From contig OY540809.1 of the NCBI GenBank assembly GCA_961205875.1, positions 24,316,267-24,380,266 on the forward strand: a stretch of DNA of 64,000 bases. Reading direction: 5' to 3'. Every line of letters begins with the position of its first letter. The stretch's first letter is position 1. Shown in pieces: positions 1 through 64,000 of this stretch. Made by a program: the position numbers and the translations under genes. The stretch comes from Sialis fuliginosa. Its lineage: Eukaryota; Arthropoda; Insecta; Megaloptera; Sialidae. The notes under the pieces were generated by a model. The model made no database searches. It was given only the letters and a program-made list of their open reading frames with translations, and was not told the origin of the DNA.

Positions 1-245
1 TTACACGCTTGATGTCTACGCCAAAAAAAGTATAACCTATTACGCATACAAATGTCACACACCCATTTTTTATCTAATATTTTTTCGGATACAAAGTAAC
101 CTATGACCTTACTCAGAATGCAAGCTATCTCCCTGCTTAATTTCATCAAAATCGATTCAGCAATGTAGCCGTGAGAATGTAAGAAACAGGCAGAGAGACA
201 AAGTTCCTTTCGCATTTGTAATATGTATTAAATTGTATTAGTATG
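1..245 (+). repeat. Interspersed repeat family R1 (LINE/SINE-tail-like), 5' truncated by window
   Basis: Shares the order TACGCCAAAAAA, ATCTAATA, GGATACAAAGTA, CAAGCTATCTCCCTGC, TTCATCAA and GCATTTGTAATAT with copies at 3963-4262 and 8335-8640, and reversed at 56280-56490. It ends near TTAGTATGGA, as those copies do. Common in moth/butterfly DNA as I recall it; exact class not determined. Confidence 0.6.
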
Positions 246-448
246 GATGAGAACACACTTCAAATTGTTGGCTTGTGTGTTAAGTGTTCGCGAATAAAAG
301 GTATCTATAGTTTACTTTAAACTGTTCGGTATCTTTAGATTTTCTCAATCAGGACCTATAATTGATAGTATAAGGTACAGTGACGCACCCAGAATAAAAA
401 TCGGCGGTGGGGAGGTCATATTTTTGTAATTAGGTATATGTATTTTTT

Positions 449-527
449 ATTGCTTCCTCGCAATATCGAAGATACGAGAAGCTTTGTGATCGTTTTAAAA
501 TGAGACAAAAAAATTGTTCTCCGATTT
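449..527 (-). repeat. R2 family, end fragment (reversed)
   Basis: GCTTCCTCGCAATATCGAAG and the following bases are the reverse complement of the right end of the R2 copies at 4313-4606 and 40393-41107. Confidence 0.65.
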
Positions 528-934
528 CAATTTTTTTATGAATCACAATTGTTAAATAAAATAAACCAACCACCTCCCTGATAAGGTACCTCCATAAATA
601 GAAGCAAATAATAGCATTTGTTTTATCCAGGTATAGTGTATTTGTTAGGTATATCTATCGTTTATGAAACTCTGCATTTTGAATGATTAGTTGAAATATC
701 CTAAATGTTTGATTTATATAGAAATATGTTGTTCTGAAATTCGATTCTAAAAGACGATACTTTTGTTCAGAAGAGATCGCTATGGAAGCTTGACAAAATC
801 GACAAAATAAACTACACCAATAGTTGAGCTTCTCAGTATATTAAACAAGACAAACCAGGATTTTGAAAATCAGATTTATTTCCGCATATTTGTTTCTCTA
901 TTTAAGCACAGTATCGTTTATCATCTTCACCACT
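528..934. other. No recognised feature
   Basis: AT-rich non-coding sequence. I see nothing beyond short homopolymer runs. Confidence 0.5.
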
Positions 935-1252
935 TTATACCATGTATCAACCGACAAAAACAACACCAATTACTTAACATGCAAACACAATATTGTTCTC
1001 TTTTTCCAACACATCCTACTCGAGTTACTCACCTGCCACTTGATGTGGAGCATCATTAAACAGAGATAGTAAATCATTTAACATATAAATGTACAATCAC
1101 CTTCTTTTTCCAACAGATCGTATTTGAGTTACTCACCTGCCACTTTGCGTGACATATTGTCAAACAAAGATGGAGTTAATCACTTACCATACGAATACAC
1201 TATTGTCGTCTCTGTTTGACAGACCGCACTTGCGGTACTCACCTGCCACTTT
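935..1252. repeat. Tandem repeat, three units of about 105 bp
   Basis: The core TACTCACCTGCCACTT recurs with start-to-start spacings of about 104 and 106 bases (near 1026, 1130 and 1236). Each is preceded by a divergent copy of a segment like 'TTCCAACA..TC', and each continues into a TCAAACA-like stretch. Units differ by many substitutions. Confidence 0.6.
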
Positions 1253-1584
1253 ATATATACGTACGTACGCAAAACTCTTCGTTCTAATGGATACATGCCG
1301 ACATGATGAATGTGGCGCACCTGGTGGCTGAAACGCGAACTAACGGCTGTCTCTCACAACCTTCATTAATGTTATTTATAAACGTCATGGGAAGAATTTC
1401 ATTTGGAAACAAATTATTTATATTTAATATCAAAGCATATGTCTCTTCGTTCTAGTAGATATCATACGTGTATATAGACAGGGTTGTTTTATCTATTAAC
1501 ATGTTAGATTCAACACAAGATGTTCTTAAGGGGCAGTAATCGTTTAAATTGTTCTATACTGTCTTATAAAAAAAAAATTTAAGA

Positions 1585-2130
1585 AAAAATAAAATCGACT
1601 TTTAAAAAACCCTAAAAATACTTGACAGTTTCTGAAGTCGGTTTTATTTTTTAATTTCTTTAAAAGTTTTTTATTGGCTCGGCACCGAATTCAATACTGT
1701 TGAATTTAATTGTTATATAAATACTTTTCATAGTTTTTAGTTTTTTTTAAGTAGATTTTATTTTTTTCTTAAAAAGTTCCATATTTTTCCCTTTTGAGTG
1801 GCGTATCTTTAAATTCCATGGTCAGATTTTGATAAAATTTATATGGGATTCTCTCGGGAGTATACTCTTTAAAAAAATTATTATTATTATGCCTGAACAT
1901 GCATAAAAAATATATGTAGCGGAATTGAGAACGCCCTCATTTTTTGAAGTCCGTTGTCAAATTCTGATAAAATTTATATGGGACATGAGTATATGTTACT
2001 ATTTCAAACAAACAAAAAATCAACCAAATTGGCGCATATTTGTCAGGGAACATACATACAAAATACATACTGACGAATTGTGAACTTATTTTTTTAAGTA
2101 GATTAAAAATATATCAAAAACTTAAATATT
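1585..2130. repeat. Interspersed repeat family F
   Basis: Starts AATCGACTTTTAAAAAACC and contains GGCGTATCTT, TCAGATTTTGATAAAATTTA and CATACATACAAAATACATA. A second copy is at 59860-60300. The inverted 'CGACTT..' and 'GAAGTCGGTTTTA' segments resemble a lepidopteran non-LTR tail, but the class is uncertain. Confidence 0.5.
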
Positions 2131-3960
2131 CCTTCGACTGGCTCTGTATTTATCATTTAACTATCTCTCTATAGCGACCAATTGCGTTTAATATAAGCAC
2201 GTGTGTGTATGTCTGAGGGATTTTTTTATTAATTAAATTTAATGTTGATCTCTGCATACATGAAATCTTACGATATTTTTAAACATAAACGACGTATTTT
2301 AAATTTATGCATGTAATATTTACTTATATTAAATTTTTTTATGTAACCATAGGCATATTAAAATCTGTTACGTGTAATATTTCTAAGATGAAAATTGGAA
2401 TAAATATATATTTATAAATATTATATTTTCTAATTACTTATAAACATGATACAAATTATAATTATCTAATAAAATAATTTTATAATATAAAAATTAATAA
2501 ACGAGTAATACTGTTCAGGAACTACTGACCAAGTTAAAATAGTCTTAGCTTTTAATATGCTAATAGGGTCGAAAAATCGTGTCCGAGGCCAGATTCTGAA
2601 CGTTCAAAACGTTATTAGTTTTCCACATGACGCGTGTTTGTCTCTATAATTTTCTTTCGTTCACGATAATTCCTGTAAAAATAAACTGATTTGATTTTTT
2701 TAAATAATTTTCATCTAAATAAGGACTTAAGACCTTTTGATTTATTGATCAACGTGAACGATTGATTTCTGTAAAAGGGCGCAAAATAATTTTTAGGCGG
2801 CGCCAAACGAAAATTTAAAAAAAGTCACTAGGAACATAATAGCGGGGGGGGGGGGAATTTTACATGATAACGGAAAAAAGTAATTCAATTGTATAGAGGT
2901 TGGGGACGGGGTTGTATAACTTAATTGTATAACTTAATTAACGATATTTTATATTAAATTATAAATTCATTGCATCCTTAATTAGTTATTTTTAAATAAT
3001 TGAAAATTAATGTATTAAATTTCTGATTATTAAAAACTGTAAAGTGACCTAATTTTCCATTGAAAAAATGAATAGATAAATTAAATGACACCCTGGATAT
3101 ATACGCTTAATTAAAAACATTTATTAAAAATAGATAGCAGAATCTTAATTTTGACTACCCCTCGATAATATTTTTCAATCACTGATTCTACTCTTTTAAT
3201 TAACCCAATATTATCAAGTTGAATTACGTTTAATGATCCTATAATTAAAATATTGACCTTATTTATCTTAATTAAATGGACATATAATTAGTTATCGTTT
3301 GACACACATTAAACTAAAATTAATCAAATACTTTCCCAATCCCTGTATTTGTTTGTTAATTGGTACAATTTAATTAACATAAATTATAGTAGAATTATAA
3401 TTAATTGTTACATTTAATCGGCTATAAATCTAAATATAATAATAAAAACTGTCATTAATAACAAATTAGGAAATGGGAGGAGAGATGGGACACTTTTGTT
3501 TTAAATAATATTTTTAACTCTCTTGCCTATTAATTTATACAATTATGATAATTATTGTTCATTGTTTTTTTTTTAAACTTTTTTCAAATAATTTTGGGGC
3601 CCTTTTTTTCTGCTATGTAGACAATAGCCTTACCCCTCTCTCTAACCTAATGTCACGTAAGGCAGTACCATATGTGATACAATTAATATGTTTTTTAACA
3701 ACATATTTCAGAATAGAAGTAAACATTCCAATAAATATGAGTTAATCGTCCAACAATGTTTTGCATTTAAGAATGTTTAACAACATTTGAATATAACCCA
3801 TTTTTCATGAACCGCCATGTAGGCAATAGTACCCCTTCAGCCCTATGAACGTTCCCTATACCTATTCGAATTCATTTGTTAAAAACTAATAAAAAAATGT
3901 TTTTTTTGTGTTTTCTACAAATAATGATATAAATAAGGAGTTATTATTATTTATTAGCTA
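2131..3960. other. AT-rich intergenic stretch
   Basis: No gene seen. It holds a run of 12 G (2844-2855) and, near 2573-2600, GAAAAATCGTGTCCGA, the reverse complement of the end of family C. Confidence 0.5.
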
Positions 3961-3962
3961 CT

Positions 3963-4262
3963 AGCTGTTATCCGTGAAGTCGTTCGCGTGGAAGTTAGGT
4001 TAGGTAGGAGCTGTCAGACATAAAACCCATGAATAAAATCGAGAATTAGGTATTATTAGGTAATACAGATTTCTATAATTGTGATAATAAATAAAACTTT
4101 TAATTTAAAGAAATCGGGATACAAAGTAGCCTATGTCCTTCCTCCGGTTGCAGTCTATCTCCTTTTATGTAATTTCATCAAGATCGGTTCAGTGGTTTAG
4201 TCGTGAAAAGTTAATAAAACAAAGAGACAGACACTTTTTCGCATTTGTAATATTAGTATGGA
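3963..4262 (+). repeat. R1 family copy
   Basis: Starts CTGTTATCCGTGAAGTCGTT, as at 8335, and ends GCATTTGTAATATTAGTATG. It lacks part of the middle found in the 8335 copy. Confidence 0.6.
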
Positions 4263-4312
4263 TTTATCATTTAGGTATAAAGAAAACATCAGCTAAGTGA
4301 TTGTACAGTGCT

Positions 4313-4606
4313 TCCTCGTGGTAAATTCATCAAAAAGAGTTTTTAATAATTTTGAAATGGTCCTCATACCAGACCCAACCCGCCAACAAGTTTCATTAAT
4401 ATCGATTCAGTGGTTCATGAGTTATGCGTGTGACAAGGATTCAGGGAAAAACAGACACACAAACAAATAGACAGACACGGAACGAAAAATGTTTGTCTTG
4501 ACCTGAAACGGAAAGATCAAGTTAAAATTTTGATATCGGAGAACAATTTTTTTTATTTTGAAACGATCACGAAGTTTCTCGTATCTTCAATATGGCGAGG
4601 AAGCGA
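4313..4606 (+). repeat. R2 family copy, internally deleted
   Basis: Begins GCTTCCTCGTGGTAAATTCA and ends GCGAGGAAGC, so the termini are short inverted repeats. It contains GTTATGCGTGTGACAAGGAT and GGAACGAAAAATGTTTGTCT, shared with copies at 8640-9230, 40393-41107 and 57330-57565. Confidence 0.65.
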
Positions 4607-5394
4607 TATTTTAATATATTATATATTCCTAAAACCACCCCTGTATAAAACTTTAAAATAATCGTGTTTTCATAAATGGATAAAGTTTTCTGACACTTAC
4701 GAAGCTTTTCATTGTAAAGCTAAAATAATAATTTCCACAGTCTTTTCAAAGGTGGCATGAATACAAACATTATTCACAATAAATATCGTTATCTCTCTTA
4801 CTTTCTCCCCCTCTCTCGCTCACTCTCTAAACTAAAGCCACGCTTCTTTTGGCTTTTGAATTATTTATTTTGTCGCAAAGAAATTTCGAATACATTATTA
4901 AAGTTCTATTGTAGCGAAGTTAAGGAAAATATAAATTTGTTCATGGCCCTTTTATATGTCTATTATAGGCCTTTTTGTAGTTGTCTAAAACATTTAGTAC
5001 TTACTTGTTAACTTCCCAACAGGAAGTTATTGTTATCGATCCGAAAATCAAAATAAAATATTTCAACATATTTTCATATTTCAAGGTCATTAAAGTATAT
5101 TAACACTATTATGTTTCTGTGTGTATGTACGTACATGCGTACGTACGTCTCATTTTTTTGTACGAAATCTCGCAAATAAAAAATGCTATTGACTTCGTTA
5201 GGGTGCCAATCGAAGCGTCTTGACGTGAATATGATCTAAAAGAAAAGATTTTTCGAAATTCTACTTCTACGGCGATAAAAGGGAGTGTAAAAGTTTGTAT
5301 TGGTAAAAAAAAAATTTATCTGATTTACTTGAAACTTAGCATTAAATATTCTATAATACAAATAATGAAACATTTCAGATTTTTTTTGTTATAC
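4607..5394. other. Intergenic, no gene
   Basis: AT-rich. It contains a short alternating GTACGTAC run near 5125-5147. Probably partly more of the reversed repeat that follows. Confidence 0.4.
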
Positions 5395-5790
5395 GTGTCT
5401 AAACAGCCATTGAAGGCTTGAAAACAACTATTAAAATTTGAATTTTAAATACTACTAAATGCGTCTACTAATTCATGTTGCCTTGGAAACAAATGCAATT
5501 AAATAAAAATTGTCAAATTAGTTATACAAGTCTTGAGGCTTCCGCGGTGATCTTGATATAGATCTTGGCTTCTGGGTGTAAGCCGCGTCGGTTTGGTCGT
5601 GTTATCGGCCAACCTTTTCTCACACATTGAAGATGTCCACTGCAATGTGTGACGAAACGTTGGCCGATAACACGACCAAACCGACGCGGCTTACACCCAG
5701 AAGCCAAGATCCATGTCAGATTAGTTATTCTAAAAACGTGTGTTATATTATTAACATTAGGATATTAGAAAACTAATATTATAATACAAA
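5395..5790 (-). repeat. Family C copy (reversed), interrupted by the 5526-5715 insertion
   Basis: Reverse complement of 12195-12350: ACAGCCATTGAAGG, CCTTGGAAACAAATGCAATT, TGTCAAATTAG, then after the insertion ACGTGTGTTATATTATTA. The uninterrupted copy at 12195-12250 shows the empty site. Confidence 0.65.
5526..5715. mobile_element. 190-bp fold-back insertion with 53-bp perfect arms and 13-bp target duplication
   Basis: Arms 5561-5613 and 5659-5711 are exact reverse complements (outer GATCTTGGCTTCTGGG, inner TATCGGCCAAC). Inside, CACACATTG (5621) pairs with CAATGTGTG (5643). TCAAATTAGTTAT (5513-5525) and TCAGATTAGTTAT (5716-5728) flank the insert and are read as a target-site duplication. The empty site is present near 12220. 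Confidence 0.75.
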
Positions 5791-6477
5791 GGTGAGTTTT
5801 ATTTGTGACAAATTCCATTAAAATTTTTCATTTACATATTAAAAAAATTATTCACATTAACTATATGGAAACAATAAATAATCAGTATTCAAGTATTGAT
5901 AGTCATACCATGTTCGGAAGTAGTTTGTGTGGACCTCAATGGTCGAACTCACGGCTTGCTAAATTTTTTGTTCTGTTGGCAATATTTTAAAATATGACTG
6001 ATGTTATTTGACTTTTTACTCTTTGAACATTTTGGCAACCACTGTACTAAATAATTACTTTTAATTACCGGTATATTTTCAGTTTGAAATGGATTCAAAC
6101 GAGAAATAATTAGCTTTGATATAGTTTGATAATAACGATTAATTCGCTAAAACACAAATTCCAATTGTAGCGACATATCGAATAAATAACTATGATTGTG
6201 GGTACTATACCCCTACTATCATTCTTCTCATACAGCACAGAAAATACGGGGTGATTTATATACTAGTAACACGATAAAATGTGTTTGTACTAGCTTTTTA
6301 AACTGCTGTCCATTTTTCATTGTTGTATCGTTGCAAAAAATTGTGTTTGACTACTATTTATTAAAATCAAGATTAATATTTGTTGCGTCATTTTTTTTTA
6401 CCTTAAAATAAACGAAATAACCATAGTTTTGTTTTTAAATGGATGCAAATATTTTTGAATTTTAAAATTATTTTCTA
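5791..6477. other. Intergenic, no gene
   Basis: AT-rich sequence with short ORFs of no recognisable content. Confidence 0.45.
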
Positions 6478-7353
6478 CTTGCTGTGCTCGCGGCTTCGCT
6501 CGCGTGGACTACGGAATTACTGTTTAGGATTTTTGAAAAATATAATTGAATTACGTAAGTACAAATACGATTAGATATTATTGTAATAATAACTAATCAA
6601 CACCTAAATTACATAACAAAAACGAATTAGAACAAAAAGTACAAGTAATTTTTGTTGTGTTTAAATTTAAAAGTTAATTATTAAAAATAAAATAAACAAT
6701 TGACGATCAAATGACAACACCCGAGCTGAAGGGATCCGAATGGCGGCCGAGTGCATGTGAATCTTTCCCTCTGCCCCGCTACTACGCGACACACTTCTTT
6801 AGTTCACGTGTTATTAATAATATTTTATCGTATATTACTTATTTAAAGTTATTTCCTAAACTAAAAGATTGAATTGGAAGCTGTAAAGGAGAAATTATAT
6901 CTACATTTAGTACTAATGACGATGAAATTATTTATTTCGATAATGATTAATTATTAAGTCCACGTAAACAGAACTCTAACATTTTTAATTTTCTTTGTAA
7001 CATAAAAACAGTCATTGTGGCTTAAATATAAATGTTAGATATATATGATATCGTGGACTTTATATTAGATATTTTGTTTCTACACAATTATTTACTACAA
7101 TATAATGTTTGACGATTTAGGTAGTGTATTGCAAAAGAGCGAGCAGGCGGCAAACTTTTGTCTATTATTATCGTCTCTGCTAATTCCTTATGTTACCTAA
7201 CGTAACAGAATATATCCTATAACCTGACCAGAAAACATATCTATGAATTAAAAAAACACGTAAATCGAATAAGTGGTTCTCGAGTTATAAGCGCACTAAC
7301 GGACAGACAGATAGAGAGAGAGACGTTGAGCTTTATATATATTAAGGATGATT
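6478..7353 (+). repeat. R3 family, longest copy in the window
   Basis: Begins TTGCTGTGCTCGCGGCTTCG followed by CTCGCGTGGACTACGG. The middle has ACTAATCAACACCTAAATTA, and the right end has AAGCGCACTAACGGACAGAC followed by TTTATATATATTAAGG. Related copies: 11160-11978 (reversed), 39020-39330, 42440-42870, 57265-57330 and 59077-59853 (reversed). No ORF. The constant left end and simple-repeat right end suggest a non-autonomous retroelement or Helitron-like unit; I cannot decide between them. Confidence 0.65.
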
Positions 7354-7489
7354 ACTGCATGGAATGTGGAATTTCCCGCTACCCCTGGGATGTAATATAA
7401 CCTAATCTCCTGATGAAAAAAGTTGTTACACATATTTCAGTAAAGTACTTACTTTTTTGGCATAGACAACTGGCGTGCAAATGCGAAAC

Positions 7490-7565
7490 TAAACACCTGT
7501 TTTATCGATTATCATCATAATAGAAATCTGTATTACTACGCGGACGAAGTCGCGAGTAACAACTA
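7490..7565 (-). repeat. R1 family fragment (reversed)
   Basis: TTACTACGCGGACGAAGTCG followed by CGAGTAACAACTAGTA is the reverse complement of the R1 left end. Confidence 0.5.
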
Positions 7566-8334
7566 GTATTAAATACTTAAACAAAAATTTTCTATAACGT
7601 TTCTACACGTATAGTTTTAAAAAAATTTCTTAATGCTTAATAGAATTTGTAATCATCCTATAAGTTTGTTTAACTATAATACAGTATAAACCAATTAGAT
7701 ATTATTTATTAGGTTGATTAAAAGCAAGACAGTTTTTGTAGCCAAACAAAAGAAGAATAAAAGTAAGATTAAGGCGTGTTAAAGTGTTAAGTAATGGCAC
7801 GTACGTGTTAAGAAAGACTGATGTGTTGAAGCTATAAACGAAATAACTTTGACAAATGAAAGAAAAGTTTAAGTGATGGTGAAATTATGAAACTGATATT
7901 TTTTATTTTTTCAGTGACGCTGAAAAACTTGAAAGATATTTCATTTTTAAACTTATATTTGTTTAAATGTAAGTAAGTATTAAGAATCTTTTTACAGTTG
8001 GAATAAAGGTTAATATAAAATTAAATTTAGTATAGAAATATGCTCATTTTGATTCTCGTTAGAAAAATATTCTATCAGCAAATTTAAATATACCTATTAA
8101 CTTTATAATTAAAATGTTGACATTATTTTAAACTTAATTAGGTCTCAATTAAGCGCGATTTTCGTTGACAGCTCTCTAGGTAACTGCCGACATCAAATAA
8201 CTTATGTGAGAAAATGATCTCATAGCTTATAATGATGTTAAAAAGTTCTTCATGCATAAGAAGCAAATTTTATCAGACATAATTAATTTGGTTATTTACT
8301 ATTAGTTATTGATTAATTCTTCTTATAAATAACG
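7566..8334. other. Intergenic, no gene
   Basis: AT-rich with nothing recognised. Confidence 0.45.
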
Positions 8335-8640
8335 TGCTGTTATCCGCGACTTCGTTCGCGTAGAATTTAGGTTAGTGTAAATATCACCATGATCTTAGGT
8401 TAGGTAAATAATATAGAAAGATAATATACATTTCTGTATAATAGTCGATAAAACGAGTTTTTAGTTTCGCATTTGAACGCTAGATATCTTCGCCAAAAAA
8501 GAATAACCTTCGCGCGTAGAAATCACACATCAATTTTTTATCTAATAAATTCGGGATATAAAATAGCCTATGTCCTTCTTCAGGATGTAAGCTATCTCCC
8601 TGCCAAATTTCATCAAGATCGGTTCAGCGGTATTCGATAT
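8335..8640 (+). repeat. R1 family copy
   Basis: Left end CTGTTATCCGCGACTTCGTT. Contains ATCTTCGCCAAAAAAGAATA and CAAGCTATCTCCCTG-like words, ending at AGATCGGTTCAGCGGTATT, where it abuts an R2 copy. Confidence 0.65.
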
Positions 8641-9230
8641 TTTTCTAAATACGTGCCTGAATATTTTTTCGCATATTTTTTAATTTTTGACAATTTGAAT
8701 CTAATTTTTTCTGCTATACAAACGACGAAATGATATTTAATATGTCAAAGTAAATCTCAATTAAAAAAAAAAACAAATGACGATTTCTTTAAGCAATTTG
8801 AGATAAATCTTGGTAAGAGAATATTGTACAACAAATGCTGTAGACCTATATTATATGAAATTGAATGCTCTACAAAAAAGATTCTATAAAATTTTCACGT
8901 AACATGTGTCGGTTTTGAGATATCTTAAAAAAATATATATTTTGGAATGTCACACCACCTCCTTACACACGATTTTGAAATGGGACTATACTCAAGCCAG
9001 ACCTAACCATCCAACCAAGTTTCATTAATATCGGTTCAGTGGTTCATAAGTTATGCGTGTGACAAGGATTCGGGAGACAGACAGACAGACACGGAACGAA
9101 AAGTGTTTGTCTTGACCTGAAACGGAAAGATCAATTTAAAAATTTTAAATAGGAGAATAATTTTTTTGTCTCATTTTAAAATGACAGACAAGCTTCTATT
9201 GTATCTTCAATATTGCGAAAAGCAATTACC
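8641..9230 (+). repeat. R2 family copy, left-truncated
   Basis: Nearly colinear with 40555-41107: TTTTTGACAATTTGAATCTA, ATGCTCTACAAAAAAGATTC, ACATGTGTCG, CATCCAACCAAGTTTCATTA, the GACA tract and the closing GCGAAAAGC. Confidence 0.7.
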
Positions 9231-10014
9231 ATTAAAATTGAACAAAATGTAATAAAAGTAATAGTAAGAAGTATATTTAACGATATGGACGAATAACTAC
9301 TATGTAAATACAACAATCAACCAGAAATTTATTCGCATTGTCTAAACTTTCACTATGAGTGACTCTAAAACTTATGCAGAATACACCACTGAATGATATG
9401 TTATATGCATAATATAATGAGGTTTCAACGCTGTTATTAACGTTAGTTTGTAAGTTTTCCTTCATCTGTTCTTCCAGTTATAAACATATAATTAAATTAT
9501 TTGTTTATAGTTATATTCATGGTTACACTTTATTAAATTCTGAACTGTTTGTGGTTTAATTAAATAAAATGTATCAAATTATTTCAGGGTAGAAAATTAC
9601 ATATCCAATAATATACAATTATGTTTAATAATACATGTTATTGTTATTAAAGTTCAAAAAATATATACCAATATGAATCTATTTATTTGTAACTACCACG
9701 GCAATTTCTAGATTGCGTTTGTAATATCAACAATTCGTTCCACGGAATAAGGTTATTTTAATGAAAATGATAATTAAGCCAATTTATCAATGTTAACCCT
9801 CGGAAGGTAGAATGGGGTAACACAAACCACACATTTTATTTTAACATACAATTTTAACAAATGTCTTTTTAAGCAAATATCTACCATGATAAATTCTCTC
9901 TGGGGTCTGTGAGACCCCAATATATTGTTAACTATTTTTTTCGATTTTCTTAAACATCTGTAATATTCTATTATTCTTTTATATTAATTATATTAATATA
10001 AATATAATAATATA
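9231..10014. other. Intergenic, no gene
   Basis: AT-rich. A direct/inverted play on GGGGTCTGTGAGACCCC at 9902-9918 forms a small hairpin. Confidence 0.45.
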
Positions 10015-10290
10015 TATTAATTAATGGAGAACCCATTGTGATACAGTTATGTTTACTAGTCGGTTTAGTATTAATTAGTTTTCCGTATTAACTAATAATA
10101 ATTTAGCTCAGGGGTGTATGGGGAAATCCGGCCATTAAATTTTTATCTTTTAGTTTTTTGTTCTTTATTTATTCTATATACCTCAGGGCTTAACAATTTT
10201 ATTCGACACTGAAAATCGATAACACTCATTCATATTAAACCTATTTCAAAATCCCATAACTTTGTTGATATTAAATAAAAACTAATAATC
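10015..10290. repeat. Fragment of the 57951-59076 fold-back family
   Basis: GAGAACCCATTGTGATACAG, TAATAATAATTTAGCTCAGG, GGGGTGTATGGGG and CTGAAAATCGATAACA follow the same order as in 57951-59076. Confidence 0.6.
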
Positions 10291-10387
10291 TTGTTAATTT
10301 TAACTTGATGCATGATCCATATACCCCTCCCCTCTCCAAATTAATTATATTATTTAATTTGCTATATTTTATATATAAAATTTGGGG

Positions 10388-10690
10388 GGGGGGGATATTT
10401 TCAAAACTTCTCTCCTGATTAGCATCAAAATCAATTGGTCTGGAGTACTTACTGAGACAAATATTTTCTCAAAAAAATAATTTAAATCGGTGCATTTTTC
10501 AGTAGCTATCGTGGACGAAAGAAAATTCTACATCCAGACAGACAGACACAAGCACAACCACCATGCGGATATCAACTTTTCTTTGCGTTTTGATAGTAGT
10601 ACAATCAGAAAGGACACGATTTTTCGACAGTATTAAATTACATTTCTTTCAAAACATGGAAGTATTTAAAATGAAGCTAAAATGCAATTA
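10388..10690 (+). repeat. Family C copy
   Basis: Shares AGCATCAAAATCAAT, GGTCTGGAGTACT, GAAAGAAAATTCTACATCC, CCATGCGGA, ACACGATTTTTCGA and ACATGGAAGTA with 12450-12775. A G run (about 12 G) lies at its left edge. Confidence 0.65.
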
Positions 10691-11159
10691 CAATTATTAT
10701 CATGTACACTGTATATTATATTCGTAAAACATACCATTATAAATTACAAAATGGGTATTAATTATTCTGCAGAACATCAAGTTATGTTACGTTAATTAAA
10801 AAATGTGAATTTTTACCCAGGTAAAACGCAATTACAAATATTAAACTGGTGGTAATGATGACACGAAGTTTAATTTAAGAATTAGGAGTGCGTGGGTGAT
10901 CCAGTAGCGGTTTGATAAAATTAAAATGTCTCCAGCAAACATCATGATTCGTTGCTTTCAATCCGCGTCCGCCGTGTCACCGTCAAACTTTCTAATTTGT
11001 GTGTATTTTTCTTCTTCCCTCTGTTGTTTTAATTAATATATTTTTATGTAAGTTTTGACATTCGTAACAAATAGTTGGTGCAAAAAAAGTTATTATAATT
11101 TTATCTGTGCTGTTGACATTTTAGTGCATTACTTATTTTTATGATAGATAGAATTATGA
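10691..11159. other. Intergenic, no gene
   Basis: AT-rich; nothing recognised. Confidence 0.45.
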
Positions 11160-11978
11160 TAGATAGAATCCATATCAACCTTACATTTTATAAAATGCAA
11201 CGTGTCTGTCTGTCTGTCCGTTAGTGCGCTTATCACTCGAGAACCACTTATCCGATTTACGTGTTTTTTTTTAATTCATAGATTCTTTGGTCAAGTTTTT
11301 AGTATATATTTTGTTACGTTAGATAACATAAGGAATAAGCAGTGACGATAATACTAAATCAAGTTGGAAAAAGTTTGCTGTCAGCGCGTTCTTTTGCAAT
11401 ACGCTACCTAAACCGTTAATGTAGTAAATAACTGTGTAGAATAACTAAGGTGCTGGCACCAGTCTTGAACAATACCCCAGTGTTGAATATTTTTAAATTA
11501 AATGTACTGAATTAGAAATATTTGTTGATATTTTATTACTGTCATTACTGGATATTAATATATTTACATATCACTCATTTTGTTTAAATTTTGTTCAAGA
11601 AAAGTGTATTATATTTAAAACAAATTTTATAACATTTGTGTAATAGTATTAATCATTTTATAATACTTAGCAAGTGTTCATCACTGGGTGTTCATTATTG
11701 GTTTTACGTTGTTCATTATTGGAGAAAAAAATCTACAGAATAAAAGGTTATAATTTAAAAAACAAACCATATTAGTGGATTTTAGTAATTAAATTGATTT
11801 AGTAAAGTAGTTGCTTTATTAGTAATATGAGTTCATGAGAATCACAAAAAAGTTGCCCATCAATCCCAAAAAACAGTATTCTTTGCTCTTAAAGCGTTCA
11901 AGACTAGTGCCAATACCATATATATTTCGAAAATCCTAAACAATAATTCCGTGGTCCACGCGAGTGAAGCTAGCTAGT
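11160..11978 (-). repeat. R3 family copy (reversed), interrupted by an R4 element
   Basis: GTCTGTCCGTTAGTGCGCTT at 11214 is the reversed right end. TCCGTGGTCCACGCGAGTGA at 11949 is the reversed left end. Between them lies R4 (11449-11917), and part of the R3 middle is missing. Confidence 0.65.
11449..11917 (+). mobile_element. R4 element, 469 bp, with inverted ends
   Basis: Starts GGTGCTGGCACCAGTCTTGA and ends TTCAAGACTAGTGCCAATACC, so the two ends are imperfect inverted repeats. The interior has repeated 'ATTACTG' words and no ORF. Other copies: 26825-28003 (reversed) and 55754-56165. A non-autonomous DNA transposon is inferred; target duplication not clear. Confidence 0.65.
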
Positions 11979-12194
11979 ATTGATATAAAACTAAAATATC
12001 GGTATGGAGAACCATACATGACTTCCATGTTCTATCTATCTTTTTAAATAATTTTTAAATATATATATTTTTAAATATTTTATTTATATAACCTACTACT
12101 ATGAATATACATATCGTAATACATTAAAAAACATATATACTTACAACGGTTACAGCTCTTTTTGCCATTTGTATATAAATATTAGTTTTCTAAT

Positions 12195-12775
12195 GTCAAA
12201 AACATAAAACACATTCGTAGAAAAACTAATTTGACAATTTGAATTTAGTTGCATTTGTTTCCAAGGAAACATGAATTAATGACATATTAGTATTTAAAAT
12301 TCAAATTTTAAGTGTGTTTTTCACCCCTTTAATGGCTGTTTAGGCACGTACAAATAATAAATGTCCCTTAGATTCAATTGAACTGCAAATGTACCAAATC
12401 TTATCAAAATTAGTGAGATAATACTCGCAATATTCACTTTTTAGACGAAAAAAGTTACAAAATTGCGAATATTTCCAAAACCCCTAATCCGATTAGCACC
12501 AAAATCAATAGGTCTGGAGTACTCACTGAGACAAACATTTTCTCCAAAAAGAATTCAGATCGGTGCATTTTTACAGTAGTTATCGTGAACGAAAGAAAAT
12601 TCTACATCCGCACAGACACACAGACACACAGACACACGCACAGCCGCCATGCGGAAATTAACTTTTCTTTACGTTTTGAAGTTAGTACAATCAGAATTTG
12701 TCATTTTCTCGGATACGATTTTTCGATGGTATTACAATACTTCCATTTCCTTCGGAACATGGAAGTAAAATTCTT
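12195..12775 (+). repeat. Family C copy (uninterrupted)
   Basis: Left part matches 5395-5790 reversed. Right part matches 10388-10690, with a CA/GACA tract at 12613-12640 and the closing ATACGATTTTTCGATGG. It provides the empty site for the 5526-5715 insertion. Confidence 0.65.
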
Positions 12776-13473
12776 ATTATAGAAGAGCCTAATTGATACG
12801 TCTTTTTCTATATGAAAAAGTTTTATTCTCGTTTCAATGGCTTATAATAGGTTTCGCAGAAATTAGTCAGTATTTACGTTTTAGCAGGTTCTTTAATTTT
12901 ATTAAAATGTTTCAATTTTCAATTTTAATTCGCATGGTTGCGAATAATATTAAATGTTAACTCTTTTCAAAAGAGTTATATTTATGAAAAGGTTTTTAAG
13001 ACTATTAATATTTAAATAAACGAACTTCTTTAATAGAAAGGTTATATGAATATTAAATATAAATATCGCAGAAATGTTTTTAAAACATGATACTAATTCA
13101 GAACGAAAATAAATTGTTTTATTTGTGAAATATGTGCGACAAATATCATTTTAATATAATCCAATAAATTTTGTAAATATTAAAAAAGCGTGGGCTTTAG
13201 CTTAACGCGTTTTTAATACCAAAAACAAAAACGTACTTATGAAATGCCAGCATAAAACTTTATGAACAGGAATAAAATTATCATGTGTACATTTTTTATA
13301 CACCGTATTGATTTTCAATTTCTTTAATTTCTGTACTCAATAAAAATGTCATGAGTATTAAATTGTTAACTTCAATTTTCTCGATTTTCTAAATTTTATT
13401 ATTAATGATTTTTAATTTAAGTTTATTTAGCGCACAGGTAAAAAATTGATGTGGGACAAGAAATCCTTGTTTT
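12776..13473. other. Intergenic, no gene
   Basis: AT-rich; nothing recognised. Confidence 0.45.
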
Positions 13474-13945
13474 ACATATAACAAAAACGGTATTTTCTTA
13501 ATATAATCCGGAAAAAATGTTTAGATCTAAAGTAATCAAATCAGATCTTGAAAGAACTGCATTTTGAGACAAAATTATATTTTTCACAGGTTTTTGATCT
13601 GTTTAGACCTGCAAAGATCTACAAAGATCTCTGAAGAGCGTTGTAGATCATGATTCATGAATTTTCAACATTTCAATCTCTGCCACGATCTATAACGATC
13701 TTCAGAGATCTTTGTAGATCTTTGCAGATCTCCACAGATCAAAAACCAATGAAAAAATACGATTTTATCTCAAAAGGCAGATCTATCAAGATCTGATTTA
13801 ATCACCTTAGATTAAAAAAAAATTCCCGGGAAGAATTTAATCTTAATATAATTATATTATTGTTTCTCTTTAAAACAATAATATAGTTGAATTAAGAGTA
13901 TATTTCTTATATGAATTAAGAAAATATTGCTTTTGTTATATATAA
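13474..13945. mobile_element. 472-bp fold-back rich in AGATCT/AGATC words
   Basis: Outer arms pair CATATAACAAAAAC with CTTTTGTTATATAT. Next, AATCAAATCAGATCTTGA (13525-13542) pairs with ATCAAGATCTGATTTAAT (13785-13802), and CTGCAAAGATCTACAAAGAT (13609) pairs with ATCTTTGTAGATCTTTGCAG (13708). The arms are imperfect and nearly meet at the centre. Confidence 0.65.
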
Positions 13946-14280
13946 AATTTGGGCCTTCAACGTTTCTACCCGTGTGAAATGACGCAAAATATTTTTCTAT
14001 GCTAATTCTAGTCAAAAGTTTTAACTTGGTGTAACAATGTTTTTAACCAGCCACAATTAATATTATTTTCGACAGTAATTAAATAAAGTAATTAATATAA
14101 AAGAGTTATTTGTAATCACCCAGTATATCTATCCATTATGATACACTATTCTACACAAAAATAAAGCACAATTAATTAAAACAAAAGGGAAAACTCTTCG
14201 AAAAGTGTTATATCTTAAGGACTACCTTTAATCTTTAATCATATTTCATATCTACAATTTCTAATCATCATTAATTCTCG
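13946..14280. other. Upstream flank of the RLC-like gene
   Basis: AT-rich. No repeat recognised and no clear TATA box; probably contains promoter sequence that cannot be read by eye. Confidence 0.3.
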
Positions 14281-14374
14281 TGGAAATTTCAGTGATGTAA
14301 CAAGTGAATTCGCGGTTAGACTGTGATAGTATAATTATTATTGGTGTTGTTTAATTAAGTGCCACTGTGACAAA
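14281..14374 (+). promoter_or_regulatory. Probable 5' UTR / start region of the RLC-like gene
   Basis: TTTCAGTGATG at 14287-14297 can be read either as an arthropod initiator (TCAGT) or as a 3' splice site of an untranslated first exon. I see no convincing TATA box 25-35 bases upstream. The stretch from here to the ATG is unremarkable. Confidence 0.35.
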
Positions 14375-14410
14375 ATGGCAGATGAAACAGTCACGGATAC
14401 CAAGGAGAAG
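14375..14410 (+). CDS. RLC-like gene, coding exon 1
   Basis: Encodes 12 residues, MADETVTDTKEK, in the context CAAAATGG, which fits the insect start consensus. MADE also begins insect Mlc2 proteins. It ends in phase 0 at the donor AAG|GTAAGT. No upstream ATG in this frame is needed. Confidence 0.85.
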
Positions 14411-17400
14411 GTAAGTGTAATTGCACATATATATTATAGATACAGTGTGTCCTATATTACGTAACATTTACATAAATGCTGGGGGTTACCCGATAGGGTA
14501 ACGATACTTTACCGTAACGAAATAACGCTATTTTTACATTACTACGGTATAGTACTTGCACTAATAACCACTATTTCTGGTAATTTTTTTAAGTATATCA
14601 TTTATGACATAAAAATATTAAAAATGACTTTTGGATCATTTTTTGAACAAAAAATACTAAATATTTTTTAAATTTTCTTTTTTTTTCTTCTTCAAGTTTT
14701 TCTTGTCTTTTTTAATTAAACAATAAATTTCTTTCTTTCTTGGCTTCCTCTTTTACGTAATTCAGGCGGTGGATCCATAAATATAAAAATCCAAAAGCAG
14801 TTTTAAATTCTACCTTAAAAAACCGCAAATAAATATAAACTAATTGAAAAAAAATCTTTACTACCAGAATCTTATTCCAGCAGTTAATTATACATGTAGG
14901 AATGATTTCTGGGACACATTGTATACTTATTTAATTATGGTTGTTGGTTCTTGACGTGTTCAGATCTTGAGGTGGTATTATCTTTATTATTATGATGCAT
15001 TTGATAGCTATGATGACGCACTCGTTTATTTCAACAATAATATTTGTAATTATTAAAGAATAACATTCTAATTTCTTAGTTTTTTCGATGTCGACTGTAC
15101 CATTGCAGTTGTATTTTTAATAGATTTTAAATATTTGTGACGTTTCAGTATCAAAAAAAATGTATATATTTTTAATTTTGTTATTTGATAATTTAATTTT
15201 TCAATCCATTTACGGGTTTAATAATTTTGACATTATTTGATGATTAATTAGTTTTGGACTAATAGCGTTAATTCAAAATTTAATTCCTAACACAAAATTA
15301 TTATTATTTCAATGATGATTTATAAATTAAAGGGGACATATTCAAATTCTAGTAATTAGTGTAATAAACTATATTTCTATAGTGCATAGTGTAAGAATGC
15401 TTTTTTCTAGGATTGCGAAATTTTGTACTATCGAAATTACGTAGTTTACACCAATCTCGCGTTAATTTTGAATTACCCTTAGCTTAAAAGTGCTTCACAC
15501 GAGACGAGATGAAAGTGAAGTAACTATAATCTTGTCTCGGTCTCAAGAGCTTTTTTTTCTAAAAAAATTTTTTTATCTCTATTGATTCTTATTAAAAATT
15601 TTATATTTTACTCTGACAAAAAAAATACTTTTCTGTTGTTTCTACTTTAAAAGATGATTTCGGATGTTTCCGGCATTTTGAAACCAAATCCGTTCCCAAA
15701 TTGCTTCAGCATGCCAGGTTTTTGAGATATCCTTATTTAAAAATCCCAAAAATGACGATTTTGGCAATGTTTAAGAATTTATTACAAAGTAGGTAATTTT
15801 TATCTAAAGTTTTTGTTCACGGTAAGAAATAATACTATCTTTCCTTTTTAAAATGAATTTTTACTTTTTACTGTACGATTTTTTTTCACCGAAATATACT
15901 AGTTTAATTGTAATATTTATATGTAGTAAAGTCCATTGTGTCACTTGTGTCTACTCTATTAATAATAATATCATATTATAAATTCAAATTAACATATCTC
16001 AGCGAAAAAAAATCAGACAGTAAAAAGTAAAAATTCATTTTAAAGAGGAAAAACAGCACTATTTCTTAAAACATTAGAAAAAATTACCTACTTCGTGCCA
16101 AAATCGTCATTTTTAGCATATTTAGGTTATGTTATCTCAAAAACTTGACGTGACGGAACAATTTGGGAAACGGATTCGGTTTCAGCACGCCAAAAAACTC
16201 CAAAATTCCCTATTCAAGTAGAAACAACAAAATAATTTCGACCTGTGTTCTTAATTGAATGATTAATGATTAGTTTTTTTTAATTATTGATATTGCCAGT
16301 CTAGCCTATTATATTTATAATTTTAAACGATATCATCTCATTAAAGTTCATCGTTTCGATCTATAATTGCAATCATCGAAACAAATAATATTACAGTAAT
16401 CAAATAAATAATATCAAAACTATTGAATAAAAATGATTAACGGATATTATTTACACAATACTTTAATTAAATCTATTTGTACAACAAAACATTAATCAAT
16501 ATAACCACAAATTGAATACGTTTAGAAACAATATCCATAGCTAATAACAAAATACAACCCATATCAAGGAAAATATTTTGACAAATAATATCCACATCAG
16601 GTGCAGAAGAAGAAAAAAACTAGTACAACCGCGGGCAAGAAAGGTGACGCGGCGAAAACTTCTAGCAGGAAATCATCATCGGCAGCGTCTGGAGCTGACA
16701 GCACCGCCGCTGCCCCTGCTCCGGAGGCGGTGGTCCCGGAGCCGGCTCCAGTTGGAGAGACGGAGAGCGGTGATAATCAGCAAGTCGAACAGAAAGTAGA
16801 AAATACGGAAACACCACAAGTGCAAGGTAAACGTTTATTATTGTAATATTTATATATAAAAGTACTGTTCTTTTAAGTCAAGACGGTTCTTATCTTGAAT
16901 TAATTGTTATTTTAATAATTTACTAAAGGTAATTATTATTATTATTGTATTATGCGAAATTAAACGTTGTTTATTTGAGGAATCTGACAATTAAAGGACG
17001 TACATTTTATATGTAAATATTTTCTCTTTGCAAATGTTGAATAGTTGGAATTCGTTACACAGGCCAACATAATTTTGCTGTTTCTACTTAAATAGGTGTT
17101 TTCAAGAGGTTTTGGCATGCTGAAACCGAATTCATTACCCAAATTGCTTCATCACGTCATGTTTTTGAGATTCGGTTTCAACACGCCGAAAATCTCCGAA
17201 ATTACCTATTCAAGTAGAGATAAAGTATTTTTTTGTGGTACTTTTGTATATTAAATAAAATTTTCTCGTTTAATAAAAAATATTTTTTTCAAAAATATTC
17301 TTGCCGTGTGATAATTTGTGAAAGCAAAATTTTTCAAAATTTCCGCTTTTTTCGATCGAATTTTATCAAAACATAATTTGAGTTGGTGATGGAACAGCGG

Positions 17401-20400
17401 GTGGGGGGGTGTTATAAGAAAAATATTTTAAAAAGTGATGTGTGCCTAACTCACATATAGTCCAGTAAATGAAGCAATTTGATGGGAAATTTTCCGGAAC
17501 AGCAATTTTATGGTTGATTCTTATAGATTTTGAGCCGCTGAACACGAAAAAAATAACGCGCCCGCGTGAGGAGTGGGGCTTCACCCCTAAAAATGGGGTT
17601 AAAGGGTGAACATCAAGTTTTTTTCCCGTTTTTTCGATTTATTTCAAAAACTAAATCGACGACGGGGTTATATTATGGTTGATATTTGTAGCTGATACTC
17701 AAATGAATCAATTGAGACCAGTTAGATAAAATTTAACCAAAAAACACCCCTTCCAGAGGGTGAAAAATCCGTAAAATTGTTAATTTTCGGTCCTCATCAG
17801 TAAAAATTGAATAACTCTGGGGCACATCATCGCACAGACTCGTATATTAGCTTAAATTCTTCCTAAAACTCCAAATAACTGAGATCAACCATAATATAGC
17901 CAAATATGAATAGATTTACCAACGATATTAGCCAATATTTAAGGGTGTGTCACAAAATATTAAAAAAAAATTGTGTTGCACTAAAAACCAAGTAAAAAAA
18001 TCAGAAATCAATATTTTTTTACCAAATTGCACTTGTAGCCTCTATTTATACCTACGATCAAGGCTGCATAAGAAACGAAGTTTTTCATGCACGTAAATGC
18101 ATTTAAAATGCATATCAAAGTGCATCAAACCGCATTTTGTAGTAAAACAAATTAAAAAAGGTATTTTCGAGAAATAAACTCTAAACATTTATTAAATTTG
18201 CGTATATTAATTCATAACAACCTAACACTTGTATATTCTCTCTTATCAACTCATATAAAAATTCACAAAATGCATTTTTCGTAATAAAATGTAAGAAAAC
18301 GTAATAAATAGCTATAGTACGACTGGCATACCAGTCGTACTATAGCTATTTATTACTATTTTACATATAAAATAGTGATAAACTTTTTGATTGGAATATG
18401 CCACATTCAATGGTCATAGATAGAGTCAAAAGGGAGATTTTTAGATAGGAAGCTACATGAAAATCCATACAGGGCACAAAATGGTGGCTATCAAAGATGT
18501 CCCCCACCGGTGTTATCTAAGTGACTGTATCTCAGGTCGTAGTTATCCGATTTCAATTTTCTTTTGTTTATTGTAAAGTTCTTATTGATAAGATTTTTTT
18601 TGATATTATTTATTTTTCTCTAAGTGTTGAGGGTTGCCCACAATTTAAAAAAATATTTTATTCAGCAATAAAGTTCGAAAAAAGTGAATTTTTTAGATTT
18701 TCGAAAGTTGTAGAGAACCCTCAATGTTTAGAGAACAATAAATATTATCCATAAAAATCTTCTCAATAAGAACTTTATAATAAACAAAAGAAAATTGAAA
18801 TCAGGTAACTAGGAGCTAAGATACAGCCAATTTGATAACACCTGTGGGGACCACCTTGTAAATGCATTTATGTGCATGAAAAACTTTTTTTCTTATGCAG
18901 CCTTGATCGTAGGTATAAATAGAAGCTACAAATGCAATTTGGTAAAAAAATATTGATTCCTGAATTTTTTACTTGATTTTTAGTGCAACACAAATTTTTT
19001 TAAATATTTTGTGACACACCGTAAAATATCGGCTAATATCGTTGGTAAATCTATTCATATTTGTCTATATTATGTTTGATCTCAGTTATTTGGAGTTTTA
19101 GGAAGAATTTAAGCCAATATACGAGTCTGTGCGATGATGTGCCCCAGAGTTATTCAATTTTTACTGATGGGGACCGAAAATTAACAATTTTACGGATTTT
19201 TCACCCTCTGGAAGGGGTGTTTTTTGGTTAAATTTTATCTAACTGGTCTCAATTGATTCATTTGAGTATCAGCTACAAATATCAACCATAATATAACCCC
19301 GTCGTCGATTTAGTTTTTGAAATAAATCGAAAAAACGAGAAAAAAACTTGATGTTCACCCTTTAACCCCATTTTTAGGGGTGAAGCCCCACTCCTCACGC
19401 GGGCGCGTTATTTTTTCGTGTTCAGCGGCTCAAAATCTATAAGAATCAACCATAAAATTGCTGTTCCGGAGAATTTCCCATTTTGAGCATTTTTTCTGCT
19501 TCATTGGCTGGACTAATAAGCGCACGGTTGTTATATTAATAATCATCAAACGTATAATTTTAACACTAAAACCGTATAGCTTGACAGCAACGTAAACTGT
19601 CTTGTATCTTTCTTTTATACTCATCTCTCTCTCACGCATAACCGACGTAAAGACCTGTACGCATGCGCATTTATCCATCTTTCTCTTCTACATCTACTCA
19701 CGCATCTGCACACTCTCATTAGCGTTTCATTTTTAAAACGTGTCATATATTAAAATCTGTCGAGGTCATTCCAATTCACTTATACCTTTCTTTTATACAT
19801 TTACTCATCTCTCTCTCACGTATAACCGACGTAAAGACCTGTACGCATGCGCATTTATCCATCTTTCTCTTATACATCTACTCATGCATCTGCACACTCT
19901 CATTAGCGTTTCATTTTTAAAACGTGTCATATATTAAAATCTGTCGAAGTCATTCCAGTTCGCTAGCTCGCTAAAGAATTTTCACTTCAAAATGGATTAC
20001 TTCCATCACCATGTTAATAAAATCAAACATACATAATATATTCTCCTTATTTATCAGTTCTTTTCGGCAATAAATCAAATCGATTAATAAATAGAACAAT
20101 AACTAATGACTGATATTAATTAGCAGACGGTGAACAGCCAGTACCAACCGAAGGCCAAGAACAACCCAGTGAACATGATGGACAAATACCTTATCACGAT
20201 CAAATGGAACCTTACCAAGCTCCTCCACAGGCCACAAAAAAAGACATACAATTGTTACAAGATATTGACGACAGAAAGTTATTGGAACTCCAAGAGGTAG
20301 GGAAAGATTTTTTTTATTATTTGCTGTGAACGTGATATTAAAACCCCTTAAGTTTTTCTATCGTATCATCAATACTTCTTATGTGCATCTAGTGTTTTTC

Positions 20401-23400
20401 GTTTTTTATTTAACCCGGTATTAGACGTATGTGTAATGTGTAGGTACTATGGGCTTCAGGAGTCGGCTGCCACCGTAAAGGTCAGAATCGCTTATAACAG
20501 ATTCGATAATATTAAGACAAATATCATCGGTTATCTTTTTCTAGGCTACAGCTTGTATAGTTACATCATTTTAAATAAAAACACAAATTTAAATATTATA
20601 TATAAATATAGTTTAAGTATACATTGTAGCATGAAAGTTGACCGGTTTGGCAATGTAAATACAATGCTTATTCTGGTCATCTTTCATGTTACAAACTATA
20701 GTTTATAAACCGATTTGACTTTCCTATTTAAAGTGAATAATTCATAATTTCATTTTGATCGTTCATTATATCTAGATTTACATAATTTTTAACTCAGACT
20801 GCACCGGCTATACATTATTAATAGAGATTGGAAAAATAGTTGTTATTTTCAATGAAATAGTTACTAGTTGAATTTTTTTTCGGAAAATAGTTGATAAATA
20901 GTTTTTTTTACGATTTAATAATAATTAGTGCAAACGAAGCAGTAAAAAGTGTCGCAAATAATTTTAAAATAGTTGGAAGGGTAGTTGCAAATAGTTTATT
21001 TCAAATTGTGTTCAATCAAACCAGTTTTCTGAAAACGGCGGAGATATGTAATACAAATTACAATAAATGCATTTTTACGCAATAATTGAAAAACTATTTT
21101 TCCAATCTCTAATTATTATTAAGTTCTGTTGAAAAACCTACATACATTGAAAATATCAGTAAGGTAACACATGGCTGCTCCCGGGTTAAAATTCTTACAT
21201 ACACACGCACATATATTGTCTCTATCTTTTGCAACGGTTGCAAAATCTTATGCGGTTTTTTGATAAATAATTCATTCTGTGAGCACACTCGAAAATGATA
21301 TTTTTGCGGCAAGGGTGGAGAAAGAAGATTGAAGATGGTGATTTCAAGCGAATAATTTTCATTTATTTTAAGATGTGTTGTACATCAAGATTAAATGTTT
21401 ATTTTTAAATAAATTTTAAGATAATATACCCAATTTTAATTGTGCTGCCATGTGGATGATTAATTTTTGTATAAAACTTTTTTACTACTATATATTTCAA
21501 ATACCTAATTGATTAGTATGTTTTGTTAATAAAAATATTTTGTTTTAGGCATTTTACCTATTTGATTTAAACCAAGATGGAATTATCGATAAAGATGATT
21601 TATATAATACTTTCCAATCGCTAGGACAACCAAATATGCCTGAGGAAGAAATTTTACAAATGTTGAAAGAGGTTTGTATCAAAAAAACTACACGAAGAAA
21701 AATGCAACTCAATTTTTAGAGAAAATTACAATTCTTAAAAAAAAAATTTACTATATCCGTATTACAATAATTTACAGATTTATTATAAAAATTATAATCT
21801 TTTATTTAACAATACAATAAGTCTGTAAATATTACATTTACGGATAGTCAATTTTTATATAGAAATTGTAATGTTTCCTATAATTTAATTTCCATTTTTT
21901 ATGATTAGGAGTAAACTAAAGAGAAATTTCTGAATTTTCCATAATTTTTTACTCGAAAATGACTAATTTTTAAAAATAATCGCAAGAGGTAAAAAGTACT
22001 TAGATTTAATAAAAAATTCTCGCAATTTTTTGTTTAATATGTAATTTAATTTTTTTTTCATGCTTTCAGAATTTTTTCTTTATAAAAAAGTTACATAAAA
22101 ATTTAACAATAAATTTGAAAAACAATTTTTTGAACTTTTTCAATTTTGTGATTTTTCTTAAAAGTTTTCGAGTAAAAAACTATGGTTTGCTTCATATCAT
22201 AAAAAATTGATATTTTCAGAAAAAATGTTTCAAACAAAAGTTTTTTTTTAATTTTATTTTTTAATTAGGAATCTGCAACAAAAAATATAGGTATTGATTT
22301 TAAAAAGAAAAGCTGAACCTGAAAACCTATCGAAGTGACCTTTCTAAGGTCAACCCATAATGTCAATATTTAGCCCCCTCAAAACCATGAATCATTTGTT
22401 TGAAACATTTTTTCTGAAAATTGGTTATTTTGGAAATAACCCACTTAAAAAAAAACACCCGGTATACAAAACAAAAAACATAAAAAAGTACATTAATTCC
22501 CTCCAACATTAACCAAAATAATAATCGAATTAGGCGAAAGAAAAAAAAGCGCACGATAAAATAAACTAACAAGATTCAGTATAATCCAGTGCGGACTGTA
22601 ATTGGTGGCATTATTCAGTTACAAAACATTTCAGGCACCGAATCCACTGGACTTTGATGCATTCGTTGTTTTATTGGGATACAAAACAATCGAGCTAGAT
22701 CCAGAGGAAACTCTACTCGAAGCTCTGTCCCAATGGGACTATGATTCATCTGGACTCATTTCCGAAGAGAGGTTAGTATTTATACACATTCACACACATA
22801 CACACACACACACGCACATATTTGCACGTTTACGCAGTTGGTACGCTTGTATGTGCGTTACGTTAAACTTCGTTTAGAGTCCCTAAGGAAAAAAGCTGTG
22901 GCGCGCATCATTATTTTTACGTACTGATATTAAATAAATCTTGTATTTAAGATAAAAATCGAAGCTATTTTCTATGCCAGTGATGTTCAATAGGTTTTCT
23001 TTGAGTTTCATTTTTACTACAAAAAAAATATATTTTAATTAAAAAAGTGTTTTTTTCGGAATACAAAATTCAAGTTCTTTTTATCCCAATAGAACAATAG
23101 GTTCCTTGGCTATTAAATTTATCAGTAATTCAAGTCTTGACAACCCCCCCAATTTATATATTTTTTAATGGGCTACTTTGACATATCATTAAATTGACTC
23201 TGAAGTCAGAGATAAAAAGCATGCAGTTACTTTGATATTTTATTTTTTTAATATTTATTTTTAAATTACATAGGTAAAATATAAGGGTTAAATAAAATAA
23301 ATAAAAATAAATCAATGGTTTTAATCAATACGATTGATGTTTTTATTTATTAAACATTTTACTTAAATTTTAATAACACCTTTAATTTTATGACACTTTG

Positions 23401-26400
23401 CAATCAGTCAGGGTATTAAAATAGACATCATTACTTACAAATAATCAACATAATAATTATCCTACTAGAAATCGAAGAAATTGTGATTTCTTAGTCACTT
23501 AAACTATGTCGAGTGACATTGTTCTCTTGTGGTTAAGGTGTATATTTTAGTTTAGGGGTGTACCGGAATTCCGGCCGGAATTCACGATTCATTCAAGAAA
23601 TTCATAAATACTATACGTTGTATTTGTTTAAAAAATCAAACATAAATATTATAATTATGATATAATAACATTTTATTAGCAACAAAAATGTCATTATATT
23701 ACGGACATTGAACTGTAATTATTCAGGGTCATATTAGGGAAAAAAGTTCATAAACATATGTCCAGAAATTCTACACACTCTCAAATATTTTGTCTAAAAT
23801 TAGTTTTTATTTAATATTTTGAAAACCCATTGTGAAACAGATATGAAATTTTATAATCGGTTTAGTATTAAACACGTATTAATACTAAACCGATTATAAA
23901 AAGAAAGATCGAGTGAAAATTTTGAAATCGTAGAACAATTTTTGTTTATAAACTGATCACAAAGTTTTTCGTATTTTCGATAAAAAACAACTCATAACAA
24001 AGATACAACGAATTTTATTCATTATTGAATAAAAATCACAATTGCCATGGAAAAGTAGTTTTGTTAGTCAAGGCGTCAGCCAAAACTACAACCATCACTT
24101 GAGTGCAATATTAGAAAGTCAAGTAAGCTTTGGAAAAAAGAATACTTGATGTTTAAAATTTTTATATTTATTAAAATTCGTTGCTTATTTTGTTAATATA
24201 TAACAGCATTGCTGGTTTTAGGAAGGGGGGGCTGGGCGACTGCTTTGGGTTCCAGTTCAGAAGGGGTGGCTGACGGCCACATGGAGGAAAACTGATTTTT
24301 TTTTTTTGAAAAAAATTAAGAACAAAAAAAACTAGATATAACTCAATCGGACTGGCCCCATACATCCCTGGTCTAAATAATCATTGGTTGATACTGGAAA
24401 TCGATAACACGTATAATATTAAACCGGGAGTCAAATTTAAGTACTGTATCACAATGGGTTATCAAAATATTAAACTTCAATAACAAAAAAATTATAAATA
24501 AATTAAAAAAAATTAAATCTTGATTAATGAATGCGTTTTTTTATGAAAACAAGTCTAGATCCCTGAGATCTAAAAATAGTGTTTTTAGCGAAATATCTAT
24601 CTGAATGATCTCTAAAATTTGGTACGTTTGTTTCTTCCATTAGTCCGGTTAAAAATTACAGTTTTGTCATTTTAATTCGAATTATAGTTATAACGAAAAT
24701 AGATTTTTATTTGTGTTGAAAGCAAACTAGTCGAATGACCTCTATAATGGTGGAATAAAAACAATCTTACACTTGGTATGGTTGTTTCCTTCATTATAGT
24801 GGTGAATAATTACCTACTACATTTCATTTCAATTCACGAACTTCCTGTTGAAACGGAAGTTAATAAAATTTGTAGTTTTTGGTGATATTTCATATGGTGA
24901 AAATTAAAATTATGATGAAAAGTTTATAAAACATTTGTCTCCTTTTTTATGTTAATTCGAATTATAAATAAATAAAATTAATGGCTATTAATAATCTAGT
25001 ACTTACTACAAAGAAATTAAAAAATAAATGTAAACACTTTTATCATTATAATTACATACAATTTGTTATGTAGTTTTTATTATAACGAGTACATTGGATC
25101 CGGTATTACCCGGATATATAGATTTAATCTGTAATAAAGCTATTAAACATTTCACTTATCGCAGACTATTTACGCAAAGCGACGTTTTTTTTCCGACTTC
25201 ATGAAATTAACAGAAAATATCCAAAAATTATACACCTAAACCTTTCTCGTGAAACACTTTATCGTTAGTGAAAACCGGAAGAAAAATCCATTCAGTAGTT
25301 ACTGAGAAAATCGTACAGACAGACAGACGTGGCGAGGGGCTTTGTTTTATATTATACTAGCTGGGCCCGCTCGGCTTTTTAATAAGAACTTTAAAATAAA
25401 CAAAAAAAAAATGAAATCGGTTGATTAGGAGCTGAGATATAGCCAATTTATAAAAACCGTGGGGGCCATCTTTAATAGCCGATATAACAGTGTTCTACAC
25501 GGATTTTAAAGTGGCTCCCTATCTGATAGCACTTATTAATACTAAACCCTGTAGCAAATTTCATAACTGTAGCACAGTGGGTTCTCAAGATATTAAATAA
25601 AAACTAATTTTAACTAAAATCTTTGGAGGGATGGTGCCCTCTCACGAAAAATTTTCGGACACATGTTATGTTCATGTAATGTTTTTTGCTTAAAATATTT
25701 GGCGAAACTTTAGTATCCGACGTACACACAGATTTCATATTTTTGTTTGTTGGCAATACATTATCAACATATAACTGATTATTTAAAAAAATCTATTTAG
25801 TATAAATTAAAAAAAAACTGGTAAGCAAAAAATTTCAAAAATTTGAATTTCGGCTAGGTAGCTTTTTTTAGTATTGCACACCGTTTTTTGTGTAGCCATA
25901 ATTATAATATTGTATATTAAATATAGAAATAAAGGTAAAATCTATACCAAACCCAAAATGTAACGGAACCTACCAGAATTTCTTATTACACATTACGTTG
26001 ATTAATTATATATATGACAAATAAAATATACACACATATTTTAGGTGTGTCACGTGTAAACATGAAATTACTAAATATATTAAAAAATATAATCAGTTAT
26101 ATGTTGCTAAACATATGTTTATTAATATAATATAATTATAATATTATTTTATTATACTATAATCTTTTAGCGGTCGCATATATTCCACCGTTTGAACACC
26201 GTTCAATCATTAACATAAATCATATGCGCGCGCACACCCAAATAATGTATTGCTAACAAATAAAAATATGAAATCTGTGTGTACGTCGGATACTAAAGTT
26301 TCGCCAAATATTTTTGTCAATGTACTGTTTAAGTTTGGCAGGACAGTGTTGAATCATCCTGTATAATCAAAGTATTCATTTTTATATAAAAAAAAAAAAC

Positions 26401-28413
26401 AAAAAACAAACAATAGTATTATTATCAAACACATTAAATTATTATCTTGTTTAAAAATTCAATAAACTGTTTCAAACATTTTATTAAATAAAAATAAACA
26501 CATATTATTTCATTATCATGTTACCGCAAAAACCTTTCAGTCGAGCAAACCCGACATAAAATTATATGCATCGCTACTTGCATATACAACAAAATATTGT
26601 ATTTAATATTCAAACAATAGTCTAAAAATATCCACCAACTCGTTATTATCATCTACCCAAGCGTCACAGCACAGCTAACAATGAAACTTCAAAAAGATCA
26701 AGAGTTCTGTTAATTTCACACAATTTTAAACAGTTTGTTGTAAATATGGTGTAAATGTACCATATTTTAATAATGCCTTAAATATTAAATAATATTTAAA
26801 TGAGGCAATTTTTAATAATATGTAAGGTACTGGCATCAGTCTTGGCCGCTTTAAGAGCAAGATATACGGTTTTTTGGGATTGATGGGCTTCTTTTTCGTA
26901 TTATTATTAAATCAATTTAATTAGGTACCAAATTCCGCAAATGTAGATAGTTTGTTTTCTTAATTTATGCCTTTTATTCTGATTATGTTTTTTCTCCAGT
27001 AATGATTACAAAATGATAAGTACTACCACACAAAAGCTATAAAATTAAGAATCGTAAAATTCTAAATAATGTAGAGCAGATACTATGATAATACCGAGTG
27101 AGCTCTTTAAATAAAGACAAGCAAATATCTCGAAAAATAAAGTTTTTCAGGGAAAATTTTTGGTACGAAAGTTTCAAGGTTATGAGGGGGAAAACTAATG
27201 CGGTAAAATTTTTGACCTTGAGTGGAGGTTTAAAGGTCTTTTTAAGATAAACAATATTTTTTTAAATGGAAACCTATTTATTGTTTTGCTCATTCGTCTT
27301 TTACAAAAAAGAAAAGACAACTTTTGTCTGGAAAGTTTTTTTTAATACCCTCAATTTTTAAGCAAATATTTTTTTACGGTTTTTCTTTTTGTTATAAAAT
27401 TCTGAAATAATGATTTATTATTATTACCTATACTAGTTTACAGAAAGAATTTTTTTTATTTAAGGATTTTTTAATGGAAAAAAAATTTTCATGTTAATTT
27501 TTAACTAAAAAAATATGGTTAAAATTGAGGTTTTTGACAAAACTTTTCAGACAAAAGTTATTTCTTCTTTTTATAAAATACAAATAAGTAAAAAAAGAAA
27601 GAGTGTTCCATTAAAAAAAAGTTGACCTCAAAATGACCATAAAACCTCCACTCAAGTTAAACTTTTTACCTTTATTGGTTTTGCCCCTTCTAACCCTGAA
27701 TCTTTTGCACCAAACATTTTCCCTGAAAAAACTTAGTTTTAGAGATATTTGCTTGTCTCGATTTAAATAGACCATCCTGTATAATAATTAATAAATAGAT
27801 ATCACTAATAATTAGTTTAAATACTCCCCATTTAGATACTCATATTGACCGATTGTCATCAAAGTAAGATGTTTTACAATTAATTGTATATAGATTCAGT
27901 AATGGCAATAATCAAATATCAACAAATTTTCTAATTAAGTATAATTAATTAAACAAGTGTCCAACACTAGGGTATTATCCAAGACTGGTGCCAGTACAGT
28001 ACCTTATCTATCGTTAACTGTCGGTTAGGTTACTAAAAGTAGCCATTAATCATTTCTTTTTTTTTTTTTTTTAATTTTAATTTTGTCTATCGAACTGTTA
28101 GTTCATTTAGATAGCTGTTTTATGTTCTGTTTTAATTTAATTTATTTTTTATTTTTTTTTATGTTATGTTTTTGTTACCATTAATTATTGATTTAATTTT
28201 AGAATTCGACATGACCTGATGACATGGGGCGACAAATTTACCGAACATGATGTCGATGTAGCTTTGGAAGAAGCCCCTGTGTATCTCAGTAAAAAAGGAC
28301 AACCAATGATAGACTATGTCAAATTCTGTAGCAGTCTTGCAGGCCTACGCAAGAAGCCTAAAATGAAACCGCCTACTCTCGACGAATTAGAAGCAATGGC
28401 GCGTGAAGCCTAG
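14375..28413 (+). CDS. Myosin regulatory light chain (RLC)-like EF-hand protein, 300 aa, six coding exons
   Basis: Spliced CDS join(14375..14410, 16601..16826, 20127..20296, 21549..21671, 22635..22771, 28203..28413), 903 nt including the TAG stop. All introns are GT-AG and the phases agree across every junction. Residues 1-144 form a low-complexity extension rich in K/A/P/S/E/Q. Residues 145-300 are an RLC-type core. The first EF-hand loop (150-161, DLNQDGIIDKDD) keeps Asp at loop positions 1, 5, 9 and 12, the last as in RLCs; the second (220-231, DYDSSGLISEER) ends in Arg and is probably not calcium binding. The segment from residue 239, WGDKFTEHDVD, followed by EEAPV, KKGQ and DYVKF, matches the C-terminal lobe of RLCs. 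RLCs bind the myosin heavy-chain neck. The insect flight-muscle protein Mlc2 also has an Ala/Pro/Lys-rich extension, but here no RxxS/T kinase site lies just before EF-hand 1. I infer a divergent RLC paralogue rather than canonical Mlc2 or spaghetti squash. Start chosen for its CAAAATGG context and in-frame join. Confidence 0.9.
14411..16600 (+). other. Intron 1 of the RLC-like gene
   Basis: 2.19 kb. The first 1.2 kb is AT-rich with nothing recognised; the remainder holds the fold-back 15636-16229. Confidence 0.8.
15636..16229. mobile_element. Fold-back element in intron 1
   Basis: Arms about 15636-15893 and 16000-16229: GTTGTTTCTACTT opposite AAGTAGAAACAAC, TGACGATTTTGGCA opposite TGCCAAAATCGTCA, and TGAATTTTTACTTTTTACTG opposite CAGTAAAAAGTAAAAATTCA. 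Shorter relatives lie at 17079-17221 and 45250-45370. Confidence 0.7.
16601..16826 (+). CDS. RLC-like gene, coding exon 2 (basic, Ala/Pro-rich extension)
   Basis: Encodes 75 residues plus one base of a split Asp codon: a KKKK-containing basic start, an SSRKSSS stretch, an Ala/Pro stretch (AAAPAPEAVVPEPAP) and an acidic Gln/Glu tail. The codons are much richer in G+C than the surrounding DNA, which supports true coding. Two acceptors six bases apart (AG at 16600 and at 16606) both keep the frame, so a two-residue (VQ) splice variant is possible. Donor is CAAG|GTAAAC. No RLC fold is expected here. Confidence 0.85.
17079..17221. mobile_element. Short derivative of the 15636-16229 fold-back
   Basis: TTTCTACTTAAATAGGTG (17082) pairs with CACCTATT-type sequence ending CAAGTAGAGA (17221). 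TGCTGAAACCGAAT pairs with ATTCGGTTTCAACA. It lacks the centre of the intron 1 element. Confidence 0.65.
18301..18356. repeat. Perfect 26-bp-arm palindrome
   Basis: Arms 18301-18326 and 18331-18356 are exact reverse complements around a 4-base loop (CATA). The inner part reads TACGACTGG-CATA-CCAGTCGTA. It lies in the loop of the larger fold-back. Confidence 0.9.
18499..18855. mobile_element. Inner fold-back nested in the 17480-19481 loop
   Basis: GTCCCCCACCGGTGTTATCT opposite GATAACACCTGTGGGGAC, CAATTTTCTTTTGTTTATT opposite AATAAACAAAAGAAAATTG, and AAAGTTCTTATTGA opposite TCAATAAGAACTTT. A half copy lies at 25379-25480. Confidence 0.65.
19600..19970. repeat. Tandem duplication, two units of about 190 bp
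   Basis: Both units contain TACTCATCTCTCTCTCACG, ACCGACGTAAAGACCTGTAC, GCATGCGCATTTATCCATCT and TTTTAAAACGTGTCATATAT with few differences. A related single unit is inside 54840-55110, so this is probably a duplicated segment of that element. Confidence 0.75.
20127..20296 (+). CDS. RLC-like gene, coding exon 3 (acidic/Gln linker into EF-hand core)
   Basis: The acceptor TTAGCAG|AC completes the split Asp codon. The exon encodes an acidic, Gln- and Pro-rich linker and then KKDIQLLQDIDDRKLLELQE, the helix entering EF-hand 1. In canonical RLCs the phosphorylated Thr/Ser lies about 20 residues before the FKEAF-like helix; here that place holds KKDIQ and has no kinase consensus. The donor GAG|GTAGGG is weak but followed by a purine-rich intron start. 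It ends in phase 0. Confidence 0.85.
20297..21548 (+). other. Intron 3 of the RLC-like gene
   Basis: 1.25 kb, AT-rich. A small hairpin occurs near 20630-20690 (ATGAAAGTTGACC opposite GGTCATCTTTCAT). Nothing else recognised. Confidence 0.75.
21549..21671 (+). CDS. RLC-like gene, coding exon 4 (EF-hand 1)
   Basis: Exactly 41 codons, phase 0 to phase 0. It begins AFYLFDLNQDGIIDKDDLYN, an EF-hand helix and loop closely matching the RLC pattern of Asp, Asn, Asp, Gly, Ile, Asp and Asp at the loop ligands. It continues to SLGQPNMPEEEILQML, typical of the exiting helix. Acceptor is TTTTAG|GCA; donor is GAG|GTTTGT. Confidence 0.9.
21672..22634 (+). other. Intron 4 of the RLC-like gene, with an inverted pair
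   Basis: 0.96 kb. Positions 22210-22240 and 22396-22426 are inverted copies of each other (core TTTCAGAAAAAATGTTTC), suggesting a small fold-back remnant. A weaker pair (ACTCGAAAA near 21951, TTTTCGAGT near 22166) may be its outer part. Confidence 0.55.
22635..22771 (+). CDS. RLC-like gene, coding exon 5
   Basis: 45 codons plus two bases of a split Arg codon. It encodes APNPLDFDAFVVLLGYK (the degenerate second hand; compare the NF.FL pattern of RLCs) and then DPEETLLEALSQWDYDSSGLISEER. Acceptor is TTTCAG|GCA and donor is GAGAG|GTTAGT. A (CA)n microsatellite starts just after the donor. Confidence 0.9.
22778..22818. repeat. (CA)n microsatellite
   Basis: Begins seven bases after the exon 5 donor. 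It is mostly CACA with interruptions ATA and CG. Confidence 0.8.
23851..23898. repeat. Palindrome within a fold-back family fragment
   Basis: TATAATCGGTTTAGTATTA at 23852-23870 is the exact reverse complement of TAATACTAAACCGATTATA at 23880-23898. It lies in a fragment related to 57951-59076 (CCCATTGTGAAACAG just before). Confidence 0.7.
25379..25480. repeat. Half copy of the inner fold-back 18499-18855
   Basis: TTAATAAGAACTTTAAAATA, GAAATCGG, TAGGAGCTGAGATATAGCCA and GTGGGGGCCATC match the right arm of 18499-18855 in order. It directly follows an R3 left-end word (CTAGCTGGGCCCGCTCGGCT). Confidence 0.55.
25693..26314. mobile_element. Fold-back element in intron 5, about 620 bp
   Basis: Terminal arms about 70 bp: AAATATTTGGCGAAACTTTA opposite TAAAGTTTCGCCAAATATTT, then GTATCCGACGTACACACAGA opposite TCTGTGTGTACGTCGGATAC. 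Inner ATATAACTGATTAT (25769) pairs with ATAATCAGTTATAT (26089). No ORF. Confidence 0.7.
26825..28003 (-). mobile_element. R4 element (reversed), split by a fold-back
   Basis: Left end GGTACTGGCATCAGTCTTGG and the following GGGATTGATGGGC match the reversed right end of 11449-11917. Right end CCAAGACTGGTGCCAGTAC matches its reversed left end. The interior is enlarged by the fold-back 27102-27772. Confidence 0.6.
27102..27772. mobile_element. Fold-back nested in the R4 element of intron 5
   Basis: GACAAGCAAATATCTCGAAA opposite TTTAGAGATATTTGCTTGTC, GAGTGGAGGTTTAA opposite TAAAACCTCCACTC, and AAGTTTTTCAGGGAAAATTT opposite AAACATTTTCCCTGAAAAAAC. Arms are about 160 bp with many mismatches, followed inside by further weak pairing. 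Confidence 0.6.
28203..28413 (+). CDS. RLC-like gene, terminal coding exon 6
   Basis: The acceptor AATTTTAG|AATT supplies the last base of the split Arg codon. It encodes IRHDLMTWGDKFTEHDVDVA and so on, through EEAPV and DYVKFCSSLAG, and ends LEAMAREA before TAG. The tail after the fold, KKPKMKPPTLDELEAMAREA, is longer and more basic/Pro-rich than in most RLCs. Confidence 0.9.
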
Positions 28414-28910
28414 CTCTCAGTATTTGCTTGCATTTTCTGTTATTCAATATTACTTATTTACTTAATCTAATTCTGTTTTTTATATATAAGTATGTAAAAT
28501 ACTATTAACACTTATAGTATTTATTCTGTGCTTTATTTTATTTATAACTTTACAAAATGGAAACTATTAATTTTGATTTTTTTTATTATACCTTCTTATT
28601 TATATGACATATGTTACATACATACATTGTAAAAAAATATTAATTGGAAGTTTATTTATGTATTGTATTTATTAGATTTATAATCCTACATATTTTTTCA
28701 CCTTTTTACAGCAACGATTGATTCAAATAGTCTAACCTTGGGTTGCATAAAGCAAAATTAAACACGATTATTTAATCAGTTGTTTTCAAACCATGATAAA
28801 TGTTAATTCTAAACTTAATTAATCTCAATTTGTAAATGAACAATTCACTAAATATGATAATTTTTTACCTTATAAAATTTATTATAACCGTGATTGTTTT
28901 TTAGAATCGA
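28414..28910 (+). other. Probable 3' UTR and flank of the RLC-like gene
   Basis: AT-rich, without ORFs. No AATAAA was found in the first 300 bases after the stop. An ATTAAA variant lies at 28757-28762 but its use is a guess. Confidence 0.35.
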
Positions 28911-28914
28911 CGTA

Positions 28915-29110
28915 ATAATTTTTATCTGCATTGCAATCAATTATAACACATTTTTGGCCATAAATTACTGTATACTTATAAAAAAGTTTGAATTTTTTAA
29001 ATTAAAATTTTTGTTTTAACCGCCATTTTGAAAGGAATTATTTTTGGATAAAATAATAATAAAAAAGGTTGTAGAAAATTTAATTATCTGTTTAAAAAAT
29101 TAACTTAAGA
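28915..29110 (+). repeat. Isolated diverged unit of the 47266-51306 palindrome family
   Basis: CAATCAATTATAACACATTT, CCATAAATTACTGT, CGCCATTTTGAAAGG, AATAATAATAAAAAAGGTTG, TAGAAAATTTAATTATCTGT appear in the same order and orientation as in the right arm (for example 49484-49670). It lies about 0.5 kb after the RLC-like stop codon. Confidence 0.65.
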
Positions 29111-29223
29111 AAGTTTTTAAGAAATTTTATTTCTTTCTTGTCTAATATGAAGTAATTAACCAAAAAAAAAAAATATGTTTATATGCCTCTAATTAACAAT
29201 AAAAAAAAATCAACTGGTAACGT
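29111..29223. other. AT-rich spacer
   Basis: Nothing recognised. Confidence 0.4.
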
Positions 29224-29412
29224 GGGGGCCGGTGGGCTCTTTACACACGTATCTCCGTCCATGAAAGTGTTAAAGTACTGAACGTTCGGTACCCACCGCG
29301 GGTGGCGACGTAATGAGATTACTTAAAATGGCGGGTGCGCACGATGCTCGGATTTAAAAAAAACATGAAAACATGACTTGTGGGGGCCGGCTGGCCCTCA
29401 CGAAACCAGTTA
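29224..29412. other. GC-rich island with a repeated GTGGGGGCCGG word
   Basis: GTGGGGGCCGGTGGGCTC (29223) and GTGGGGGCCGGCTGGCCCTC (29381) flank a GC-rich segment (ACCCACCGCGGGTGGCGACG, GGCGGGTGCGCACGATGCTC). No ORF. It may be a fragment of a retroelement untranslated region. Confidence 0.4.
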
Positions 29413-29692
29413 AGGGTTACACATACGTATTATTTTTTATTAGTTTATTTATCAATTTCGTATTGATTTTCAGCAAGATAATATATCAATGACTGATAGG
29501 TAATAAAAACAACATCCACAGAAATATGACAAAATGTTTCGTTCGAATATACATTAAAATGTATACAATAAGATTAGGTGACATTACGACATTCATTTAG
29601 TTATAAATAATATAAACCTGCTACGTTAAATTGCTACCACTTTACTTTTTTTAGTCAATAAAGCAGTTTAAAAACTAATGTCCGATATTATA

Positions 29693-29940
29693 GACTAACT
29701 AAAAAAATTTCCAGCTTGCAAGCACTTTCAAATGAAGTATCAAACTTATATGACAGTTCTCTTGAAGTTTTTGACAATTGCATGCATAGTTTACTTTAAG
29801 TAAAAACGATAAAAACCAACTTACCGCGCATACAATCTGTGAAAAACTCCAAGAGAACTGATATTTAAGTTTAATATCCCATTTGAAAGTGCTTACAGGC
29901 TAACAAATTTTGCTAACTCGGCTGTAATACCGCATATAAA
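29693..29940. mobile_element. Family D fold-back
   Basis: CTTGCAAGCACTTTCAAATG opposite CATTTGAAAGTGCTTACAGG, and ATATGACAGTTCTCTTG opposite CAAGAGAACTGATAT. Ends resemble GTTAGC..AAATTT, as in 44459-44756. Confidence 0.65.
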
Positions 29941-29989
29941 TTATAATATTTCCAAAGTGAATATTAAAAAACAAAGCCATCCATTAAAA

Positions 29990-30245
29990 ACCGCACTTGA
30001 CTCGAAACCGCCATCAACTCACCATACTGACCATGGACACAGTATAGTAGCTGCATAATCGATCATTATACATGAAGAGGTCTGCATTACCGGCGAAATG
30101 ATAATACAATGGCCCTCGTGAGTACTTCTGGACAACAAGCTAATTACCATTGCGTTCGCGTGTTGTTGGTCCGTAAAACCAACCTGAACTCTATCGATTT
30201 GCCGTGTTGAAAACAGTGCTGGCTAAACGGCTTATCTTGTTTAAT
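29990..30245. other. Complex, apparently single-copy block
   Basis: More balanced base composition than its surroundings and not matched elsewhere in the window. No ORF and no repeat recognised. It could be regulatory or an untranslated exon of a neighbouring gene; undetermined. Confidence 0.25.
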
Positions 30246-31099
30246 AGCACTCTTTAAAACATCAATATAATTGTGAAAATAATATTATCAAAGATATTTG
30301 TATAATACTTTTATTTAACTATAATTGCATAGATATTATAATAATAAAGAGTTTTAATTACTTTTAGAAAAATTAATACCTTTTTTACAGCGTGATAGAC
30401 TTTTTCTATTTTAAAAAATCGTGAATGTAATACTGAAAAAATCTATCAAAATACACCAAACATGAGTGTATTCCATTAGGGTTCCATAGGTATCTACCCA
30501 CTTAATACGTGGACTATTTGGAGCTCTTTTCAGGTGCCATTTTTAAGTAAAAAAATAAGACTAAATTCTACTGATAAAGATTTACATTTTGGCATTCCAC
30601 ATACTTAGGTAAGAATAAATATAAAAATTAACTCTATGACGCCCTTCCGTATTTATCTAAAAAATTGAAATGATATTATTGACTTAAGTATAACAATATT
30701 TGTCGTTGATAATATCATTAAAGCCCTATTGACATTGATTCCACTGCCCTAGAGTCAATGTTTTGAAATCACTGATTTAATCTGTCAGTCCGATCTTCAC
30801 TTCATATTGCATTCAGTACCATACACCTGCAGAGATAAAAACACTGCGGGGGTGGGAGGCTATGGGCTAGTATCATAATCAGAGATAAAAGCAACTTTAT
30901 TGCTTTCTTACGACTAAAAAAGGCCGTACGCTTTTGCGGAATTTTCAGATTTTTATTTCCCCTTTTTTTTATCCCGCAGTGACGTATAACATTTATTTGG
31001 TTTATTCGGTACGTATTTTTTGCATAAATGAAGAATTACTATATGTATTTTAAATTTGTCGAAAATCAATCTAGAATGATAATATAATCTTTAATATAA
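30246..31099. other. Intergenic, no gene
   Basis: AT-rich. It contains AGGGTTCCATAGG at 30479, a small piece of a common lepidopteran-type repeat also seen at 35038 and 43344. Confidence 0.4.
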
Positions 31100-31285
31100 A
31101 CTACCTAGTGGTCAAAATTCAACCAATATTTTACCTACCTTAACTACCTTTTTTTTGTGCACATTTATGGCACAGTACCTAACCTAATCTAAGCTGCTTT
31201 TACAACAAAAATTTCTAAATAAAAAAAAACTACAATTGAACGCGAATTGAAATCTCTATACACATTTTCTACGTTTTAATACATA
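31100..31285 (-). repeat. Family G fragment (reversed)
   Basis: TTTTTTGTGCACATTTATGG, GGCACAGTACCTAACCTAAT and GAACGCGAATTGAAATCTCT are the reverse complement of words in 54410-54790. Confidence 0.6.
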
Positions 31286-31364
31286 AAATAATTTTTGTCG
31301 AGTTTAAATAATAATTCCATAATTTCTCGATAAAAAATAAATAAATTGAAAATAAATAAAATAA

Positions 31365-31500
31365 AAAAACAAATAACGATTTTTAAAAGCAAATCGAGAT
31401 AAATCTTTGTAAGGGAATATTTTACAACAAACTTTGTTCACGTAACATATTTTGGGATATCACCTTTAAATACACGAATATAAAAATAGCAAAATCAACA
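31365..31500 (+). repeat. R2 family fragment
   Basis: AACAAATAACGA, GCAAATCGAGATAAATCTTT, GTAAGGGAATATTTTACAAC, TTTTGGGATATCACC match 40665-40850. Confidence 0.6.
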
Positions 31501-31889
31501 AATAACTAATTTTGTTCGTATAGAGTTCATAATAATATATCTAACAAATAAAAACAAAACTATTCAACATCGAAAGCAATGCTATATGAAAACAGAAACA
31601 TAAATAAGTACAATGTATCGGTTTAATTTTGATAATACAATATTGATCTAACGTTGACATTTCGTTATTACTCACACAATATATTGATTTCGCAGAAAAA
31701 TGAAAAGCGCTTGTCTATTTCTGTACTAGCACGAAACAAATCGACTATTTTTAACCCGGGAGAAGTCGCGTGTGGAGGTACAAGATACTCTACTGATGTT
31801 TATTTTTTATGTTATATAGAAGGTACTTTTGCGTTTATTTAATCCGTGTGTTAATGGATAAACGTTGCTTATGTTAGTGGATAAGATAC

Positions 31890-32571
31890 GTGTGTGTGAA
31901 GTTAGCCCAGCACTTTTGGAAAATCAAAAAACTAAAAATTGTACTAGATTGTGCTAGACTTGTGCTAACTTGTGCCATCAACCGTTTTCCAAAATTTTCG
32001 ATTCTTCAAAAGTGCTGGGCTGATTTTTTTTTCGTTTTTATTTTTTTTCTCGAACACCATGCCGAATTTCGAAAAATGCTTTACGGCACAAGTCAGCACA
32101 AATTGAGCACAATCTAGCACAATTTTTAGATTTTCGATTCTTCAAAAGTGCTGGGCTGATTTTTTTTTTCGTTTTTATTTTTTTTCTCGAACACCATGCC
32201 GAATTTCGAAAAATGCTTTACGGCACAATTCAGCACAATCTAGCACAATTCTAAGATTTTCGATTCTTCAAAAGTGCTGGGCTGATTTTTTTTTTCGTTT
32301 TTATTTTTTTTCTCGAACACCATACTGAATTTCGAAAAATGCTTTACGGCACAAGTCATCACAAATTGAGCACAATCTAGCACAATTTTTAGATTTTCGA
32401 TTCTTCAAAAGTGCTGGGCTGATTTTTTTTTTCGTTTTTATTTTTTTTCTCGAACACCATACCGAATTTCGAAAAATGCTTTACGGCACAAGTCAGCACA
32501 AATTGAGCACAATCTAGCACAATTTTTAGTTTTTTGATTTTCCAAAAGTGCTGGGCTAACTTCACACACAC
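31890..32571. mobile_element. 682-bp terminal-inverted-repeat element with 9-bp target duplication and internal tandem repeats
   Basis: ATAAGATAC at 31881-31889 is repeated exactly at 32572-32580. The ends are perfect inverted repeats for at least 50 bases, starting GTGTGTGTGAAGTTAGCCCA. Between them are four tandem units of about 136, 126, 137 and 137 bp (marker ATTCTTCAAAAGTGCTGGGC at 32001, 32137, 32263, 32400), then a final partial one. A 9-bp duplication is known for Mutator-like and related fold-back DNA transposons, so I infer a non-autonomous member. No transposase ORF. Confidence 0.85.
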
Positions 32572-32580
32572 ATAAGATAC

Positions 32581-34334
32581 CCAGGTACCTTCATATAATT
32601 TTTACTTATGATATTAAAGTTATAAAACTTTTGTGCGGTGTATTTAATATTATTGTGTTGGGGCGGGGGTGGAGACACCCGTGTAATTTGTTAAAAAATA
32701 AAGCCTTATTGTTTTTGATATTTTAAGCTTCCAAGGAGTAAAATGTATAAACAAATTTTTTTTGGTCATTAATATTCTATTAGGAGTGTAATAACCATCC
32801 AATTTATTAAAAAAAAAATAGATATTTTTTCTGTCGTTAAAAAATCACAGGGGTGACACCCGTGTAATGGGTAAAAAATAAAACCTACATTTTTGGCGGA
32901 GGGGAAAAGAGACACTCTCGATTTCCGCCCCGGGTGTCAGTCCCCCTTAGCGACACCACTGTATTTTTTTTTTACAAAATAGATAAACTAAGTTAAATTA
33001 TATTTCTTTTTGTTCTCATGACTGAAGGGGTAAAATCAAAAGATCCTAGAATATTTTTTGTTGCATTTTAGGAGACCTATCTAAAGATACTCCACCCAAT
33101 AGAGGAAGCGAAAAAATTTTTTTGTACACTTTGAGTGGGGTGTCCAAAAAATGGTTTGTTTGTTTTTCAAAATTTCATAATTTCTGTTTTTGGGTCATCA
33201 ATCTACGCCAGTATACCAAATTTCATCATGATAAGTATATGAATGAGAGAATTAAGGTACCTTATCCATTAACCAACGTTTGTTTAGATCTAGGCCCAAA
33301 AATCTGTTACTTTCAAATACTTTTTTAACTTTTTTTTAAAGAAATAGCATTACAATAAATGGATCTTTGCATTCCTGGATGCCCATAAAATCAAAAAAAT
33401 AATAACATACAAAACTCGTCAAATTAAATCGAAAAAGGTACACGGGTACCTATCCATTAACACAAAGGTTAAACCTTAGAAAAATGTAAGGATTATCGAA
33501 TCGTAGTAGTGCGCAAAAATTGCTACAATGTCACCAAATTTTTTGAAATGGGTCAATATCTTTCGATCGCGCAATGAGTCCAAAAGTTTCGAAAATTTGA
33601 CCAAAAAATAGATTTTTTTGAAAATGTCAAAATGTTTTAAAAGGGTCAGATTTTGATAAAAATGCGCATGCATTACTTTGATGACAATCAATAAAAAAAA
33701 ATTATCTTCAAAAATATGAAGTGTATATATTCATTTTCACAGTTTTAGCTGTAAAGCATTCAGACATACAGACACATAGACGTGATTAAAATAACGGTCA
33801 TACGTGATTCAGGGTCCTTAAAAATGTGTTATTCCGTTGAAAACTAGAGTTTGATTTTTTTTTTATGATTACTATACCTAGGCACTTGATTAGAGAATTT
33901 TATTTCACGTATACATATGTATATAAAAAGGTAATAATCATTAAAACTACATAACACAAATTTTTATAGACATAACACGCCTTCTTTCGGGTTAACTGAT
34001 TGGAAATTATATATTGTTGTTGTTACAATAAAACAAAATGCTATTGATGAAAAATATTACGGTCACCTACGGAACACGGTAGATTTTAGTTTTAAAAGTA
34101 TTGATCGAATATTTATTATTGTAGATGGAACAATGATGCATGTATGTATGTAATTTTAAAGCCCAATTAAACGAACAAGGGGGCATTTGGTCAATTGCTA
34201 ATGGGTTCATTAGATTATGACATTGTTATTAGATTTGCATGCGTTTAATTGTATTCTACGCTAAATTGGGTCTTTTTTATTCAATTTTATGACAGAATAG
34301 GTGATGTATTTTATTTTATTATTTGAAGCATTCT
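32581..34334. other. Intergenic, no gene
   Basis: AT-rich. TATCCATTAACAC occurs at 33450 and its reverse complement, GTGTTAATGGATA, at 31848, suggesting that an older element surrounds the 31890-32571 insertion. Other small repeat fragments with GACATACAGACACATAGACG near 33762. Confidence 0.4.
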
Positions 34335-34840
34335 ACTCTCTAAAATTGAATTAGTAGTTATTTCACTAATTAAATTAGTTACTTTAAATTTCACTAAAAG
34401 AATAGTGCTTTCGAATCGAAAGTGGCACCATTACGGTATTTATTCTTACTTAGAATTCGAAATAACTGCAATATTATTAACAATAAATCAGGTAAGTTTA
34501 TTATACAAAGCTGGAAAAATAGATTCAAAAATAATTTTTAGTGATTCTTTCATAAATTATAACTGAAATTGAAGTTTGGTTATAAATGATTAATTAATAA
34601 GAGAATATTGTCATACGTGATGATTTTCTATTAAATAATGAATGTGTTTTTAGATTGCTCCAATTTTTGGCATCAAAAATAAATAAAATAAAAACCTTTG
34701 ACTCTGTCATTTAAGAAGTGACTGTTCACTAATTTAAGTAGTGAATAGACATAACATCGCAGTGATACACTTTTAACTATTTCGATTAGTGAATATTCAC
34801 TATTAATTAGTGATTTCTCACTAATTCAGTTTTAGAGAGT
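34335..34840. mobile_element. 506-bp MITE with ACTCTCTAAAA ends
   Basis: ACTCTCTAAAATTGAATTAG at the left pairs with CTAATTCAGTTTTAGAGAGT at the right. The interior near each end repeats 'CACTAATT' and 'TAGTGAA' words. No ORF. Superfamily not determined; hAT-like is a guess. Confidence 0.7.
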
Positions 34841-35935
34841 AATAATTTAACAAGACATACAAATAAGTTATAGATCCTTTAATATTTAACGCGATGAATT
34901 TTACGAAATTTTATTTTACAGAAAAAACCCTTTTAGATAAAAGTTATATACTTACTGTTATTTTTTACTTGTGAGTATTTTTAATGTTAACTTAAATGTA
35001 CCTGTACTTAACTTTTTTGAAATGAGAACATTTATTAGGGTTCCATAGAAAAGTAGGAACTTTTATGATTTCGATCTATCCTTATCTATGTCTGTCTGTA
35101 TGTCACAGCCCTCGCATTCTTTCATTTATATACCTATTAAGATGGACTTTGATATATGGACCTTTGGATCTTCTGTTGCGCCCCCTAGTTTTCGCATGCT
35201 GATCTAAAGGACCCCCTTGTTATAAAGTTAGTTGATATGTGGTTTTTACCATATGGGGTACATGGAGCCTAACAATTCTTGCATTTATGAAATGTAATTT
35301 TCTATATAAAAACAAAATTGTTTATTGTTTATTGAATCATCCATTAATTAAGAAGAAATATAATAATTATTGATCTATATTAAAAATTTGGAGCATAATG
35401 AAACCGCGTATCAAATTTCAAAACATAAATTATGAATAATTACAAGAATTTTTGCTAACAAATTTATTAAATTCTATCAAAGTTTAAATGGAAAATATGT
35501 AATATCACAAATGAACCATAGCATCAAACTTTTGTATTAACAATACTTTAATTTGCATAAATAGCTACGATGTTTTTTGTTATGTCAAAAAATTCCTTCA
35601 CCCTACACGACACAAATATGGGGTAGTGGGGGTAGGTATTTATAAAATTAAACTTGATTTCATCTGAGACATGCCTGTTGTTTTATATGATTTGTGTCAG
35701 GGGATCGAACACGCGATATTCAGGTTATTAATGAATTTTATCAGTGGCTGTCTATGTAAAAAATATAGGGTTATTTGTGTTATTCAAGCGCCAAACCGAT
35801 TACTTTATTTTGTCGTTTATTTAATTTAATTTTCAACCAGATTTATTGGTATATTATGATGTTTACATGGCCCTTAAAATAGAGTTCAATCATTATTTAA
35901 ACACTCTGTACATATTAAACTCTATGTTAAGACTT
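34841..35935. other. Intergenic, no gene
   Basis: AT-rich. It includes a fragment TTAGGGTTCCATAGAAAAGTAGGAAC with a GTCTGTCT tract (35036-35105) shared in part with 43340-43400. Confidence 0.4.
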
Positions 35936-35939
35936 TTAT

Positions 35940-36960
35940 AATTATTTTATTGAAAAATTTATGTAAAAATGGGTGTGACTGTGTCGGGATGCACAGTCGA
36001 GGGATTGACGTAAATACGCGATTAAATAAAACTCAGACTCATGGATTGATACATCTTCATTTTTTTTGTTACACAGAAACGTTTGAATATTTGTAAAATG
36101 GGCATAAAGTGCTGCCGTAAACATAGTCCAAATAAAGAAATATATATAACTAGTAGGTATTATATAATATATTTATTTCTTATTCAATTTTTATCTGCGT
36201 AGAGAATATATTCTAATATACAGTGTTTTTTTTTCAATTTAATTAATTAATATTTATAAGCGAAATCGTGGAAATACGACATTTACTTTTTATTTTTTTA
36301 TTTAATTTAAAAAACTTTAATCGAAAAATTAAAAAAATTTGGTCGTAGAGAATATATTCTTATATACTGCTTTTTTCCAATTCAATTAATTAATATTTAC
36401 AGGCGCAATCGGGGGGATACAATTTTTTTTAATTTTTATAATATTTAATTTATCACTCATTAAAACTAGTTTAATGTTTTGATTTGTATTTGCACTTTGT
36501 AAATCTAATCGAGATCTATAATTTAAGACCAAACCCCGCGTGGTAATTGGTCTGAGTGTCGAGATATAAGCGCTAGTGCCTAACAAAATCGGAGATCATT
36601 ACTGTATCATTTGCAGAAAATCCAAATGATCAGATTTCCAGCACTTGACGGACACTGTTTTTTTTAAATGCCAGTCTGATTGAATTTAATAATACAGAGC
36701 TTCGAGGTCACGACGGTCGTCATTCTTACACGCCAGCAAAGCGTTTTTTAAACCCTTGCCGTGCCGTTTCAACGGAGCTAAAATGTCACTCATATTAAAT
36801 CACATATAACAGATTTTAAAGATCAATACGTGGCGGTATCTGTTTTTGTTGAGTGCTAACGCTATACTGATTTAAAATTTACGCTAGCGCGCAAAACTGA
36901 TCTCTGCGCGTTACATCAAATTTTTTAAATGCCCACCCAGTATCTAGCCTGAAACACTAG
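35940..36960 (+). repeat. Family E copy
   Basis: Reversed relative of 41780-42200: GTGTGACTGTGTCG, TTAATTAATATTTATAAGCG, AATCGTGGAAATACGA, AATCTAATCGAGATCTATA, TTTACGCTAGCGCGCAAAA, GATCTCTGCGC. A roughly 150-base piece containing AGAGAATATATTCT is duplicated in tandem (36200 and 36350). Confidence 0.55.
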
Positions 36961-37839
36961 ACGTTATTCACGTCAAAAAAAATTGTCGTTTGAAACTAAT
37001 TTAAAGTATAAATAAAAATCAATTAAATTGCATATTTGACATATAATTTATTACTGGTAACTTAAAAATCTATTTATCATAACAAAAATAGTATTTAAAG
37101 TACCCCAATGTTACACCACTGATTAGAGCTAGCTAGCTCTAACGATAATGGCGTATACTTCGTGGAAAAGAAACTTCCGTTTCCGATAAGGATATTTTGT
37201 TTTAGTGTTTCTATAAATTATTTTTATTTCACATTCAAGATTTTTATATATTATGTATGTGCTATACGTTATATCGATGACATTTATTAAGTCTTGGTTA
37301 TTTTCACCATAATATTTCTATAAATATATGTGCAGCTGTGATAAATAATATGAATAAATAGAAAAAGTTTTCTATTTAGAAACATTTTATATCTTTCGTA
37401 ATAGTTATAAATAGTTAACTAATTGATGAATCTGATATCAAAACTATGATTCTAAGCACATGGAGAAAAATATTTCATATATATAGCAATCACTTAATTT
37501 TTAAAGAAATATTTCTATTTGACTCACAAGTATTCTTAAAACGGGAGACAATTTTGAAATTTTTCCATGTTAATGATAATATAGATTGTAAAGGATCTCT
37601 TGAAATTGTATTATGCTGCATCTTAAAAATGAAACGTTGTATTGTATAAAATATAAAACATTTGTTGAGACAAGTCTACCCGGAAAGGAGAAAATCCACT
37701 TGACATAAAACCCATGAAGAAGAAGAAGTCTACCCGTCTACCGCTACCTATCTTTATTTAGCAATGACAGTATGGACACATATTTCTTTCTCACTTACAC
37801 ACATATCCTCTCTCCTCACTGCTTCTATATATATATACA
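36961..37839. other. Intergenic, no gene
   Basis: AT-rich, with a short AGCTAGCTAGCTC run at 37126-37138. Nothing else recognised. Confidence 0.4.
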
Positions 37840-37849
37840 TATATAGTTG

Positions 37850-38870
37850 AACTGGTGGTATTACCTATAATATGTCACGTCCCCGGCTGTCTTTCCGCCT
37901 GGGGTGCCTCTAGCTCAATGGAGGTGGGAGTGGTCCAGGTTTTGAGTGAGAAAAACGCCATTTTCTTTTTGTTTACAGGTTTTATTTACACTACTTACAT
38001 TAGACATTTATTTACACTGTTGGACGGCATTTGGTCCTTTTTGGGCAATGGGGGCCAAAACCCACACGTGTGATGGAGGTGAACTCGTCCTTTTATTTTA
38101 GCTGTAGTTCCCTCCTACGGCACTGCGGCTATTATCCTTACAATAGGGTTTGCAAAACAAAAAAATAGGTTGACGATCACTTTTATTTTGCGAAAATTAA
38201 CAAACACTCTCCCTGTTGCCGCTACCGATATCCGTCTATCTGTGTAACCTGTGCGTGGTTCTGCACGATCTTTAAAATCACGCACCAACTTGTGTATATA
38301 GTTATTTACTACCACAAATATCCATTATTTATTATTTAATTTAACAATTATGGAATTGTGATACATAAAAATTACATATAATTATAATTACAAAAAAACA
38401 AGTCATGGGGTGCAACCCTTGAGGTCCACACAACCAGCTTCCCAGTATGGTATGACTACACTGGCCACAAACATTTTTTTTCAATCCATAAAAATATTTA
38501 CTGTTATTATATATTGTTTATTTAACAAATCCTGATACTTTTACAATAATATATTCATCCCTGAGCTTTACTTGTTTGTATATAAAATCATATTAGGGAG
38601 CCACATCATACCCGCTACTGACTATAAATACGAGCACAAGCGAACAAACAGAAGTCGCAGTCAGTCCTATTTGGAGCGGCACAAATCTTCCTCTTAATTA
38701 TTATCCATCTTCTTTGAAAACAAGCGTCGGTATGTAAACAGCCCGCGCGACCTACGAACGTTCTACCGCCACTCCAAGCCTTCCCCCACTCCAACCCATC
38801 CCCCCACTTTACCCACAGCGCATCGAAACCTCCGTTGTAGTACTACTTGAGGAGATTTTCAATGTCTTTG
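37850..38870 (+). other. GC-richer block, possible LTR or promoter remnant
   Basis: Contains CACGTCCCCGGCTGTCTTTC and CATGGGGTGCAACCCTTGAG, then TATAAATA at 38623-38630, an initiator-like GCAGTCAGTCC at 38657, and a C-rich segment at 38770-38810. A TATA box followed by AGTCGCAGTCAGTC is typical of insect LTR-retrotransposon promoters as I know them. No paired LTR, primer-binding site or pol ORF was found, so this is tentative. Confidence 0.3.
38623..38665 (+). promoter_or_regulatory. Candidate core promoter (TATA box plus initiator-like site)
   Basis: TATAAATA followed 36-38 bases later by CAGTCAGT. Spacing is slightly long for a TATA-initiator pair. No ORF follows within 5 kb. Confidence 0.25.
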
Positions 38871-39019
38871 AAAAAAATCTCAAGCATCTCTGTTATTTTA
38901 GTATGCAAGAGGACATTATTATATGTATGCATATGTAGGTAATATTTTTGTTTTTAAATAATATAGAAGGGTTCTCATTTATGTAAAATGTCAGTGATTC
39001 AAAATTCAAAAATATATAT

Positions 39020-39330
39020 ACATATACGTGGATTACGGAATTATTGATTAAGATTTTTTTTAAATATAGTTGAATTAAGTACAAACTCGATTAGTTATTA
39101 TTGTAATAATAACTAATCAACACCTAAATTACCTAACAGAAACGAAGCAGAACAAAAAGTACAAATCATTTTTGTTCTGCTTAATGTTAAAAATAAACAA
39201 TTGACGATCAAAAGTCAACGGCCGAGCCGAGGGAGTCCGACTCGGCACTTGTTCTTCAATTCGTGCGTTATTAATAATATTTTACCGTATATAACTTATT
39301 TAAATTTATTTCCTAAACTATTTGAGTTAC
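39020..39330 (+). repeat. R3 family, middle part
   Basis: GTGGATTACGGAATTATTGA, TAATAACTAATCAACACCTA, AATTGACGATCAAAAGTCAA and GCCGAGCCGAGGGAGTCCG match 6508-6860. It breaks off at TATTTCCTAAACTA. Confidence 0.65.
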
Positions 39331-39457
39331 AGCATCTACAGACCGACCGACACACAGACGTTATGGCGAAAATAGTCAGAATGGATTCAGGGAAGATCAA
39401 AATGGATAATTCCATCAAAACCTGGATTTCGAAAAAAATCGGCTTATACTATACATA

Positions 39458-39863
39458 CAGTGTATTCCAAGATTATTAAGACTTAGGAAATTTAACATGG
39501 GGACAATTAGAAATGTTGTAGTAACCTTTGGTCAAATTTAACGATGTGTCATTGGTGCATTTTGACATGCCACCTCGAAACTAACTGATAAATTTTAAAT
39601 TAATCAACAGTATTTTGTTTTCAACATTAAGTAATAAAGATTAAAATATATTAATGAAATTAAAGTCAGCATCCTAGATAAAATTATAATAATATTTTTT
39701 GGCAGATATATATTTGAAAACATAATACTAATTACTATTTCATTAAATTTTGTAGCTGCATTTCAAAATGCACCAATCGTTAAATTTGACCAAAGGTTAC
39801 TACAACACTTCTAATTGCCCCCATGTTAAATTTCCTATATCTCAATCAACTTGTAATACACTG
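39458..39863. mobile_element. 406-bp Tc1/mariner-type MITE flanked by TA
   Basis: Ends CAGTGTATTCCAAG and CTTGTAATACACTG are inverted, each flanked by TA (39456-39457 and 39864-39865). Further pairing: AGGAAATTTAACATGGGG opposite CCCCATGTTAAATTTCCT, and TGTAGTAACCTTTGGTCAAA opposite TTTGACCAAAGGTTACTACA. No transposase. Confidence 0.75.
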
Positions 39864-39865
39864 TA

Positions 39866-40392
39866 CATATGTATATTTCATATATCTACATAGGTATAAG
39901 AAAGTAAAAAAGAAAATTACTAATTTATTTCTGAAAGCTAATAAAGTACTTTTAATTAAACAGTGTTACATAGGTTTTTCTGTTTTGTTATTCTTATCTG
40001 TTATTTCGTTTAATTAAAACAATTTTTATAATATTTAAGTTTGCAGAGTTCTTGAAAATAATATTATAAATACATTTGCAAACCTTGTAATGTTAGATAT
40101 ATTTTTCTTTTTCTAAGAAATCATTTTATTTAAATGTTATAGGACAGTAAATGTAACGTTCTTCGGTAGAAAATGTATGCTAATATCGTTATTTTTTATT
40201 ATTATTTTCTATAGAATATATTTAAATCTAGATGTAATCCCTTCTGTGGTATTATATAAATGTGATATCTACATCCTTTAAAAGTACACTTTTGAATTTA
40301 TATTAATAAAATATCTTTTCATTTCCTTTTTATTTTCTTTAAAATTTAATTTATACAAATAATTTTTTTTAAACATCTGCCAAATAAATGCA
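39866..40392. other. Intergenic, no gene
   Basis: AT-rich; nothing recognised. Confidence 0.4.
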
Positions 40393-41107
40393 CAATGCTT
40401 CCTCGTGCTAAATTCACCGAAGGTAGTTAATTATTGAACAATTTAAATAAAAACCGATAGTGTTTAGATAAATCGCCTGGAATTGGTTAAACATTTAATT
40501 TTTATACACTTTTACTAAAAAATATTAGTTTGAAATTTTTCTTAAAACACACCTAGTTATTTTTTCGTATACCTATTTTTAATTTTTTGACAATTTCAAT
40601 TTAAATCTAAATTTATGCAAACGTCAAAATGACATTTAATATGTCAAAGTATATATCAATTTAAAAAAACAAATGACGTTTTTTTTAAAGCAAATTGAGA
40701 TAAAATTTTTGTAAGGGAATATTTTACAACAAACGTTGTGGTCCTATATTATAGGAAATTGAATGCTCTACAAAAAAGATTCTATAAAATTTTCACGTTA
40801 CATGTGTCGTTCTTGAAACATCTTGAAAAAAAATATATTTTGGGATGTCAACCCTCCCCCTTACACACGATTTTGATTATTTTGAAATGGGACCGTCCTT
40901 AAACCAAATCCAGCCATCCAACCAAGTTTCATTAAAATCGGTTAAGTGGTTTATGAGTTATGCGTGGTACAAGGATTCAGACACACACACAGACAGACAG
41001 ACAGACACGGAACGAAAAGTGTTTGTCTTGAAATCGGAGAACAAATTTTTTGTCTCATTTTCAAACGATCGCATAGCTTCTCGTGTCTTCGACATTGCGA
41101 GGAAGCA
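40393..41107 (+). repeat. R2 family, longest copy
   Basis: 715 bp. Left end GCTTCCTCGTGCTAAATTCA, right end TTGCGAGGAAGC (short inverted ends). Contains a (CA)(GACA) tract at 40981-41008. No conserved ORF. Probably a non-autonomous DNA element. Confidence 0.65.
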
Positions 41108-41779
41108 AAATTACTTAAATGTCTATAATTTTTACTTAACAAAATTCTTGGTTTTTAGGCATGCATAATATGTATGCCTAAAAAATGAAATGTGTATAAT
41201 ATATCCTTTCGCAAATATAATATTCTCTAATTAAAAATATACATTAAGTTTAGTTGTATTTGCAAATAGTGCATATGTTCGCAATTTTATAATTTAGGGA
41301 AAATTCATAAAACAATTTATATTAAAAAATTTTATTCCAACGTCGTCCTCCACACCTACTAAAGTATAAAAGATAAAAGTAATATGCTTACTACAACAGA
41401 AAAAAACTGTAATATAATAAAACAGGCCATATATTCTTATTTAATTTTCCGCGGAATTAAAAAATATATACAAATGTGTATTCATAATAATACTCATATG
41501 TATAATATGTTATATACATGCACATTTTTATTTAATGCGTGCATTGTAAAGGAGTAAGGGAAGTTGCCCTAAACTAACACACTGGTTGTTTTTCACTTCT
41601 GACATAAAAATAGCAAAAATTGTCACATTTCATTTAACTGTTACATTTTCAAATGTGTGTCAATTGTTTAAAAAAACACAAGCCTAATGCCTCCACGCCC
41701 CCTACCAAAAGAGATGGTCCCAACTGAAAAGGAGTTATATTTTTTTTTGATGTGAATAATGTCTTTCACTATAATAATA
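41108..41779. other. Intergenic, no gene
   Basis: AT-rich; an inverted pair TAGGCATGCATAATATG / TATGCCTA near 41157-41178. Confidence 0.4.
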
Positions 41780-42200
41780 ATGTGTTTCATACCAGATACT
41801 GGGGGGTGGGGACTTCAGAAATCTTGATGTAGTGCGCAGAGATCATTTTGCGCGCTAGCGTAAATTTGCAATTAGTATATCTCAACACTCAGAGCAGCTA
41901 CCACGCTGGTTTTAGTCTCAAAATATAGATTTCGATTAGATCTACGAGGTACAAGTACACTTAAAAACATTTAAGCAGTTTTAATAAGTAAAAAACTTTA
42001 TATAATAAAAAAAAGTAATTTTCGTATTTCCACGATTTCGCTTATAAATATTAATTAATTGAATTGAAACAAAAATAATAGCATATTAGAATATAATATC
42101 TGTGCATAGTAACGTGTTTAATCTTTTGATTAAAGTTTTTTAACGATTTAGAATGTCAATCCGTCGACACAGCCACACCAATTTTTTAAAAACTTTTCAG
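41780..42200 (-). repeat. Family E copy (reversed)
   Basis: GCGCAGAGATCATTTTGCGC, GCTAGCGTAAATTT, TCGTATTTCCACGATTTCGC and TATAAATATTAATTAATTGA are the reverse complement of 35940-36960. Confidence 0.6.
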
Positions 42201-42439
42201 ACAAAATTGTTTCTATTCTTTTTTAATGATCTCTCAATAAAAAGGTACAAACTATTTGTCATAGCCCAATACTGAAATAATTATAATAATAATTTTATTT
42301 CATGAACTTTACAGTATAAAATAAGTCACATATTGATTACAAAAGTAAATAATAAAAATAATAATTACATTATATACATAGCAATAAACGCATTTGAGTG
42401 GTAAACCATGTGATTTATATTCAAAATGGCATTTATGTA

Positions 42440-42870
42440 TAACACGCCATACTTCTTAGATAAAAAGTTAATTATGGACGGATATATATTTCTTGATTAA
42501 AAAATAGCCACGCTCGCTTAAATATAAAAGTTAGATATATAGTGTCGCGGAGTTTATTTTAGATCTTTTTATTCTACACAATTCTTTACTACATACATTA
42601 TATTATTGTACAATATTTAACGGTTTAGGCAGCGTATTACAATATTTACATTTTTTCCGACTTGATTTACTATTATCGTCACTGCTTATTCCTTATGTTG
42701 CCTAACGTTACAAAATATATACTAAACCCTGGAAAAACAACATATCTATGAATATAAAAAATAAAATAAAACACGTAAATCGGATAAGTGGATCTCGAGT
42801 GATAAGCGCACTAACGGATAGACAGACAGACAAACAGACATTGCGTTTTATAATATGTATTGATAATACG
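42440..42870 (+). repeat. R3 family, right half
   Basis: CTTAAATATAAAAGTTAGATATATAG matches 7021. It continues through TTATGTTGCCTAACGTTACA to AAGCGCACTAACGGATAGAC and a GACA tract. Confidence 0.65.
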
Positions 42871-43518
42871 ACGTAAAGATGGTGCCACTAAAGCATTTGC
42901 ATTGTTTAAAAATATTGTTTTCTTGTATAATTGACAACGTTGTTTTAGAATCTTGTTTTTGTTTTCTACCAACAATGTAAAACTTGTGTCAATAGGATGT
43001 CCTTATGATTATTCATTCAGGAAAACAGGATAATTATGTAGAAGTATCGTGACAACTCGTCATTAAGTCCAGGACGAGTCGCTTTTGTTCTGTGCCTTGA
43101 ATAGCGTGGCTTCAAAAATATTACGTTCTGGTGATTAGCTAGCTTTTGTACAATTTGTGTAGCTTCCGATTGAGAAGGGTTTAAATCATTGGCGTTCCCG
43201 ATTTAAACTTTTGAAAGGGGTTGAGATTTTAATGTATCTAATTGATTTTTTTAACAGATCTACAAACGTACGTGTTTTTTGTACATCATTCAAATGTTAG
43301 TTTGTATTATTTTTTACAAAATAATAACTGACAGTTTTTTTAGGGTTCCGTAGAAAACTAGGAACCCTTATAATTTCACTCTGTCCGTCCATCTGTCTGT
43401 CTATATAGGTATATGTGCGTAGATTGATGACCCAAAAACAGAAATTAAAAAAAAATTGGTTTTTCTTTCCATAGACTGAAAAGTATTCTCAAATTTTCTT
43501 TTTTACTTAACACATTCA
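42871..43518. other. Intergenic, no gene
   Basis: Contains TTTAGGGTTCCGTAGAAAAC followed by GGAACCC (43341-43370) and a GTCTGTCT tract, a fragment of a repeat I associate with Lepidoptera. Confidence 0.45.
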
Positions 43519-44008
43519 GGCCCTCCGCACACGGTGCTGCTATTTTGCAACGAGAATCGCAAACCAGTTGCGGAGGCGACTATTTTACAACTGGTTTGCA
43601 ATCGATTTAAGTCTTCGCTCCGCACACGAGCGTGACTGATTCTTGATCAGTCGACAGTTTTATGGGAATTGCCGCGATTTTTCTAAAGTTTTTAAGTTTT
43701 TTTAACTTTTGGCAACATGTCAAACGTTCTTGAATACCTAGGAAGGTTATAATAGACGAATTTAATGTTTATTAACTGATCATTCATTCTAAATGACTAA
43801 TTAAGTAGGTAATTATTAATAGGAATAATAATAATAAATTAATAATTTTAATTATAAATAAATTATAATATTATTATAATTATAAAACTAAAATATCATG
43901 CAACCACGCAACTGAAACCGAAATTCGACCTGCAAGCACAGTTGCACGAAACCAGTTAGAAACTGATTGCAAATCAGTTTTGATTCAGTCGCACCGTGTG
44001 CGGAAGGC
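43519..44008. mobile_element. 490-bp MITE with GGCCCTCCGCACACGG ends
   Basis: Left GGCCCTCCGCACACGGTGC pairs with right GCACCGTGTGCGGAAGGCC. Subterminal GCAAACCAGTTGC and AACTGGTTTGCAA near the left end, with AAACTGATTGCAAATCAGTT near the right. No ORF; target duplication unclear. Confidence 0.7.
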
Positions 44009-44458
44009 CTAAGTGAGGTGCCTTTAGTTAGGTCTCAAAAATTGCAATTAGAAAACGTTTTAGGACCTTTTTGATTTTAACCCGTCAGTCACGATATATT
44101 TGCGTTTAAAGTCGTTATCAGAGCGACCCCCTTCTATTTTCTGAACTATCGATGCAAAAAAACCGAAAAAATTTGAAAATATAGCATTTAATTAGCACTT
44201 TCAATGGAAATAACGAACACTTTAGAAAAAATAGTTTATGAAAATTTTAGAAACTATTTTTTTATAAATCGTAGTGAAAATGGTAATGGAACGCTATCAT
44301 GTGCTTACCCAACACGCACTTGACTATTTTATTTTAATTTTAATTTTAAAGAATAATTTATCAATACAAAAATTATATCTAGCAAAAGAGTTCTATACTT
44401 AGGTCTGGTTTGTTCTATCAGCGTTTTATTTAATTGTATAATGTCGGGTATTATAAAC
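44009..44458. other. Intergenic, no gene
   Basis: AT-rich; nothing recognised. Confidence 0.4.
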
Positions 44459-44756
44459 GAGCTATCAAAATTTGCAAGCTTGCAAGAACTTTCAAATGAG
44501 GTTTCAAACCTATCTGATAGTTTCCTTGAAGTTTCATGAAGTGTTTGACAAGTTTCGCACACGCGTGGTAAATAAACACCATTAGTGCTAAAACAGTAGT
44601 GATATTATGACAATTATTTTGTACGGTCAGAGTCGCCAACAGTGTTATAATAAATTAATGTATAACTGCTATAAATTCCATAACTAATCCATAATTACTA
44701 TCATAGAATTAATACTCCATTTGAAATTGCTTGCAAGTTTGCAAATTTGTTAGCTC
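44459..44756. mobile_element. Family D element, 298 bp
   Basis: GAGCTATCAAAATTTGCAAG at the left pairs with CTTGCAAGTTTGCAAATTTG and TTAGCTC at the right. Related to 29693-29940 (CTTTCAAATGA, TTTCCTTGAAGTTT). Confidence 0.65.
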
Positions 44757-47090
44757 CTTTATAGCACCGTAAATAAGTCAAATATCATTTTTTTTAACAA
44801 TAATGTATAAAATAGTATAAATCAAAATTAGTAAGACTTGCAAATGAATTGTACATAAAATGACAATAAAAATACTTCAATGATTGCAGACGTGTTTTTA
44901 CTGGATATAAGAACGTAAAAACCTTGATAGGTATCGTATTTTTTATATAATGATCGTAAAAAACGTTCCAACTTTTAAAGATTTTTCTCTATAAGATTTT
45001 ATTACTCCCAAATGAATAAATTTATCCATAAATAAATAAAAATATGCTTCTGTTTGTTCACGTATTTATTCAAATATTATTTTACTGATATTTTTTTTTT
45101 AATATTAAGAATATTTATATAATAATATTGAAGAAACAATATAAATTTAACATTAATCGTATTGACATTATCATACAGGATAAGTAAAAAGTATGAGTCC
45201 TTCAATCTGGGTAGAAAATAACTTTGTTTTATCGTAGACATAATAATAGACGATTCCTAAGGTTTTTGACTTTTTGAAACCAAATCCGTTCCCTAAATTA
45301 CTCAATTAGCTTAGGTTCTCGAGATATTCTTACCTAAAAGTAACAAAACGACGATGAATATGCAAACATACAGAGTGTTCGCCAGAATGGAGTACCTAAT
45401 CATTGCTAACTTTGTTATTATTGGAGCTAGAAGGTTAAATGGGCAAAGTATCGGTATTTTTTCGGGATGAATAATAGCGGTGTTAAAAAATCAATTAAAT
45501 ATCGAATTTCAGAGATATATTGAAATATAACTTTTTTAAATGGAATAAGCTATATATTATTATTGAATTTTGAAACTGAGAATATTCTGAGCTACAAGAT
45601 ATAACAAGTAATAAATTAATAGAAAATATAAAAAAAGTGTGCTATGCAAATTTAATAAAAAACAAATGATTAAAAATTTCAAAACAATAATTTTATGTAT
45701 TTATCGCATATTTTTATTGTTTTTGAATATAATTGATAAAAAATTATACTTTATTATAATAGGCAAATAATATTTTTCTTAATCAACTTTTTATCACTTC
45801 ACGAATTGACTAGTACAAGAAAAAGAAATTAGAACATTTATGTATAGTAATAGTTGGTTAGACCCAATTTGTAGCAGTTCGGCCGAAACTTGCATATTAA
45901 ATGATTTATAATTTATATGTAGTTGTTTTGAGTTTCGTTTTATGTTATTAATGTTGAATTTTTCTTATTCTAAATCTATATTATTTTTCCTAACCAAAAA
46001 TGAGCAAAAAAATAAGTAAACTTGTTTTAAAAACTACTAGAAACTAAGATGAAAACCGAAATTCGGTTTCGGTCGGTGATTACCAATTTGCTTCTGTGCA
46101 CAATTATTGTATAACGTAAGAAAAACATGCATCAAAAATTAATGTGTCTGATCTAAAACATATTTTGCTACGACATAAAAGATGTAAAAATCCTTGAATT
46201 GAAAATATCATGAATTTGTATCTAATTTCCCTGGACGAAAACATCTTGGATTCATCAATAAGCGTTATCTTACAAGAGACGAAAGAAGTGTAAAATGAAT
46301 CACGGTGTGCATGGAGTAAAGTGAGAGCGATATATATATTAATACGTATATATCTTTGTCTAGCAAATACCAGTTGTTTTAATACTAGAAAGGGGGCAAG
46401 AATTCAATGGCGTATAAAATACGTGAAAAGAAAAAGAAATCGTTCATTTTAAGATGATTGAAAAATCTCAGCTTTGTGGTTTTACTGAAAGAATCTAACA
46501 CTTTATTTCCGACGATTTGAATTATAATGAGGTAATATTCTTTAGAAAGAATCTGTAGAAAAAATGTGTATAAACATCATTTGTGGGGTAAAATACATTT
46601 TTTATAATTATTTTTACAATGAAACTTGAATTTGTTGAATAATATGATATATATTTTATGTAAGTAAAGTTAGCCCCACCATTTTTGATTTCGAAAAAGT
46701 AATAAACTGACCTGATCGGCACAAGACTTTTTTATACATCATGATACAGAAAAAATTACATAAGTTCACACTTTCTGGTAAGAAATTGATTATAATTAAC
46801 TACATTACATTAATTGTTGTTTTTGTTGATGTTTGAGATATATTTTAATTCTATTCTGTGATTTTATTTCAAACGTTATTATAAATCGTTATAATAGTTT
46901 TCCTGTTTAAAAAAATGTTGGTTTGTCAATGGTTTCTTATTTGTTTGATATTTCAACACGTTTTATATATTTTATTGACAGTTGTAAGAAATGATGCTTT
47001 TAATTTAATAGGTAAGTAGATTATTCAAATATATTATTAGAATTATTATTTCTTGGTCAATTCAAAAAAGATACAAAAAAATAATACAAC
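44757..47090. other. AT-rich intergenic stretch
   Basis: No gene. A fragment of the 15636-16229 family lies at 45250-45370 (TTTTGAAACCAAATCCGTTC, CTCGAGATATTCTTA, AACGACGAT). The rest is unrecognised. Confidence 0.45.
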
Positions 47091-47155
47091 ATAAATTATA
47101 GATAGTAATATTCTCTCTTTTTTTACCGTTTAAAAAATAATTCGAAAAATTCAAA
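47091..47155. repeat. Direct repeat flanking the large palindrome (left copy)
   Basis: AAATTATAGATAGTAATATT and ACCGTTTAAAAAATAATTCG followed by AAAAATTCAA recur after the palindrome at 51336-51422 with a few differences and an insertion. Confidence 0.6.
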
Positions 47156-47265
47156 AAATTCAAAAAAAATCGATTATTTCCTAAAAAAAAAAAAATTGGG
47201 GAGAAAAATGAACTAAACATAAATAGTCCAGGCAACGTAGAATTTTTTTACTGGTGTAAAATTAG

Positions 47266-50200
47266 GAAAAATGTATGAGGTGCCAAATTTAAACAGTGAT
47301 TAGAACATGTCCAGATGTATATTTCCTGAAAACTCCCTAGCAAAATTTGCTCCGGAACACCCTCAACCAAGGGCCCAAAGTTTTGTTTTACAAGGATTTT
47401 GTAAACACTCTGTATCTAAGGAACGGAATGTTCAATCAACCCCGTCTTTCGCATTTTAAACAGATAATTAAATTATCTACAACCTTTTTTATTATTATTT
47501 TAACCAAAAATAATTGTATACCTTTCAAAATGGTGGTCAAACTAAAAATTTTACTTTAAAAATGTAAAATTTTGAGTTCGACAGCCTTTTTGATAGGTAT
47601 AAAGTTATTTATGATCAAGAATGTCTTATAATTGATTGTAGTACATTTAATTGTCTTTTAAAAAAAATAAAAATGGGGTAAATCGGACTTTTAGTTCACT
47701 AGATATAGTCATTTTACGAAAGCATTGCAATATCTAAATACGTTACGGTAAATATGTTCATACATACTTGGATTCGAGTCTTGTGTTTGGCGATATGGTA
47801 CACTGAAATTACTAATCTCATAAACTTCGGAAAGGTCTGAAAATGTTCTTCATAAAGTCTAGTATTAAGATTTATTTTAAATTAGTCCAATATTAGGTTT
47901 TGTTTGTATTTATTCTTCCAGTACGTAATAAAGGAATATGTTAAATGTATAAAGGTACATAAAAATTACATTTTTACATTACAATAAAATTTTTAAGTTT
48001 AGGATAATGTATGAGGCATAAAATTATTAGAGCAATTAGAAATTAACGAGATGTATATTTCGTGAAAACTCCCAAAAAAAGTAGGGCCCGGAACACCCTC
48101 AACCAAGGGTCTAAAGTTTTGTTTAACAAGGATTTTGTAAACACACTATATCTAATGAACGGAATGTTCGATCTATCCCATCATTCGCATTTCAAACAGA
48201 TAATAAAATTTTCTACAACCTTTTTTATTATTATTTTAATCAAAAATAATTGTAAACCTTTCAAAATGACGGTCAAACTAAAAATTATAATTTTAAAATG
48301 ATTTTTTTTTAGATAGGCAGCCATTTTGAATAACATAAAATCATTTTTGTTAAAACAGTCTTACTGTATATTATTGCACATTTAATTATCTATCCAAAAC
48401 ATGAAATATGGTGTTAATCTGATTTTCAGATCATTAGTTATAGTAATTTTACGAAACCATTATAATATCTTACATACTTGTGTTTGTGTCTTGTGTTTGA
48501 CGACATGGTACACCGAAATTATTAACCTCATAAACTTCGAAAAAGTCTAAAAATGTTCTTTATAAGGTCTAGTATTAAGATTTTTTTAAATTAGCTCAAT
48601 AATAGGTTTTGTTCGTATTTATTCTTCCAGTACGTAATATAGGAAGATGTTAAATGTATAAGTACATAAATATTGCTATTTTACATTACAATAAAATTTT
48701 GAATTTTAGGATAATGTATGAGGTACTAAATTTAGCCAGTGGTTAAAACATACCAAGATGTGTATTTCCTGAAAACTCCCTTGCAAAGTTTACCCCGGAA
48801 GACCCTCAACGAAGAGCCTAAAGTTTTTTTTTTATAAGGATTTTGTAAACACACTATATCTAATGAACGGAATGTTCAATCTACCCCGTCTTTCGCATTT
48901 CAAACAGATAATAAAATTGTCTACAACTTATTTTATTATTATTTTAATCGAACATAATTGTATACCTTACAAAATAACGGCCAAACAAAAAAAATTACTT
49001 TAAAATAATGTGTTTTTGAGTTCGAGAGCATTTTTGATAGGTAAATAGTTATTTATGAACATAAATGTATCATAATTGATTGTAGTGCATTAAATTGTCT
49101 CTCCGAAAAAATAAAAATGGGGTTAATCGAACTCTTAGTTCTCTAGATATATTCTTTCTACGAAACCATTATTTTATCTTATATACTTGTGTATATGTCT
49201 CATATTTGACAACATGGTACACTGAAATTATCAAACTCATAAACATAGGAAATATCAGAAAATGTTCTTCATAGAGTCTAGTGTCAAGATTTATTTTAAA
49301 TTAGTTGAATAATTTTAAATTTTTATGTACCTATAAATGTTGTATATTTCTAATTTCCATTTGAAAGAATAAATGCAATCAAAACAATAAGATAAAATAA
49401 TGGTTTCGTAGAAAGAATATATCTAGTGAACTAAGAGTTCGATTAACCACATTTTTAATTTTTCGGAGAGACAATTTAATGCACTACAATCAATTATGAC
49501 ACATTTATGTTCATAAATAACTGTTTACCTATCAAAAATGCTCTCGAACTCAAAAACACATTATTTTTAAAGTAATTTTTTTTTGTTTGGCCGTTATTTT
49601 GTAAGGTATACAATTATGTTCGATTAAAATAATAAAAAAATAAGTTGTAGACAATTTTATTATCTGTTTGAAATGCGAAAGACGGGGTAGATTGAACATT
49701 CCGTTCATTAGATATAGTGTGTTTACAAAATCCTTATAAAAAAAAAACTTTAGGCTCTTCGTTGAGGGTCTTCCGGGGTAAACTTTGCAAGGGAGTTTTC
49801 AGGAAATACACATCTTGGTATGTTTTAACCACTGGCTAAATTTAGTACCTCATACATTATCCTAAAATTCAAAATTTTATTGTAATGTAAAATAGCAATA
49901 TTTATGTACTTATACATTTAACATCTTCCTATATTACGTACTGGAAGAATAAATACGAACAAAACCTATTATTGAGCTAATTTAAAAAAATCTTAATACT
50001 AGACCTTATAAAGAACATTTTTAGACTTTTTCGAAGTTTATGAGGTTAATAATTTCGGTGTACCATGTCGTCAAACACAAGACACAAACACAAGTATGTA
50101 AGATATTATAATGGTTTCGTAAAATTACTATAACTAATGATCTGAAAATCAGATTAACACCATATTTCATGTTTTGGATAGATAATTAAATGTGCAATAA

Positions 50201-51306
50201 TATACAGTAAGACTGTTTTAACAAAAATGATTTTATGTTATTCAAAATGGCTGCCTATCTAAAAAAAAATCATTTTAAAATTATAATTTTTAGTTTGACC
50301 GTCATTTTGAAAGGTTTACAATTATTTTTGATTAAAATAATAATAAAAAAGGTTGTAGAAAATTTTATTATCTGTTTGAAATGCGAATGATGGGATAGAT
50401 CGAACATTCCGTTCATTAGATATAGTGTGTTTACAAAATCCTTGTTAAACAAAACTTTAGGCCCTTGGTTGAGGGTGTTCCGGGCCCTACTTTTTTTGGG
50501 AGTTTTCACGAAATATACATCTCGTTAATTTCTAATTGCTCTAATAATTTTATGCCTCATACATTATCCTAAACTTAAAAATTTTATTGTAATGTAAAAA
50601 TGTAATTTTTATGTACCTTTATACATTTAACATATTCCTTTATTACGTACTGGAAGAATAAATACAAACAAAACCTAATATTGGACTAATTTAAAATAAA
50701 TCTTAATACTAGACTTTATGAAGAACATTTTCAGACCTTTCCGAAGATTATGAGATTAGTAATTTCAGTGTACCATATCGCCAAACACAAGACTCGAATC
50801 CAAGTATGTATGAACATATTTACCGTAACGTATTTAGATATTGCAATGCTTTCGTAAAATGACTATATCTAGTGAACTAAAAGTCCGATTTACCCCATTT
50901 TTATTTTTTTTAAAAGACAATTAAATGTACTACAATCAATTATAAGACATTCTTGATCATAAATAACTTTATACCTATCAAAAAGGCTGTCGAACTCAAA
51001 ATTTTACATTTTTAAAGTAAAATTTTTAGTTTGACCACCATTTTGAAAGGTATACAATTATTTTTGGTTAAAATAATAATAAAAAAGGTTGTAGATAATT
51101 TAATTATCTGTTTAAAATGCGAAAGACGGGGTTGATTGAACATTCCGTTCCTTAGATACAGAGTGTTTACAAAATCCTTGTAAAACAAAACTTTGGGCCC
51201 TTGGTTGAGGGTGTTCCGGAGCAAATTTTGCTAGGGAGTTTTCAGGAAATATACATCTGGACATGTTCTAATCACTGTTTAAATTTGGCACCTCATACAT
51301 TTTCCT
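47266..51306. repeat. 4.04-kb near-perfect palindrome, each arm an array of about 0.72-kb units
   Basis: Arms about 47266-49182 and 49387-51306 (about 1.92 kb each) around a 204-base spacer. Paired points such as 47280/51291, 47347/51224 and 48062/50509 all sum to 98571, so there are no net indels over the outer 1.2 kb; only a handful of substitutions were noticed. Within each arm the block beginning ATGTATGAGG recurs at 47271, 48007 and 48714 (736 and 707 bases apart), each followed by CTGAAAACTCCC-, CCCTCAAC- and ATTATCTACAAC-type words. No gene; the matching short ORFs in both arms are a by-product of the symmetry. Confidence 0.9.
49183..49386. repeat. Spacer (loop) of the large palindrome
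   Basis: Continues the repeat unit for a while (GACAACATGGTACACTGAAA, AATGTTCTTCATAGAGTCTA) before reaching sequence without a mirror copy. The array is thus cut within its third unit on the left side only. Confidence 0.75.
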
Positions 51307-51335
51307 TGTATTTTTTCCTTTATTTCCTGGGCTAA

Positions 51336-51422
51336 AATTATAGATAAGAACATTTTCTATAAATTGATTCTAAAAAAAATTTTTCTACTGCGCACCGTTT
51401 CAAAAATAATTCGAAAAATTCA
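51336..51422. repeat. Direct repeat flanking the large palindrome (right copy)
   Basis: AAAATTATAGATAAGAACAT and ACCGTTTCAAAAATAATTCG followed by AAAAATTCAA match 47091-47155 in the same orientation. Confidence 0.6.
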
Positions 51423-51439
51423 ATGTTCTAATAGGATTT

Positions 51440-51530
51440 CAACAAGAATATTTTTCGTCCGGCCCCTATGTTTAAAAAAAATTCGATCCGGCCCGTTTCT
51501 TGAAAAGTTTCGTGACCCCTGCTTTATACA
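51440..51530. repeat. Remnant of a hAT-type element end
   Basis: CCGGCCCCTATG and GATCCGGCCCGTTTCTTGAA followed by GTGACCCCTGC resemble the end structure of 62654-63515, where GCGGCCC words recur next to the terminus. Confidence 0.4.
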
Positions 51531-51934
51531 GTACATTGCATGTATGTATAAAAAAGTAAAAATTACTCGTAACTGGCAACAATACATGTCGGAAATATTT
51601 AAATGTAAACAATGTAAATATGTCATAAAATATTGGTAACTTGTATTTTTAATATCATTATTTTAATAAAGTATTCATAAAAATAAAAAATACTTGAGTG
51701 ATTATGTTGACGTGAAAGGTTCTTCGTCATTTGATATTTTAGTTTTTTGTTTTTTTTTTAAGAAATCATCTAATGTTGTTTGCTGTCAGTGTCACGCTCA
51801 GGCACTTTATGTTCATACGATATGAAAAATTACGCTTGAGCGATGAAATTAATATACATAAATAAAAAATTAATAAAACAAATTAATCGAAAAAAAAACA
51901 GCGTTAAATCAAAACAGCGTTTAACGGCGTCTTA
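51531..51934. other. Intergenic, no gene
   Basis: AT-rich; nothing recognised. Confidence 0.4.
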
Positions 51935-52290
51935 CTGTATCTACAAACAAATCTTGAGCCAAATAAATTTTATCAAACCTGACAAAAACAGTAGTTCCCC
52001 GTTTGACAAAACTTGAACAAAATAATAGCACAAAATGAAGCCGACAAACACACCGCGGCAAATTACCGTTTCTACGCCAAAGTTCCGGCTGGTACAGTGC
52101 AAGCGAGGAACAACCTTTTTAAATGTTCCCGCCACACTGGCGGATATGTTGCGTCACATCCGTTTCCGACTTGCATATTACTCCGCGAGATATCGATTCG
52201 CATAAAACTGAATTATTTATTTGCAAAAATGCACCAGGGTTTCATCTTGTATGCTGGATTACTATGGTTTTAGCGAAATAAGAATAGCTG
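51935..52290. other. Apparently single-copy block of balanced composition
   Basis: Contains GAAGCCGACAAACACACCGC, GCCAAAGTTCCGGCTGGTAC and CCGCCACACTGGCGGATATG (the last holds a CCGCCA..TGGCGG hairpin). No repeat partner in this window and no convincing coding signal. Confidence 0.25.
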
Positions 52291-52584
52291 TGCTGATAGA
52301 ATGAAATATTGTAGGTTTTTTTTGTTCGATTACATCGAATTAAATATCTTTTCTCTTAAGTGTGTTATGGAGGTACAATCAGATACAAAATTTTGAAATG
52401 TACAAATATTTGTGTTATATATTTCGTAATATGTAGATGTTATACCTAAATGATACAAATTATATAGTAGCTAGAGTCGTTAACTTACATATACATTAGG
52501 GTGGTCCTTATATGGTGTTAGGACGAATTTTGACCGAGCCCCCCACCCCCCCAAATCAGCTCCAAATAATTCAAAAAGAATGTG

Positions 52585-53238
52585 GAAAAAATGGCCATTA
52601 CAAGAGGGGAGTGATTTTCCCATTTAAAATACACGTGTTTTTTCGATTTTTCATAGACATGCGTACTGGAGTGTCTTAAACACTTTCTAAAAATCTAGAA
52701 TATTCATAAAAGCATTCCTGGTACTCATATTCCATATCTTGATGAATAAAGTAAACTTCTGATTCAACGTTGTCTGCTATATGGGTCATTGGGTCATTCC
52801 ATCAAGAAAATTAAAAAAACATTTTTTTTGTATAATTTCTGAATAATTTTGTCAGAAAAACGTTTGACAATAAAAACACTGATCTTGAAATAAAAACAAA
52901 AATTGATTTTAAAATCAAAAAAAATCATTCCATATCAATTTCTAACTGGCGCGATCAATTTTTTTTTCAATTTTAATTTTAGAATCAAAATTTTTTATTT
53001 CAAGATCAATATTTTCATTGTCAAACGTTTTTCTGACAAAATTATCCAGAAATTATACAAAAATTATTATTTTTTATTTTCTCTTGATGAACGTTGAATC
53101 AGAAGTTTACTTTATCCATCAAGATATGAAATATGAGTACCAGGGATGCTTTCATGAGTATTCAAGATTTTTAGATAGAGTTTAAGATACCCTAGTACGC
53201 AGGTCTTCACTCCCCTCTGGTAATGGCCATTTTTTTAG
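52585..53238. mobile_element. Fold-back element, about 650 bp
   Basis: AAAAAATGGCCATTAC opposite GTAATGGCCATTTTTT, AAAGTAAACTTCTGATTCAA opposite TTGAATCAGAAGTTTACTTT, and TTTTGTCAGAAAAACGTTTG opposite CAAACGTTTTTCTGACAAAA. Arms nearly meet near 52945. No ORF. Confidence 0.75.
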
Positions 53239-54409
53239 GTCTTTCCGAGGACAAATAATCGATCATTGAATACATTTTTTTTAAACCTAAAACTTTTGTA
53301 TGGAACATTTTTACCAGAAACTCAAAGAATTTGAAATATTTGACAGTATTTTTGGGATAACTTGTACATCTATTAAGATATAAAAATTGTAAAACATGGA
53401 AAAATTAAAAATTTTACTAGCTACTGAAAATCTATACATAGTACAATACAAAGTCTTTCGCCGCGCCTGTCTGTACACGATTTTCTCAGTAACTTCTGAA
53501 CGGATTTTATTCCAGTTTTCACTAACGGATAGTGACAAAGAAGGTTTAAGTGCAAAATTTGTGAATATTTTGTATCAGAAAAGGTCAGAACAAAAAACAT
53601 TCGTCGGAAAGATATCTTCGCGTGTGTTGAGTAAATAGTTAGCGAGAAATGACAACAATGTTTAATAGGTTTATTACAGATTAAATTTATATCCCCGGGT
53701 AACACCGGGTCCGATGCACTGGTATATTAATAATACACTTTAATTATATAATGTGGGCGTGTAAAGGTTAATACAGAAATTTTCACATCACTATTTCAAA
53801 ATAACGACTGGCGTGTTCTTCAGTTCACAGCACATTGAAATCACTAATGACAAAAATTAGATTTCACCCGTCTAAACGGCGGTTATTCAGCTATCAGAAT
53901 AATTAGAACCTTCAATCTACTGATTCTTCCCCCAGAACCTCATTATAATGTCGACTAAATATTATGTTCTGCTCGGTTTGATTAATGTAACTTAATCTTT
54001 ACTTGTGGCGGATTTGTTGTAGCGGAAATTAATTTTAATACTACAGAAGTCTGCAACCCCTTTTTTAATAAAAAACAAATTTGGAGTAGACCTTGTAAGA
54101 GGATAGCTACAATTGGGAATTTTATTTAATTATGTTTTAAAGATTAATATTGTAGTAAATTTAAAGAACTTATTGTATATATTTTAAGCAAGTAGAAACG
54201 AAATAAAAAATTCCAATATATTAGAGTTTATCATAACGAAATATGATTTTAAAATTTTTTTGCTGATTTAATATTGTATATTTTTTAATTTCTTATTTAA
54301 TTTCACAACAAAGTTAATGAAAAAAGGTAATTTGAACATTTATCTACATATATATTAATACGTGAACATCAAAAATAGTCATATATTTTTTTAGTATTTA
54401 TTATATCAT
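53239..54409. other. Intergenic, no gene
   Basis: 53420-53700 has a repeat-like look (GCCGCGCCTGTCTGTACACG, TTTTCTCAGTAACTTCTGAA, CCCCGGGTAACACCGGG) similar to 25240-25330, where TTACTGAGAAAATCGTACAG occurs reversed. The rest is AT-rich. Confidence 0.45.
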
Positions 54410-54790
54410 TCAAAAGGTACTGTGCCATAAATGTGCACAAAAATGTTGACGTTAAAGCAGGTAAAATAAAGTTAACATACAAATGATTTCCCCTCTTGCT
54501 GTTTATTTATTTCCCCTCGCATCAATCAACAGCATAGCAATACTCCTAGTGCCACCAAGTGACAAAAATAAATAGTTTTGGGTTTCTGTCAAACGTAGAG
54601 AATGTGTATAAAGATTTCAATTCGCGTTCAATTAGAGTGTTTTTATTTGGAATTTTTATTGTAAAAGCAGGTTAGGTTAGGTACTGTGCCATAGATGAGC
54701 ACAAAAAAGTCGTGTGTGTATGTTGCGGTTAAGGCAGATAAAATATTGGTTTAATTTCGACCAATGGCGATACTAATTATATTAATTATA
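54410..54790 (+). repeat. Family G copy with internal duplication
   Basis: GTACTGTGCCATAAATGTGCACA (54419) and GTACTGTGCCATAGATGAGCACA (54684) are two related starts. It contains ATTTCAATTCGCGTTCAATT, shared in reverse with 31100-31285. Confidence 0.55.
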
Positions 54791-54839
54791 TTATATTATT
54801 AAGAAGTCTTATATGCCTCATCCACATAAGTGCACGGTA

Positions 54840-55110
54840 GAAGTGAAACTTCTTTTGTTTTCATGTGAATTAAATAAATAAAGCTAAACGCATTATTTTA
54901 ACACCAAAACCGCATACAAACGTAAATATTACGCATTAATCCATCTTTCTCTTATACATTTACTGATCTTTCTCTCACGCATAACCGATGTAAAGTGGTG
55001 CGTTATTCTTTCATCTTTCTCTTACTCACACATATGCATACTTAGAATTTTCATTTAAAACCTGTCGAGGTCATTCCAATTCACTAGTCTCGTTTAAGAA
55101 GTTTCACTTC
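54840..55110. mobile_element. 271-bp MITE with GAAGTGAAACTTCTT ends
   Basis: GAAGTGAAACTTCTT (54840-54854) is inverted as AAGAAGTTTCACTTC (55096-55110). Interior shares AACACCAAAACCG, TCTCACGCATAACCGA and GTCGAGGTCATTCCAATTCA with the tandem duplication 19600-19970. Each end is itself self-complementary. Confidence 0.7.
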
Positions 55111-55753
55111 ATAAACTAGAAATGAAATTAAATAAACCATTTGCATTATAATAAAAATATCATGGATAGATCCTTAGATAATTAAAATAAATATTAGCTT
55201 AGAATAAATTTTATTAGAATTAAAAAGCAAAATTCAAAAACGCCAAAACAAAACGAAATTGACTTTTTAAACTAAACATCCATTTTTGTTTTTTATTTTA
55301 TTCAGGTGACGAAAAACAATAGTAATAATAAAACGAGTGGATACATACAACAATGTAATTCACTCAATGTAGAAACAAAAATGTCACACACTTCGTATCT
55401 GTCAAATTATGTTTTTGTTTGAGAAATAGAAAGGCAAAAACACTCGCATGTCTTGTGGCTGAAATGTCAGTTACATGAAATAACATATTTATTTTTAAAC
55501 TTGCGTTCGATTTTATGTGTATTGTTTTTTATATCGATCATGTATATTTTTTAGGTAAATATACGCTTTTATAGTAATGACTTTCTTCGGGGCTTTTTAA
55601 ATTTATTATAAAATGGGAAGGAGGAAAATAATGAAATACATATATTTTAAAATAAATAAATAACTCAAAATTCTACTATAAATGATTATCTAGATGTCAC
55701 TTTTTAAATATCGTTTTTTTTTATGTGAGGTTTGTTTGGACCATATTCTAATA
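55111..55753. other. Intergenic, no gene
   Basis: AT-rich; nothing recognised. Confidence 0.4.
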
Positions 55754-56165
55754 TGGTACTGGCACTAATTTTGGACAGTACGACAGTGTTGGATACTTGT
55801 TGAATTAAATATATTAAATTATTATAATATTTATTGATATTTGATTACTGCCATTACTGAATTTGATGACAATCGGCCAATGGGTGTAAAAATGATGGAT
55901 ATAAGAATAGTATTTAAACTAATTATTAGTGTAATTTATTTATTAATTATTATATTGTCATTGTACTTATCATTTTGTAATCATTAGTAAGTGTGCATTA
56001 CTGGTTTTACTTTGTCCATTACTGGAGAAAACACATAAACAAAATAAAAAGTTATAGGTAAATTAAATAAAAAGCAAATATATTAGCGGACTTTGGTAAT
56101 TAAACTGATTTATTAAAGAGATACTTGTTTTATTAGTAATATGTATGAGTTCATGAGAATTATCA
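55754..56165 (+). mobile_element. R4 element, right-truncated
   Basis: GGTACTGGCACTAATTTTGG, CAGTGTTGGATACTTG, TTTATTGATATTTGATTACT and AATATGTATGAGTTCATGAG match 11449-11850 in order; the right terminus is missing. Confidence 0.6.
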
Positions 56166-56279
56166 AGACATCGTAGTTTAAGTTTTTTAGTGATTTGTTA
56201 AGACTGACTAATTGCATAATTACAATAAATGAACCTGTATTGTTAGGTTTTTAATTAAACGAAGTTTTATTTACTAAAT

Positions 56280-56490
56280 CCATACTAATATTATAAATGC
56301 AAAAGTAACTCTGTCTACTTGTTTGTTACCTTTTCACGGCTAAACCGCTGAACCGATCTTAATGAAATTTGGCAGAGAGATTTATTGCATCCTGAGTACG
56401 GACAAAAACTACTTTATAAATCGAAAATTGATTAGATAAAAAAAAATACGAATTCCACGTGGACGAAGTTGTGGATAACAGATAGTGAAT
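56280..56490 (-). repeat. R1 family copy (reversed)
   Basis: CCATACTAATATTATAAATG, GGCTAAACCGCTGAACCGAT and AATGAAATTTGGCAGAGAGA, ending with ACGTGGACGAAGTTGTGGAT and AACAG, the reversed R1 left end. Confidence 0.65.
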
Positions 56491-57264
56491 AGTAATTTTA
56501 AATCCGGTAATTGAGTTTTTAGGGTTATGTTAAGCTTAAATAATTAAATTCAACAGTTACTTAGATTTAAGTCTTGTTACTAAAAGGATTATAACATTTT
56601 AAATCTAATAATTATACTTAATTACGATAGATATGGAGTAAGTTAAGGTAGAAAGGATAATCCGATAAGGTAGGCCAAAAGAAGTCGATACGATTTTGTG
56701 GCTATTTTCAATACCGGATATTGTTGCGTATGTTTACATTTCCGTTTCGATATAAAAGGGAGCCTCATCAAAAGAAGAAGAAAATTTTACTTGAGAATTG
56801 TGGATCCCCTTTATACTTTTCCAATAGCTATTCGTAAAATTGCGTTTTCCGGGTAGGTTCGTCTGGTATTCATTTAGTTGATCGGCCATATGTATTTTGT
56901 AAAAGTGTCAATTCATACATGTTGAATATTCACAAGGTCTACTGCTATTGGAGGAAAGTTATGACATATTGTGATGTTCTAATAAAAAATATATATATAC
57001 ATATATGTATATCTGTATTGTAGGCCGGATAAAATCCACAGATTCTGTATGGAGTATAAAATAGTATAAATTACAGTTACCGGATATTCCAACATCGTCT
57101 ATATTAATTTGTATACTACATTAGATGTCACCAACCATGGTCACATTAATCTTGTAGGCAGACTAGGTGCTGCCTAAAGGCCCCCACCATAAAATGGCCT
57201 CTACCAAATCATCAATATCATTAAAGAAAAAACATTTAAATATAATTATTAATATTTCATACTA
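56491..57264. other. Intergenic, no gene
   Basis: Contains ATATATATACATATATGTATAT near 56990, otherwise unrecognised. Some balanced sequence at 56640-56900. Confidence 0.4.
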
Positions 57265-57565
57265 GCTGGGCCCGCATGGCTTCGCTAGCCTGGACTACGG
57301 AATTATTGTTTAGGATTTAAAAAATATAGTTGTCATGAGCAATGCGTGTGACAAGAATTCAGGGATCACACACACACACGGACGGACACACGGACGGGCA
57401 CACGGACAGACAGACAGACAGACACGGAACGAAAAGTGTTTGTCTTGACGTGAAACGGAAAGATTAATTTAAAATTTTGAAATCGGAGAACATTTTTTTT
57501 TCTCAACGATGTCCAAAACGATCACAAAGCTTCTCGTATCTTCGATATTGCGAGGAAGCAGAATG
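57265..57565 (+). repeat. R3-R2 chimera
   Basis: 57265-57330 is an R3 left end (CTAGCTGGGCCCGCATGGCT, GACTACGGAATTATTGTTTA). From 57335 the sequence is R2 (GAGCAATGCGTGTGACAAGA, then the GACA tract, to TTGCGAGGAAGC). Confidence 0.6.
57365..57425. repeat. CA/GGAC/GACA microsatellite
   Basis: Tract of CACA, then alternating GGACGGACACACGG words, then GACAGACAGACAGACA, inside the R2 part. Confidence 0.75.
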
Positions 57566-57950
57566 AAATTTTCATAATAGAAAATATGAAAATAGAAACC
57601 TACAAAAATGTTCCTTATAATAAACACGCGTCATTAATTAAATATCTTGTATGTACACGTATACGTACGATGTAATTTATTTCTACAGCTTACGATGTTA
57701 ATGATAACAGCGACAAGAAGGCTGTGGAATCGGGTCTAGACCCAGCATTCTGTAGTATGTATGTATGTGTGTAATGAGTATGTGTGGATATTTGTATGTG
57801 TGTTTGACAAAATTTGAATACTAATTAAATTTCATTGTTTAACTCGCAGATTAAATCTACCACTCATAATAATGCTAACAAATAAATGTTTTAAACCAGT
57901 GGTGGCATGAATTTTTTGCCTCATATTGATAGCTTCTCATCATTAATATA

Positions 57951-59076
57951 CAGAGTGATTTACAACTAGTGTAAAAAAAATTGCAATAGATCGAGGATGT
58001 AATTTTAAGTAAAAAATCTTATGTGAACCTATGTCCGGAAATTCTTCGTGAGGGAGCTACAGTCTTTTACACAAAATTAGTGTTTATTTAATATCTAGAG
58101 AACCCATTGTGGTACAGTTATTAAATTTGATACAGGGATTGGTATTAATAAGTGATATCGTTTTCCAGTATCAAATAATAATAATTTAGGCCAGGAGTGT
58201 ACGGGGTCAGTAGGCCCGCCGATTTTTATCATGTATTTTTTGCTCTTTAATTTTTTCCTGAGTTGGGTACTTGTAGAATATTATATGATATAAAATACAC
58301 AAAAATATACTTCATTCATTTGTCATAAGATCAACCGTTTTCGAAAAATATCGAATAAAAGAAAGTACTGCAGAATTTTACTTAATACGGATGCTTCAAA
58401 CTACACAAAATAAGTTTATATTCTTGATCTATAATTAAAAATATGATACAAAGTTAATATAAATATACCTCCTAATACTTACTTATCATCATAGAGTTAT
58501 AGCCAGTTGTATTACTGTTACACGTAGGTACTTTACTTATATGATTAAAAAACGAAATTATAAATGGCTATTTGTTGTCGAAACTGCAATTTTGGAGGTA
58601 TATTTATATTAACTTTTCATCTTATTTTTAATTATAGAATAAGAATATAAACTTATTTAGTGTAATTTGAAACATCCGTATTAAGTAAAATTCTGCAGTA
58701 GTTTCTTTTTTTCGATATTTTTCGAAAACGATTGGTCTTATGACAAATGAATGAAGTATATTTTTGTGTATTTTGTATTATATAATATTCTAGAAATATC
58801 CAACTCAGTAAAAAATTAAAGAACAAAAAAATACTTGATAAAAATCGGTCTAAATTATTTTTCTTTGATACTGAAAAACGATATCACTTTTTAATACCAA
58901 TCCCTGTATCAAATTTCATAACTTTACCACAATGGGTTAAATAAACCTTTATTTTGGGCAAAAGACTAGTTCCCTCAAGAAGAATTTCCGGACAGAGATT
59001 CACATAAGGTTTTTTACTTAAAATTACATCCTCGATCTATTGTTAATTTTTTTTACACTAGTTGTAAATCACCCTG
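57951..59076. mobile_element. 1.13-kb TA-flanked fold-back, arms of about 0.5 kb
   Basis: Ends CAGAGTGATTTACAACTAGT and ACTAGTTGTAAATCACCCTG, flanked by TA on both sides (57949-57950, 59077-59078). Arms 57951-58472 and 58594-59076 pair along their length, apart from a roughly 30-base indel near GTACGGGGTCAGTAGGCCCG. TA target and CAG..CTG ends suit a Tc1/mariner-type element. Fragments at 10015-10290, 23700-23900, 24380-24480 and 25500-25690. Confidence 0.75.
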
Positions 59077-59853
59077 TATATAAAGCTCAACGTCTCTCTG
59101 TCTGTCTGTATGTTCTCTGGTCAGGTTATAGGTTATATTTTGTTACGTTGGGTAACATAAAGAATAAGTAATGATGATAATAGTAAATCAAGTCGGAATA
59201 AAGTTTGCGGACAGCGCGCTCTTTTGCAATACGCTTCCTAACCGTTAAATATTGAACAAAATAATGTAGTAAAGTGTAGGATAAAAAGATCTAAAATAAA
59301 GTCTGCGATACTACTATATATTTAACTTTTATATCTAAGCCACAATTACTGCTTTTATGTTTTATACAAAGAAAATTGAAAATGTTTGGATTTTGTTTAC
59401 GTGAACTTATGAAATAAATAATTTTATCTTCATAAGTACTTAATGTAGATATAATTTGCCATTAACAGCATCCAATTTAGTTGTATTGTTTAGGAAATAA
59501 CTTTAAATAAGTTATATATGATAAAATATTATTAATAACGCGCGAACTAAAGAAGTACCGCGTCGAGCGGGGTAGAGGGAACGATTCGCATGCGCTAGGC
59601 TGACATTCGGACTTCCTCAGCTCGGCCGTTGTCTTTTATCTTCAATTGTTTATTTTGTTTGAATTTAAACAGAACAAAAATGATTTGTACTTTTTGTTCT
59701 TATTCGTTTTTATTGGATAATTTAACTGTTGATTAGTTATTATTACAATATTAATTAATCGTGTTTGTACTTAATTCACCTATGTATATATATCAAAAAA
59801 CCTTAACAATAATTCAGTAGTCCACGCGAGCGAAGCCGCAGGCACAGCTAGTA
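59077..59853 (-). repeat. R3 family copy (reversed)
   Basis: TATATAAAGCTCAACGTCTC is the reversed right end and CCACGCGAGCGAAGCCGCAG the reversed left end. It abuts the preceding fold-back, which therefore inserted at or next to the R3 terminus. Confidence 0.65.
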
Positions 59854-59859
59854 AGTAAT

Positions 59860-60300
59860 ATTTAAACCGACTTAAAAAAAACCTAAAAATACCGAAAAGT
59901 ACAATTTTTAATAATTTTTTGAAATCGGTTTTATTTATTTATTTATTTTATTTTAAATTTAATTATTATACACTTTTCAGTGTTTTCAGAGTTTTTTTCC
60001 TATTTTAAGAGGCGTATATTAGAAGTCCATGATTATGGTCAAATTTATATAGGACCACCTCGAGAAGGATGTCGTGTGACCTAACAATCCCAACATATTT
60101 TGATATATGGACATTATATCTAGTACCTACATTTTTCTTTACTGAAGGATCCCTTTTCTTTTTTTTTGTACTACTTAGCTCCTAATAACATGATTATATA
60201 CTAGCTTATATTACTTTCAGGATCTTAGAAAATAATTTTGTGAAAGTTTCATCAAAATCGGTTCAGTGGATTTTGAGACCATCGAAGATAAACAATTAAA
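59860..60300. repeat. Family F copy
   Basis: TAAACCGACTTAAAAAAAACC, GAAATCGGTTTTATTT, GGCGTATATTAGAAGTCCAT and TCATCAAAATCGGTTCAGTG. Shares order with 1585-2130. Confidence 0.5.
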
Positions 60301-62139
60301 CTTCTTTATATGTAATAAAGTATAGATAAATAAGTTAACATATTTAAAAGGTTATATACATATATCCTAAATAGTATGGTATAATACAGAATTTAAATTT
60401 AATTATGATGTTATCTGTATTTGCATTATGATTTCAAAAATTTAAAAACTTAATAATTTTATATACATAGGTATTGTATACGTTCAAAAATAGGTATAGT
60501 AAGTTTATAAAATAATAAAACTTAATTATTATTAGTATATAGTTTCGTTTTGAAAACACATTTTATAATTTTAAAAATTCAATATTTGATACAATATTTA
60601 AAAACATAATTTCAAAATAATATTGTTAAACATCGACACTCTGTTATTATCTACTTCAATTAGGGTATTGTTACATACACAATACACACCATATAATATA
60701 GTTTCAACAAATGTGTCTAATAATATGTACTATACGCACATCCATATAATATAAATGTATATTTTTGTACAATATTTGTTATTAATACATTTCATTATAT
60801 GGGTAAATATAATTGGTTTAATTACTTTAATGAACTGGAGTGCAGGTGAAAATAATAGTGGATACCTGAATAACAATGTAAAATCATAATAAATTAAATA
60901 GAGGTATAGAAAATCCTAAAACAAATAATAAAATTAAATATGACAATGATAGGATTTACTTTCAGTTAATATTTCATCACATTGTCAATTAATTTATATT
61001 ACCCATTGAAAATTATCCCTAATAGTGTAAAGTACCTACTGTAGATACATTTTTAAAAATCTTTTTATTTTTATATTTTTGGTAAGAAGTTGAAAAATAT
61101 ATATAAAGACAAATATGCAATAAATGAAAAAAATATGCCACTTTTTCTGTCAAATACACAACAGAAATTACTAAATTTAGTGATTTGTAACAAAATAAAA
61201 ATTTGATGTCACGAATTTTAATAAAATTGAAATATGTTGTTATATAAACTTGATGTAAAAATAGATCTCCCATTAACAATTTTTCAAAATTTAGATAATT
61301 TAAACAAAATTTAAAAAAGTGATTACAAATATAATTTTTAAATGACCTACTCTTGTAGCGAATTTTAAAATAAAAATGGAAATAACAGTGTATGATACAC
61401 CAGTGATATTTCAAGTAGTAAATACAAATGTTTATATTTGGGTGAGTGCAGCCTATATAACTGATACTCTTACTGACTTTTTTTGATTTATTTATTTTTT
61501 GCGTAAAAAGTCCACTTCTTAATAAATTGACGCCTATAAATGGTAAGAAGCAATAAGAAAGAATACCCTTTTCATTATTACATATTATTTTTAAAATCAC
61601 TTAACATTTAACAACTCCAAGCAATGAAGTAAAAATCATCTATATCAATCGTGTGTAACAACCGTTACACTTATCAAAAAAATAAATAAACATACAATCT
61701 AGCTTCATTTTTATGTTTACATCTGCCTATATTAATAAAGTCACAGTATACAAAAAATACATAAATGGAAGAATAGTTGTTGCAGATTTACTTGACTTAA
61801 TAACTTAGCTTAATTAGCCTTCCGAAATTTGTAACGCCCGTTACAGGTACTTGTAATTTACAAATCTAATAATACCTAAGTGTGCAAAATTCTAAGTTAA
61901 TAAAAAATCAGTTCCTTTTCAAGTGTTATTAATTTCATATTATAAATTTATATTAATATCAAAAATATCGTTTTGATTAGCATAAACTTGTAAAATCCAT
62001 TCCATGGATTCGCCCATTTTTTCAATTTTGTTTGGGACCCTGTATCTATATCGGTAGCTACACCTCTGCTTATAAGCAACACCTAACGAACCAATAAGTA
62101 AGGAAAACAAGCGCGAAAGCTTCAAATAACTAATATCAA
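60301..62139. other. AT-rich intergenic stretch
   Basis: No gene supported. The 193-codon open frame at 61019-61600 (-) has a composition expected from AT-rich non-coding DNA (see rejected items). Confidence 0.45.
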
Positions 62140-62520
62140 AGCGTGCGTCTCATTTACCATTAATGGCCTAATACAGTATACATTCGTACATAAAATAGTA
62201 ATGGCCGGAGTCGCGTACTATCTTAGGAGGAAGCGGGAGCCATAACCCCACTGGGCCAGTGGTACAGTCCCCTAACACCTGGAGGATTACAACCTAATTT
62301 CTGGCGCAAACAAGACGCTAATGCGTACGGGCGGGTGGGGGTAAAGGGGGTGATCTCCCAGTGTCCACAGTAGATTCAATTTGGCGTGTGTAATACTGGG
62401 TTTATGTAAACTATTAGCTCGTTGTGAAATTTGTTTAAATTAGGTTACTTCGTTGGAAGATTTAATGGTGGTATATCGACGGTTCTTGGATATTAGGTGA
62501 AAGTCGTGAATTTTAACCGT
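62140..62520. other. Single-copy-looking block of higher G+C
   Basis: Contains AGGAAGCGGGAGCCATAACC, GGCCAGTGGTACAGTCCCCT and GGGCGGGTGGGGGTAAAGGG. No repeat partner, ORF or RNA gene recognised. Confidence 0.25.
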
Positions 62521-62653
62521 TAACCTCATTCTATCGGCCTTAGTGGTGAGAATTAACTATCGTGAATGATTATTTCAATAATCTCCTTACTTCATAAAAG
62601 GATATAGAATTTGCTGAAAAAAAAATATTTTATAAAAATATCACGACTTAGAC

Positions 62654-63515
62654 CTGAGCTGGCCAACCCGCGGCCCGCAACGCTCTTATGTGCGGCCCGC
62701 GGCCACATATGATCAAATCACGTTTTTATAATGTTTATTTTAAGTATCAGGTGTTTCAGAATGACTAAGGTTGGTTTTAATTTCCCATTTATTTCTTTAA
62801 AATATTGTTCTATTTATAATTGATAATTTTGTTTTATAATATAATACAAAATTGGAATTCGAAATATTTTTGTGAATAAATAAAACCATTATTTATTAGT
62901 ATTTTAAATACTTGATACCATACAGATATATTTTGTTGTTGATTAAATACTATTATCGAACACTTGCTTGTTTTTCCCCTCCGATTGTATGAGACAAATT
63001 GCAAACCCTGTGATGGGTCGAAATATTGAGTTTTTTTTTATTATTTATTTTATATACAAAATTGTAAATATCTCGGTTTCTATGCGAGGTAGTTGGTAAT
63101 TTTTTCCCTAAAACTCATACACTTATAGCTATATATACATATATAAAATACTATGAAAATTAGCTCTACATTTTTTATGCTACTACATTCAAGAGTTTAG
63201 TGATGGGGGGAGGGGGAGGGGTTAAGTCATTATATTATAAAATTTATTATATAAGCTATCTATTGGCTTTTTATTTATTTATGATTATTAGTTCCGGAGA
63301 TATAAATGTGACATATTTTCGTTACATTCGTCTATCCGAGGTTATTCGCTAATATTACCGAGGAAGACGTAGATCTATTTAAAAAAAAAATGATTAGAAA
63401 AAAATCAAACCGGAAAATCAAAATTTTTTTACAAAATTTCTTATTTATATGCGGCCCTCGAAAAATTTTAGGTCGTTAATGCGACCCGCGGTGAAATTTG
63501 GGTTGGCCAGGCCTG
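62654..63515. mobile_element. 862-bp non-autonomous hAT-type element with 8-bp target duplication
   Basis: ACTTAGAC at 62646-62653 recurs exactly at 63516-63523. Ends CTGAGCTGGCCAACCCGCGG and GGTTGGCCAGGCCTG are inverted around the core CTGGCCAACCC, with GCGGCCCGC/GCGACCCGCGG motifs just inside. An 8-bp duplication and C/TAGnnCTGG-like ends are known of hAT elements. Interior AT-rich, no transposase ORF. Confidence 0.8.
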
Positions 63516-63584
63516 ACTTAGACGTTTATAAAAAAAACGACCAACCTCTCTCTATCGACCGCCACGACTGTACATATACAGGTA

Positions 63585-64000
63585 TATACAGTAAAGTCTC
63601 TTTTTACGCGGATTTTTTTATGCGGATTTGAAGTTACGCGGTACGATTTTTCATACAAATTCAAATGGGCTATCAAATGAAAGCTGGTAATTCAAGGAAT
63701 TTAAATATGAAAACGTTTCGTAATTATAAAAAATTTTGTTTCATAAATTTTCAAAAAAATCGTAAAAATATATCTCTGAAAGTAAAATTGAGAAAATTTT
63801 GAAATAATGGGAATATGTATTTAACAATGCCAAGATCATAAAAAAATAATCTGCACTGATCAAACTCACGGTTTTTCCAAAATTTTTAAATACAATTGTA
63901 GTTAAATTTAAAATTAATTACAGTAAAGTTTTATATCCAATTGTAAATACACGTATTTATGAATTTCCTTACAAAACTGAATAGTTAAAAATTCAATTTT
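63585..64000. repeat. Probable start of a Tc1/mariner-like MITE, cut by the window end
   Basis: TACAGTAAAGTCTCTTTTTA followed by CGCGGATTTTTTTATGCGGA resembles a widespread insect Tc1-type terminus (TACAGT.AAGTCTC). The other end would lie outside the window. Confidence 0.35.

Follow-up and report, generated by a model that had tools for sequence, protein, structure and literature searches.

A palindrome in Sialis fuliginosa is the body of a fold-back-like DNA transposon family whose arms exchange sequence

A palindrome of about 4 kb, with two nearly identical arms built of tandem units, lies in a 64,000-nucleotide stretch of contig OY540809.1 of Sialis fuliginosa (assembly GCA_961205875.1), which is referred to below as the window. 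The structure raises the question of what kind of locus this is, and of how its arms have come to be so similar. A sequence-only reading had proposed a hairpin-RNA locus or a fold-back transposon, with arms produced by recent inverted copying of an array or held alike by gene conversion, and had named an assembly artefact as a further alternative.

Anatomy of the palindrome and its family

Aligned over the full 1915 bases, the two arms of the window palindrome (Table 1) are 99.48% alike with gaps counted, and substitutions between them amount to 0.42%. An inverted-repeat search returns a match of 1750 nt at 99% (47268-49017 / 49554-51303), which carries on as 48987-49182 / 49387-49582 (196 nt, 95%) and leaves a loop of 204 nt between the arms. 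Within an arm, tandem units spaced at 736 and 708 bases are only about 78-79% alike in gapped alignment and are thus far more diverged than the two arms. These measurements bear out the description given by the sequence-only reading, namely two arms of about 1.92 kb with few differences, a 204-base spacer and diverged tandem units of 0.72 kb inside the arms. The direct-repeat match of the left array reaches 49313, which is 131 bases inside the loop, so that the loop is itself partly unit sequence. The palindrome is not a product of chance, as the same structure is present elsewhere in the genome at 97-99% identity.

Table 1. Features of the element and of a related repeat, in positions of the window
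Feature	Position	Strand	Evidence
Whole mobile element, 4111 bases, TAGTCCAGG ... CCTGGGCTA	47224..51334	+	Homology between copies breaks off at these ends or a few bases from them
Target-site duplication AAA, left copy	47221..47223	.	Flanking triplet comparison
Target-site duplication AAA, right copy	51335..51337	.	Flanking triplet comparison
Left 9-base terminal inverted repeat, TAGTCCAGG	47224..47232	+	End comparison
Right 9-base terminal inverted repeat, minus strand TAGCCCAGG, 8/9 match to left	51326..51334	-	End comparison
Outer left segment, unpaired, outside the long arms	47233..47267	+	End-to-arm distance of 43-44 bases in 11/11 copies
Left palindrome arm, 1915 bases	47268..49182	+	Inverted-repeat search, arm alignment
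Left arm unit 1, 736 bases; part retained by many shorter copies	47268..48003	+	
Left arm unit 2, 708 bases	48004..48711	+	
Left arm unit 3, truncated; final 131 bases in the loop	48712..49313	+	Direct-repeat match to 49313
Loop, 204 bases; 5/13 full-loop copies (L001-L013) have it in reverse orientation with respect to the ends, given correct assembly through the arms	49183..49386	.	
Right palindrome arm, 1917 bases	49387..51303	-	Inverted-repeat search, arm alignment
Outer right segment, unpaired	51304..51325	+	Arm-to-end distance of 31 bases in 11/11 copies
Dispersed repeat outside the element; paralogous empty site (relative on C4 carries copy L004)	11994..12475	-	

The stretch marked out by the sequence-only reading served as the query in a search of the assembly to which the window belongs (392 Mb, 20 contigs). 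At least 115 match rows were obtained, 40 of 559 first candidates being scored, and full-palindrome copies at 97-99% occur at least on C1, C4, C5, C6, C8, C9 and C12. A one-off inverted duplication at the window locus was rejected, since copies of the palindrome are dispersed in the genome. Homology among the copies extends beyond the palindrome on both sides and breaks off no more than a few bases from 47224 and 51334. The earlier coordinates fit the palindrome and fall about 40 and 30 bases short of the ends of the whole repeated element. The possibility that the palindrome arms are themselves the transposon ends was rejected as well, because homology extends 44 and 31 bases beyond them.

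Fourteen long copies of 3.38-4.12 kb were read, of which ten measure 4.06-4.12 kb and four are internally deleted. The family ends share the consensus TAGYCCAGG; genome-wide pattern searches found 154 left ends (at most one mismatch) and 150 right ends (at most two mismatches), and reversed-pattern controls gave 0 matches for either. Among 99 left and 100 right listed ends, 22 pairs were formed. Nine of them span 266-615 bases, four 3.38-3.93 kb and eight 4.06-4.12 kb; the remaining pair, at 19 kb, is probably accidental. Four of the short derivatives, which are internal-deletion forms, were read (391, 421, 524 and 583 bases), and all of them have matching duplications. A one-armed copy, L015, consists of the left end and a single arm.

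Identical 3-base flanks are present at 18 of the 20 end pairs recognised among loci L001-L051. The two without a match are L010 and L037, the latter pair being probably spurious. Among the long copies, 12 of 14 have matching triplets, with L007 and L010 as the exceptions; in L007, which lies outside the set of 20 end pairs, the first base is changed and a matching duplication is lacking. The target triplets seen in the family are AAA, TAA, TAT, GCT, AAG, ATA, CTA, TTA, TAC and AAC. Moreover, the joined flanks of the 14 copies were matched against the sequence read in a search for empty sites. The paralogues L018 and L023 represent the empty site of L008, with a single AAG and no element. The empty site of L004 is less clean, with a single TAT at 12475-11994 of the window and a single TAC in L021, and the flanks of L005 match L034 weakly. 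For the other 11 of the 14 copies, no junction-spanning match was seen in this search.

As in cut-and-paste transposons, the family has 9-base terminal inverted repeats and a constant 3-base duplication; as in fold-back elements, it has long inverted repeats with tandem units and many copies. In fold-back elements the long arms extend to the element ends, whereas here the arms leave 43-44 and 31 bases free at the two ends, where only the 9 terminal bases are paired. These boundaries are constant in 11 of 11 copies, and the loop measures 204 bases in 10 of 11. The defined ends, 3-base duplications, empty sites and many copies identify a fold-back-like mobile family, and therefore neither an assembly error nor a one-off hairpin gene. 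The window palindrome is the body of a non-autonomous fold-back-like DNA transposon present in many copies, as one of the earlier alternatives had held. The near identity of the window arms could also be produced by a duplicated or mis-joined contig piece, but all 14 long copies that were read show the structure, each of 12 is flanked by its own pair of identical triplets, and the full copies carry private variants. An artefact is thus very unlikely, to the point of being negligible.

The same dispersal bears on the proposal of a dedicated long-hairpin RNA locus, in which the palindrome is transcribed through and diced to siRNAs that silence a target gene. Near-perfect arms and a 204-base loop would yield a duplex RNA of about 1.9 kb if read through. 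The analysis gave this proposal no positive evidence and makes it improbable: copies of the palindrome, flanked by target duplications, are scattered through the genome as a mobile family; of the 39 loci that were read around matches to the arms, 36 show one or both family ends; and no host target gene was recognised among the 40 of 559 candidates scored in this unannotated genome. In addition, the element contains no open frame of at least 100 residues with an ATG, GTG or TTG start, and Rfam gave zero matches at the gathering threshold across the window. It is a different matter whether insertions read through from host promoters give rise to putative dsRNA that silences the transposon family. 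This would follow from the anatomy of the palindrome, and hairpins from inverted transposon copies are a known silencing trigger. Such silencing is conceivable, if rather doubtful, and the dsRNA would be a possible by-product, not the explanation of the locus. Long hairpin RNA loci of Drosophila, the subject of PMC10317233 and PMC10292708, have a similar geometry of long inverted repeats; the Sialis palindrome differs from these in being a dispersed mobile family with no target gene recognised.

Exchange between arms and inversion of the loop

Eleven copies retain both arms, which gives 22 arms for comparison. Within a copy, the arms diverge by 0.50% on average (range 0.05-1.07, n=11), whereas between copies the figures are 1.77% for left-left, 1.83% for right-right and 1.79% for left-right comparisons; no alignment column separates left from right arms among the 22. 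In nine of the eleven copies, an arm's own partner is nearer than any other arm read. L006 shows a tie at 0.26% between its partner arm and an arm of another copy, and L010 is a true exception, with 1.07% between its own arms against 0.97% to relatives. In the arm tree, partner arms are sisters in nine of the eleven copies, seven with strong support, while L003 is left unresolved and the arms of L010 do not form a pair. Under passive inheritance, the arms of a copy would be expected to lie at least as far apart as the copies do, yet 0.5% is observed against 1.8%.

Variants in the 22 arms point in the same direction: 82 are private to a single copy and present in both of its arms, 88 are limited to one arm, and 39 are common to several copies. 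The single arms L011L, L012L and L013R carry none of the 82 both-arm variants, and the older, one-armed L015, which lies 4.4-5.0% from all arms, carries two, both of L009. Since L015 shares these two, at least 80 both-arm variants are truly specific to a single copy in the set of arms read.

The loop provides a further record. Provided that assembly through the 1.9-kb arms is correct, its orientation relative to the ends is that of the window in 8 of 13 copies and the opposite in 5 of 13 (L004, L005, L006, L008 and L011). This count covers L001-L013, in which all 204 loop bases are present and an end is recognised; L014, which has lost most of the loop, and L022, which has a full inverted loop and one recognised end, were left out. 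On the arm tree, this distribution requires four changes of orientation, and at least two when branches under 95% bootstrap are collapsed. Loop divergence, corrected for orientation, is 3.1% over 14 loops, including the older L022. Reciprocal exchange between the arms is expected to invert the segment that lies between them, and on this tree the loops appear to have flipped at least twice.

Taken together, the contrast between 0.5% and 1.8% divergence, the 82 both-arm variants and the inverted loops indicate that the arms have exchanged sequence repeatedly. The arms of most copies have been made alike again by conversion since the copies separated. The diverged tandem units within an arm are not homogenised as the arms are, and the sparing of units about 20% apart fits a process that requires near-perfect pairing.

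The distribution of arm differences adds detail to this pattern. In L009, there are none in the first 853 columns and 18 in the remainder (p=0.0006), and clustering in L002 (p=0.003) likewise survives correction for 11 tests. Weaker clustering, which does not survive correction, is seen in L014 (p=0.008), L008 (0.011), L003 (0.03), L004 (0.04) and L010 (0.04), where the values for L003 and L004 rest on two differences and one difference, respectively. Differences in L001, L005, L006 and L007 show no clustering (p 0.10-0.55). Where present, this patchiness suggests conversion tracts rather than a single clean re-copying. One-arm variants are also more frequent near the loop than both-arm variants (26/88 vs 10/82; Fisher p=0.008, stratified permutation p=0.003, KS p=0.04); this excess is given no weight, because the bin was picked post hoc and a rank test on position of the two kinds of variants gives p=0.48.

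It might be argued that each palindrome was made anew in its copy by inverted duplication of one array, without any exchange. Arms of one copy would then also be closest to each other, and one-armed copies such as L015 do exist. This account has little chance of being right, as the arm boundaries and loop length given above are shared, the arm differences in L009 and L002 are patchy, and inverted loops would need exchange or else separate duplications that stop at the same base. In addition, L015, L011L, L012L and L013R are not one-armed parents of any copy, because they carry few or none of the both-arm variants and L015 is distant from all arms. The shared boundaries, and the greater divergence between copies than within them, also take away the support for an array recently copied in inverted orientation at the locus itself, while the alternative of arms held alike by gene conversion is supported by arm divergence and copy-private variants.

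A candidate mobilising relative and the class of the family

The genome search found no intact element with both palindrome-family ends and a transposase. A likely mobilising relative, judged by its ends and layout, is an element type represented in the same genome by L052. This 5917-base element has the ends TAGCCCAGTCATATTAGG and the duplication TAT, and it encodes a protein of 1525 residues in an ATG-started frame. Its inner inverted repeat is single (543 bases, 99%) and set back from the ends, and there is no tandem array. Eleven copies of this type were found, all with matching 3-base duplications; the ten further copies have the same ends as L052 and the duplications ACA, ATT, TGT, TAG, TAA, CTA, TTA, TTA, CTG and TAC. 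L052 resembles the palindrome family in the first eight right-end bases, which are identical (TAGCCCAG), in 7/8 bases at the left, in a 3-base duplication of no fixed sequence, and in a layout of short end repeat, unpaired stretch and long inner repeat. It differs in having the 1525-residue frame and no tandem array, and a comparison of the two for longer DNA similarity gave nothing better than E 0.07.

Over end positions 1-11, the palindrome family and L052 match at 9/11 at each end. The Repbase rule for non-autonomous elements demands a match at positions 1-11 to a classified member with one mismatch allowed; the 9/11 match is one position short of this, and L052 itself is not a classified member. 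At another locus, L036, a 663-base fragment of the family's right end, about 92% alike, is joined to an open frame of 325 residues, and this frame has no significant Pfam, NCBIfam or PDB match. A genome search with it gave 11 equal-scoring places, each in an open frame of 1551 residues to which it is 42% identical; one of these places is L052. As L036 is but one fragment, the junction could be due to chance.

Several established groups were considered and rejected. FB/Mutator-type fold-back elements make a 9-base target duplication, and Galileo and the P superfamily a 7-base one, as opposed to the 3 bases found here. Elements of the PIF/Harbinger group (PHIS) duplicate TWA, ANT, CWG, TNA or AT, or nothing, and the triplets of the Sialis family include AAA, GCT, AAG and AAC, which lie outside this set. 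Partners bearing domains of PIF/Harbinger (PF13359), pogo (PF03184) or CACTA (PF02992) were rejected, as only one of the sites compared lies within 12 kb of a family end: a PF13359 site on the outer side of that end, outside the element. This check covered 77 of 146 PF13359, 46 of 100 PF03184 and 2 of 2 PF02992 sites against 164 ends (99 of the 154 left ends and, of the 150 right ends, the 65 exact ones), a subset in which a partner may have escaped notice. When loci L001-L051 were masked and compared all against all, the best 70 rows revealed no shared internal sequence and lay in flanks at the positions checked.

The C-terminus of the L052 protein carries motifs that, read by eye, stand in the order seen in PIN/XPG-like nucleases. 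The protein had no match in Pfam or PDB, including a PDB profile search, and pieces of its homologues gave below-cut-off Pfam matches that include NYN, NYN_YacP and PIN_4 together with unrelated families. Aligned with FEN1 by hhalign, it gives a co-linear, non-significant match (probability 0.6%). According to a passage of PMC10045372, AcademX elements make 3 or 4-base duplications, which are tied to their encoded nuclease. The 3-base duplication described here resembles this, and the by-eye motifs of L052 may be compared with the nuclease, the XPG relationship being statistically non-significant. The assignment of the L052 group as AcademX-like is somewhat favoured and stays tentative.

Proposed origin and comparison with known systems

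The explanation as a whole, a non-autonomous fold-back cut-and-paste family moved in trans whose arms exchange sequence, is considered highly probable. Such a family may have started from an autonomous element with subterminal inverted repeats of 0.6-0.7 kb, which would have lost its protein gene while the repeat was amplified into tandem arrays on both sides. A transposase from the group to which the 5917-base L052 belongs would then mobilise the product in trans. The 1.9-kb arms could pair as a hairpin, as a cruciform or between sister chromatids, and this pairing would lead to conversion and to flipping of the loop.

Conversion and flipping at palindrome arms are usually studied at a few sex-chromosome palindromes. 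Shared ends and private variants in each copy allow both processes to be counted in this family. It is possible, if short of an even prospect, that each copy acts as a natural replicated recorder of palindrome-arm recombination in a eukaryotic genome, with conversion and flipping recurrent across copies and direct repeats about 20% apart spared. If homogenisation is tied to transposition, by way of hairpins or gap repair, insertions could be dated from arm divergence as they are from LTR pairs; if it is not, the copies would gauge in-place conversion of palindromes.

What appeared to be a single hairpin locus proves to belong to a fold-back family of many copies, whose arms are set back from the ends and whose target duplications measure 3 bases. 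The best-known fold-back elements are those of the Mutator and P groups, and this family apparently lies outside both. The literature matches listed, mainly titles and abstracts, included neither an Academ-like group with a fold-back family nor a description of loop inversion in fold-back-type elements.

The TIRs of Galileo extend to the element ends, whereas the arms of the Sialis family begin 44 and 31 bases inside them and its loop is found in both orientations. In an excerpt of PMC3573991, Galileo, a member of the P superfamily in Drosophila, is described as a fold-back element with long inverted repeats able to hold tandem repeats and with many non-autonomous copies, features shared by the family in Sialis, and with 7-base duplications in place of 3. 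The same excerpt gives 98-100% identity between the two TIRs of a copy, for which recombination and conversion were proposed (PMC3573991).

Similarly, an excerpt of PMC4079207 presents Tetris / DAIBAM of the Drosophila virilis group as a non-autonomous fold-back element that has tandem units within its TIRs and shares its ends with a related MITE; there, too, a transposase-encoding element was not found. The units measure about 220 bases, as against 708-736 in the Sialis family, and long satellite-like arrays of the Tetris / DAIBAM unit are reported (PMC4079207).

Apparent recent activity of a probably related transposon

The L052 transposon, a likely mobilising relative of the palindrome family, looks very recently active, since its copies at 11 genomic places, L052 among them, gave identical scores against the query protein (an open frame joined elsewhere to the right end of a family copy), and matching 3-base duplications were found at all 11.

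Palindrome-family copies and transposase domains

An interruption of about 3.3 kb splits one family copy (L016), and its two sides share 8 bases of the element, as would be left by the insertion of a second transposon that duplicates 8 bases. Another copy adjoins an open frame that carries a Sina-type RING and zinc finger (PF21361, PF21362). Among the matches listed, many PF13359 and PF03184 transposase domains crowd part of contig C14.

Other features of the window

Two places may be exons of an EF-hand gene: an open frame rich in K, A, S and P, and a stretch that resembles myosin regulatory light chain and calmodulin, with a best E of 4e-5. A Pfam search found nothing above the cut-off. Two tandem arrays were also observed, the longer of which may alternatively be read as a 263-base unit (95%).

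Locations of the features described
Feature	Location	Details
L052 transposon	C1:32994700-33003700, element at 757-6673 of locus	5917 bases; 1525-residue open frame
Interrupted family copy	C14:6051609-6059935	
Frame with Sina-type RING and zinc finger	L010, first 775 bases	
Transposase domains	C14, roughly 2-8 Mb	
K/A/S/P-rich frame	window 16589-16846	
Myosin light chain/calmodulin-like stretch	window 22602-22877	
Tandem array	window 31987-32557	137-base unit, 4.2 copies
Tandem array	window 19618-19961	184-base unit, 1.9 repeats, 96%
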